From Patescibacteria group bacterium (GTDB taxonomy: Bacteria; Patescibacteriota; Minisyncoccia; UBA6257; Colwellbacteraceae): a DNA stretch of 43,426 nucleotides. Below are positions 1 to 43,426 of this stretch, piece after piece (the stretch's first letter is position 1; the number at the start of each line of letters is the position of its first letter). The notes under the pieces were generated by a model. It made no database searches. It was not told where the DNA came from and saw nothing but the letters and a program-made list of their open reading frames with translations. The translations under genes were made by a program, and so were the position numbers. Where the stretch lies: contig JAMCRD010000002.1 of assembly GCA_023380475.1 (NCBI GenBank), positions 1 to 43,426 of the forward strand, written 5' to 3'.

Positions 1-3
1 TGC

Positions 4-1020
4 CTATGAACTATATACTAGCGATTTATATCTTTTCAAATGTTTTTGGTTATGTGAACCTATAACTTTGAAATATCTTGAGACCTGTTCTGCGCTATCC
101 ATCCTAATATCCCTACCCTTTTGTGCAATTCGAGGACGTAGCCCATTATCCATCAGTATACCGTACACAGATTCTATTAGGTCAGGGGACAAGCTGGTAA
201 ATGCAAGTTTTTTGTAGACATACTTTTTCCCATTTACCTTGTAGCGATGTATTACTACGCACCCATCTGTATCGAATAATCCTCGAATGCACGCCTTTGC
301 AAAGTTGTTGTCTCTTTTAATCCACCTCGGGATGTCCAATCCTTTCGATAACTTATTCCCAATGGGTAGCCCTAGTTGATTAAGATACTTTATTAATCCC
401 GATCTAGAAACCACTATTACATTTACAGAGAGCTCCGGCCGATGACGGATATGTGGGTCTACCCCAAAGAGCTTCTTAATCAGTCTTACTGTATATAAAC
501 AAAACTTCCTGTCATCCTTGTGATGTAAGGCTATAGAAAGCTGATATTGATTCATACTCCCATCACCCATCATTATTCCTACGAATTCTGCTAACTTAGC
601 CGATTTTCTAGGCTTGCTGAATGGCAGGGGTGACAATATAGGATTGTTTTTGTATCTACCTTCTTTATTCCACCACGCTCTCCAATTTTCTCTGCGTACC
701 TCCGGGTTTCCTATTACTCCTCCTTGAGCCTTGTAAGAGGCTAGACCGCCCTTCCTAGCCCCTTTCTTTGTATACCAAAACCTGTCCTGCGTTTTTGTCC
801 TTCTCGGTACCCTAAGTTTATATTTGACTGTTATACATTTGGCTGATTCCTCCATGATGAGGAATTTCCCCCTGCGCCAATCTCGGATCGTGCGTGTGCA
901 AACTCCCAGGTACTTGGCTAGTTTATTTATGCTCCCTGCTTTTTGTATAGCCCTTTCCACAAATCGCCTCTGTTCTCCAGGAGGGAATTTAAGTCTATTA
1001 TCCTTTAGCGAATAAGCCAT
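4..1020 (-). CDS. LAGLIDADG-family homing endonuclease with N-terminal HTH
   Basis: Complete 338-residue protein. Residues ~30-50 (INKLAKYLGVCTRTIRDWRR) form a helix-turn-helix that could bind DNA. Two LAGLIDADG-type helices are visible: LAEFVGIMMGDGSMN near residue 145 and ACIRGLFDTDGCVV near residue 245, each with the catalytic acidic residue (GDG, DTDG). This is the layout of a monomeric two-motif endonuclease that cuts a long target site. It is free-standing: I see no intron core or intein junctions around it. It is divergent from infB, with 75 bases between the two starts. Its own target is unknown; it could have moved in as a passenger. The family is clear; cleavage activity is inferred from the retained acidic residues. 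Confidence 0.85.
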   Translation of the reverse strand: MAYSLKDNRLKFPPGEQRRFVERAIQKAGSINKLAKYLGVCTRTIRDWRRGKFLIMEESAKCITVKYKLRVPRRTKTQDRFWYTKKGARKGGLASYKAQGGVIGNPEVRRENWRAWWNKEGRYKNNPILSPLPFSKPRKSAKLAEFVGIMMGDGSMNQYQLSIALHHKDDRKFCLYTVRLIKKLFGVDPHIRHRPELSVNVIVVSRSGLIKYLNQLGLPIGNKLSKGLDIPRWIKRDNNFAKACIRGLFDTDGCVVIHRYKVNGKKYVYKKLAFTSLSPDLIESVYGILMDNGLRPRIAQKGRDIRMDSAEQVSRYFKVIGSHNQKHLKRYKSLVYSS

Positions 1021-1077
1021 ATCTCCATTGTATCAACAAGTAAGCCGGTATTCAATTTGTAAATCTGTCTCCATTCT

Positions 1078-1083
1078 GATAAT
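1078..1083 (+). promoter_or_regulatory. Candidate -10 box of infB (GATAAT)
   Basis: GATAAT ends 12 bases before the infB ATG, so the transcript would have a leader of only about 5 bases. The -35 region is weak (TTGTAA, 15 bases upstream). The same short box-to-ATG distance recurs at several other genes in this window. Confidence 0.4.
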
Positions 1084-1095
1084 CTTCTGTCCATA

Positions 1096-2526
1096 ATGTC
1101 CGGAACTGAAAGCTTAAGTTTGAAGCCGCGCCCTCCAGTTGTAGTGATCGTTGGCCATGTCGACCACGGTAAGACATCGCTGTTGGATTACCTGCGCAAG
1201 ACCAATGTAGTCGCCAGGGAAGCCGGCGGTATAACCCAGTCTGTGGGTGCATATGAGGTTGTTCACAACAGTAAGAAGATAACCTTCATAGACACGCCAG
1301 GCCATGAAGCTTTTTCAATGATGCGCCAGCGCGGGGCGAATATCGCTGATCTGGCTGTACTGGTTGTCGCCTCCGATGAAGGAGTCAAACCTCAGACTGT
1401 CGAAGCGATAAAAATCCTCAACGACACAGAAACGCCTTTTGTGGTAGCCATAACAAAAATCGATAAACCGAATGCTAACATTGATAAGGTTAAGAATGAA
1501 CTTCTGGCCAATTCCGTTCTTCTGGAAGGGTTTGGCGGCAATGTGAGCTGGCAACCGATATCCGTGATAAGTGGGGAGGGGATAAACGAGCTTCTCGACC
1601 TCATACTTTTGATGGGCGACGTATCGGATCTTAGTTACGACCCAGACACTAATGCTACTGGTTACGTACTTGAATCGCTAAAGGACAATAGACGCGGCGT
1701 AGTCGTGCATGTAATTCTTAAAAATGGCGTCTTACGTGAAGGTGAGGAAATTGCTACCCCCAGTGCCAAGGGCAAGATACGCATTTTGGAGGATTTCAAA
1801 AGGAAAAAGGTCAAGGAGTTGTTGCCATCCGCGCCAGCAGCCATAGTTGGGTTTGAATCCTTGCCGAATGGTGGGGAAATGTTTACCGCTGGGTTGAATG
1901 TCGGCAATCTTACCAAAGACAATCGTACGGCTATAGACAGTGCCAAACCTGTTTCGGAAGACGGCAGCGATACAAAGCTGAAAGTCGCTATAAAAGCTGA
2001 CACGTCCGGCTCGTTGGAGGCGCTACGCGGAGTATTAAATAGTAAACTTCAAATCACATCCTCAGCCGTAGGCAATATAACCGATGGTGACGTTAAGAGC
2101 GCAATCACCACCGGTAGCGTCATAATCGGGTTCAACGTGAAGGTGGACAAAGCGACAGAGAACTTAGCCCAAGCACAGCATGTTGAAATTGTTACTTCTG
2201 ACATAATCTATCGACTCACCGAAGCAATCGAGGCACGTCTGAAGGCTATGCAGATGGAAAAACCCACTGCTGGGCTGAATATTCTGAAGGTTTTCGGAGC
2301 CAGTGGTCGCAGACAGATTGTTGGTGGGAAAGTCACCGTTGGCGTATTGAAGGGTGGGATGACCGCAAAGATCAATCGTGCTGGTAGCGTCTTGGGCGAT
2401 GGCAGGATACTTAACGTCCAGATAGGGAAAAAGGATGTTGCCGAGGCATCAGAAGGGGTCGAGTGTGGGTTGCTCTTTGAGAGCGATGTGCCTGTACGAG
2501 CAGGCGATGACATTCAGGTTTTCTAG
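1096..2526 (+). CDS. infB: Translation initiation factor IF-2 (short form)
   Basis: GTPase that brings initiator tRNA to the 30S subunit and promotes subunit joining. G1 is GHVDHGKT (residues 20-27), G2 lies around GGITQ (44-48), G3 is DTPGH (66-70) and G4 is TKID (120-123) instead of the usual NKxD. Domains II, III and IV follow, with the C-terminal initiator-tRNA-binding domain at the end. At 476 residues it lacks the long N-terminal extension of E. coli IF-2 and starts almost at the G domain, as in many reduced bacteria. The stop codon is followed at once by the rbfA ATG, so the two are surely co-transcribed, probably with tRNA-Cys. Confidence 0.97.
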
Positions 2527-2859
2527 ATGAGGCCGTATCGTCACGAAAAGATCGAGAGTCTTATCCATCAGGAGTTGAGCAAAATGCTCGCCAAAGAAAT
2601 GGATTTCCCTCTGGGGACCCTGGCTACCGTAAGTGGGGTGAAGCTTAATGCCGACAATACCGAAGCTAAAGTTGGTGTTAGTGTTATCCCTACTGTTAAT
2701 ACCGAGGGAATCCTGGCTGATATAAAAAAACGGCAAGGTATGTTTCAATGGATGCTCAATCGCAAAATGAACATAAAACCCATGCCGCGCATAGAATTTG
2801 AGGCGGACTACGGCCTAGACAACGCGGCTAGAGTTGATAAGTTGCTCCGAAATATATAA
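2527..2859 (+). CDS. rbfA: Ribosome-binding factor A
   Basis: Small KH-fold protein of 110 residues that binds the 30S subunit and helps mature the 16S 5' end. The N-terminus (MRPYRHEKIESLIHQELSK) and the C-terminal IEFEADYGLDNAARVDKLL match the family, and the length is normal. The ATG directly abuts the infB stop, which is the classic infB-rbfA pairing; translational coupling is likely because there is no room for an independent ribosome-binding site outside the infB coding region. Confidence 0.95.
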   Translation: MRPYRHEKIESLIHQELSKMLAKEMDFPLGTLATVSGVKLNADNTEAKVGVSVIPTVNTEGILADIKKRQGMFQWMLNRKMNIKPMPRIEFEADYGLDNAARVDKLLRNI

Positions 2860-2880
2860 CAGGCTTTAATATTAGTGCCT

Positions 2881-2953
2881 GGCGGCATGGTGAAGTGGCT
2901 AACACAATGGTCTGCAAAACCATTATTCGCGAGTTCGACTCTCGCTGCCGCCT
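2881..2953 (+). tRNA. tRNA-Cys (GCA)
   Basis: Acceptor GGCGGCA pairs with TGCCGCC and the discriminator is U, the cysteine identity base. The anticodon stem ATGGT/ACCAT holds loop CTGCAAA with anticodon GCA. The T arm is GCGAG-TTCGACT-CTCGC. The 3' CCA is not encoded. It follows rbfA by 21 bases and is probably processed from the infB-rbfA transcript. Confidence 0.95.
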
Positions 2954-2957
2954 CCGC

Positions 2958-3638
<681 letters not shown>

Positions 3639-3680
3639 TCGTTTTGTCTGTGCCTGATTTTATTGTAAGCTTTCATCGAT

Positions 3681-3765
3681 GCCCGGGTGCTGGAATTGGT
3701 AGACAGCCGACACTTAAAATGTCGTGAGGTTAATCCTCGTGTGGGTTCGACTCCCACCCCGGGCA
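3681..3765 (+). tRNA. tRNA-Leu (TAA)
   Basis: Acceptor GCCCGGG/CCCGGGC with discriminator A. Anticodon stem CGACA/TGTCG with loop CTTAAAA, anticodon TAA. The long variable arm (GAGG-TTAAT-CCTC) is the class II feature expected of leucine tRNA. T arm GTGGG-TTCGACT-CCCAC. CCA is not encoded. Confidence 0.95.
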
Positions 3766-3774
3766 CTACACATT

Positions 3775-3791
3775 TTCTAACAATGTTAGAA
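3775..3791 (+). terminator. Possible weak terminator after tRNA-Leu
   Basis: TTCTAAC-AAT-GTTAGAA followed by TTTC forms an AT-rich hairpin ten bases after the tRNA. The stem is weak and the T-run short, so this is only a possibility. Confidence 0.35.
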
Positions 3792-3886
3792 TTTCGATAT
3801 GGGCAGTAGAACAAAAAGTGGGTTAACTCTCTTGGTCTGAGTCACAATAACTGAAAACCACACGAATAGTTGGTTCCGTTTTTACA

Positions 3887-4120
3887 TTGCCAGCGATACC
3901 GACATGGTATGCTGGTTTAGTTAAACCGGTTCTTACCCCTCCCAGCTGGTTTTTTGGACCGGTGTTGGTTTTTCTGTACGCCCTGATGGGAATAGCCGTC
4001 TTTATCGTTCGGTCTAGGAGACTAAAAACTCCCAATGGCGGTGTGGCACTGGGAGTTTTTGGCGTGCAGTTAATCCTTAACGTCCTCTGGTCGGCTGTAT
4101 TTTTCGGCCTGCATGCTTAG
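3887..4120 (+). pseudogene. TspO/MBR-family fragment, truncated at both ends
   Basis: The translation carries the TspO signature IPTWYAGLVKPVLTPPSWFFGP, then a membrane helix ending LMGIAVF, then [15 protein letters not shown] full TspO has about 150-160 residues and five membrane helices; here only ~77 residues, covering the middle of the family, are open. Upstream in frame, VGSVFT resembles the end of helix 1, but a TAA at 3848-3850 cuts off the rest. The protein stops exactly where helix 4 should begin. The first possible start is TTG at 3887. The 3' end overlaps the end of trpB2 by 4 bases. A small two-helix protein cannot be excluded, but a remnant is more likely. Confidence 0.6.
4024..4060 (+). 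terminator. Terminator-like inverted repeat inside the TspO fragment
   Basis: AAAAACTCCCA (4024-4034) and TGGGAGTTTTT (4050-4060) are perfect 11-base complements, with a T5 run on the 3' side. By sequence it is a good intrinsic terminator, reading either way, yet it lies inside the TspO-like reading frame. It could end minus-strand trpB2 transcription 57 bases past the trpB2 stop. Confidence 0.55.
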
Positions 4121-5415
4121 CTGCGGTTTTTCCTTGAGAAGTAGTCGGCGTAGGCTTGCATGTCAAAGTGACCGTGGCCACTCAAGTTGAACAGGATGGT
4201 TTTACTTTTGCCTTCCTTCCTGCATTTTATCGCCTCGTCGATAGCTGTCTTGATGGCGTGAGCGGATTCAGGAGCGGGGATGATGCCTTGGCTTCTGGCA
4301 AATTTTACCGCAGCTTCGAAAGCCTCGTCTGAATCAGGCGCCACGGCTTCGATATAGCCGTGTTCGTAAAGAGCGCTGGTTAATGGTGCCGCGCCATGGT
4401 ACCTAAGTCCGCCGGCATGGATGGGCGGGGGAACGAAATCAGCCCCCAGTGTTTTCATTTTCAGGAGCGGTGTCATCCCAGCTGTATCGCCGAAATCATA
4501 GCGATACTCTCCTTTGGTAAGGCTGGGGCAAGACTTTGGTTCTGAAGCGATGACTCTTAGTTTTGGTTTTGAGCCGTTCAGTTTGTCGGCTAAGAATGGG
4601 AAAGATATCCCGGCCAGGTTGCTGCCGCCGCCGTGGCAGCCGATGATTACATCAGGATAATCGCCGAGTTTCTCCAACTGCGCTTTGGCCTCCAAGCCAA
4701 TTACGGTCTGGTGAAGCAGAACGTGGTTTAGTACGCTGCCCAGAGCATATTTTGTGTCCGAGCGGCTTAGGGTATCCTCTAGTGCCTCGGAGATGGCTAT
4801 GCCTAAGCTACCGGGGCTGTCCGGCTGTTCAGCTAGAACTTTCCTGCCGAAGTTCGTTAAAGAGCTGGGGGAAGACACAACTTTTCCGCCGTATGTCTCG
4901 ATCATAATCCGGCGATACGGTTTTTGATTAAAACTGACTTTTACCATGTAGACCATGCACTCCAGTCCGAACAGGTTGCAGGCGAAAGATAGCGCGCTGC
5001 CCCACTGGCCGGCACCGGTTTCTGTAGCCAGTCTTTTCACGCCTTCTCTCTTGTTGTAGTAGGCTTGGGCGATAGCAGTGTTGGTCTTATGACTGCCACT
5101 GGGGCTCACTCCTTCGTACTTGTAGTAGATCTTGGCAGGTGTGTCCAATTCTTTTTCAAGACGGGTGGCACGGATCAGAGGACTGGGACGGAAAATCTTG
5201 TAAGCCGCTTGCACCTCTTCCGGTATATCGATGAATCGTTCCTTGCTTACCTCTTGCTTTATCAGTTCTTGAGGGAATATCCGGCTTAAGTCATCGGGGC
5301 CAACCGGCTCCTTGGTCTTGGGGTTTAGTGGCGGGTCTAATTGGAAGGGCAGATCTGCGAGGATGTTGTAGTAGTGCGTCGGCAACTCGTTGTCACTTAA
5401 AAGTATTTTAGGCAT
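4117..5415 (-). CDS. trpB: Tryptophan synthase beta chain, TrpB2 type
   Basis: PLP enzyme that joins indole and serine to make tryptophan. The N-terminal extension, the PLP-lysine segment GSHKTNTA (Lys110), the ETGAGQWG loop (132-139) and the phosphate-binding GCHGGGSN (259-266) identify the TrpB2 subfamily, which usually works without an alpha subunit. At 432 residues the length is normal. No other trp biosynthesis gene is in the window, so the cell may salvage indole rather than make tryptophan de novo. The upstream gene on the same strand is a trp repressor, which supports the assignment. A perfect hairpin lies between the two genes. Confidence 0.95.
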
Positions 5416-5452
5416 TAGTTGGTTTGCTTTGATTTGTCTTGTGTTAGTCGGT

Positions 5453-5486
5453 AATAAAACTCGACCACCATGGGTCGAGTTTTATT
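5453..5486 (-). terminator. Perfect 14-bp hairpin between trpR and trpB2
   Basis: AATAAAACTCGACC (5453-5466) and GGTCGAGTTTTATT (5473-5486) are fully complementary around a 6-base loop. On the minus strand the 3' arm ends GTTTTATT, so it looks like an intrinsic terminator after trpR and 38 bases before the trpB2 start. It could be a simple bidirectional terminator or an attenuator setting trpB2 expression. Confidence 0.65.
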
Positions 5487-5586
5487 TTAACCGTCTGTTA
5501 AACGACCTGGGTGGAACGCCAATGCAAAACCTGCCACCAGGCCAAGGAATAAGTATATGTTTTTGAACCCCTGTTACTCATTGTAG

Positions 5587-5859
5587 TTATAGATTTTTAC
5601 CCAACAATCGTTGGAATCCTCCCTTTGGGTTGGACAGTTCTTTCGAACCGCGCGTTATTTGGGCGATACTGACTTTTAACTCTTTTGATATCTGTCTCTG
5701 TGGTACATGATCGTTAAGTCGCAGTATGATCTGCCAGCGGGTGGCTATGTTGGCATACTCCTCCGGTGTAAGCAGATCTGTCAGGAACGAATCCAATAAT
5801 TCGTCGCTGGCTGAGGCTTTACGTATCACGTGGATCAGTTCTTTTCGGACAGGTCTCAT
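5587..5859 (-). CDS. trpR: Trp repressor family protein (TrpR)
   Basis: 90 residues, all-helical TrpR fold. The helix-turn-helix is QRQISKELKVSIAQITRGSK (residues 54-73). Compared with E. coli TrpR, the residues that touch DNA (Ile79, Ala80, Thr83, Arg84) correspond to Ile65, Ala66, Thr69 and Arg70, and the tryptophan-binding Arg54 corresponds to Arg41. It should therefore sense tryptophan, unlike more divergent YerC/YecD relatives. The ATG lies at the edge of a perfect 32-bp palindrome whose core resembles the E. coli trp operator, pointing to autoregulation. No Shine-Dalgarno sequence is visible; a TATAGC box ends 11 bases before the ATG, so the mRNA should be almost leaderless. The next gene downstream is trpB2. 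Confidence 0.9.
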   Translation of the reverse strand: MRPVRKELIHVIRKASASDELLDSFLTDLLTPEEYANIATRWQIILRLNDHVPQRQISKELKVSIAQITRGSKELSNPKGGFQRLLGKNL

Positions 5860-5890
5860 GATTATGTACTGCTATAGCAGTACATAATCA
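5859..5890 (-). promoter_or_regulatory. TrpR operator: perfect 32-bp palindrome over the trpR promoter
   Basis: Every base from 5859 to 5890 is self-complementary. The centre reads TGTACTGCTATAGCAGTACA. The E. coli operator consensus is GTACT-N8-AGTAC with the same outer half-sites, so these are conserved here. The extended -10 box TGCTATAGC lies at the dyad centre, so bound repressor would block the polymerase directly. The palindrome ends on the A of the trpR start codon. Confidence 0.8.
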
Positions 5891-5918
5891 TACTATTACT
5901 TTGAGTGGGTTGAGTCAA

Positions 5919-5923
5919 GTATT
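5919..5923. repeat. Target-site duplication, left copy (GTATT)
   Basis: GTATT precedes the left inverted repeat and recurs at 6887-6891 directly after the right one, as expected for a 5-bp duplication made on insertion. Confidence 0.75.
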
Positions 5924-5948
5924 TGTACAGTGAACATCAAGGGGTGAC
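5924..5948 (+). repeat. IS left terminal inverted repeat
   Basis: Begins TGTACAGTGAACATC; pairs with 6862-6886 at 20 of 25 positions. Confidence 0.8.
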
Positions 5949-6824
5949 GGTGGATAAATATTGATCGGCCTTTTCCCGTGGGGTGATGCCGCCCAGCGAG
6001 AGGTGGATGCGCTCGGTGTTGTAATAGGTGAGCCATTCCTCGCGTGAGCGCCATGATCGCTGCGGATTTTGGTAATATTCGTCGTCGATCGTGCGGTGAA
6101 CCCGCTCCACCTTGCCGTCCCACCACGGCGACTTCTTCGGAATGAAGAAATGCGGCAGGTTCCGACCTTCACACCAGGCATGGAAGTCCCCGCGGAACTC
6201 GCTGCCATTGTCGGTCTGGACGGAGACGATGGGAAATCCGAAATACCGCTCGGCTTCCTCGATCGCGATGGTTGCATGCCGACTCTCGCGGGTCGCGAAG
6301 ACATGCAAGTAATGTAGCTCGGTGTACGAGTCGAGGACCGAGAACTGGTAATGGCGCATGCTGCCTTCGTAGACGTACTTCACGTCGAGCTGGACACCAT
6401 CGCCCGGCTTCGTGATCACAAGCGGTTCGGTAAGCGGGGCGTGCCAGCCGAGTTTGCGCTGCGGCTTCCGGATGAGGCCCTTCCTGCGGTAGAGGCGGAA
6501 GAGGATGGTGGTCGAGACGGCAATATTGAACACGCGGGCGATCTCGAGCTTCATCTTCAAGGGGCCGTAGTTCGTCTTCCGCTTCCGCTCCGCGATCCAG
6601 GCCTTGAGATCGGGCGTGAGCTTCGTTTTCGTGTCCGGCTTCCGGCTCCGATAGTCGTTCGACTCGTAGCCGTGGTCGCGCGCGTACCATTTGTAATACG
6701 TCTTCTTGGGGATGCCGAAGATGCGGCAGACCTCCTCGACGGGGCGATGCTCCGCCTCGACCAGGCGGTACCAGCGCAACCGGAAACCCTTCTCATACGG
6801 TGTTTGGTGCCTCATGATATCCAT
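5937..6824 (-). CDS. IS481-family transposase (DDE, rve domain)
   Basis: 295 residues. An N-terminal helix-turn-helix (residues ~28-46, VEEVCRIFGIPKKTYYKWY) is followed by an integrase core. The catalytic triad is visible: Asp147 (QLDVKY), Asp205 (QTDNGSEF) and Glu240 (GKVERVHR), with 34 residues between the last two. The C-terminal NTERIHLSLGGITP is typical of the family. The frame is intact and both ends lie inside the terminal repeats, so the element may still be active. Codon use is GC-rich compared with neighbouring genes. Confidence 0.92.
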   Translation of the reverse strand: MDIMRHQTPYEKGFRLRWYRLVEAEHRPVEEVCRIFGIPKKTYYKWYARDHGYESNDYRSRKPDTKTKLTPDLKAWIAERKRKTNYGPLKMKLEIARVFNIAVSTTILFRLYRRKGLIRKPQRKLGWHAPLTEPLVITKPGDGVQLDVKYVYEGSMRHYQFSVLDSYTELHYLHVFATRESRHATIAIEEAERYFGFPIVSVQTDNGSEFRGDFHAWCEGRNLPHFFIPKKSPWWDGKVERVHRTIDDEYYQNPQRSWRSREEWLTYYNTERIHLSLGGITPREKADQYLSTVTP

Positions 6825-6861
6825 GATACAGTGAACACCGTCACCCCGCGCCGCCGCTAGA

Positions 6862-6886
6862 GTTACCTCTAGGTGTTAACTGTACA
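6862..6886 (-). repeat. IS right terminal inverted repeat
   Basis: Read on the minus strand it begins TGTACAGTTAACACC, matching the left repeat at 20 of 25 positions. Confidence 0.8.
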
Positions 6887-6891
6887 GTATT
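6887..6891. repeat. Target-site duplication, right copy (GTATT)
   Basis: Same five bases as 5919-5923, directly outside the right inverted repeat. Confidence 0.75.
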
Positions 6892-6900
6892 CTATGGCCC

Positions 6901-6940
6901 TTAATAAAAATACCGCCTGCAGAGGCGGTATTTTTATTAA
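6901..6940 (-). terminator. Strong bidirectional terminator
   Basis: An 18-bp perfect stem (6901-6918 with 6923-6940) around GCAG, GC-rich inside and AT-rich outside, giving T-runs on both strands. On the minus strand it lies 13 bases after the stop of the small membrane protein and should end the operon valS-prsW-hsp20-membrane protein. Confidence 0.85.
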
Positions 6941-6952
6941 GCACAGCACGGG

Positions 6953-7174
6953 TTACTTGCAGCAATGGCAGCCCCTTTTGGCTAGCATCGCTACTCCGCC
7001 AACCAGTACTAAGATCGGCCAGATCCAACCGATTGCGCCTGCAGACAGTATCGCTAGGTCGCCGAGGAGGAATAGGACGCCGAAGAGTATCACCAGCCAA
7101 GGCATCATCACATGATGGAAGCACTTGCAGGTCTTACCCTCCATGTTGTTCATGTTATCCATATTTGTCGACAC
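6953..7174 (-). CDS. Small Cys-rich-ended membrane protein
   Basis: 73 residues if it starts at GTG 7174; ATG at 7162 gives 69. A hydrophilic head with CKCFHH is followed by two membrane helices (VMMPWLVILFGVLFLLGDL and WIWPILVLVGGVAMLA) and a tail RGCHCCK. The CxC...HH and CHCC clusters at both ends could bind a metal, but that is inference. I do not recognise the family; LiaF-like or DUF5668-like two-helix proteins have a similar shape. It follows hsp20 by 36 bases. The motif AAAGGTCG (7186-7193) precedes its start on the coding strand. Confidence 0.7.
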   Translation of the reverse strand: MSTNMDNMNNMEGKTCKCFHHVMMPWLVILFGVLFLLGDLAILSAGAIGWIWPILVLVGGVAMLAKRGCHCCK

Positions 7175-7185
7175 AATTAACTTTT

Positions 7186-7193
7186 CGACCTTT
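7186..7193 (-). promoter_or_regulatory. AAAGGTCG leader motif, copy 1
   Basis: Minus-strand AAAGGTCG lies between hsp20 and the small membrane protein, 11 bases before GTG 7174 or 23 before ATG 7162. It is one of eight intergenic copies upstream of starts in this window. Confidence 0.5.
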
Positions 7194-7210
7194 GGTTTGG
7201 GGCGGAAAGC

Positions 7211-7594
7211 CTAATCCTCTTTGATCTGCAGCTTCTTAGAGTTGCTGCGGTTAATTTTTGGTAAACGGACGGTTAGGACACCATTCTTCAAGGAGACCTT
7301 AGCTTCGTCGGGATCAACTTCCTGAGGCAAGATAACGGTCCGGGCGAACTTCCCCCAGAAGCATTCTTGGTACAAATAATCAGCATCCTCTATTTTCTCA
7401 TTGCGGTGCCGCTCACCGCGGATAGTCACCGACTCGCTGGTAGCCTCAACATCAATGTCTTCTTTTGATACACCGGCTATTGGTGTCTGGACCACTATTT
7501 CATCGCCGGTCTGGTAAACGTCGATTGTAGGCTGACCTTCGCCCTCGTCGACGATGAGACTATCCTTGTTTGGAGATTCCGCCATTGTCTTCAC
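7211..7594 (-). CDS. Small heat shock protein, Hsp20/alpha-crystallin family
   Basis: ATP-independent holdase chaperone. Up to 127 residues; a second ATG at 7585 would give MAESPNKDSL and 124 residues. The alpha-crystallin domain runs from IDVYQTGDEIVVQTPIAG to the C-terminus, with the conserved LKNGVLTVRLPK near residue 108. The short acidic N-terminal arm is typical of bacterial members. It overlaps the end of prsW by about 26-35 bases, so translational coupling is likely. Confidence 0.92.
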   Translation of the reverse strand: MKTMAESPNKDSLIVDEGEGQPTIDVYQTGDEIVVQTPIAGVSKEDIDVEATSESVTIRGERHRNEKIEDADYLYQECFWGKFARTVILPQEVDPDEAKVSLKNGVLTVRLPKINRSNSKKLQIKED

Positions 7595-8231
7595 TTCTTA
7601 GTATATCAAAATCGTGGAAAATGAAGAAGGAACAAAGCAGGACGAAGGCGATAGAGTATGCTTCTTGCTGAGCGAAGAAGAAGGCCAGATAGTTGAAACT
7701 GAAATGGATCACGGTGGCTACAATGATACCTATAGCCAGTTTTTTCTCCGCCCAGTAAAAACCAACGAAGCCCGAAGCAACAGCGTGCAACAGCGTAGCA
7801 CCGACAGACCGTATCAATATCGTGTGCACGGCGACCGCTGGGCCGGCTGATAACAAATAAGAGACGTTTTCTAGGGCAGCGAATCCCAAAGCTGCGGTTA
7901 TCAGGTAAATCATCGGGTCCATATGGTCATGGAATTTGTTGTGCCCGACCATAAGGTAGGCGGCCAGAAAGACGATGGTCTCCTCAATAAGTGAGAAAAC
8001 CATGAATTCGGCGCTGATATTGATTTCCCAGAAAGAGCTGAGAGTCATATAGTTGGCGATGAATTTCTCCAAGACTGCGGCCACAACTGCGGCTACTATA
8101 CCCGCAGAAAAAACTTCCGCGATCATCGTCCTCGGTTCAGGCCTCTTTCTGTCTTCCAACAGGAAGAAGATCAGCCATAACAAAGATGGGGTTACCCCCA
8201 ACAAAAACAGCAGCAGCACCGAACTTACCAT
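7560..8231 (-). CDS. PrsW-family intramembrane metalloprotease
   Basis: 223 residues, about seven to eight membrane helices. The family motifs are present: EE (Glu83-Glu84, SLIEETIVF), ALEN (Glu121), a histidine in LLHAVASGFVGFYWA (His149) and His176 in VIHFSFN. PrsW in Bacillus cuts the anti-sigma factor RsiW, but the CPR substrate is unknown. The start overlaps the end of valS by 7 bases and the end overlaps hsp20, so the three form one operon, which may tie proteolysis to stress response. Confidence 0.88.
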   Translation of the reverse strand: MVSSVLLLFLLGVTPSLLWLIFFLLEDRKRPEPRTMIAEVFSAGIVAAVVAAVLEKFIANYMTLSSFWEINISAEFMVFSLIEETIVFLAAYLMVGHNKFHDHMDPMIYLITAALGFAALENVSYLLSAGPAVAVHTILIRSVGATLLHAVASGFVGFYWAEKKLAIGIIVATVIHFSFNYLAFFFAQQEAYSIAFVLLCSFFIFHDFDILRSEDNGGISKQG

Positions 8232-10390
8232 TTTTCCACAATTAACAGGTTCTTTCTATTTGGCAGCTTACGCCATATGGCCTCGGTGACGAAAGGTGTA
8301 AAAGGATGCAATAGAATCAGTATTTTTTGCAGTAGGTATGCCAAGATAAGCCGCGTGTTGGGAGCTGTAGCTTGATCTTGTAGCTGCGGTTTACTGGCCT
8401 CTATATATTTGTCGGCCAGTTCGTGCCAGACAAACTGATATATTTCCTGAGCAGCCTGATGGAACATAAAGTTGTCCAAATTATCAGTAACCCGCTCAGC
8501 TACTCTGGTTAGGCCATCTAGAATTTCTCTATCGACGTCAGTTTTAGGTTGCGGCGCGGTATTGGTTTTGGAGAAATCTTTAGCCTCGACGTTGCTCAAG
8601 ATATATCGTGTTATGTTCCAGAGCTTGTTCACGAAGTATTTCATCCCGCGGATTTTGTCCTCCGCCAAAGGGATATCGTTACCGGCCGCAGTCGAGAATA
8701 TTAAAGCAAAACGCAGGGCGTCAGTGCCGTAAAGCTCTATCACTCCCAGCGGATCGACAACATTGCCCTTGCTTTTACTCATCTTTTGTCGGTCTTTATC
8801 GCGCACCAGACCGTGAAGATAGACGTATTGGAACGGTTCCTTACCGGTGCGGTAATAGGAAAGCATTATCATTCTGGCGACCCAGAAAAATAGGATGTCG
8901 GCGGCCGTTTCCATAACCTGGGTGGGGAAGTATGTTTCAAAATCTTTTTTGCCCCTGGCTTGGAGAGTGGCAAAGGGCCATTGGCCGGATGAGAACCAGG
9001 TATCGAAGGTATCTGGATCCGCTTCGATATGCTTCGATGAACACTGCTTACAAGAAGTGACCTTGTTCTCGGTGTCGACTATAATCGCGCCGCAATCCTT
9101 ACAATATTTGACCGGAATAGGGATGCCCCACCAGATCTGCCGCGATATCGGCCAGTCTTTGATCCCTTCCATCCAGTGCATGAATATCTTTTCAAAGCGC
9201 TCTGTCAGTATTTTCACATCGCCGTCATTTATCGCCTTCACCGCCATGTCTCTTAAGGAAGGCCGACCGTCCGGCAGGGGCTTGGTCATGGTTACATACC
9301 ACTGCGGGATTATAAGCGGCTCGATGACCGTGCCGCATTTGTAGCAAAGCTGAACATTGTGTTTGTAATGCTGGTCAATTTTTTCGATGAGGCCGCGCTT
9401 GGACATATCCTCGACCACTTTCTCCCTGGCCTCGGCCACCTTCAGACCGGCATAGAGGCCAGCCGCCTCGGTTAGGCGGCCACGTCGGTCAATGATCTGG
9501 ATCGGTCCGGGTATTTCATCCTGGTGGCGCTGCCAGATATCGAAGTCAGTCGCGTCGTGGGCCGGGGTCACCTTCACGGCCCCGGTGCCGAAGGCCATGT
9601 CCACCGCCTCGTCGCCGATAACTTTCATCTTTTTCTTCCCCAAGAGAGTGTCGACTTCGATTTCTTGGCCGATGTATTTCTCGTATCTCTTGTTAGCTGG
9701 ATTTACGGCCACCGCCGTGTCGCCGAATTTCGTCTCCGGACGGACGGTAGCCAGAGTGATCGGGCCATATTTTATGTAGTAAAGGGGATCCTCGCGCTCT
9801 TCGTACTTGGTTTCCAGATCGGACAGCGCGGTTTGGTGTTTGGTGCACCAGTTGCCGATGCGGTTGCCGCGGTATACCAAACCGTCCTCGTACATTTGCT
9901 TGAAAGTTGCATAAACTATCTTTACTACCTCCGGGTCCAGAGTGAAGGTGTTACGTGACCAGTCGCAGGAAGCACCCAGACGGCGTAATCCTTCCTCGGT
10001 TATGTGTTTATTTCTTTGTACGAAATCCCATGCCTCTTTATAAAACTCCTCCCGCTGCATTTGGAAACGGCTACGTCTTTCTTTCTCCAACTTTTTCTCA
10101 AAGACAACCTGGGTTTCAAAGCCGGCGTGATCCGTACCGGGGAGCCAGAGCGCCCTCCGGCCGCGCATGCGCTGATAACGGATAATTATGTCTTCAATGG
10201 TCACGAAAAGGGCATGGCCGAGGTGTAACGGAGCGTTGGCGTTCGGCGGCGGCATGATTATTGTGTACGGCTGTCTGTGCTTTGCTTGCGGCAGCTTGTC
10301 GGGGTTGAAAAAGCCGGACTTCTCCCAGAGCTTGTATATCTCTTCCTCTGTGTCCTTGGGGTTGTATTGCGGCGACAACTGGTCAACCAT
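8225..10390 (-). CDS. valS: Valyl-tRNA synthetase, C-terminally short
   Basis: Class I synthetase charging tRNA-Val. HLGH (56-59) and KMSKS (536-540) form the active site; TVRPETKFGDTAVAVN (from 215) belongs to the editing domain. CxxC pairs at 349-352, 430-433 and 447-450 suggest zinc binding. At 721 residues it ends just after the anticodon-binding helical domain (PFVTEAIWRKLPNR ... IVEKW) and lacks the C-terminal coiled-coil arm of most bacterial ValRS (~850-950 residues). The end overlaps prsW. A TATAAT (10403-10408) ends 12 bases before the ATG. Confidence 0.97.
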   Translation of the reverse strand: MVDQLSPQYNPKDTEEEIYKLWEKSGFFNPDKLPQAKHRQPYTIIMPPPNANAPLHLGHALFVTIEDIIIRYQRMRGRRALWLPGTDHAGFETQVVFEKKLEKERRSRFQMQREEFYKEAWDFVQRNKHITEEGLRRLGASCDWSRNTFTLDPEVVKIVYATFKQMYEDGLVYRGNRIGNWCTKHQTALSDLETKYEEREDPLYYIKYGPITLATVRPETKFGDTAVAVNPANKRYEKYIGQEIEVDTLLGKKKMKVIGDEAVDMAFGTGAVKVTPAHDATDFDIWQRHQDEIPGPIQIIDRRGRLTEAAGLYAGLKVAEAREKVVEDMSKRGLIEKIDQHYKHNVQLCYKCGTVIEPLIIPQWYVTMTKPLPDGRPSLRDMAVKAINDGDVKILTERFEKIFMHWMEGIKDWPISRQIWWGIPIPVKYCKDCGAIIVDTENKVTSCKQCSSKHIEADPDTFDTWFSSGQWPFATLQARGKKDFETYFPTQVMETAADILFFWVARMIMLSYYRTGKEPFQYVYLHGLVRDKDRQKMSKSKGNVVDPLGVIELYGTDALRFALIFSTAAGNDIPLAEDKIRGMKYFVNKLWNITRYILSNVEAKDFSKTNTAPQPKTDVDREILDGLTRVAERVTDNLDNFMFHQAAQEIYQFVWHELADKYIEASKPQLQDQATAPNTRLILAYLLQKILILLHPFTPFVTEAIWRKLPNRKNLLIVEKW

Positions 10391-10402
10391 ATTCGTATCT
10401 AG

Positions 10403-10408
10403 ATTATA
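10403..10408 (-). promoter_or_regulatory. -10 box of valS (TATAAT)
   Basis: Exact TATAAT on the minus strand, 12 bases before the start codon, with no clear -35. Transcription should start about 5 bases before the ATG. Confidence 0.6.
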
Positions 10409-10441
10409 CTGTCGGGACTGATTCTTTGCGATTGCCGCCGC

Positions 10442-11497
10442 TTACATATTTAGATTGGCTTGGGCGACCGGACGGTACTTCTTACCTTGGACGAATCTTA
10501 TGTAAGATGCGGCGGCAATCATTGCAGCATTATCGTTGCAGAGTTCACGGTGGGGGAAATAGACCTTAACTTCCCTACCGAAATCTTTCTGAAAACGTCG
10601 GCGCAGGGCCTTGTTGATCGATACTCCACCGGAGACAAGCAGAGATTTGGCGCCGCTGGCGTAGATAGCCCTACCCGTTTTGTGTGACAGTACGTCGAAA
10701 GCGGCAGCCTGGAAAGAAGCGGCTATGTCCGCTTTGGCTCCCGGTTTTTTCTCTATGCCGGGGTGGGTGGCCAGGTAATAACGCACGGAGGTCTTCAATC
10801 CCGAGAAGCTGAAGTCATAGTTGCGGTGGTAGATCATAGGCCTGGGAAAATCAATCACCTTGGGATTTCCCAGCCTGGCCAGTTTTTCTATCTCCGGCCC
10901 GCCTGGGTACTCCAGACCGAGCAACCGCGCCACCTTGTCGTAAGCTTCACCTACAGCATCATCCCTAGTCTCGCCAATCTTGCGCCATCTATATAAGTTG
11001 TCCATCTGGAGCAGAATCGTGTGACCGCCGCTCACGATTAACGCTATAGCCGGGAAGGATTCGGAAGCCTTGAGCTTATTCCCGGCAGCTCTTTTCAATA
11101 GAAAACTGTAGAGGTGTCCCTCGAGGTGGTTAGCTCCCGCCAATGGTTTGTTGTTTCTTTTGGCTAGTTCTTTGGCGAATTCAATTCCTGACCACAGCGC
11201 CGGCTCCAGCCCCGGCCCGACAGTTACAGCGATCAGATCGATCTTATCCCACAGCGTCTTTTCTTTGTTGCCTGTTCCAAAAATCTGGTTGTACAGAATA
11301 GGCAAATTCTTCAGATGCTCGCGCTTGGCCAGATTTGGGACGACGCCGCCAAACGGGCGGTGGATGTTTATCTGCGAAGCCACCAGACTCTTTTCTATCC
11401 TGAATTGGGGTAGATCAAATGGAGTTCGGCCGCCTTTGGCCTCAACCACAGCCAGGCTTGTCTCGTCGCAGCTTGTTTCGATGGACAGTATCTTCAC
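10442..11497 (-). CDS. tsaD: tRNA N6-threonylcarbamoyladenosine transferase TsaD
   Basis: Catalytic subunit that transfers threonylcarbamoyl to A37 of ANN-decoding tRNAs. KILSIETSCDETS at the N-terminus, the metal-binding HLEGHLYS and GGHTILL identify the family, and the C-terminal NDNAAMIAA is present. I chose GTG at 11497 because it matches the usual MKILGIETSCDETS start; the frame stays open to a TTG at 11539, giving 14 extra, unlikely residues. Partners TsaB, TsaC and TsaE are not in the window. Confidence 0.93.
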   Translation of the reverse strand: MKILSIETSCDETSLAVVEAKGGRTPFDLPQFRIEKSLVASQINIHRPFGGVVPNLAKREHLKNLPILYNQIFGTGNKEKTLWDKIDLIAVTVGPGLEPALWSGIEFAKELAKRNNKPLAGANHLEGHLYSFLLKRAAGNKLKASESFPAIALIVSGGHTILLQMDNLYRWRKIGETRDDAVGEAYDKVARLLGLEYPGGPEIEKLARLGNPKVIDFPRPMIYHRNYDFSFSGLKTSVRYYLATHPGIEKKPGAKADIAASFQAAAFDVLSHKTGRAIYASGAKSLLVSGGVSINKALRRRFQKDFGREVKVYFPHRELCNDNAAMIAAASYIRFVQGKKYRPVAQANLNM

Positions 11498-11539
11498 AGT
11501 ACGGATTGACTCGTATGATTCGAGGTAATGGTAGCGCAA

Positions 11540-11884
11540 TAGCTAGAAAAGACAAGGAATAAAAACCTAATCTCATCCGTAAACTCCGATGTTTTATCAA
11601 TCAAACGTCGCTAGGCCATAACAATGCGAGCTTGACTAGCAAGAAGGATGAACAAAGTAGAAGGTACAGGAGCCTAAATATGAAAGGCGCGGGGCGGTAA
11701 GTTTTCACTCAGATGAAAGTGGAAACTCCAGTGTAAATAAAAATCTACTGTAGTGAAAGTGGGTTTTTTGGTGTAGATAAAAGATTCTCCGAGTGGTTCT
11801 TTGAAATAATTGCACTTTGTCTGGTGCAACTTTTGTTTGTTGTGCAACTGTAGTCGCTCAGTTTAATTCTGGTCGGAGGCAACA
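11540..11884. other. Non-coding stretch with two degenerate tandem repeats
   Basis: No convincing gene on either strand. Two ~40-base repeats lie in tandem: TGAAAGTGG (11714) followed by GTGTAAATAAAAATCTAC, and TGAAAGTGG (11754) followed by GTGTAGATAAAAGATTCT. Further on, GTGCAAC occurs twice about 20 bases apart (near 11824 and 11842). Function unknown. Confidence 0.45.
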
Positions 11885-11890
11885 TATAAT
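11885..11890 (+). promoter_or_regulatory. -10 box (TATAAT) of a leaderless gene
   Basis: TATAAT ends 9 bases before ATG 11900, so transcription should start at or next to the start codon. No clear -35. Confidence 0.6.
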
Positions 11891-11899
11891 AAGAGCATC

Positions 11900-12319
11900 A
11901 TGGATAGAAAATATCTTCCAACCTTTGCTGAATTGATCGATCGGCTGTCGATAGTCCAGCTTAAATCAATTTTTATCAAGGGGCACAAGAGAGAGTACGA
12001 CCAAGAGATCAAGGATATCATCCACGATTTGGACCTTATCATAAAAGATAAGGACATCAAGCTGACCGGCGACATGGTAAGGGCCATGTTGGTGATAATG
12101 CTTACCAACCGCTATATCTGGGAAAACGAAAGTAAGGCTAGGGAGGGAGGCAATGAGCAAGACAAGCTGCTCAAACTCACTCATTCAATAAATGGGATCC
12201 GCAACCAGGCCAAAAATGTTATCAGCCGAGAAATAGGCGAGAGGGTTGATCTTAAAATTGATGCCTTGGCGGCCGAACTGCTCGCCGAATTCGGTAACTG
12301 GGACGTTTGGGGCGAGTAA
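11900..12319 (+). CDS. Conserved-looking protein of unknown function
   Basis: 139 residues, mostly helical and highly charged, without membrane segments. The start MDRKYLPTFAELIDRLSIVQ and the following 'KREYDQEIKDIIHDLD' look like an ordered domain, but I cannot name the family. The only promoter element is TATAAT nine bases before the ATG, so the mRNA is probably leaderless. Codon use resembles its neighbours. It is a stand-alone gene ahead of the M16 peptidase, 52 bases away. Confidence 0.75.
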   Translation: MDRKYLPTFAELIDRLSIVQLKSIFIKGHKREYDQEIKDIIHDLDLIIKDKDIKLTGDMVRAMLVIMLTNRYIWENESKAREGGNEQDKLLKLTHSINGIRNQAKNVISREIGERVDLKIDALAAELLAEFGNWDVWGE

Positions 12320-12371
12320 TCGGTATCGTGCACAGTAGCGCTGCTAATTTTATTCCTGTAGTATTGTAGCC

Positions 12372-13640
12372 ATGGTAAAACCTCAGAAATTCAGGATGAA
12401 GAACGGACTCCGGATTATCCTAGTTCCGGAGTCTCAAAGCCTCACGACGACTGTCCTAGTGGCGGTTGAAGCTGGATCGGAATATGAGACCAAGAGTATA
12501 AATGGCCTTTCGCATTTCCTCGAGCACATGTGCTTCAAAGGGACACATAAACGACCGACAGCCATGGATATCGCTGCTGAACTTGATGGACTGGGAGCTC
12601 AATACAATGCCTTTACCTCCCAGGAATCTACAAGCTATTACGCAAAAGCTAGGAACGAGGGTGCCACGAACATTTTGGACGTCGTGGCGGACATGTATCT
12701 TGATCCGATATTCGAACATCAAGAGATCGAGAAAGAGCGGGGCGTTATCATCCAAGAACTCAATATGTACGAAGACACGCCAGCGCGTCGCGTGGATGAA
12801 CTTTTCATGAACTTGGTCTACGGAGATCAACCTGCTGGCTGGGATATCGGCGGCAAAAAAGAAGTCATCAGTAAGCTCACCCGTGACGATTTCGTCAAAT
12901 ACCGGGCGAAGCATTATCTGCCGCAAGCGACGACAGTCGTGATATCTGGCGGTCGCGCCGATCACGGTATGTTAGAAAAAACCAAGGATTATTTTAAGAA
13001 ACTGTCCAGTGGGAGAAAAAGCGTGAAACCAAAGACAAAAGAGTTGCAGAAAAAACCCGCCGAGCTTGTGTCTTTCAAAGACGTCGACCAGTCACACTTA
13101 GTCCTTGGATTCAGAGCTTTCGACGTCTACGACGAGCGAAAGTACGCTCTCCAAGTCGCGGCGGATATTGTGGGCGGCGGTATGAGTTCACGCCTGTTCC
13201 AGAAAATTCGTGAAGAGCTGGGTGCTGCTTACCATGTCCAATCCAGTGCGGAATTTTATCTCGACCACGGTCTTCTTGAAATGGACGCTGGCGTCGAACA
13301 CGGGAAAGTAGACATAGTGCTCAAGGCATCACTTAAGGAATTCAGCCGGATGGCAAAAGAGCGTGTTGGCATCGAGGAACTCAAGCGTGCTAAGGAGCAC
13401 ATTACGGGAAACTTGTTTATGTCGCTTGAGGGATCCGATGCATTGGCCTATTTCTACTCGGCGCAGGAAATCTTTGGTTTGAGGCTATTAACTCCTCAGG
13501 AAATAGCGAATAAGATTAACGCTGTGACCGCAGATGAAGTCCGACGAGTTATGGGACAGATCGTCAAAAATGACCGGCTGAATTTGGCAATCATCGGCCC
13601 TTTCAAAAAGAGAAGTTTTCTTGACATATTAAAGGTTTGA
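12372..13640 (+). CDS. M16 family zinc peptidase (paralog 1)
   Basis: 422 residues, two-domain M16B layout. The inverted zinc motif HxxEH is HFLEH (48-52); the third ligand is in IIQELNMYEDTP (Glu129). The C-terminal half has the inactive domain with GGGMSSRLFQKIREELGAAY. These enzymes degrade short peptides; bacterial forms often sit near a partner lacking the motif, but here the gene is alone. TAGTAT ends 7 bases before the ATG, so it may be leaderless. A second, divergent M16 gene lies at 27466. Confidence 0.93.
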   Translation: MVKPQKFRMKNGLRIILVPESQSLTTTVLVAVEAGSEYETKSINGLSHFLEHMCFKGTHKRPTAMDIAAELDGLGAQYNAFTSQESTSYYAKARNEGATNILDVVADMYLDPIFEHQEIEKERGVIIQELNMYEDTPARRVDELFMNLVYGDQPAGWDIGGKKEVISKLTRDDFVKYRAKHYLPQATTVVISGGRADHGMLEKTKDYFKKLSSGRKSVKPKTKELQKKPAELVSFKDVDQSHLVLGFRAFDVYDERKYALQVAADIVGGGMSSRLFQKIREELGAAYHVQSSAEFYLDHGLLEMDAGVEHGKVDIVLKASLKEFSRMAKERVGIEELKRAKEHITGNLFMSLEGSDALAYFYSAQEIFGLRLLTPQEIANKINAVTADEVRRVMGQIVKNDRLNLAIIGPFKKRSFLDILKV

Positions 13641-13643
13641 ATC

Positions 13644-13718
13644 TGGTAGTCCCGACGGGAATCGAACCCGTATTGCCGCCGTGAAAGGGCGACGTCCTAG
13701 CCGTTAGACGACGGGACC
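13644..13718 (-). tRNA. tRNA-Glu (TTC)
   Basis: Acceptor GGTCCCG/CGGGACT (first pair G-U), discriminator A, and an encoded CCA, the only one of the seven tRNAs here to have it. Anticodon stem TCGCC/GGCGG with loop CTTTCAC, anticodon TTC. T arm CGGG-TTCGATT-CCCG. A TTGCCT-N18-TAGAAT promoter lies just upstream on the minus strand. Confidence 0.95.
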
Positions 13719-13798
13719 GAGCTTTTCTAATTCTACGCGTGCCTTTACATTGTAGGCAAGGATTATTGGACGGCTGCTTAAATAGTTTAGTAAAAGGG

Positions 13799-13856
13799 TA
13801 TAATATATGAATTCCGGTACCGATATAAAGGTCGCGAGATCAGGGAATATTAGTTC
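13799..13856 (+). promoter_or_regulatory. doxX promoter and leader with AAAGGTCG motif, copy 2
   Basis: TATAAT at 13799-13804 gives a predicted start near 13811 and a ~45-base leader. AAAGGTCG is at 13827-13834, 22 bases before the ATG. The segment TAAAGGTCGC, four bases, then TCAGGG also occurs, with a longer gap, in the leader of the gene at 33916. Confidence 0.5.
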
Positions 13857-14267
13857 ATGTACGCTAATTTATACATAATTCTCTCCATTTGGAGTCCGGC
13901 AGCGCTATTCGTTCTGCGAGTCGTGCTTGGCGCCATTTTCGTTGCGCATGGCTGGCCGAAAATAAAGAACATAAGGCAGACGCAAATTAATTTCAGTTCC
14001 ATGGGCTTCCGTCCGGGAGCCGTCTGGGGGACGTTGATCACTCTGCTTGAATTCGTCGGCGGATTGGCTGTAATTTTGGGGATACTCACACAGCCGCTCG
14101 CTATCCTGTTTGCGGTGGAGATGCTGGTGGCAACTTTGTGGAAAATAAAGCAGGGCAAGGGATTTGTCGACGGTTATGAGTTCGACCTCCTGCTTTTGGC
14201 GGCAGCTTTGGTTCTTATAACTTTAGGCAGCGGCGCTGCCTACTCGCTGGGAGCTTTATTGTCCTAG
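13857..14267 (+). CDS. DoxX family membrane protein
   Basis: 136 residues, four membrane helices. The helix LFVLRVVLGAIFVAHGWPKI and the following MGFRPGAVWGTLITLLEFVGGLAVILG are typical of the DoxX/MauE group, which is linked to oxidative-stress and thiol chemistry in other bacteria. The substrate here is unknown. It has its own TATAAT promoter and a short leader carrying AAAGGTCG. Confidence 0.85.
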   Translation: MYANLYIILSIWSPAALFVLRVVLGAIFVAHGWPKIKNIRQTQINFSSMGFRPGAVWGTLITLLEFVGGLAVILGILTQPLAILFAVEMLVATLWKIKQGKGFVDGYEFDLLLLAAALVLITLGSGAAYSLGALLS

Positions 14268-14315
14268 GCGCTTCCCTGAGCGGCGGTTAGTGGCTATACT
14301 GACCGTGATTTACCC

Positions 14316-15899
14316 ATGTTATCTGACGCAACAGGTCGCGAAAATTCAGCTGAGGTCAAAGCTGAGGTTCTGGATCGTTCTGGCAAGCTTTATCGGGCGC
14401 TTGAGATTCTGCCCGGCGTTTTGGCTTGGGGGACGCTTGGGTTAATAGTTGTTTTATCCCACTATCTGCCGTTCTGGATGGCGGTATTCATAATCTTCTT
14501 CGATACATATTGGTTGCTGAAGACCGTGTTTCTGTCACTGCATTTACGTTCCACCTTCAAGGTGATGCGGGAAAACGTGAAGAAGAAATGGATGCCGGAA
14601 GTTGAAAAGATACCTGAATGGGAGAGGTTGCGCCATCTCGTCATCCTGCCGATGTATAAGGAGCCGTACGAGGTTGTCCAAGAAACGTTTGAGACGCTCA
14701 TCAAGACAAGCTATCCGCTGGATAAGTTCATAGTCGTTCTGGCTACCGAGGAACGGGCTGGCATTGGCGCGCAGGAAGTAGCCGACAAGATAAAAGAGAA
14801 CTACGGGAACAAATTCACCCATTTTTTAGTTACAACTCACCCGGCCGACATACCAGGTGAACTGGCAGGCAAAGGCTCAAACCAGGCTTGGGCTGCTAGG
14901 GAAGTTAGACGGCTGGTTATCGACCAGTCTGGTATAGACTACGAAGATATAATAACTTCGGTCTTCGATGTAGATACACAAGTCGGCAAGGAATACTTCG
15001 CCCGTCTGGCCTACGTGTTTCTGACCACGCCTGACCGACAGCATTCCAGCTATCAGCCAGTACCTCTTTTTATAAATAACGTTTTCGACGCTCCCGCCTT
15101 GGCTCGCGTGGTTGCTTTCTCGTGCACCTTCTGGCAGATGATGAATCAGGCCAGACCGGAGCGCCTGACGACTTTCTCCTCGCACGCCATGCCGTTCAAA
15201 GCTTTAACCGAGATCGGTTTCTGGACGACCGATCATGTCTCGGAGGACTCTAGGATCTTCTGGCAGTTCTTCCTGCATTACGACGGCAACTGGAAGGTCA
15301 CACCCTTAAACTACCCGGTGTCCATGGACGCCAACGTGACGCCGCGTTTCTGGGAAACAATGGTCAATTTGTACAAACAGCAGCGTCGCTGGGGCTGGGG
15401 TGTGGAAAACGTACCGTACATGCTTTATGGCTTTATCACCAATGCCCGCATAGCCTTCAGGCAGAAACTTTACTGGACTTTCAATGTCGTCGAGGGATTC
15501 CACTCTTGGGCTACCAACGCCATCATTCTGTTCATGCTCGGTTGGTTGCCGGTAGCCTTGGGTGGGGACAGATTTGGGACGACGCTCTTGGCCCACAATC
15601 TGCCTAACATCACCCGTTTCGTAATGACCTTGGCGATGTTGGGGGTAGTCACCTCCGCCACTCTTTCAATAATGCTTTTGCCACACAACAAGCCGAAGTG
15701 GTTCAAGGGTTGGCACTATCTCATTTATGCCCTACAGTGGGCGCTTATCCCAGTGACGCTGATTATCTTCGGAGCTGTTCCAGGGTTGGAGGCCCAGAGT
15801 AGGTTGATGTTCGGCGGTCGGTTCCGCTTGGGTTTCTGGGTTACACCTAAGTCAAGATTCGGCGAAGCTGGTGTGCCTCCGACCGGGCAGAAAACATAG
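14316..15899 (+). CDS. Polytopic family 2 glycosyltransferase
   Basis: 527 residues. Two N-terminal membrane helices (residues ~30-75), a cytoplasmic GT-A domain and two to three C-terminal helices, as in cellulose-synthase-like enzymes. The DxD motif is VFDVDTQ (~217-221), the catalytic acidic residue is in SEDSRIFWQ, and QQRRWGWG is the Q(R/Q)RRW motif of processive or membrane GT2 enzymes. It probably makes or exports an envelope glycan; the sugar cannot be read from sequence. A TATACT ends 15 bases before the ATG. It converges on recG with a single base between the stops. Confidence 0.88.
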   Translation: MLSDATGRENSAEVKAEVLDRSGKLYRALEILPGVLAWGTLGLIVVLSHYLPFWMAVFIIFFDTYWLLKTVFLSLHLRSTFKVMRENVKKKWMPEVEKIPEWERLRHLVILPMYKEPYEVVQETFETLIKTSYPLDKFIVVLATEERAGIGAQEVADKIKENYGNKFTHFLVTTHPADIPGELAGKGSNQAWAAREVRRLVIDQSGIDYEDIITSVFDVDTQVGKEYFARLAYVFLTTPDRQHSSYQPVPLFINNVFDAPALARVVAFSCTFWQMMNQARPERLTTFSSHAMPFKALTEIGFWTTDHVSEDSRIFWQFFLHYDGNWKVTPLNYPVSMDANVTPRFWETMVNLYKQQRRWGWGVENVPYMLYGFITNARIAFRQKLYWTFNVVEGFHSWATNAIILFMLGWLPVALGGDRFGTTLLAHNLPNITRFVMTLAMLGVVTSATLSIMLLPHNKPKWFKGWHYLIYALQWALIPVTLIIFGAVPGLEAQSRLMFGGRFRLGFWVTPKSRFGEAGVPPTGQKT

Positions 15900-15900
15900 C

Positions 15901-18066
15901 TTATTCGAGATGCAGCAATACGGCTAGGTCATCTACCTTGCTCCTCAGAAGCGGGTGTCTTTCCAGTGATGGGTCCTCCGCTAATAATTTTTCTGCAGCT
16001 GCCCGCGCATTTTTTACTAAGGTGGGGTGTTGCAAGCCACGCATCGCTATGTCAGGCATACCTGACTGCTCGCTACCTAAAAACTCACCGGGGCCGCGCA
16101 GCTCAAGATCCATCTCAGCCAGTTCAAAACCGTTTTTGGCGGTCAGTACCGCTCTAAGTCTCTTCAGGATGGTCTCCGATTGTGACTCTGTGAACAAAAA
16201 ACAGAATGACTGGTGCTCGCCCCGGCCGACCCGGCCGCGCAATTGGTATATCTGAGCCAGACCAAACCGATCGGCATCCTCGATGATCATTATTGTGGCG
16301 TTGGGAATATCCACCCCCACCTCGACCACCGATGTCGAGACAATCAAGTCTAATTGTCCTTCCGTGAAGTTCTTCATTACCATCGCTTTCTCAGCCGTCT
16401 TTAACTTCCCATGGATCATGCCTACCCTTAAATCCGGGAACACATGGTGTTTAAGCTTGTTGTACTCATCTTTCACCGCTTTAACTTCATCCCACTTGCT
16501 GGCCATTTTATTCTCGCTGTCGCTCACTTCCGAATCTATGCGCGGGCAGACGACGAAGCCCTGTCGGCCTTTTCTTACTTGGCCGCGGATGAAGGCATAG
16601 GCTTTGGCCCGATTCTCCGGCGCCACTATTTTAGAAATTATATTTTTTCTTCCGCTCGGCAGCTCGCTGATGATCGACAGGTCAAGATCACCGAAGATCG
16701 TCATCATCAAAGTTCTGGGGATAGGCGTTGCGCTCATCGATAAGAAGTGGGGTATAACACCATCTCGGTTGCTCTTTATTAGGGCGGCTCGCTGTTTGAC
16801 GCCGAAACGATGCTGTTCATCGACTATCACTAAACCCAGATTATCGAATACAACCCCTTTCTCAATAAGGGCATGTGTGCCGACCGCTATGGCCACCTGG
16901 CCAGTGGCGACGTTGGCCACAAACTGTGCTTTCTTGAATTCCGTTTCCAATTCGTCACCGTAGTAGACGCGAGTTTCTTTGGAAAGGATCAACCCCAGCC
17001 CTCGTTTGAATTCCGGGAATAACTTCTTGAGGGTGGCGTAATGCTGTCGCGCCAGTATCTCCGTCGGGGCCATGAAGGCTATCTGCAGGCCTTGGGTCGC
17101 GGTAAGATAAGCAGCTATGCCGGCAATGACCGTCTTTCCCGAACCGACATCGCCCTGTAGTAATCGGTTCATCGGCCGATCTTTGGATAGATCGTCGATA
17201 ATTTCCTTAAGGGAAGTTCCTTGAGATGGAGTAAGCTGGAAAGGCAGGCGAGCTGTGACTTCTTTCAGTGTCTTGGCGTCCGGCTTAATGGAGTTAGTCT
17301 TCTCCCTAGCCAGTGCCAGCTTGTCGCCGAGAACCTTCAACTGCATCAAGAATAGTTCCTCGAAGGAAAAGCGGTTTCTAGCCTTTCTGGCTTCTTCTAG
17401 AAATTGGGGAAAGTGGATGGCTCGCAGCGCAGCATCAAGTTCTGGGAAATCGTTTTGTGTCAGCACGTCGGTGGGTAGGAAATCCTCCTGCGGTTCGAGC
17501 TCCTCGAGGGTTGGTTGAATAAGGTAGCGCAGGCCGCGCGAGGTCAGCCCCTTGGTTTCCGGATATATCGGCACCAAGCGGGCAGTGTGTTTGGTATTCG
17601 CTTTTATGGTCGGCTGGCTTTCGCCGTACTCTATGACATTCTCATTCTCACGGCCGACGACTTCGTAGACCGGATTGGAGAGGTAAATATTTTGCTTGCG
17701 GAGGGCGGCCTTGCCGGAGAAGTTGGCGATGACACCAGGTCTGAGGGTGTTTTTGATATAAGTTTGATTAAACCATACAGCGGCGATTGAACCGGAGCTG
17801 TCAGCTAGCAAAGCCTCGACAATGAACATCCTTCTACGTTTCCAGGCCCGCCTCACGTTTATTTCTTTAACCGTCGCCTGGATCGTATTGGTATCGCCTG
17901 GCTTGAGGGTGGAGATTTGGACTACCTCACTCCAGTCTTCGTATCTGGTAGGGAAGTGGTAGAGGAGATCGTGTACATTTCCTAAACCGAGCTTTTTGAG
18001 TTTGGATAACAGCCCTGGCCCTACCCCCATCAATTCTTCCAGTGGGGTATTTAGCTTTATCAACAT
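15901..18066 (-). CDS. recG: ATP-dependent DNA helicase RecG
   Basis: 721 residues, full-length. The wedge/OB domain is N-terminal (TNTIQATVKEINVRRAW). Walker A is GDVGSGKT, motif II is DEQH (VDEQHRFG), motif III SATPIPRT and motif VI QLRGRVGRG. It remodels stalled forks and Holliday junctions. TATAAT (18073-18078) ends only 6 bases before the ATG, so the transcript should be leaderless. Confidence 0.97.
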   Translation of the reverse strand: MLIKLNTPLEELMGVGPGLLSKLKKLGLGNVHDLLYHFPTRYEDWSEVVQISTLKPGDTNTIQATVKEINVRRAWKRRRMFIVEALLADSSGSIAAVWFNQTYIKNTLRPGVIANFSGKAALRKQNIYLSNPVYEVVGRENENVIEYGESQPTIKANTKHTARLVPIYPETKGLTSRGLRYLIQPTLEELEPQEDFLPTDVLTQNDFPELDAALRAIHFPQFLEEARKARNRFSFEELFLMQLKVLGDKLALAREKTNSIKPDAKTLKEVTARLPFQLTPSQGTSLKEIIDDLSKDRPMNRLLQGDVGSGKTVIAGIAAYLTATQGLQIAFMAPTEILARQHYATLKKLFPEFKRGLGLILSKETRVYYGDELETEFKKAQFVANVATGQVAIAVGTHALIEKGVVFDNLGLVIVDEQHRFGVKQRAALIKSNRDGVIPHFLSMSATPIPRTLMMTIFGDLDLSIISELPSGRKNIISKIVAPENRAKAYAFIRGQVRKGRQGFVVCPRIDSEVSDSENKMASKWDEVKAVKDEYNKLKHHVFPDLRVGMIHGKLKTAEKAMVMKNFTEGQLDLIVSTSVVEVGVDIPNATIMIIEDADRFGLAQIYQLRGRVGRGEHQSFCFLFTESQSETILKRLRAVLTAKNGFELAEMDLELRGPGEFLGSEQSGMPDIAMRGLQHPTLVKNARAAAEKLLAEDPSLERHPLLRSKVDDLAVLLHLE

Positions 18067-18072
18067 AGTTTA

Positions 18073-18078
18073 ATTATA
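18073..18078 (-). promoter_or_regulatory. -10 box of recG (TATAAT)
   Basis: Exact TATAAT on the minus strand, six bases before the start codon, implying a leaderless mRNA. Confidence 0.6.
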
Positions 18079-18158
18079 TAACCTAGTTCTATCACCAGTT
18101 TTAGCATTCAACCGTGACTAAAGGTTATGGATTGGATAGAATTGTTTAGAAAAGGGAT

Positions 18159-18232
18159 GCGCTCGTAGCTCAATTGGATAGAGCATCTGCCTTCGAAGCA
18201 GAGGGTTCCGGGTTCGAATCCTGGCGAGCGCA
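18159..18232 (+). tRNA. tRNA-Arg (TCG)
   Basis: Acceptor GCGCTCG/CGAGCGC, discriminator A; D arm GCTC/GAGC; anticodon stem TCTGC/GCAGA with loop CTTCGAA, anticodon TCG; T arm CCGGG-TTCGAAT-CCTGG. A plausible promoter (GTGACT-N17-TAGAAT, 18114-18142) precedes it. CCA is not encoded. Confidence 0.95.
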
Positions 18233-18261
18233 CAACCGTAGTAATTTGCAAATCCACAATT

Positions 18262-19110
18262 ATGAAAAACTTGGGACTTTATGCGATTATCGGGGTTGTT
18301 TTCCTTGTTTCTGTGGCCGGATATTTCGCGTTTGTTAATCACAACAAGAAACTTTCGGAAGGTGCGCTCGCCGCGTACGGAGCAAAACTCGCGGCTTGCA
18401 AAGCGTACCTTAATAATTCGACGCAGAGCGTTATCACTACTTCTCGGCTCACCATTTATCTTCCGAAAGATATTTACCCCACTCAAAGTAATTTGCTTGT
18501 ATTCAAAACAGCAAGCGGCACAGCAACAGCTGGCTGGATTTCCAACGCCGGACCTGTCGGGCAATCGTACGGCGCGACCGCGGGCTGTTGGGCGTACTAT
18601 TACGAGTTCGACGGTACGGGGGAAGTCAACCTCATCGCTACAAGCTCTGTTGCGGGCATACCTGACTACCTCGTGCATTTCGCTGTCAGCCCGAACCCGA
18701 TGGATGTCGGCCAAACAATCACCTACGCCAACAGCCAGTACGGATTTACCTTCACCCTGCCTACATCGTGGCAAGGATATTCGATAGCCACCACAACATG
18801 GACGGGGTGGGCAACCTGTCCGTCCGGCGACTGCGCGGCCGCAACTGGAACGGAAGTTCTTATCAGGAACCCGCAATGGACTGAGCAGAATCCCTGGCAG
18901 GACATTCCCATCATGGTTTTCACGGCAAACGAATGGAGCGCGGTTACATCGGGAGCTTTGGTGGTGAGCGCTGCGCCGTTTAATCCGGACAAGCTCGGGC
19001 AGAATAGCCGCTATGTGTTCGCATTGCCCGCTCGCTACAACGCTGCACTCCGTGAAGGTTGGCAGGAGGTCGACATGATTATGCAGAGCAAGCCGCTCTA
19101 TGCGTTTTGA
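18262..19110 (+). CDS. Membrane-anchored secreted protein, unknown family
   Basis: 282 residues. One N-terminal membrane segment (LGLYAIIGVVFLVSVAGYF, residues 4-22) followed by an extracytoplasmic domain. Residues ~155-175 (YANSQYGFTFTLPTSWQGY) resemble the PsbP-like pattern seen in many secreted lipoproteins. Several cysteines could form disulfides. It follows tRNA-Arg by 29 bases and may share its transcript. I do not assign a function. Confidence 0.75.
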   Translation: MKNLGLYAIIGVVFLVSVAGYFAFVNHNKKLSEGALAAYGAKLAACKAYLNNSTQSVITTSRLTIYLPKDIYPTQSNLLVFKTASGTATAGWISNAGPVGQSYGATAGCWAYYYEFDGTGEVNLIATSSVAGIPDYLVHFAVSPNPMDVGQTITYANSQYGFTFTLPTSWQGYSIATTTWTGWATCPSGDCAAATGTEVLIRNPQWTEQNPWQDIPIMVFTANEWSAVTSGALVVSAAPFNPDKLGQNSRYVFALPARYNAALREGWQEVDMIMQSKPLYAF

Positions 19111-19281
19111 TAAACTTCCTCGGATAATGAAATTGACTTTGTGCATTATAATTTGCCGCCAAAGAAAAACTTGAAATTGTTATCGGTATGGCTCCGCCGC
19201 GTCGGGCATTTTGTAAGTTTTAAAAACAAGTTTTTTAAAAACATTATGTGGAGCATAATGATGGTGTAGGTATTTAAACAA

Positions 19282-19289
19282 AAAGGTCG
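19282..19289 (+). promoter_or_regulatory. AAAGGTCG leader motif, copy 3
   Basis: Located 28 bases before the ATG of the 50-residue membrane protein at 19318. Upstream, CATTATG-TGGAG-CATAATG forms a small inverted repeat. Confidence 0.45.
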
Positions 19290-19317
19290 ATGTGCTTACT
19301 AACCCCATTACAAAACT

Positions 19318-19470
19318 ATGGTAAGAGGAAATTTTATCGGTGCAGCGATCGTTGCAATAATCTATACGGTTTACATTCTGATAAATCCGCTTCCCAAAAC
19401 ATGGGAAGTGGTGTTATTAGTGGTTCTTAATGCGTTGACTATTGTGTTGCTATCCTTCGCATTTAAATAG
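19318..19470 (+). CDS. Small two-helix membrane protein (50 residues)
   Basis: Starts MVRGNFIGAAIVAIIY and ends LTIVLLSFAFK; almost entirely two membrane helices joined by NPLPKTWE. It is supported by an upstream AAAGGTCG motif and a good terminator 30 bases after the stop, so it looks like a complete single-gene unit. No family recognised. Confidence 0.6.
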   Translation: MVRGNFIGAAIVAIIYTVYILINPLPKTWEVVLLVVLNALTIVLLSFAFK

Positions 19471-19499
19471 GCATCGTCCCGTTCGTTGAAATGGCGCTT

Positions 19500-19531
19500 T
19501 AAAGACAACCTCTGGTGAGGTTGTCTTTATT
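19500..19531 (+). terminator. Intrinsic terminator
   Basis: AAAGACAACCTC-TGGT-GAGGTTGTCTTT followed by ATTT: a perfect 12-bp stem after the 50-residue gene. Confidence 0.8.
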
Positions 19532-19606
19532 TCGTAGCGGCGTCGAAGGTGGCGCCTCTGCTTAACTTATATCTGTTGCCAAAGAGACATACCGAGCAAC
19601 GCCCTC

Positions 19607-20611
19607 TTATTGACTCAGTAGTTGTTTGCCTAAATTCCAAAAACTTGAATCGCCATGGATCTTACGCCAGTACCACCACTCCGATCCCCACAAATAGATG
19701 GGGGACAAGCCGGTTCTCTTAGCAAAATTGAAATTACTTAAAAGAGTACTGGCTGAGAAGTCTGATGTCTGGGCGCTCATGCTCTCTGAAATCAGTGAAG
19801 ATGCGCCGTTTAGAGACCATGGTTCTGCCTGTAGCTCCGATATGATAACCTGGGAAACGTCCGTGAATCTTTTTATCAGCGCAGCCTTCAGAGTATAGAA
19901 AGCGGGGGGGATGAAGAAATAGTGGAACACGCCGATGGTGGGGGCGGAAACGACCCGATAAAGCGTTGTCCCTAAAATATCAGCATGCTTGGCGGCGCTG
20001 TACCAAAACCCCAACTCTCCGCTGTCGGTGGTCATGACTGGTCGCGTTGGATCGAGTTTTTTCACCAGTGCTATTTCGTCGTCAAACAGGTTCTTATCTA
20101 GCGGCGGGCATGTCCCGAAAACAGAAAGATAGGGTTCGTTCTCAACCTGCCACGCTTTGATGGCCGGATACGATTTGTAGTGGTTTATAACCGCCGTCAG
20201 GTAGCTTAAAAGTGCCTGGTCGTAACTGTTCTGATTCATGCTTGAGGTCCAGCTTGGGATATGGCATTCCGGCCATCGTGGTACCCGCTGCCCCACGACG
20301 AGGATCACGTCACTCCCTTTCTGTGCCGCCAGGTTTATCTGCCAGTCCAAATCGCTGAAATCGAAACTTCCCTCTTGCGGCTCGAGGTATGTCCAGTAAG
20401 CCATGAGGATCAAATGTCGGGGATTAAGGTCATTAAGTATAGCTTCGTAAGCCGCTTTCCAGTCCAGGCCGAAATCTTCTTTGGCGTAGAGCTCACTGAA
20501 GGAGAGTCCTGTCTCGGGATGGCCGTTGCCAAAACTTAGCGTGAAACTTAACAGATAAATCACCAAAATGACTCCCGATGCAATGCCGGCTATCTCGAAA
20601 AACTTTTTCAT
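19607..20611 (-). CDS. Clan GH-A glycoside hydrolase, membrane-anchored
   Basis: 334 residues from ATG 20611 (a TTG at 20629 would add six). An N-terminal membrane segment (IAGIASGVILVIYLLSFTL) anchors a (beta/alpha)8 barrel. The acid/base glutamate is in WQVENEPY and the probable nucleophile in VIISELQAEPW, the pattern of clan GH-A (GH5/GH39/GH42-like) enzymes. MAYWTYLEPQEGSFDFSDLD is a typical substrate-side strand. It cleaves an unknown glycan outside the membrane. It begins one base after the EamA stop, in an operon with the transporter and a glycosyltransferase. Confidence 0.82.
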   Translation of the reverse strand: MKKFFEIAGIASGVILVIYLLSFTLSFGNGHPETGLSFSELYAKEDFGLDWKAAYEAILNDLNPRHLILMAYWTYLEPQEGSFDFSDLDWQINLAAQKGSDVILVVGQRVPRWPECHIPSWTSSMNQNSYDQALLSYLTAVINHYKSYPAIKAWQVENEPYLSVFGTCPPLDKNLFDDEIALVKKLDPTRPVMTTDSGELGFWYSAAKHADILGTTLYRVVSAPTIGVFHYFFIPPAFYTLKAALIKRFTDVSQVIISELQAEPWSLNGASSLISESMSAQTSDFSASTLLSNFNFAKRTGLSPIYLWGSEWWYWRKIHGDSSFWNLGKQLLSQ

Positions 20612-20612
20612 T

Positions 20613-21515
20613 TTAGACAAAAAGCGCAAACATGCCCGCCATTATCAAGACGATGCCTATAATTTTTTGGCGCACGATACCGGCCCGAAGCGGTTCCTTA
20701 AGCAACTTTGGGTAGCGCTTTGAGAGGAAGACGATGAAACCAAACAGAAACGCATACTGCACGCCGGACAAGGCGTTGACCAGCGAAACCGGTCCGAGGG
20801 AGAAAGCATAGTTAACTAAGACAAAACTTCCGAGTGCCGCCAGCTGGCCGGAGATGAAAATGAAGCCAGCATTTACATTCGAAGCCTTGAACGACCCGAA
20901 GATAGCTTTCCGCGGCTTGAAAGGTATAAGGAGCAACAGTGCGCCTAGGATAGCACCAAACCCGCGCCAGATGAAACCGTTCAGGAATGGGCCGTTGTTG
21001 AAGACGAATTTCATGAGAACTTGGGAAACCCCGAAGAAAAACGCTGCTACGACAGAGCCCCAAAAAAGTTTGGCGCCCATGTGACGTATCCGTTCCCGCA
21101 GCGACTCTTCGTGAGCGACGACGAAGCCGCCCACGACGACGAGAGCGAAGCCGATGAGTTCAGCGACTGACAGGAATTCACTTAGGAAGGATGATGCTAA
21201 GAGGAGTACAAAAAGTGGTGTCAGGCCACCCGCCAAGGGAACAACCTGGGAAGCTTCTTCTCGAAAGAGGAGCTTGTTGAAAACGATGAGCGCCAGGACA
21301 TAGGTTATCCCTGAACCAAAACTGGCGAGGATGACTGAAAGCGGAGGGATAAAGAAGCCGAATGGCAGGAGAACAACAACCAGGACTCCCAGTACGTTCG
21401 TCCAAAACGTATATACCCACGGATCGGGTATGAGATCCGTGAGCATGACTTTAGAAACAATGAACGAAACGGCGTTCAAGAGATACGCGACTAGACCGAT
21501 ATAAAGCCAGCTCAT
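20613..21515 (-). CDS. EamA/DMT-family transporter
   Basis: 300 residues, ten membrane helices in two EamA repeats. The start MSWLYIGLVAYLLNAVSFIV and a second-half repeat near ISGQLAALGSFVLVNYAFSL are typical. Substrates of this superfamily range from amino acids to nucleotide-sugar-like metabolites; the operon suggests an envelope or sugar role. Its ATG overlaps the stop of the GT-B gene by 4 bases. Confidence 0.85.
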   Translation of the reverse strand: MSWLYIGLVAYLLNAVSFIVSKVMLTDLIPDPWVYTFWTNVLGVLVVVLLPFGFFIPPLSVILASFGSGITYVLALIVFNKLLFREEASQVVPLAGGLTPLFVLLLASSFLSEFLSVAELIGFALVVVGGFVVAHEESLRERIRHMGAKLFWGSVVAAFFFGVSQVLMKFVFNNGPFLNGFIWRGFGAILGALLLLIPFKPRKAIFGSFKASNVNAGFIFISGQLAALGSFVLVNYAFSLGPVSLVNALSGVQYAFLFGFIVFLSKRYPKLLKEPLRAGIVRQKIIGIVLIMAGMFALFV

Positions 21516-22798
21516 TTCGTCCGCGTGACCAACTTATCTATGTTGTAAGCGCCCATTTTCTCGGCCTCCAAGAAACCATGCATCGCTGCTTCAGCGAACC
21601 AGCCGTCCTTCAAGTAATCAGCTAACCATTCGTGGGTATAAATGGGATCATATTGGTCGAGACCCGCCCCCACCTTGAGAAGCCATTCCCGGTTGAAATC
21701 CTCTTGCGAGCCGATGGGCGGCGCGATGACGATAGGTAAGCCGAGGGCGCAGTAAAAGGAAAGCTCGGAGGGCTTGGTCCACAAGATGTCTGTTACTCGG
21801 AGCGTTTCATCGAATTTCTCGAAGTAGTCATGGAGGCCGATGGCCCAGAGAATTTCCGCGCCATCATTGAATGGTTCTTTGAATCCCAAATTTTTCAGCT
21901 CATTCGTGAAATAGTTTACGGTTTCCCGTCGTGTGCCCGCCGAAAGGATAACTTTCACCTTCTTGGCCCTGATGTCGTCGCGCAAACTCTTCACGATTGC
22001 TATGCCGATCTCTTTTTGTGCTCCCGCTCCGCCGATCGAGAACATGATAGTAAGCGGCCGACCCGAGCTTTTCGGCAAAGAGCCGAAATTTGCCTTGATG
22101 ACTGGTCCATACTCGCTCGTGTATCGTCCTGATGGATCTAGGTTCACCAGGCGCGGGCGCATGTCCTCCCGCAGGATTTCCATATCTTGCCCGCCGATGT
22201 TCTCCTTCGGCAGCGGATAACCGGTCAGGTGGATGTTTTCCGCCCTTACACCGTAAAGCTTCAAGCGCTCAAAGACTCGGTCGGTCGATGCGCAATACTG
22301 AATCTTCGTGTTCTTTGGGTCCAGGGGAGCCCAACCGCGCGCGATATCGGCGTCGGCTGTCACGCAATAGATATCGCCGGGATACTTCCACTCCTCAGCC
22401 ATGAACGCTGTTGTGAAAAACGTTGTGATGAGCGGCATTTTTCCTTTGGACAGCCGTTCAATGAGATCTTTGCCCCAGCCGTCGCGTATCAACCGGAAAG
22501 CCTGTTTCAGCGTCTCGTTCGGGCGCGAAAGGTCGCGTCTGGGATAGAAATTGAATATTTTCTGGAAACGATCGTACAGATAAAAGACAGCCGTTCCTAT
22601 GACGGGCACCCGTTTGAAGCGGGATATAAATTCGTAGAAATGTGAAGTGCTGGCCCAGATGTCTTTGTCTTCTCGGGGAATTCCTTCGTAATCGTTGGCG
22701 TTTACGATTTTTTTGTCGGGCGACAAGTCGCGGAGCGGGAACGCCGTACGCTGATGGCCGTATCCCATGGAGACGGCGACAACCCAAGCTTTACTCAT
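21512..22798 (-). CDS. GT-B fold glycosyltransferase-like protein (MGDG synthase-like)
   Basis: 428 residues. The N-terminus (VVAVSMGYGHQRTAFPL) resembles the acceptor-side start of MGDG synthase/UgtP-type GT28 enzymes, and the C-terminal half has IMFSIGGAGAQKE, TKPSELSFYCALGLPIV and PPIGSQEDFNREWL, a nucleotide-sugar-binding pattern. It may glycosylate a lipid, but acceptor and donor are inference. First gene of a three-gene minus operon with EamA and a glycosidase. TATAAT (22805-22810) ends six bases before the ATG, so the operon mRNA should be leaderless. Confidence 0.75.
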   Translation of the reverse strand: MSKAWVVAVSMGYGHQRTAFPLRDLSPDKKIVNANDYEGIPREDKDIWASTSHFYEFISRFKRVPVIGTAVFYLYDRFQKIFNFYPRRDLSRPNETLKQAFRLIRDGWGKDLIERLSKGKMPLITTFFTTAFMAEEWKYPGDIYCVTADADIARGWAPLDPKNTKIQYCASTDRVFERLKLYGVRAENIHLTGYPLPKENIGGQDMEILREDMRPRLVNLDPSGRYTSEYGPVIKANFGSLPKSSGRPLTIMFSIGGAGAQKEIGIAIVKSLRDDIRAKKVKVILSAGTRRETVNYFTNELKNLGFKEPFNDGAEILWAIGLHDYFEKFDETLRVTDILWTKPSELSFYCALGLPIVIAPPIGSQEDFNREWLLKVGAGLDQYDPIYTHEWLADYLKDGWFAEAAMHGFLEAEKMGAYNIDKLVTRTK

Positions 22799-22804
22799 GC
22801 GTTA

Positions 22805-22810
22805 ATTATA
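22805..22810 (-). promoter_or_regulatory. -10 box (TATAAT) of the glycosyltransferase operon
   Basis: Exact TATAAT on the minus strand, six bases before the start codon of the GT-B gene. Confidence 0.6.
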
Positions 22811-22849
22811 TAAAAGTTAAAGAGAGAGTGCGATGGGACAGTGTAGCAG

Positions 22850-22877
22850 TTGACAGCAGATGGCATTATTTTATTGT
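22850..22877 (+). promoter_or_regulatory. Promoter of the 65-residue gene
   Basis: TTGACA (22850-22855), 16 bases, then TATTGT (22872-22877). Predicted start near 22884, leaving a ~23-base leader with a weak GGATC ribosome-binding site. Confidence 0.55.
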
Positions 22878-22906
22878 GAAGTTGCTCATTTAAAAAAGGA
22901 TCAGCT

Positions 22907-23104
22907 ATGGAAGAGCTCAACAAGCGGGATATGGAGACACTCTTTTCGGCTATCATAAAGGCGTATCTCAAAGACAAGATTGACCTCCAGATTTACGCCA
23001 AAGGGGTCAATGTTGTTATAAAAGATGACGCAGCCGGGCTTAAGGAATGCTTTGTTACCTTCCCGGAGCATGAAGATAGAGATCCAAGATATCCTGAAGA
23101 ATAG
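22907..23104 (+). CDS. Small hypothetical protein (65 residues)
   Basis: Acidic, soluble; contains KDKIDLQIYAKGVNVVIKDD and ends FPEHEDRDPRYPEE. No recognised family. It has its own promoter and a terminator, which supports a real gene. Confidence 0.65.
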   Translation: MEELNKRDMETLFSAIIKAYLKDKIDLQIYAKGVNVVIKDDAAGLKECFVTFPEHEDRDPRYPEE

Positions 23105-23106
23105 TC

Positions 23107-23140
23107 TTAAATGGGGTTTACCGATCGGTGCCCCATTTAA
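23107..23140 (+). terminator. Hairpin after the 65-residue gene
   Basis: TTAAATGGGG (23107-23116) pairs with CCCCATTTAA (23131-23140); the loop contains a nested ACCG-AT-CGGT. The trailing T-run is short. Confidence 0.6.
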
Positions 23141-23229
23141 TATTGACTGGTAGTTTGATGCCTAGTGTGTCCTGTTACACCCACGCATTGTTTGAATCTA
23201 CCTTCCATGTGGAATATAGTGGAGGTACA

Positions 23230-23958
23230 ATGGACGCCAAGGATAGGCTGAAATTGCGCGCTATCAGATTGCGCAAGGACGGCCTAAGCTATAACGAAAT
23301 CCGCAAGGTCACCCCAATTGCTAAAAGCACGCTGAGCCTGTGGTTGAAATCTGTTCCGCTCTCGTCTTCACAGAGGAAAAGATTATATACAAAGCAAATT
23401 ACTATTCTTTCCAGAGGGTCCCAGAGCCAGAAGGAGCGCAGGAAGCGTGAGGTTCGCGAAATTATAGAGGCCGCTGAAGATGAGATCATCTTGCCGCTGG
23501 ATACGCAGGCGCATCTACTTTTTGGCGCTGCACTTTATTGGGCAGAAGGGAGCAAGAAAAACCTTTTCGAAATCACCAATTCGGATCCGGCATTGATTGC
23601 ATTTATGGTTCGTTGGATAGAGAAAGTGTTTTTGGTAAGCCCAAAAGAACTTAGAGCGTGGCTTAACCTGTATCCTCAGCAAGATGAGGTGAGCATCAAG
23701 CGCTTTTGGTCGGGGCTTACAGGGATTCCTTTTTCTAACTTTGGCAAGAGTTATACAAAGCCGCCAGGTAAAAATTATAAAAAGAATAATCTGTACTACG
23801 GGACCATAAAAGTTATGATCCCGAGAAGTACAGACTTAAAACACAGGATGTTCGGTTGGATCAAAGCTGTCCTGAAAGAGGATGGACCGAGAGTTGAGGC
23901 CGTCTTAAAAAGATGGGAGCGTCTTAAAAGTGTTGCTCGTCCGGTAAATTTAATGTAA
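23230..23958 (+). CDS. HTH protein with a degenerate LAGLIDADG-like domain
   Basis: 242 residues from ATG 23230. This start is chosen because GGAGG lies four bases before it, one of the best ribosome-binding sites in the window; the open frame continues upstream without support. Residues ~17-40 (YNEIRKVTPIAKSTLSLWLK) form a helix-turn-helix. GAALYWAEGSKKNLFEITNS is a LAGLIDADG-like helix followed by the usual strand, and MFGWIKAVLKED may be a second, weak one. It could be an endonuclease or a DNA-binding descendant of one. It sits 27 bases before tRNA-Lys. Confidence 0.65.
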   Translation: MDAKDRLKLRAIRLRKDGLSYNEIRKVTPIAKSTLSLWLKSVPLSSSQRKRLYTKQITILSRGSQSQKERRKREVREIIEAAEDEIILPLDTQAHLLFGAALYWAEGSKKNLFEITNSDPALIAFMVRWIEKVFLVSPKELRAWLNLYPQQDEVSIKRFWSGLTGIPFSNFGKSYTKPPGKNYKKNNLYYGTIKVMIPRSTDLKHRMFGWIKAVLKEDGPRVEAVLKRWERLKSVARPVNLM

Positions 23959-23985
23959 CTTATTCGTGCGATCAACTAATGCTTT

Positions 23986-24056
23986 GCCCCCATAACTTAA
24001 TGGTAAAGTAGCTGCCTCTTAAGCAGTAAATCTAGGTTCGATCCCTAGTGGGGGCA
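23986..24056 (+). tRNA. tRNA-Lys (CTT)
   Basis: Acceptor GCCCCCA/TGGGGGC, discriminator A; anticodon stem GCTGC/GCAGT with loop CTCTTAA, anticodon CTT; T arm CTAGG-TTCGATC-CCTAG. CCA is not encoded. The next ATG follows 16 bases later. Confidence 0.93.
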
Positions 24057-24072
24057 CAAGAAGCTGGGGAAA

Positions 24073-24867
24073 ATGGCTACTCTCACAAAAAAGTCTATAA
24101 CTGGCAAGCGGCTCATCGTGTTCGATCTGGATGGTACTCTTACCGAGACCAAATCCAACCTCAAAGCCGATATGTCCAAGGCCCTTGACCGGCTTCTGGC
24201 CAAAAAGAAAGTGGCGGTAATCGGCGGCAGTGGCTATAAACAATGGCAGAGTCAGTTCATTTCTGAATTGGGTACATCGCCTCAATTGCTGTCCAATCTC
24301 TTCCTTTTCCCTACGACGGCTACTTCCTTCTATCGTTATAACAAAGGTTGGAAGAAAATTTACGCCTACAAGCTGTCTATTAAGGAAAGGCAGCAGATCA
24401 AGAACGCCTTCCGTGCGGTGCTGCGGGACATACGTTACGTTCCACCAAAAAGAACTTACGGCAAGGTTATAGAGAACAGGGGAACACAGATAACTTTTTC
24501 AGCGCTCGGCCAGGATGTAGTTGCACGGTTAGGAGAAAAAGGTGTTCGTCTAAAGAAGGAATGGACTAAGAAAAATACACCACTGAAACTTAAGATAGTC
24601 AGACTGATGCAGCAGCGATTGCCCAGGATGGAAGTACACGCTGCCGGTTTCACTTCGATTGATGTCACCCGCAAGGGAATAGATAAGGCCTATGGCATCC
24701 GTCAGATTGTGAGATACCTTCACGTTCCTATCGAAGACATGTTGTTTGTAGGAGATGCCCTTTTCCCAGGCGGTAACGACTATGCCGCACGGCGAACCGG
24801 GGTTAGATGTATCGCTGTGAAAGGCCCGGCCGAAACCAAGCGGATCATAAAAGAGATTGTGGGTTGA
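24073..24867 (+). CDS. Phosphomannomutase, HAD-IIB (eukaryotic PMM-like)
   Basis: 264 residues. Interconverts mannose-6-phosphate and mannose-1-phosphate, feeding GDP-mannose synthesis. Catalytic aspartates are in FDLDGTL (Asp18, Asp20). IENRGTQITFSALGQ (133-147) matches the cap-domain signature of eukaryotic PMM2 closely. GDALFPGGND (228-236) holds the magnesium site. Most bacteria use a different phosphomannomutase (ManB type). It starts 16 bases after tRNA-Lys, with GGGG before the ATG, and its stop overlaps the next ATG. Confidence 0.88.
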   Translation: MATLTKKSITGKRLIVFDLDGTLTETKSNLKADMSKALDRLLAKKKVAVIGGSGYKQWQSQFISELGTSPQLLSNLFLFPTTATSFYRYNKGWKKIYAYKLSIKERQQIKNAFRAVLRDIRYVPPKRTYGKVIENRGTQITFSALGQDVVARLGEKGVRLKKEWTKKNTPLKLKIVRLMQQRLPRMEVHAAGFTSIDVTRKGIDKAYGIRQIVRYLHVPIEDMLFVGDALFPGGNDYAARRTGVRCIAVKGPAETKRIIKEIVG

Positions 24868-25124
24868 TGGGAGACTTCCGTTTTAAAGTTCTGGCGGTTG
24901 TGAAACGCATTCCTGCCGGAACCGTGCTTACCTATCAAGAAGTGGCGAGGCGTGCTGGTCAGCCCATGGCTTACCGGGCTGTGGGGAATATCCTCAACAA
25001 AAACCATGACTCCAAAGTACCCTGTCACCGGGTCATACGTTCGGACGGCAAGATCGGCGGCTACAACCGGGGCAGTGCACTAAAGCGCAGGATTCTGCTT
25101 AGAGAAGGAGCTAAACTTAAGTAG
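24867..25124 (+). CDS. MGMT-like DNA repair protein (C-terminal domain only)
   Basis: 85 residues, the DNA-binding domain of O6-alkylguanine transferases without the N-terminal domain. The active-site segment is VPCHRVI with the reactive cysteine kept (Cys53), so it may accept alkyl groups, unlike alkyltransferase-like proteins in which tryptophan replaces cysteine. RAVGNILNKN is the DNA-binding turn with the usual arginine finger region. The ATG overlaps the phosphomannomutase stop (TGATG); the CCA-enzyme gene follows one base after its stop. Confidence 0.9.
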   Translation: MGDFRFKVLAVVKRIPAGTVLTYQEVARRAGQPMAYRAVGNILNKNHDSKVPCHRVIRSDGKIGGYNRGSALKRRILLREGAKLK

Positions 25125-25125
25125 C

Positions 25126-26580
25126 ATGAAAATAGTTGTCCCCGAGGAAATAATCGGCATATCAGCGAAGCTAATGTCGGCCGGACATGTAAGTTTTCTG
25201 GTCGGCGGCTCGCTGCGTGATCTTCTGATCGGTCGAGCGCCCAAGGACTGGGATGTAGCTACGGACGCCAGGCCGGAAGAGATCCAAAAAATATTTCCGG
25301 GCAGCGTCTATGAAAATGAATTTGGGACAGTGGGCGTGAAGACAGGTTCGGAAGATCCGACCCTGGCCTTGGTCGAAGTGACCACTTTCAGAAAGGAGGA
25401 GCAGTATTCTGATTTTCGTCACCCCGACAGCCTTGAGTTTGCGGCCACCATCGAGGAGGATTTGGCTCGCCGCGATTTTACCATCAATGCCCTGGCACTC
25501 GATGCCAAAGGTAATATCATCGATCCTTATGAGGGCATTGCTGACATCAAGAAAAAGCTGATTCGAGCCGTGGGTGATCCGAACATCCGTTTTCGGGAAG
25601 ACGCCCTGCGGTTGATGAGAGCGGTCAGGTTAGCCTCCGAACTGGGTTTTACGATTGAGAAGGATACAGCGGGGGCTATAACCCGTAACAGCGATCTCTT
25701 AGGTAAAATAGCTGCTGAAAGAGTCCGCGATGAATTAATCAAGCTGATTATGAGCGGCGGGGCTAAGGAAGGGATGGAGGTGCTGGAAAAACTGGGGTTG
25801 CTTCGCTACGTCCTTTCGGAATTGCGTGAAGGTATAAATGTCGGGCAAAACAAACACCATGTCTACACGGTGTGGGAGCACAACCTACGAGCGTTGGATT
25901 ACGCCGCCCGTAAAAATTATTCGCTCGAGGTTCGTCTGGCGTCGCTCTTGCACGATGTCGGTAAGCCGCGGGTGAAGCAGGGCGATGGTCCCGACTCCAC
26001 TTTTTACGCCCACGAAATTGTCGGTGCGAAGATGACATCGGCGATGCTCAACCGCCTGCGCTTTCCCAAGAAAGTTATTGACCACGTGACTCATCTGGTG
26101 CGTCACCATCTCTTTTACTATAACGTCGGCGAGGTTACCGAGGCTGGCGTGCGTCGGTTCCTGAACCGGGTCGGGCCGGAAAATTTGGAAGATTTGTTCA
26201 AAGTCCGCGAAGCCGACCGTATCGGTTCGGGCGTCCCGAAAGCCTTTCCTTATAAACTGCGCCATCTGGAGTTCATGATCGAAAAAGTTAAGAGGGATCC
26301 AGTCTCTCCCAAAATGCTGGCCATCGACGGCAACGATATCATGTTAGCTTTGCACATCGACCCTGGTCCGCGGGTCGGCTGGATCCTCGGCGTTCTCTTG
26401 GAAGAAGTGCTGGATGATCCGACGCGGAATGTGCGCGAGAAACTTGAGGCGCGGGCACGCGAGCTAAGTAAACTTGATGGCAGCAAGCTGGCTGGTCTCG
26501 CCTCTTCAGCGCGCGAACACAAGGAGGAGTTTGAGTCGGGTGTTGAAGAGGAAATGAAAAAGAAGTATTACGTTAAGTAG
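25126..26580 (+). CDS. CCA tRNA nucleotidyltransferase / poly(A) polymerase family with HD domain
   Basis: 484 residues. Nucleotidyltransferase head FLVGGSLRDLLIGRAPKDWDVATDA with the DxD metal ligands at Asp41 and Asp43, RRDFTINALAL, then RFREDALRLMRAVRLASELGF, and an HD domain with LLHDVGKPR. It adds CCA to tRNA 3' ends. Six of the seven tRNAs in this window do not encode CCA, so the activity is needed. It is the last gene of the run that begins at tRNA-Lys, and two more tRNAs follow. Confidence 0.92.
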   Translation: MKIVVPEEIIGISAKLMSAGHVSFLVGGSLRDLLIGRAPKDWDVATDARPEEIQKIFPGSVYENEFGTVGVKTGSEDPTLALVEVTTFRKEEQYSDFRHPDSLEFAATIEEDLARRDFTINALALDAKGNIIDPYEGIADIKKKLIRAVGDPNIRFREDALRLMRAVRLASELGFTIEKDTAGAITRNSDLLGKIAAERVRDELIKLIMSGGAKEGMEVLEKLGLLRYVLSELREGINVGQNKHHVYTVWEHNLRALDYAARKNYSLEVRLASLLHDVGKPRVKQGDGPDSTFYAHEIVGAKMTSAMLNRLRFPKKVIDHVTHLVRHHLFYYNVGEVTEAGVRRFLNRVGPENLEDLFKVREADRIGSGVPKAFPYKLRHLEFMIEKVKRDPVSPKMLAIDGNDIMLALHIDPGPRVGWILGVLLEEVLDDPTRNVREKLEARARELSKLDGSKLAGLASSAREHKEEFESGVEEEMKKKYYVK

Positions 26581-26596
26581 TGCGTGCTCTTTCGGA

Positions 26597-26626
26597 TTGT
26601 TGAGAAAATCCGGCCTTGCCTATAAG
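26597..26626 (+). promoter_or_regulatory. Promoter of tRNA-Pro/tRNA-Ala
   Basis: TTGTTG (26597-26602), 18 bases, then TATAAG (26621-26626), ending 13 bases before tRNA-Pro. Confidence 0.5.
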
Positions 26627-26639
26627 CTAGTGTAATGGG

Positions 26640-26710
26640 CGGGCTGTAGTGTAATGGCAGCACGAGTCCTTCGGGAGGATTTAGTCCGAGTTCAAATCTC
26701 GGCAGCCCGA
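26640..26710 (+). tRNA. tRNA-Pro (CGG)
   Basis: Acceptor CGGGCTG/CAGCCCG with the C1-G72 pair typical of proline tRNA; anticodon stem AGTCC/GGATT with loop TTCGGGA, anticodon CGG and G37; T arm CCGAG-TTCAAAT-CTCGG. CCA is not encoded. Confidence 0.92.
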
Positions 26711-26725
26711 CAGAATCATCCTCCC

Positions 26726-26796
26726 GGGCCCGTAGTTCAGTGGTAAAACGCCGCATTCGCATTGCGGAGGCAGGGGTTCGATCCCCCTCGGGTCCA
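26726..26796 (+). tRNA. tRNA-Ala (CGC)
   Basis: Acceptor GGGCCCG/CGGGTCC contains the G3-U70 wobble that defines alanine tRNA. Anticodon stem CCGCA/TGCGG with loop TTCGCAT, anticodon CGC; T arm AGGGG-TTCGATC-CCCCT. It follows tRNA-Pro by 15 bases. Confidence 0.93.
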
Positions 26797-26867
26797 CATA
26801 AGTTCGTTAAAAGTCGAATAAATTATCGATGATTCTCTGGTAAGGATCCTCGATACTAGGCGTATAT

Positions 26868-27416
26868 ATGCATGAGCAACCGTGGTTTGTGGAAGATCTC
26901 GAGTCGCGCTTTAGGGATGTAGGGTTTAAGCTAAACTTCGAAACTAAAACAGGTTACCCGATAGACGTATACAAGAACAGTTTTGAGTTGGTTATGGCTT
27001 TCATACTGTACAGGGCGCATTTGAAGTTCAAGTACGACGAGGCGTACCCAAAATATAGCCGCGATAATCGCCATCGCCGGACAGATTTCTCACTTTACAA
27101 CCCGATACATCTGCAGATACCTCTTAGTATCAACGCGGTCGATTGGCCGGCAGACAAGCCCGTCATGCACTTTGAAGTTAAGGGGAACGTGCATGGCAAG
27201 TACTGGCCCAGATCTGCGGAACAAATTGAGGTTCTGAAGAAAAACGGGTGGAGAAAGAAAGCCGGAGTCGGAGTTAACTCGAATTTGCTGCAGAGAGAAT
27301 TCCTGAAGAGCGTCGGCGTCGAAACCTTCCCGATAGGAAAGGATGGTTTGGCTTACTACTATCGCCGAGGTCTTATATTTAACCGCATAGAAAGCCGTTT
27401 GAAACAACCCACGTAA
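26868..27416 (+). CDS. Unknown protein with PD-(D/E)XK nuclease-like pattern
   Basis: 182 residues, soluble and basic. NRHRRTDFSLY (around Asp71) followed after about 30 residues by MHFEVKGNVHGKYW (FEVKG) matches the D...ExK spacing of PD-(D/E)XK nucleases, a fold that is very divergent in sequence. The C-terminal part has no recognisable features. The gene is a single unit: its stop codon lies in the loop of a strong terminator. It could be a restriction-like, repair or mobile-element nuclease; I cannot say which. Confidence 0.6.
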   Translation: MHEQPWFVEDLESRFRDVGFKLNFETKTGYPIDVYKNSFELVMAFILYRAHLKFKYDEAYPKYSRDNRHRRTDFSLYNPIHLQIPLSINAVDWPADKPVMHFEVKGNVHGKYWPRSAEQIEVLKKNGWRKKAGVGVNSNLLQREFLKSVGVETFPIGKDGLAYYYRRGLIFNRIESRLKQPT

Positions 27417-27429
27417 AGTGGGTTGTTTT
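27402..27429 (+). terminator. Intrinsic terminator overlapping a stop codon
   Basis: AAACAACCCAC-GTAAA-GTGGGTTGTTTT; the TAA at 27414-27416 lies in the loop. A nearly identical hairpin occurs at 35064-35092. Confidence 0.85.
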
Positions 27430-27449
27430 GTATCCACATGCCATCAGAG

Positions 27450-27455
27450 TATTAT
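27450..27455 (+). promoter_or_regulatory. -10 box (TATTAT) of the second M16 gene
   Basis: TATTAT ends ten bases before ATG 27466, again suggesting a leaderless or nearly leaderless mRNA. Confidence 0.5.
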
Positions 27456-27465
27456 TTCTTAGGGA

Positions 27466-28716
27466 ATGAGGATACGGGAGACGGTTAGAAAGGACGGTTT
27501 GCGAATAATCTCTTGTAAATTGCCACACAAAAAGGAAGTGTGGGTCGACATCGTTGCATTGATCGGTTCTGCTTATGACCCACCTGGCAAATCCGGCCTT
27601 TTTCATCTTTTTGAGCACATGGCTTTCAAGGGGACGAAGAAAAGAACCGCTGAAGAACTCCAGTCCCTACAGCGCAAGAACTTCACGTACAGCAACGCCT
27701 ACACCTATCACCTTCGTACTATGTACGAAGTAGCCGCTATCGATAGCAAACTACCGCAAGCCTGCGACTATCTCTGTGATATCTACCTTGACTCCATATT
27801 TCCCTCCGAGGAACTGCGTAAAGAGAAAAAGGCTGTTCACTTGGAGATCGCTAGGAACAACGATGATGATGGGAAAGAGGTTTGGCGAGCTATAAACGAA
27901 GGCCTCTATAAGAGCAACCCGATCCGTTATCGTGGCACAGGCACGGCAGAAGGCGTAAATCAAGTGACCCGCGAGAACCTTATAAAGCAAAGGGAGATAT
28001 GGCATGTTCCATCCAACACAGTCGCCCTAGCCTTGGGGAGCGTCGAGCACGATGATTTCGTCAGGGAAATTAGCAAGCGGATCCCTCTGAACAATACAGT
28101 TGTGGAGAGGAAATATTGGCCAGATGAGGCCTACGACCGGCCTCACAGAGCAGAAACTGCCGTTATCAGACCAAAGCGCGAGAAAGCCGTTTTGATGTTC
28201 GGCTGCAAACTCCCATTGGATATTGATTTTGAAACAGACGAGCTTATAACCAGCTTCTCTAAGATATTCGGCGGCAGTTCTACCTCTCGCTTATACGACG
28301 AGCTTAGAGTCAAGCGAGGACTGGTTTACACGGCAAGGAGTTCTTACACATCAGACTTAGGGTTGGGCAGAGGCTTCTATATATATGCGGAGGTTCACCC
28401 TTCGAAAATCAGAGAAGCCGAGAGAGTAATAAGGAGGACTCTAGCGAAACCGCTCTTCAAGAAGTCAGAGTTTGAGGAATGGCGTGAGAGGGTGCTGGAT
28501 GCGTTCGAAATAGAGGCTTTCGAGCAGTCTGATTTAGACGAGTATCAATGGTTGATCATGGAAAAAATCAGCGAAGGCAAGCCGGTAAGGGAAGTGGAAA
28601 CCGAGGATAAACACCGCATTGAGATAGTAAAGTCCATGTCGCTCAAGGATATCGATGCTGTTCGGCATAAATTTATTCGTCCAGAGCAATTTGCGAAAGT
28701 TTTGCTGCGGTCATAG
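27466..28716 (+). CDS. M16 family zinc peptidase (paralog 2)
   Basis: 416 residues. HxxEH is HLFEH (47-51), followed by MAFKGTKKR; the third ligand is in AVHLEIARNNDD (Glu127). The second domain has FGGSSTSRLYDELRVKRGLVYTARS, which aligns with the first paralog at 12372. Both copies keep the zinc ligands, so this is not the active/inactive pair of mitochondrial-type processing peptidases. It lies just upstream of a methyltransferase gene (21 bases). Confidence 0.92.
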   Translation: MRIRETVRKDGLRIISCKLPHKKEVWVDIVALIGSAYDPPGKSGLFHLFEHMAFKGTKKRTAEELQSLQRKNFTYSNAYTYHLRTMYEVAAIDSKLPQACDYLCDIYLDSIFPSEELRKEKKAVHLEIARNNDDDGKEVWRAINEGLYKSNPIRYRGTGTAEGVNQVTRENLIKQREIWHVPSNTVALALGSVEHDDFVREISKRIPLNNTVVERKYWPDEAYDRPHRAETAVIRPKREKAVLMFGCKLPLDIDFETDELITSFSKIFGGSSTSRLYDELRVKRGLVYTARSSYTSDLGLGRGFYIYAEVHPSKIREAERVIRRTLAKPLFKKSEFEEWRERVLDAFEIEAFEQSDLDEYQWLIMEKISEGKPVREVETEDKHRIEIVKSMSLKDIDAVRHKFIRPEQFAKVLLRS

Positions 28717-28737
28717 TAAGGTTGCGAATTATAGTTC

Positions 28738-29280
28738 ATGGCCACCAGTCATGTATCCGAGACAGACCGTTTACTATCAGAAGTGCTAGAGAAAGCGTCG
28801 ATTAAGAACGTCCTAGATCTCGGTGCGGGGGATGGAAGGTATTCGGTATGTTGCGCCGATCTCGGAGCAAAGGTGGACGCAGTCGATCTCAATCCGTTTC
28901 CTGAGGATATTATTGATCATCTGAACATAAGAACGATCATGGCTGATTTGAATAAGTTTAGGTTACCCGCGAGATTATATAACCTGGTTATTATGCGTTC
29001 TATATTACATTACCTAAAGCCGAAGGAGGCTGAGTCGCTCTTGCGCAGGGTTAGAAGACACGTCGCGCCGGGCGGGTTCATATATATTTTCACCACGACA
29101 CCAGCTGGTAGCAACCGTTATGCGTACACCCCCGAGATTATAACTAAGATGCTCAAGCCGCTTATTCTCTGTCGCCAAGAAGAAACAAGCAGGGCCGATC
29201 GAACTAAGCCAGACGGATTATTTCATTCGTGGTCTCTACTTTATCAAAATGTACGATCCGGTTCTGCTTGCACTGTATAG
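28738..29280 (+). CDS. Class I SAM-dependent methyltransferase
   Basis: 180 residues. Motif I is VLDLGAGDGRYS (25-36), acidic motif II KVDAVDLNP, motif IV LVIMRSILHYL and motif V region VAPGGFIYIF. The substrate cannot be read; small size and no extra domain suggest a small molecule. It may share a transcript with the M16 gene. Confidence 0.85.
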   Translation: MATSHVSETDRLLSEVLEKASIKNVLDLGAGDGRYSVCCADLGAKVDAVDLNPFPEDIIDHLNIRTIMADLNKFRLPARLYNLVIMRSILHYLKPKEAESLLRRVRRHVAPGGFIYIFTTTPAGSNRYAYTPEIITKMLKPLILCRQEETSRADRTKPDGLFHSWSLLYQNVRSGSACTV

Positions 29281-29325
29281 ATAAAGAACCGACTCTACTT
29301 TATTATGGCCCCGGTTTGCGGGTGT

Positions 29326-29492
29326 TTGACAGCTCACGGTATTATGTTAACCTCAATTAAGGCTTCCTTAATAAACAATCAATCAAGACGCGTGGGCGTG
29401 CCTTAATTATTAGGAATCCTTATAAAAGGTCGTATTGTTAGGTCACCCCACGTAGTCTCAGGTTGAAGCGAGTAGGGTGACTTCATACAAGT
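29326..29492 (+). promoter_or_regulatory. Promoter and structured leader with AAAGGTCG, copy 4
   Basis: TTGACA (29326-29331) with a weak -10 (TAACCT, 16 bases on) gives a ~130-base leader. A TTAAGG-CTT-CCTTAA hairpin comes first (29357-29371). CGTGGG (29391-29396, plus GTG after a bulged C) pairs with CACCCCACG (29444-29452), enclosing AAAGGTCG at 29425-29432. The motif lies 60 bases before ATG 29493. Confidence 0.5.
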
Positions 29493-29681
29493 ATGTACAA
29501 CATACTTCCCCTCGGATACGTTTTGCCATTCCCTGTTGTTCTGATGACTTCCAGTAGCGATCCCGACGGTGGTTGGGATGATGGAACAGCAAGCGAACAG
29601 GGTAATAACGGTGAAGACACCGGAGATTATCAAAGTGCGGGTTATGGAGCCGACTACCCGAGAGAGGACGGTAGCTTATAG
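29493..29681 (+). CDS. Small protein with hydrophobic N-terminus and acidic Gly/Ser/Asp tail
   Basis: 62 residues: MYNILPLGYVLPFPVVLM, then a low-complexity acidic tail (SSSDPDGGWDDGTASEQG...) . It might be exported. No family recognised. The composition alone would not convince, but a promoter, a structured leader with the recurrent motif at 60 bases, and a strong terminator frame it as a complete unit. Confidence 0.5.
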   Translation: MYNILPLGYVLPFPVVLMTSSSDPDGGWDDGTASEQGNNGEDTGDYQSAGYGADYPREDGSL

Positions 29682-29700
29682 AACGAATAAGCCACTGTAG

Positions 29701-29731
29701 TTAAAAGAGTTCCGCGACGGAACTCTTTTAA
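29701..29731 (+). terminator. Intrinsic terminator
   Basis: TTAAAAGAGTTCCG-CGA-CGGAACTCTTTTAA, a perfect 14-bp stem 19 bases after the stop of the 62-residue gene. Confidence 0.85.
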
Positions 29732-29762
29732 TGTCTCGGCGGTTTGTATAAAGTTTAAGTAT

Positions 29763-30743
29763 ATGGTCGGTATAAAATTCGATTTCATAGTTGATAAAGA
29801 AGCGTGTTTTGCATATTGGGCCCAACTCTTGGTGCATCGTAAGAGATTCTGGGCAATCGATCGTGAGTATGAATATTATCGGCAACTCGCAGGTGTTTTA
29901 AACGAATTAGAAAAAACCGCGGTGGGCAGACTCCAACTCATCTTCGATAATGATAAGAACGGATCTTGGTTACCTAATCGGTATATCAGTTCGGGGTTTC
30001 GTACGCTAGAGGAACGAGAAAGCTGGCAGCTGATCCGTTCTGCCCTGAACGCTAAGTTTGAAGAAGTATGGCAACGGGAATCGCCCGCGCTATATAGTTG
30101 GCAGAGTACATTAAGTAATTATTCACTTAGTGAGTTCGAGCCGGTACTTAACAAGATAGCGAACTTCTGGGGGATTGGATCTTTTAGCAGGACTGTACGG
30201 GTGAAACTGTTTTTCTACTGGCGTAACGATTTTACTCAAGGCTATTCATATCGGGGAGTCAAAGATTTCATCTTTCTCGGGATATCTCATATGGATCCTC
30301 GTGGGGTGGTTAGAGTGCTAAGCACTTTGATCCATGAGGTCACCCACTTATTTGAGAACGAATCGCCTCTTTCTAGAGAAGCCTTCATGGAGTTTATAAG
30401 TGTGTTGTACGGCGCAAACCTTGAAAAAGAAGAGCCGGACTGGAGATATCTCTTTAACGAATCAATCATCAAAAGCATAGCAAGTGGTGGCCCAGTCGAG
30501 GATTATGTTTTCAGATCCATATTTGGTGGCAAGACCAAATTAAAATCGCCTGAATCCGAACCAGTCGTCAGGTCGAAAGAGACACACAATTCTCAGATTT
30601 TGTGGATAGTTCCAAAGATCCTGGATGCGACTACCGCTTATATCGACAACGATAAAAGAATAGACCGAGGCTATGTCGAGGAAGTTGCAGCTGCATGGAT
30701 AGAGTTGAGAGGGCTTATGAAGCAGGCTGCTGACAATCGATAA
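29763..30743 (+). CDS. Putative zinc metallopeptidase (HExxH), unknown family
   Basis: 326 residues, no signal peptide or membrane helix. STLIHEVTHLFENESPLSRE contains HEVTH (191-195), the classic zinc-binding motif, in a predicted helix, with Glu198 and Glu200 close by and further glutamates in AFMEFISVLYG as third-ligand candidates. The rest has no recognised family. It converges on the HerA-like gene with 14 bases between the stops. Confidence 0.65.
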   Translation: MVGIKFDFIVDKEACFAYWAQLLVHRKRFWAIDREYEYYRQLAGVLNELEKTAVGRLQLIFDNDKNGSWLPNRYISSGFRTLEERESWQLIRSALNAKFEEVWQRESPALYSWQSTLSNYSLSEFEPVLNKIANFWGIGSFSRTVRVKLFFYWRNDFTQGYSYRGVKDFIFLGISHMDPRGVVRVLSTLIHEVTHLFENESPLSREAFMEFISVLYGANLEKEEPDWRYLFNESIIKSIASGGPVEDYVFRSIFGGKTKLKSPESEPVVRSKETHNSQILWIVPKILDATTAYIDNDKRIDRGYVEEVAAAWIELRGLMKQAADNR

Positions 30744-30757
30744 TCATATCTGGTTTA

Positions 30758-32776
30758 TCAGGCCGCGAATCTTTGTATTTGGACCGGTACGACGTAAGGG
30801 TTGGACAGAGTTTTCATCCTCAGGAACCCCCTTTCATCGGCGCGCAGGATGCTTTTCTCGAAATCACTGAAGTCGTAGAACTTGTTCAGCTCCCTGGTTT
30901 CATCCGTGTTGTTTAGATGGCCGATAAACCAGTTGGCCGTGTTTCTCAGCACATTCTTTTGGATCGAGCTCACTTCCTGGGTGGCGTAGACCAGCCCGAT
31001 ATTGTACTTGGCTCCTTCCTTGGCTGTCCGCACCCATACGTTCGACAGCTCCTTGGATTCTGCGGCGGGGAGGAGATTGTGCGCCTCCTCAATGTATACC
31101 AGCAACTCTTCGGGTTTAGCTCCGGATACGAAGTCGGACCGGTTACCGTCGAAGATCCGCTGCATTATCCGCTCCGCCGTTATTCTATTAAGGTCAGCGT
31201 CGCCGCTGGATTGGTCTATTATCACCAGCCCGCCTTTTTTGAGCTCAGCGTATATTTCATCGGCGTAGTCATTGTCTTGCTTCGCCCCGTGCTGACCCTT
31301 GACCCGCCCGATTAGACCTGGCCCGTTGCTATATCGGAACATCTCCAAAATTTTCATTAGCTCCTCGTCCGCCCACGACGTACGATCGGGGTGTTCAGCG
31401 GTATAGGCGTTATCAAAGTCGCGGAAGCCCGAATCTCGATTGTGGACAAAGTCATACAGATCGCGGGCCACCGAAGCCAGCTGACTCCAAGTAATACTGG
31501 GCTTGCTGAGCGCCTCTGCGGCGCGCCTGTAAGCCGAGAGTCTCCTGTTGTCGCCCTCCATAGCTTCCAGCAGTTCTTTTTCGAACATATTATCGGTTTC
31601 CGGCCTTATATTATTGGGTGCGTCGAAGCCGGCCTTGAAAAGTAGAGCACGGTAGAACAGCGTGCGCCGCTTGAATCTTCTTACCTCGTCAGGATCGGAG
31701 TCTTCGGCCGAGCGGAAGCCGACATCCTTGAAATTGGAGACGTACTTTGTTTGGTCGGATGCGAGAGCGCCGTCGATTATGTCCTTGCCCAACTGCAGGT
31801 TATTCTCGGCGTAGAAATTCAGGCGCATAAGCCGGCGGTCCGGATCATTGGGATGAGGGATAATCCCATAGGTCAGTATTTCTCTCTGTGCGGAGTCGCG
31901 CAGTTGGCTTGGCGCGCGCATCCAAATGTTCTTGATCGCACTTGGTGCCGCATCCTTATCCTGCACGTTTTCGTTGGCGTATTCGCCATTGGGATCGAAT
32001 ATCAACTGGCCGATCTTTTCGTTGTTCTCCCAACGGAGCTGGAAAATCGACTTCACGACTATCTTGGTGGTGTTGGATTTCCCAGTGCGGGTCATGCCAA
32101 ACACCGCCGTCCGCTGGTTCAGCAGATCGGTTGGGGTTATCTTCACCGGCACATTGGATATCTTCTGGAAAGGACGATTAGTCGAAGCGTACCTTACTTC
32201 GCCGATTGATACAGCTATGTTTCGCTGGAGGTCTGCGTCCGGACGGCGGTAGTTGACCACTCTCTCCAGAGCGGGCCCTCTTAGTTTAAAAACTTTTAAT
32301 CCGCGGTTGGGATAATAGTTGCTTAGGTCCGAGCCGAACAGCAGCGCTTTGCGCCCTTTAACTTCATCAATATAAAAAGTCCCGAGGACGCGGCAGCGGA
32401 TGCCGGTGTAGCTGAGTATCTGCTGCAGGATTGGATCGACTATCGCTTGGTCGTCCCACAGCTTCTCCGGATCGCCGCTGACTTTGCTGGCGCCGATTAT
32501 CCGGAGGCGAGTGAATTCGGCGTCAGTCGGCAACTCGCCGCGGTCGATGACCCTAAGCAGAATAATCGAAGCGTCCTCTTCACGGATGTCGAACGGCTCC
32601 TTGGGATTTATTCTGGTTGCGGCCAGGAAAGATAGCGCTGGTATCCCGCCGACCTTCTTACGGTCGGCATCCTGTACCTGAACCAGCGCTTCTTCATAGT
32701 TGAGCGAGTAAACTTCGCCGATGTAAGCCTCTGGTTCGATGAGATCTGCGAGGAGCTTGTAACTGGAGTCGATCAT
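30758..32776 (-). CDS. HerA-like ATPase (DUF87)
   Basis: 672 residues from ATG 32776, chosen because MIDSSYKLLADLIEPEAYIGEVY begins the domain; the frame is open to 32842 but the extra 22 residues look spurious. An N-terminal HAS-barrel-like domain (20-200) precedes the ATPase core: Walker A GMTRTGKS (227-234), FDPNGEY, then Walker B LLVYIEEAHN and GLVYATQEVSSI. HerA ATPases form hexameric rings that pump DNA, usually with the nuclease NurA, which is not in this window. In other genomes related proteins also act in defence or conjugation. Confidence 0.88.
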   Translation of the reverse strand: MIDSSYKLLADLIEPEAYIGEVYSLNYEEALVQVQDADRKKVGGIPALSFLAATRINPKEPFDIREEDASIILLRVIDRGELPTDAEFTRLRIIGASKVSGDPEKLWDDQAIVDPILQQILSYTGIRCRVLGTFYIDEVKGRKALLFGSDLSNYYPNRGLKVFKLRGPALERVVNYRRPDADLQRNIAVSIGEVRYASTNRPFQKISNVPVKITPTDLLNQRTAVFGMTRTGKSNTTKIVVKSIFQLRWENNEKIGQLIFDPNGEYANENVQDKDAAPSAIKNIWMRAPSQLRDSAQREILTYGIIPHPNDPDRRLMRLNFYAENNLQLGKDIIDGALASDQTKYVSNFKDVGFRSAEDSDPDEVRRFKRRTLFYRALLFKAGFDAPNNIRPETDNMFEKELLEAMEGDNRRLSAYRRAAEALSKPSITWSQLASVARDLYDFVHNRDSGFRDFDNAYTAEHPDRTSWADEELMKILEMFRYSNGPGLIGRVKGQHGAKQDNDYADEIYAELKKGGLVIIDQSSGDADLNRITAERIMQRIFDGNRSDFVSGAKPEELLVYIEEAHNLLPAAESKELSNVWVRTAKEGAKYNIGLVYATQEVSSIQKNVLRNTANWFIGHLNNTDETRELNKFYDFSDFEKSILRADERGFLRMKTLSNPYVVPVQIQRFAA

Positions 32777-32854
32777 GCCGCTTCGGATTAAGAATAACAT
32801 TATGAGTGGTCGAACCGAAATGCAGCCGGTCGAGATTGACACACCGTATAAAGT

Positions 32855-32968
32855 TCAAAGACTTCGTTTCCCATGAGGGCACAGCCTGGCCACATCGGTC
32901 AGCCTCATCTCTTTGCTCACGATGGGCAGTATCCACCTTAGTCTCTCTTCTCTTATTGTTTTGGCCAT
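32855..32968 (-). pseudogene. Remnant of a transposase N-terminal HTH (37 residues)
   Basis: Starts MAKTIREERLRWILPIVSK and continues MRLTDVARLCPHGKRSL, then stops. The pattern of a helix-turn-helix ending '...RS(L/I)' just before an expected RW is what begins several IS481/integrase-type transposases, but no catalytic part follows in any frame. It may be the stub left by a decayed insertion element in the gap upstream of the HerA gene. Confidence 0.35.
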
Positions 32969-33054
32969 ATTTACACACATTCCTGAATGTTAGCTGCAGA
33001 TCTAGGAACCGCCATATATGTGTGTACATTATCGTCTGGCATCGATCGATCAAT

Positions 33055-33213
33055 TTGACATGGTGTCGCATTTATTGTATTTTAAGACACTCTTTAAAAA
33101 TCAATTAACCATTAGCAAAAGGCTTCAAGTAAGCCGGATGTTGATTAAAGGTCGAACCTTAATTAATCGCCGGCTTACTTAAAGAGTGTGAGCTAGGCGG
33201 TTTTAGTAAATGT
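33055..33213 (+). promoter_or_regulatory. Promoter and structured leader with AAAGGTCG, copy 5
   Basis: TTGACA (33055-33060), 17 bases, TATTTT (33078-33083); start near 33090. The leader begins with ACACTCTTT (33087-33095), which pairs with AAAGAGTGT (33181-33189). Inside, AAGTAAGCCGG (33127-33137) pairs with CCGGCTTACTT (33170-33180), and the apex holds AAAGGTCG (33147-33154) in AAGGT-CGA-ACCTT. The motif ends 59 bases before ATG 33214. ACTCTTTAAAAATC also resembles a boxA antitermination site. Confidence 0.6.
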
Positions 33214-33720
33214 ATGAATCTCGATCAAGAAAGAAAGATCAGCGCAGTGTGGGTGTTGGTATTCGTTTTAGTAGTTGTGATACTTGTAGCGATCTTTGCG
33301 TCCCTCAACAACACAAACTATGTATCCAGCGGATACTCTCCAGTTTGCGATATAGGTACTTCAACTAGTCAGATTGTGACTGCGCCGCGCGATCAGGTAT
33401 ATGAGTGTCTAGCCGAAAACGGCAACTTGTACACGAAGGACACCCAAGGGAATGTATACAAGGTATGGCCGATTTCTAGCAAATTGGACACACTGTCGGT
33501 TGATACTCTGCAATCTGTGTACTACAGAATAACCGGTAAAAAGGATGTCCATAACGATGCAAGCACAATCGCCGAGGATATACTAGCCGCCGCATACAAC
33601 GCGCCGCATGGGGCCAACATCCCGGAGATAAACGTGGATATAACCGGGACGTGGCCCAATCTGAGTGCGAGTTACGTGTATGGACCCTCGAACGCAGTTC
33701 TTCTGTACAGCTCGAAATAA
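33214..33720 (+). CDS. Membrane-anchored secreted protein, unknown
   Basis: 168 residues. MNLDQERKISAVWVLVFVLV is a signal-anchor, followed by an extracytoplasmic domain with two early cysteines (SPVCDIG, YECLAENG). The rest is moderately polar with no recognised fold. A complete unit: promoter, structured leader, gene, terminator. Confidence 0.72.
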   Translation: MNLDQERKISAVWVLVFVLVVVILVAIFASLNNTNYVSSGYSPVCDIGTSTSQIVTAPRDQVYECLAENGNLYTKDTQGNVYKVWPISSKLDTLSVDTLQSVYYRITGKKDVHNDASTIAEDILAAAYNAPHGANIPEINVDITGTWPNLSASYVYGPSNAVLLYSSK

Positions 33721-33744
33721 CCTCTGTTAATGGACGGTGACGGA

Positions 33745-33769
33745 GCCCCAAGTTACACTTGGGGCTTTT
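33745..33769 (+). terminator. Intrinsic terminator
   Basis: GCCCCAAGT-TAC-ACTTGGGGC followed by TTTT. Confidence 0.88.
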
Positions 33770-33810
33770 CGTGTCCCGCATTTTCCCCATATGGTTAACT
33801 GTACGATTTC

Positions 33811-33915
33811 TTGACAGACACACCTACACATTGTATAAACTCTACTATAAAGGTCGCTTCCTGCTCAGGGCATAGTTGCAACGGGGAGCGGACTCCTTCG
33901 TTGCTTTTAAATATT
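33811..33915 (+). promoter_or_regulatory. Near-consensus promoter and leader with AAAGGTCG, copy 6
   Basis: TTGACA (33811-33816), exactly 17 bases, TATAAA (33834-33839); start near 33846. AAAGGTCG at 33849-33856 is almost at the RNA 5' end and 59 bases before ATG 33916. A second hairpin, GCAACG-GGAG ... CTCC-CGTTGC (33878-33904), lies just before the start codon and would compete with ribosome access. Confidence 0.65.
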
Positions 33916-34221
33916 ATGAAAACAAGCACGTTCTTCCTGATCTTGGTTGGAGTGTTAGCGGCGATGTTCGCGGCAACATATCTGCTGTATGGGCCTCCGC
34001 TGGTGGTTCATGCCGTCGGTGATGCTTGGATAATCAAGAATGGTTTCACGCTGAATATGGTTAGCATGGATTGCTATGACAACTACGGCAACAAGATCAT
34101 AGCCCGCTCGAGGTGGTTTACCGACAGCGTGATCAACTTGCCGGGTGTTACAACGGTGAAGTGCTATCCTTATTTCGGCCTTGGATTGCCTATGGTCGCA
34201 ACCCGCGACGATGTGCGGTGA
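33916..34221 (+). CDS. Small secreted protein with signal peptide
   Basis: 101 residues from ATG 33916; an upstream in-frame start at 33811 is excluded because it coincides with the promoter. MKTSTFFLILVGVLAAMFAATYLL is a signal peptide or anchor. The domain holds two cysteines (MDCYDNYG, VKCYPYFG) that could pair. Unknown family. Own promoter and terminator. Confidence 0.72.
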   Translation: MKTSTFFLILVGVLAAMFAATYLLYGPPLVVHAVGDAWIIKNGFTLNMVSMDCYDNYGNKIIARSRWFTDSVINLPGVTTVKCYPYFGLGLPMVATRDDVR

Positions 34222-34243
34222 AGTGAGACATGAATGCTGTTCG

Positions 34244-34272
34244 ATAAAAGCCTGTTTATAACAGGCTTTTAT
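34244..34272 (+). terminator. Intrinsic terminator
   Basis: ATAAAAGCCTG-TTTATAA-CAGGCTTTTAT, 22 bases after the stop. Confidence 0.85.
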
Positions 34273-34314
34273 ATGTGGCTGGATTGTAAGAGTACGGTCC
34301 CCACATCGATCGAT

Positions 34315-34485
34315 TTGACTGATACCTCAAAATATGTTATACATAATCAACTCTGTTCGTTTATAACTTATCCATCTAAAACCTCTTTGAGGCGTGGGTA
34401 AAAGGAGTTATTATTACAAAGGTCGAACCTTAAATGAGTTAGCTCCTCCACGTTTCGAATGAAGACGGAGGATGCTAGTAAAGAT
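34315..34485 (+). promoter_or_regulatory. Promoter and structured leader with AAAGGTCG, copy 7
   Basis: TTGACT (34315-34320), 17 bases, TATACA (34338-34343). The leader has a CCTC-TTT-GAGG hairpin, then CGTGG and GGAG pairing with CTCC and CCACG, enclosing AAAGGTCG (34418-34425) in AAGGT-CGA-ACCTT. The motif lies 60 bases before ATG 34486. The last bases, TAGTAAAGATATG, resemble TAGTAAATGTATG of the leader at 33214. Confidence 0.6.
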
Positions 34486-35007
34486 ATGAAGAAAAGAATC
34501 CTTGTGTACATCCTGATAGCAGTTCTGATATTTGTTGCTGTTGTCGCTGTCAAACTTGGTCAGGAGGGGAATAAGTACAACCCACCGGTCAAAAAAATCC
34601 CGACTAACATGAGCTTCACCGGCAACGTTAGTTCGTCAATCGCCGGAGCGAGTGTGAATGTGGAAGTTCTCCAATCATCCGGGATGCTATCTGTGACAGG
34701 ACAAAAAGGCAACCAAAGCGCTATCGAGGTTTTTGGCCCGGCCGAACTTAGGATAACTTATAACATAAGCAAGAGCGGGTGCATGATTTCTAACGGTCCG
34801 GAAGATCCGCAATTCGGTTCGCCAACATTAGGCCAATCCAGTAATATCGTAGATCTTCCCGCCAATAACGGTAGCGAGACAGTTTACTACTCTTACGTGG
34901 TAGCCTGTAAAAACTCCAACGGCGGATTTACTGCCAGCAGTTCGCCTGAGGTCAATGTGTCTGTACCGAATATCTCGCAGTACATCGGGACTGGGACTAA
35001 TAAGTAG
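34486..35007 (+). CDS. Membrane-anchored secreted protein, unknown
   Basis: 173 residues from ATG 34486 (ATG 34459 would add nine). 34486 is preferred because it keeps the 60-base distance from the AAAGGTCG motif and starts MKKRILVYILIAVLIFVAV, a clean signal-anchor. A beta-rich domain follows (AELRITYNISKSGCMISNG; YYSYVVACKNSNGG), resembling an Ig-like fold with one pair of cysteines. Terminator after the gene. Confidence 0.72.
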   Translation: MKKRILVYILIAVLIFVAVVAVKLGQEGNKYNPPVKKIPTNMSFTGNVSSSIAGASVNVEVLQSSGMLSVTGQKGNQSAIEVFGPAELRITYNISKSGCMISNGPEDPQFGSPTLGQSSNIVDLPANNGSETVYYSYVVACKNSNGGFTASSSPEVNVSVPNISQYIGTGTNK

Positions 35008-35063
35008 ACTTCTACTACGATGATATAGGTAAGTTCTAGCATGCGCTAGATGGATTTGAGATG

Positions 35064-35092
35064 AAACAACCCACTTCAAGAGTGGGTTGTTT
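35064..35092 (+). terminator. Intrinsic terminator
   Basis: AAACAACCCACT-TCAAG-AGTGGGTTGTTT, nearly the same hairpin as 27402-27429. Just before it TCTAGC-ATGC-GCTAGA forms another palindrome. Confidence 0.85.
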
Positions 35093-35123
35093 CTATGTTT
35101 TATGGTACACTTTTAGTACTAAG

Positions 35124-36509
35124 ATGATGGAGGGTGACCGCCTTAGCAAACTTAAGTTTAAATTATTGTCAATCTCAGTCTTAATATTGATATCGGTTCT
35201 AACGCTAGGCGCTGTTGTTGCGGAGGCTGCTGACTATCCACCCACCCAATCCCCGATTTCATGGAACAACCCAAATACTCTAGAGGGATATACGTTATAT
35301 CTTCCTATATGGAATAACCCTGGGATTTTAACGAGTAACCCATCTGGTATGACGGGGGGAGTCACTAATCCCATAGCATTTGCAGCCAATAAGTTCTTTA
35401 CCGTACCAGTGTCCGCTCTTATAAGCGAGACTAATGGCGACTCCAGCTTTACTAATTTAGTAAGTTGTGACTTCCTCCTTGACGGGGTGGAATACCCCGC
35501 CAAATCTGGGAGACAAGTAGGTACAAGTTTATTTGGTAACTATTCGGTGTTGACCTTTAAATTTAATCCTTTGCCCACCCTAAACATCGGGAATCATAAC
35601 CTTAAAGCGTACTGCCATTTATCGGACAAAGGCATAATAGAAGATTACAATAACGTTTATATTGTTAGCGGGTCATCGTCACCACAGCCACTGCAAGAGA
35701 GCTTAGAGTATGGTTCTGTATCGAATTCAGCGGACGGTTATAGTCTTGGGCTATTGATTGATGGAAATCCTGGTGTGGTTAGTTCTACTTACAAGGCCGT
35801 GGCTGCTATCTCCAGTAAATTTATCGTAGTCGCGCCGTATGCATACACCCAACAACAATTAGATTCTTCTAGTATAACGGCCTATATCGACACACCTTTT
35901 CAATTATTCGGCACCGCGAAGGTTTCTAGTTGTTCGTATAGCATCACTAACCTAGACATAGAATCTACACAGAGCCAAACTATAAACGGTACTGATATTA
36001 GTTACACTAGCTTGGGTCTATTCTCCGGTAGCCAAGCCGCTGTTAGACTTAGTCCACCACGGATGTCGTTACTTCCCGGGAACTATAAATTTGATTTTTC
36101 CTGCACATTGCCCGATGGGAAGACTGCGATAGAAGATTATAGCTATATATATCTGCCATCTCAGTATAGTTCCGCTTGTGTATCTCCGAATATAGCCCTC
36201 TCTCCCTCTGGCTCTCAAACAGCAAACTCATGTACGCCAGTGAGTGAAACCGTCCAGTATACAACCTCATCTGGCGGCAGCGGCGGCAGTTGTGTCGGCA
36301 GTCATGGTGGATCGATTCCTATAGATCAGAGCGGCTCCTTCACGACCCCAGCCGTATCTCCTGGTAACACATACCAATACGGCATAACTTGCACCAATAC
36401 TTGCGGCCAGAGCGCCTCAGCTGGTGGTTCCTTTACTGTTGTTCAACCCCCGGGTCAAACCACCACCAGCAACCCAGTGACTCCGTATATAGACATTAAG
36501 GCGCAATGA
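35124..36509 (+). CDS. Secreted multidomain protein with two internal repeats
   Basis: 461 residues from ATG 35124; an in-frame start at 35061 is rejected because it lies inside the preceding terminator. Signal peptide FKLLSISVLILISVLTL ending near VVAEAADYP. Two homologous units follow, ~130 and ~150 residues: each opens with G-Y-(T/S)-L and NPG, and ends LSDKGIIEDYNNVYI or LPDGKTAIEDYSYIYL. A cysteine-containing Ig-like domain (residues ~350-445) is C-terminal. Probably on the cell surface; function unknown. Its stop overlaps the next ATG by four bases. Confidence 0.75.
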   Translation: MMEGDRLSKLKFKLLSISVLILISVLTLGAVVAEAADYPPTQSPISWNNPNTLEGYTLYLPIWNNPGILTSNPSGMTGGVTNPIAFAANKFFTVPVSALISETNGDSSFTNLVSCDFLLDGVEYPAKSGRQVGTSLFGNYSVLTFKFNPLPTLNIGNHNLKAYCHLSDKGIIEDYNNVYIVSGSSSPQPLQESLEYGSVSNSADGYSLGLLIDGNPGVVSSTYKAVAAISSKFIVVAPYAYTQQQLDSSSITAYIDTPFQLFGTAKVSSCSYSITNLDIESTQSQTINGTDISYTSLGLFSGSQAAVRLSPPRMSLLPGNYKFDFSCTLPDGKTAIEDYSYIYLPSQYSSACVSPNIALSPSGSQTANSCTPVSETVQYTTSSGGSGGSCVGSHGGSIPIDQSGSFTTPAVSPGNTYQYGITCTNTCGQSASAGGSFTVVQPPGQTTTSNPVTPYIDIKAQ

Positions 36510-37618
36510 CGAGATTACCTATAAATAAAAAGGTGTTTGTGATTATCGCGGTTGCAGTGATAGCAACCAGCGGCTTGGTTGCTGTAGATCTTACTCACTC
36601 TCCGAGAGCCATGGCAGCTACCTGCAACCCCAACTCACTGCAACCTGTCCAGTATGGAGAACAAGACTCAGCTGTTGCCGACGCTCAAGCTTGCCTTATC
36701 CAACTCAATTACAGCATACCTGCTGGAGCCACCGGCTATTATGGCGATCAGACCGTGAATGCTGTTATACAGTTCTATAAATCGTGGTACGGAACGTGGA
36801 ATGGTCAGAATATCGGCCCGTTGGGAGTGCAGCAGTTGAAGAATGATGTTGCTGCCCAGTCAACTCAACAGCAGACCTCTTCCAGCACCCCGAACAATAC
36901 GACCACCCAGACTACTTGTACTGCCCCCGGCAGCGGTACTCTCACCGTCCAGGCCGGACAAAGTTTCACCATTAATTGGTGTGCAGTAAACGTTAATTAT
37001 TGCGAAGTTGGCGGTCCTAATCTCAATACCACGAATTGCTTTGCCGGCAGTTCTCCTAACCAGTTTAACTCTTCACCGATAACCCTAAACGCCCCAGGCC
37101 AATACACTTACACAATCGTCGCGACTGGCCCGCCGGGGCAGCAAACGAGTGTCTGTACGAACTCGACGATAACTGGGATAACGAGCCCACCCAAGTCTGT
37201 TACCGTTACCGTTACAGCTGCTCCGCCCCAGCAGCAGACCACAGGGGGTAATACCCAACAGAACCTTGGGGGCGGCGCCAACTGTTCTCCATCCACTCTC
37301 TTGCCATGCTTCAACGAATGGAACCTACAAGCTATCAATCCACCTCTCCCAACCTGCAGCTTCACGGCCAATCCCAGCTCGGTCACCTCCCACCAGCCCT
37401 TCAGTCTGAACTGGTCCTGCAACAACATAACTACTTCTTGTATTGATCCTCTGAGCGGTCAGTCCCGATCGGGCTCTTCCGGTTCCGACCAGGTATCGGG
37501 AGGCATCACCCAGACCACTCCCTACGAGCTTATCTGCCAGGACAGCCAAGGCGACCTGGGTGTTGCTACCACCACCGTTACTCTCTTCAATCCTTATATC
37601 AAGGAGGTCAACCCATAA
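36506..37618 (+). CDS. Secreted peptidoglycan-binding protein with Ig-like domains
   Basis: 370 residues. Signal peptide (KVFVIIAVAVIATSGLVAV, cut near AMAATC). Residues ~45-115 (YGEQDSAVADAQACLIQLNY ... TGYYGDQTVNAVIQFYKSW) are a PG_binding_1 domain. After a Thr/Gln/Ser-rich linker come two Ig-like domains, one with FTINWCAVNVNYC and one with FSLNWSCNNITTSC ... YELICQDSQG, the paired-cysteine pattern seen repeatedly in this cluster. It likely attaches to the cell wall. Start overlaps the previous stop (ATGA), so the two are co-translated. Confidence 0.82.
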   Translation: MTRLPINKKVFVIIAVAVIATSGLVAVDLTHSPRAMAATCNPNSLQPVQYGEQDSAVADAQACLIQLNYSIPAGATGYYGDQTVNAVIQFYKSWYGTWNGQNIGPLGVQQLKNDVAAQSTQQQTSSSTPNNTTTQTTCTAPGSGTLTVQAGQSFTINWCAVNVNYCEVGGPNLNTTNCFAGSSPNQFNSSPITLNAPGQYTYTIVATGPPGQQTSVCTNSTITGITSPPKSVTVTVTAAPPQQQTTGGNTQQNLGGGANCSPSTLLPCFNEWNLQAINPPLPTCSFTANPSSVTSHQPFSLNWSCNNITTSCIDPLSGQSRSGSSGSDQVSGGITQTTPYELICQDSQGDLGVATTTVTLFNPYIKEVNP

Positions 37619-37620
37619 GG

Positions 37621-37626
37621 TATAAT
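37621..37626 (+). promoter_or_regulatory. TATAAT box upstream of the 556-residue gene
   Basis: TATAAT ends 13 bases before ATG 37640, so a second transcript with a very short leader is possible inside the cluster. An AAGGAGGT lies further upstream in the previous gene and is too distant to serve this start. Confidence 0.45.
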
Positions 37627-37639
37627 TAAGGCACGCACG

Positions 37640-39310
37640 ATGAGCAACAAGTTCATGTCCAGATTGGCGATAGGGGTGATAGCCGTGGCGGCTGCAGTCG
37701 TGTTCCTGCCCAAATCGCCGGTGTTGGCCGACTACAGCTCTACCTCAGGATCCATCAGTGGCGGACCTATCGGATACAACTACAGTTATTGGACACATAT
37801 CGGCCCCGATCCGTACCCGGAATGGTGGAATCCGACTAGTTTGTATGCGCCTGCAACCATTAGTATCACTGTGGGGGTGGGGGGTAATTTCCCCGGCACT
37901 GATCAGATGTCCATGGACTGTTCCGGCGGCAACAACTACACCCAGAGCGGTTCAGGCAGCGCCTCTTTCATAGGGGATGTATTCAATGTCGCGCCGGGCT
38001 ATTGGGATTATAACCAGGTCACTTTCCAGTGCAGCTATACATCCGGCGGCACGTATTTCCCGCACATCCATATAGTGCGCACCGGTACCGGCGGCTGTCC
38101 GCTCTATGAAGGGAGATGGAGCTATCCGGCTTGTCTGCCTTCAAGCGTAACCGCAACCACCGATTATTACCTGCCGTCATTTACGATTCTACAGAAGTCA
38201 TATTTTGTAAATATTTGGCCCAACAGCCAAAGCCCGTATGTTTCCACTGCACCGCAGAACGTGGGTTTTATCGTACAGGCATGGTGGAGTAATGGTTATT
38301 GTCCTCCTGGTGTTAATTGTGATTTTAGTGTAGGTGGACCTTTTGTTTATGACATTAACTGCGGTGATGGTTCGCCGGTAAAAAACGTAAGCGGGCTTGC
38401 CGGCGGTTCCACATATATAGGTAACATTACTTACAATTCGCGAAACCAACCCATTAGCAGTGCGGGGCAGTGGGTCTACAACGCGTTCAATACCGGTCCC
38501 GTCTGTGATTATGAAAATCCAGGAGTCTATAATGTCTCTATAGGTGCTGGTGAGGTCGACGGTACTGTCGGAGCCAGGGGTAGTGCGAAGGTGACCCTGC
38601 TGCCTTCCAAGCCGCTCTCGGTCAACGTGACCGCGGTGCCGACTAAAGGCAATACTGCCGAGACGCTGAGCGTCAAAGCAGACATATCAAATCTTATGCC
38701 TTCGGCGTATGACGGTTGGGGCCCAGTAGCAGTCGATCTCAGGTGCGATGGCAATCTGCCGTTGGAACAGGATTTAGCTGCCGGGGTCAACCCCAATGCG
38801 GCAGCCTACGTCTATGGCAGCGATGGTCAAATAAGTAATACCTACAATTTCAATTTCAACAGCGTGCCGCTCGCTTCGGCCACAACCACCACTTTTACCT
38901 GTAACTATGCCCAAGCCGGAACCCATACTCCGACGGTAGTCGTGACGCAGAACGGTAACATGGCTGCCGGGGGAACCACCGTGTATGTCCTGGGGCAACT
39001 CGATTGCCAGAATCCCACCGCCGCTCCGCAGAAATCACCGGCCGACTACACCCTAACTTGGGGTGTGCTCAACGCCGCCAGTTGTACCGCCAATACCCAC
39101 TACAGTGCGTTGCCAACCCAACAGCTCCCCGTCAATTACTGGAATACCAACCCAGCCAACGGCGAAGGTTTCTCGGGTTCGCAACCCACCAGTGGTTCGA
39201 TAACTTTTTACAGAGTCCAGCCGGGCAATTACACATATAACCTTGATTGTGTAAACAGCGACGGCACTCAAGAGGCCACCAACACCTGTCAGGTATTGGT
39301 TAAACCATAG
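37640..39310 (+). CDS. Large secreted protein with repeated beta-sandwich domains
   Basis: 556 residues. Signal peptide FMSRLAIGVIAVAAAVVFLP, cut near VLADYS. Several beta-rich modules follow: GVGGNFPGTDQMSMDCSGG, then FVYDINCGDGSPVKNVSG (a PKD-like pattern) and PLSVNVTAVPTKGNTAETL; the last ~95 residues have the YTLTWGVLNAASCTAN ... YNLDCVNSDG pattern shared with the previous protein. It is probably a surface or filament protein. 'TKGN' to 'CNYAQAGTHTPTVVVTQ' is a second PKD-like unit. Codon use is as in the neighbours. Confidence 0.75.
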   Translation: MSNKFMSRLAIGVIAVAAAVVFLPKSPVLADYSSTSGSISGGPIGYNYSYWTHIGPDPYPEWWNPTSLYAPATISITVGVGGNFPGTDQMSMDCSGGNNYTQSGSGSASFIGDVFNVAPGYWDYNQVTFQCSYTSGGTYFPHIHIVRTGTGGCPLYEGRWSYPACLPSSVTATTDYYLPSFTILQKSYFVNIWPNSQSPYVSTAPQNVGFIVQAWWSNGYCPPGVNCDFSVGGPFVYDINCGDGSPVKNVSGLAGGSTYIGNITYNSRNQPISSAGQWVYNAFNTGPVCDYENPGVYNVSIGAGEVDGTVGARGSAKVTLLPSKPLSVNVTAVPTKGNTAETLSVKADISNLMPSAYDGWGPVAVDLRCDGNLPLEQDLAAGVNPNAAAYVYGSDGQISNTYNFNFNSVPLASATTTTFTCNYAQAGTHTPTVVVTQNGNMAAGGTTVYVLGQLDCQNPTAAPQKSPADYTLTWGVLNAASCTANTHYSALPTQQLPVNYWNTNPANGEGFSGSQPTSGSITFYRVQPGNYTYNLDCVNSDGTQEATNTCQVLVKP

Positions 39311-39316
39311 CAAGAG

Positions 39317-39700
39317 ATGGACAATAACATTCCTGGTTCAACTAAAAACAAAGTCGCCCTCCGAGCACTGGTAGTAGCAGCGATAGTCATTATCCTCGCC
39401 GCTATTGTTTACTCCCTGTACAGTTCCGGGTTGATCTTTCCGAAAGTCACCGCAGCTGATGTTGCTATAGCGAACTGCAACTCGATACTGCCGCAGGCGG
39501 TGGTAGTGACCAGCGGCCAGCCTATCCTTTTTGAAAATAACGACGGTGCCAGCCACACTATATTTATAGGTGGCAGTTCGGTCGACATACCGGCCGGAAA
39601 GAGTGTCAGTTTCAATGCCAACCTGGCGTATGGCGCCGGAGCATATGGTTATGCCTGCGACGGGCGGCCTACGCCCGATCAAGTTATCGTCGTAAAATAA
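39317..39700 (+). CDS. Cupredoxin-like membrane-anchored protein (copy 1)
   Basis: 127 residues. N-terminal anchor (LRALVVAAIVIILAAIVYSLY), then a beta domain: PILFENNDGASHTIFIGG with the first histidine position, DIPAGKSVSFNANL, and YGYACDG with the cysteine position. Normal cupredoxins add a second histidine and often methionine after the cysteine; I see neither, so copper binding is doubtful. Close paralog of the next gene. Confidence 0.7.
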   Translation: MDNNIPGSTKNKVALRALVVAAIVIILAAIVYSLYSSGLIFPKVTAADVAIANCNSILPQAVVVTSGQPILFENNDGASHTIFIGGSSVDIPAGKSVSFNANLAYGAGAYGYACDGRPTPDQVIVVK

Positions 39701-39733
39701 AAACTGGTAAAATAGAACTTAAACTATAAAAGT

Positions 39734-40342
39734 ATGGACGAAATAATGCCGAGCACCCCAAAGAGTAAATGGTATATTTGGGTGGCTATAGCCGTAGTAG
39801 TCATTGCTGTTGCCGCGGGTGTTTATTACTACCTCGGTCGTCCTACGGCCGAGCAAGCTGGGGCAAAAGTTACCGTAACTATAAATAGCTGCAGTTCTAT
39901 CTCACCGCAGTCTGCCCCTTTGGGTATAGCCGACACTTTGGTTTTCCAAAACAATGATAAGATTGCTCATACCATTTCCATAGCCGGCAACGAGCTGGCA
40001 GTACCGTCCGGGGGATCGGTCGGCATGAAAGCCAGTCTGCTTAACTATGGGCCTGGAAGTTACAGTTATACCTGTGACGGTACGCTAATCGGCGACGAAA
40101 TTAACCTTATACAGACTCCGGGCAGTGCTCCTGCGAACACAACCGGCTTTAAAACTATGTATGATACACAAGCCTCGTCGACCCAAGTCTGTATCAAGAA
40201 TGCTTTGGGTTCCGAATTTACCCAGACTTATGGCGATACCGGTTATATACCATCATCAGCGGCCATAGTTGGGGTGCAGAGATGCCTAATTCCGGCCAGC
40301 GTTGGAGTCACGGCCGCCTCGAGTAGTAGCGGATCCAAGTAA
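39734..40342 (+). CDS. Cupredoxin-like membrane-anchored protein (copy 2) with C-terminal extension
   Basis: 202 residues. Anchor (KWYIWVAIAVVVIAVAAGVYY), then the same domain: TLVFQNNDKIAHTISIAG, AVPSGGSVGMKASL, YSYTCDG. A ~75-residue extension follows with two cysteines (TQVCIKN, VQRCLIP) and a Ser-rich tail. Same missing ligands as copy 1. Probably arose by tandem duplication. Confidence 0.7.
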   Translation: MDEIMPSTPKSKWYIWVAIAVVVIAVAAGVYYYLGRPTAEQAGAKVTVTINSCSSISPQSAPLGIADTLVFQNNDKIAHTISIAGNELAVPSGGSVGMKASLLNYGPGSYSYTCDGTLIGDEINLIQTPGSAPANTTGFKTMYDTQASSTQVCIKNALGSEFTQTYGDTGYIPSSAAIVGVQRCLIPASVGVTAASSSSGSK

Positions 40343-40367
40343 GTATTGTGTTTGATCAAGTTGAAAT

Positions 40368-40375
40368 AAAGGTCG
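40368..40375 (+). promoter_or_regulatory. AAAGGTCG leader motif, copy 8
   Basis: 33 bases before ATG 40409. Flanking AATAAA and TATTTATT can pair, with GGTCGAAGTCC at the apex, giving a small AT-rich hairpin. Confidence 0.45.
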
Positions 40376-40408
40376 AAGTCCGGTATTTATTAATTTATTT
40401 AAAGACAA

Positions 40409-41095
40409 ATGTTACAAAGTTGGGCTAACTTACTTTTGAATTCACTACAACAGGTATGGGGTCAGTTCGCCGTGTTTCTGGCTGATCTGGTTGAGGCCAT
40501 CATCGTTTTTATAATCTTGCTGGTTGTCGCCGCTGTGGTGGGCTGGCTGGTAGAAAAAGCGATTGACACCGTCAAGCTGGATTCGCTGTTGCGCCACGCG
40601 GGCGTTGAGGAATATCTGGAGCGCGCCGGTATAAGGCTGCACTCCGGGAAGTTCCTGGGTGGATTGGTCTACTGGTTTGTGGTGATCGTTGCGCTGCTCG
40701 CGGTGACCAACATCATGCAGGTGCCGGGATTCTCCGAGTTCCTGCAACAGGTAGTGGACTATATCCCGCTGCTCATCGTGGCTATCTTCATTCTGCTAAT
40801 AGCAGTGGTCATCGCTAACTTCCTGAGGAAGGTAGTGCACGGATCAATCATATCGGCCAAACTGCACTCGGCTAATTTGTTGGCGGGGATGACCTGGTGG
40901 ACCATATTCTTGGTCGGCCTGGTGGCTGCTTTGCAGGAACTTAGGGTTGGTGATGTCATCGCTTCATACTTGGGCTATGTTCTGCAAGGTGTTGTGCTAA
41001 TGGTCAGCCTGGCGGTCGGCTTGGCTTTCGGCCTCGGCGGTAAGGAGTATGCCGCGCATCTGATCGAGAGATTCCGCAATCTGGCAGAAAAGTAA
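40409..41095 (+). CDS. Conserved TM-helix repeat protein (mechanosensitive-channel-like)
   Basis: 228 residues, four to five membrane helices. FLADLVEAIIVFIILLVVA followed by WLVEKAIDTVKLDSLLRHAG and a second copy-like stretch VVDYIPLLIVAIFILLIAVVIANFLRKVV is the pattern of the conserved TM-helix repeat family found before MscS domains and in CmpX. The MscS beta domain itself is missing, so it may modulate rather than form a channel. Motif copy 8 lies in its leader. Confidence 0.75.
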   Translation: MLQSWANLLLNSLQQVWGQFAVFLADLVEAIIVFIILLVVAAVVGWLVEKAIDTVKLDSLLRHAGVEEYLERAGIRLHSGKFLGGLVYWFVVIVALLAVTNIMQVPGFSEFLQQVVDYIPLLIVAIFILLIAVVIANFLRKVVHGSIISAKLHSANLLAGMTWWTIFLVGLVAALQELRVGDVIASYLGYVLQGVVLMVSLAVGLAFGLGGKEYAAHLIERFRNLAEK

Positions 41096-41132
41096 TCGCA
41101 GACGTAAATATAACTCCGCCTTTAGGCGGTAA

Positions 41133-41159
41133 GATAAGAGCCCGTTGAGGGCTCTTATC
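41133..41159 (+). terminator. Bidirectional terminator
   Basis: GATAAGAGCCC-GTTGA-GGGCTCTTATC, shared by the plus-strand TM-helix gene and the converging minus-strand gene, whose stop is inside it. A smaller CCGCC-TTTA-GGCGG hairpin is just upstream. Confidence 0.75.
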
Positions 41160-41448
41160 AATTCTCGTGTAAAATTTTAGTGATTATACCCTTGGGTATT
41201 TGCATGAAAGTCGCTTCTTTAAAATGGGTGTTGTCTTCTTTAAATTCCACGTATGGTTTTGGGACGAATTCTTTTAGCTTGTCGTTGTAGGTCTCACTTA
41301 TAGGGTTAGCTATGAGTATGTAATCTTCAGTGTTCTTAACCAGCAACCCCCTGGTCATCATTTTGGTTGGCTTTGGAAATGGCTCGCCGTGGTTGTGCCT
41401 ATAGATAACGGCGTCGTCCCAATAGACTTTTACTGCTATCTTTCTCAT
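41158..41448 (-). CDS. Small hypothetical protein (tandem paralog B)
   Basis: 96 residues, soluble, beta-rich. TRGLLVKNTEDYILIANPIS and MQIPKGIITKI align with TTGLIIEENDEFVNIAVNVD and FIIPKGAIVKT of the upstream gene, so the two are tandem duplicates. No family recognised. Its ATG overlaps the upstream stop by four bases. Confidence 0.65.
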   Translation of the reverse strand: MRKIAVKVYWDDAVIYRHNHGEPFPKPTKMMTRGLLVKNTEDYILIANPISETYNDKLKEFVPKPYVEFKEDNTHFKEATFMQIPKGIITKILHEN

Positions 41449-41699
41449 TCCACAGAATATATTTCCTCGGTTTTTACTATCGCTCCCTTGGGTATAATAA
41501 AGCCGTCGACGGCGAATATCTTATGGGTTCGAGGGTTGTAATCTACATTAACAGCTATGTTGACGAATTCATCATTCTCCTCGATTATGAGACCCGTAGT
41601 AAGTTGCAAATCAGGCTGGGCGGGATTTTTAGTGAAAACATAACCTGCATCTCGCCACAAAAGTGCGCGTATCGGGAGCCCTTTATTATTTTTAGTCAT
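41445..41699 (-). CDS. Small hypothetical protein (tandem paralog A)
   Basis: 84 residues from ATG 41699 (MTKNNKGLPIRALLW). I prefer this start to a TTG at 41726 because TATAAT (41707-41712) lies inside the longer frame and ends seven bases before the ATG, so the mRNA should be leaderless. Paralog of the downstream gene. Confidence 0.65.
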   Translation of the reverse strand: MTKNNKGLPIRALLWRDAGYVFTKNPAQPDLQLTTGLIIEENDEFVNIAVNVDYNPRTHKIFAVDGFIIPKGAIVKTEEIYSVE

Positions 41700-41706
41700 T
41701 GCTTTA

Positions 41707-41712
41707 ATTATA
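41707..41712 (-). promoter_or_regulatory. -10 box (TATAAT) of the tandem paralogs
   Basis: Exact TATAAT on the minus strand, seven bases before ATG 41699. Confidence 0.6.
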
Positions 41713-41787
41713 TACGCTTGGTGCAAATCTCGGTGTTTCTAGAAATGTTGCTGGTTTGATGTCTGTACGCAGAATCATTATATACAA

Positions 41788-41815
41788 AAACTGGCTCATT
41801 TGAATGAACCAGTTT
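41788..41815 (-). terminator. Terminator of the 69-residue gene
   Basis: AAACTGG pairs with CCAGTTT, extended inside by TCATT/AATGA; a T-run follows on the minus strand. Confidence 0.7.
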
Positions 41816-41825
41816 CATAGTTGGC

Positions 41826-42035
41826 CTATTTTTTGCCCAATCGTCCAAGTATGTTATCCGGATGCGCATCTTCTCTTGTGTACCCACTCTCTGCTGTGTT
41901 ATTTTTCCAACTGTTCTTTTCTTTCTCTGGGTTGTCCCTGACCCCTGAATCTGTTCTGGCTTGATGTGAGGCTTCTGACACTTCTTCCTTGGTGGAATTG
42001 GTTAAATTCCCCACCAGCTCGCTGAACCATCCCAT
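41826..42035 (-). CDS. Small hydrophilic hypothetical protein (69 residues)
   Basis: Begins MGWFSELVGNLTNSTKEEV and is then very polar and probably disordered (ARTDSGVRDNPEKEKNSWK). It resembles small stress-type hydrophilic proteins only in composition. Terminator directly after it supports expression. Confidence 0.5.
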   Translation of the reverse strand: MGWFSELVGNLTNSTKEEVSEASHQARTDSGVRDNPEKEKNSWKNNTAESGYTREDAHPDNILGRLGKK

Positions 42036-42238
42036 ATATTTAGTTGCTTAAGCTCGTCTAGCTATAGACTTCGCCGGCAACTTGATCTGAACTACGATAG
42101 CGTTTCGACCCCCTAAGCGACCGTTGCGTATGAGCACACTAAGATGCTTATGCCAACTGTTTTTAAGGAACGCTATGTTGCTTAAATTTTTCTATTTCTG
42201 CCGTATCCTGTCAACGGCTTATCATCCAGCACAGGCTA
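42036..42238. other. Gap without recognisable gene
   Basis: I see no tRNA, repeat or convincing reading frame here. It should contain the promoter of the minus-strand 69-residue gene, but no clear box stands out. Confidence 0.5.
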
Positions 42239-42269
42239 TTGACAGACAGTGCTTGTTCTCCTGTATAAT
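42239..42269 (+). promoter_or_regulatory. Strong promoter upstream of 23S rRNA
   Basis: TTGACA (42239-42244) and TATAAT (42264-42269) are both consensus, though 19 bases apart, two more than ideal. Confidence 0.65.
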
Positions 42270-42275
42270 GTGTTC

Positions 42276-42366
42276 ACGAATGAAGAAGGTAGCTAATTCC
42301 TACGGCGGCTGAAGGCAAGGCGTGTTTAACGTGAGTCTTACGAGCCGCTTTCTGAGCGGTTTTTCT
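42276..42366 (+). ncRNA. Predicted short transcript: tiny leader ORF plus terminator
   Basis: From the promoter above to the hairpin at 42345-42359. ATG at 42280, ten bases after TATAAT, opens a ten-residue peptide MKKVANSYGG ending TGA at 42312. It may be a small RNA, an attenuated rRNA leader or a leader peptide. No known RNA family recognised. Confidence 0.35.
42345..42364 (+). terminator. Intrinsic terminator between promoter and 23S rRNA
   Basis: CCGCT-TTCTG-AGCGG followed by five T. It would stop most transcripts before 23S unless antitermination acts. A further hairpin (CGGAT ... ATCCG) at ~42427-42450 may be a pre-rRNA processing element. Confidence 0.55.
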
Positions 42367-42481
42367 GTGCTGGCGGAACCTTAATAACATAAAATCGTAA
42401 CAGGTAAGTAAGCATTTTAGGTCGGACGGATCGATCTTAGGTCTATCCGATCGTAATGAGCATTAAGATAGTCGGTTTCCA

Positions 42482-43426
<945 letters not shown>

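Follow-up and report, generated by a model that had tools for sequence, protein, structure and literature searches.

An eight-letter upstream motif as a probable non-Shine-Dalgarno translation-initiation element in a Paceibacteria genome without an anti-Shine-Dalgarno sequence

The Shine-Dalgarno (SD) ribosome-binding site is a short, purine-rich mRNA element with a preferred spacing to the AUG that is strongest before abundant proteins, and the eight-letter motif AAAGGTCG described here resembles it in these respects. However, the motif has a different sequence that is not complementary to the CCUCC core of the 16S rRNA, which is lost here, and it stands at a median of 22 nt (17–33) before the AUG, whereas SD sequences stand 5–10 nt before it. 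The bS1-dependent enhancers, e.g., that of E. coli atpE, are U-rich, loosely defined translation enhancers located upstream of the gene. Here too, atpE is preceded by the element at a similar distance and a bS1-like protein is encoded, but AAAGGTCG is sequence-specific. Riboswitches and RNA thermometers are comparable insofar as two mutually exclusive folds, modelled for the leaders of the genes at 33214 and 34486, could either mask an initiation element or bridge its distance to the start; unlike them, the leaders match no Rfam family. The AT-rich ribosome-binding sites of the FCB group, described with GeneMarkS-2/StartLink, are likewise non-SD upstream signals where SD is weak, but they consist of an AT-rich composition near the start rather than a sharp, G-containing octamer farther out (PMC9581028). 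Another comparison is given by the SD-scarce organisms without CCUCC (Flavobacteriia, Wolfebacteria, Campbellbacteria and Absconditabacteria), in which CCUCC is also lost and SD is rare; Wolfebacteria and Campbellbacteria, for which this loss has already been published, are Parcubacteria like the present genome (PMC10783764). The part of that publication cited here names no replacement motif for them, whereas the present genome has a specific octamer. In the open-access literature, loss of the anti-SD in some CPR lineages has been reported and no report of a AAAGGTCG motif was found. A conserved and sharply defined octamer with a preferred spacing is a concrete, testable handle on how start codons are chosen after the anti-SD has been lost. 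The motif would also improve the prediction of gene starts in this bacterial group, which is among the largest uncultured ones, and the long leaders described below are candidate RNA elements whose hairpins may measure distance for the ribosome.

The motif, its spacing peak, its conservation, the loss of the anti-SD and the associated hairpins were all established computationally. The source genome, labelled G000, is a 600-kb Parcubacteria genome (class Paceibacteria) with 45 exact copies of AAAGGTCG, as opposed to 26 of the reversed control. Within the window, i.e., the whole stretch of 43,426 nt that was analysed, nine exact copies occur against 1.47 expected, a number reached by 0/100 dinucleotide shuffles. 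The genome statistics are based on the window and 12 further stretches, together 283 kb or ~47% of the genome, supplemented by the genome-wide list of 45 exact sites. When 1120 permutations of the octamer were compared over the 283 kb, AAAGGTCG was extreme at 15–33 nt before the first ATG with 11 sites (mean 0.09), the best non-overlapping other permutation reaching 2, and it was also the top permutation in the 57–62 nt bin (3 sites, mean 0.03). One-mismatch variants before an ATG are nearly absent from the same 283 kb. An unbiased scan for 8-mers upstream of genes in the own genome ranked AAAGGTCG first as well, with 11 occurrences against 0.49 expected. About 10 of the 45 copies lie within coding sequence and look fortuitous, among them the copy at 22528..22535 (+ strand), a chance occurrence within an oppositely oriented gene that stands outside the system, and a few others (e.g., L022, L033) have no clear downstream gene. 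Only ~32 of the 45 copies precede a start codon, corresponding to a few percent of the genes. Since most genes start without the motif, it is better described as an enhancer of a subset than as a general code.

At simple sites, 23 copies end 17–33 nt before the ATG, with a median of 22 and 12 of the 23 at 21–23 nt, and their spacers have an AT content of 70%, hardly any structure and not a single SD-like 4-mer. Four of them lie in the window: at 7186..7193 (− strand, 23 nt before ATG 7162 of a 69-aa membrane protein), 13827..13834 (+, 22 nt before ATG 13857, DoxX family), 19282..19289 (+, 28 nt before ATG 19318 of a 50-aa membrane protein) and 40368..40375 (+, 33 nt before ATG 40409 of a mechanosensitive-channel-like protein). 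Nine further copies are long-spaced, 50–75 nt from the ATG, and include the four cassettes flagged in the initial annotation. The genes behind AAAGGTCG include rplL (ribosomal protein L7/L12), HU, atpE (ATP synthase subunit c), a KhpA-like KH protein, DoxX, a pilin-like protein and several small membrane proteins. The khpA-like KH-domain gene at L034 (G000:C5:86369-86376) carries its own copy 30 nt before the ATG, and autoregulation is possible. Many copies overlap or closely trail an upstream gene on the same strand (L020, L024, L027, L029, L044, L045 and others), and several are located within the previous operon gene or at its end, as in rplJ-rplL and the atp operon, which favours a role at the RNA level and disfavours a promoter role. 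A promoter or transcription-factor element is accordingly very improbable: some copies do stand just past a −10 box (33849, L040, L002), but the operon-internal copies do not suit such an element, and the distance from the −10 box to the motif ranges from ~9 to 45 nt, whereas that to the ATG peaks at 22. We strongly infer that the motif functions in translation. The explanation we consider probable is that AAAGGUCG acts in translation initiation as a non-SD element specific to this lineage, the spacing of which is bridged by hairpins in long leaders. Its 3' end, ~22 nt before the AUG, would lie where the mRNA exits the small subunit, and it may recruit or hold the ribosome at some of the genes, predominantly those for small and abundant proteins. 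The idea of ribosome recruitment had been raised for the cassettes at the outset, and the sharp distance peak in the own genome and in relatives supports this link between motif and start codon well, with ~17–23 nt as the preferred distance.

The 3' end of the 16S rRNA of G000 reads GGAACACUUACAUUU in place of GGAUCACCUCC, and AGGAGG precedes 1/313 genes of the own genome, in which SD sequences are nearly absent. In nearly all sampled members of the order, GGAUCACCUCC is replaced by the tail GGAACAAUUAAAC or a similar one, while CCUCC is often retained in other families of the class. Genomes at the class level show a graded decay of the anti-SD, from CACCTCCTTTC via forms such as CATTTCCTAC and ATATCCAATT to full loss, a series in which the disappearance of SD usage could be studied. 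In G000, a group I intron (Rfam RF00028) lies near the 16S 3' end at L046 (G000:C6:174074-178555), together with another insert after TTGTAC, so that automatic 16S annotation ends before the true 3' tail. The 16S trailers of many relatives (L061, L063, L065, L066, L069, L074 and L077) have in common a conserved hairpin, GGUCGnGGAGCy...AAGUCnCGAC, with GGUCG inside, which is followed by GGGnCAACUAAAAA. The KH domain of Era binds GAUCACCUCC (PMC10582724), and Era is mostly absent from Paceibacteria (PMC12641178).

According to the proposed mechanism, AAAGGUCG would stand in for the SD in a Paceibacteria order without the 16S anti-SD. The anti-SD could instead have been relocated, with a lengthened 16S tail whose UCGA(C/U)(C/U)UUU pairs with AAAGGUCGA; the pairing would lie ~16 nt more distant than in the SD case, which would account for a spacing of ~22 nt. 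The offset of the complement within the tail does predict this spacing, and complementarity between tail and motif reaches p<=0.05 by shuffling in 9/26 genomes, with 9 pairs in G030 (a perfect 9-mer), 7–9 in G003, G012, G013, G017 and G021, and 5–6 in G009, G016 and G018. However, it is absent from G000, the most enriched genome, and from G020, G023 and G037, all of which use the motif; the position in the tail varies (G016/G021) without a matching shift in the mRNA spacing, and the complementary stretch is often part of a processing stem. We regard relocation as rather unlikely on this balance. Pairing of the motif with the universal TCGACC elsewhere in the 16S rRNA was also considered and is uninformative, being present in nearly all relatives whether they use the motif or not, and no exact complement of the motif occurs elsewhere in the rRNA. 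The initiation element may be recognised by rRNA or by a protein that belongs to the ribosome or binds to it, e.g., bS1. A bS1-like protein, in which Pfam detects three S1 domains, is encoded in G000 and is a possible candidate for this role.

Most of the family shows enrichment of the pattern AAAGGTCGN{15,30}ATG, as do some other families of the order. Matches against control amount to 26 vs 1 in the own genome and to 5–19 vs 1–7 in most family members, of which, e.g., G003, G011, G013 and G015 show modest counts only. In a phylum-wide scan, the enrichment was limited to the own family and order, and within the order G026, G028 and G036 are not enriched, though G026 and G028 have lost the anti-SD. 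In G016 and G020, which belong to other genera, AAAGGTCG is again the top upstream octamer, with a spacing of mostly 16–27 nt. The 109 sites listed for ten relatives peak at 16–24 nt, whereas the initial annotation had proposed looking in related species for a peak at 59–60 nt. A looser pattern, AGGTCGN{17,27}ATG, was rejected for comparisons across the class, as it is confounded by GC content and its outliers G355 and G389 are coding DNA. A different sequence, CGTCAAA, is overrepresented before the genes in the stretches L189-L193 of G020 (8 vs 0.7 expected).

Upstream of rplL, AAAGGTCG is found in 11/25 genomes, with wholly diverged flanks, and GGTCG in 15/25 genomes against 0.21 expected from shuffles. 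The same or related cores precede rplL in Liptonbacteria, Colwellbacteria, Wolfebacteria and other Paceibacteria. The motif lies 17–47 nt before rplL in the relatives, and some of the spacers of 38–47 nt have no obvious hairpin, which indicates that the spacing is loose. These data also bear on a trans-acting regulon, in which an sRNA with CGACCUUU or an RNA-binding protein, e.g., a KH protein of the KhpA-like type, would modulate the translation of abundant or envelope proteins without the motif being a ribosome site. The sharpness of the octamer, of which variants are almost untolerated, its restriction to a subset of genes and its presence at the khpA-like gene itself would all suit such a regulon. 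An identical motif and position before rplL in many genera and the co-occurrence with anti-SD loss fit general initiation better, and the gene-less copies that were scanned match no known RNA family. We therefore consider the regulon unlikely, though the least so of the alternatives.

The four cassettes lie on the + strand, apart from the terminator-like stems, to which no strand is assigned. The first has its AAAGGTCG element at 29425..29432, 60 nt before ATG 29493, a bridging hairpin in the motif–ATG interval at 29440..29483 (−19.8 kcal/mol, p=0.003; ~17 nt outside), a 62-aa ORF at 29493..29681 and a perfect terminator-like stem at 29700..29732. A HerA-like ATPase (DUF87) at 30758-32842 (−) separates it from the other three. 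The second begins with a sigma-70-like promoter, TTGACA-17-TATTTT, at 33055..33083, followed by the element at 33147..33154, 59 nt before ATG 33214, a hairpin at 33165..33202 (−18.3 kcal/mol, p=0.013) that leaves 21 nt of the motif–ATG interval unpaired, a 168-aa ORF with an N-terminal hydrophobic segment at 33214..33720 and a stem at 33745..33770. In the third, the predicted transcription start of the promoter TTGACA-17-TATAAA (33811..33839) adjoins the element at 33849..33856, which lies 59 nt before ATG 33916; a small extra hairpin (33862-33872) precedes the bridging hairpin at 33878..33904 (interval −17.3 kcal/mol, p=0.064; 21–32 nt unpaired), and a 101-aa ORF with a signal-peptide-like N-terminus (33916..34221) is followed by a stem at 34244..34271. 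For the fourth, a promoter TTGACT-17-TATACA was read from the sequence at 34315..34343; its element at 34418..34425 lies 60 nt before ATG 34486, the hairpin at 34439..34478 (−15.8 kcal/mol, p=0.013) leaves 20 nt unpaired, and the 173-aa ORF (34486..35007) ends before a stem at 35063..35093. An alternative in-frame ATG of this gene, at 34459, is only 33 nt from the motif.

The distances of 60, 59, 59 and 60 nt given in the initial annotation are exact, and the copies are beyond chance. Its view that each gene has its own promoter and terminator applies to the terminator-like stems of all four and to the good promoters of the genes at 33214, 33916 and 34486, whereas at 29326 a −35 box is followed by a poor match to the −10 box. 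No Pfam family was matched by the four proteins, and their designation as exported relies on hydrophobic N-termini judged by eye, so that they are at most putatively exported. The protein at 34486, through which conservation of its leader was sought, has no relative in the 26 other genomes of the family. At the gathering score, Rfam finds only tRNA and LSU rRNA in the window, and the leaders match no family of riboswitches, thermometers or r-protein leaders. The suggestion that some leaders are copies of one another goes back to those at 33214 and 34486, which share the 16-mer AAAGGTCGAACCTTAA and similar last bases; the likeness ends there, so that copying is at most possible.

In all nine long leaders, the motif–ATG interval folds into a hairpin that beats shuffles (individual p 0.002–0.064; Fisher p=3e-9), and the hairpins of the five besides the flagged four give a combined p of 6e-6 by themselves. 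Only 14% of the other genes fold at the same level (z<=−1.8). Outside the hairpins, 15, 25, 36, 20, 4 (or 17 if a weak outer helix is disregarded), 21, 21, 20 and 34 nt remain, largely the range of the simple sites. A constant 59–60 nt had been taken to suggest a fixed geometry; this distance is exceptional among the 45 genomic sites, the usual one being 17–33 nt, and instead of reflecting a fixed linear geometry it is mostly a composite of a hairpin (27–44 nt) and a spacer of ordinary length. However, six of the nine long sites fall at 59–61 nt, a tighter cluster than bridging alone predicts. Bridging of long spacers by modelled hairpins is supported statistically: in the four cassettes and the five other long leaders, the hairpin would fold away the extra 30–40 nt and restore the usual spacing. 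Endonucleolytic cutting at AAAGGUCG, which would yield efficiently translated leaders of ~22 nt, might be proposed instead, as many 16S tails have (G)UCGA, similar to the motif core, near the presumed 3' processing point, and the distance of the motif from the transcription start varies. A processing site needs no fixed distance, however, so that the narrow spacing to the ATG and the bridging hairpins would be left unexplained, and we find this improbable, more so than a relocated anti-SD.

Returning to the initiation element, two of the leaders contain a further fold. A stem enclosing the motif had been described for three leaders, and long stems do exist (fold z −3.7, −4.0 and −2.8; −1.2 for the 69-nt leader at 33916), but among the four cassettes the enclosing helix is above chance only at 33214 and 34486, where 0/60 shuffles were as good. 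At 33214, the upstream arm AAGTAAGCCGG (33127..33137, +) forms an 11-bp enclosing helix with 33170-33180, and at 34486 the upstream arm at 34386..34398 (+) forms one of 13 bp with 34447-34459. Both compete with the bridging hairpin, as the upstream strand targets nucleotides of its 5' arm. The layout at these two genes fits a possible two-state RNA switch, in which the upstream arm would steal the 5' strand of the hairpin, leave the motif un-bridged and lower translation. The switching originally envisaged is thus plausible for these two leaders, whereas at the remaining long leaders, including 29493 and 33916, a competing helix was not above chance against shuffles, apart from weaker cases at L003 and L004 (3/60 and 2/60 shuffles as good). 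Ribosome binding, an enhancer role, bridging and switching are what we infer from the combined observations. More tentatively, and with considerable doubt, an entire order might have given up SD pairing and evolved AAAGGUCG as a different, sequence-specific initiation code, which something else than the 16S tail would read where the mRNA exits, with hairpins as spacers that in some leaders act as switches connecting the element to the start codon or disconnecting it. At L004 (G000:C1:56331-56338), near-identical hairpins (GATACTC...GGTATCTG) stand on either side of the motif, and their strands can swap partners.
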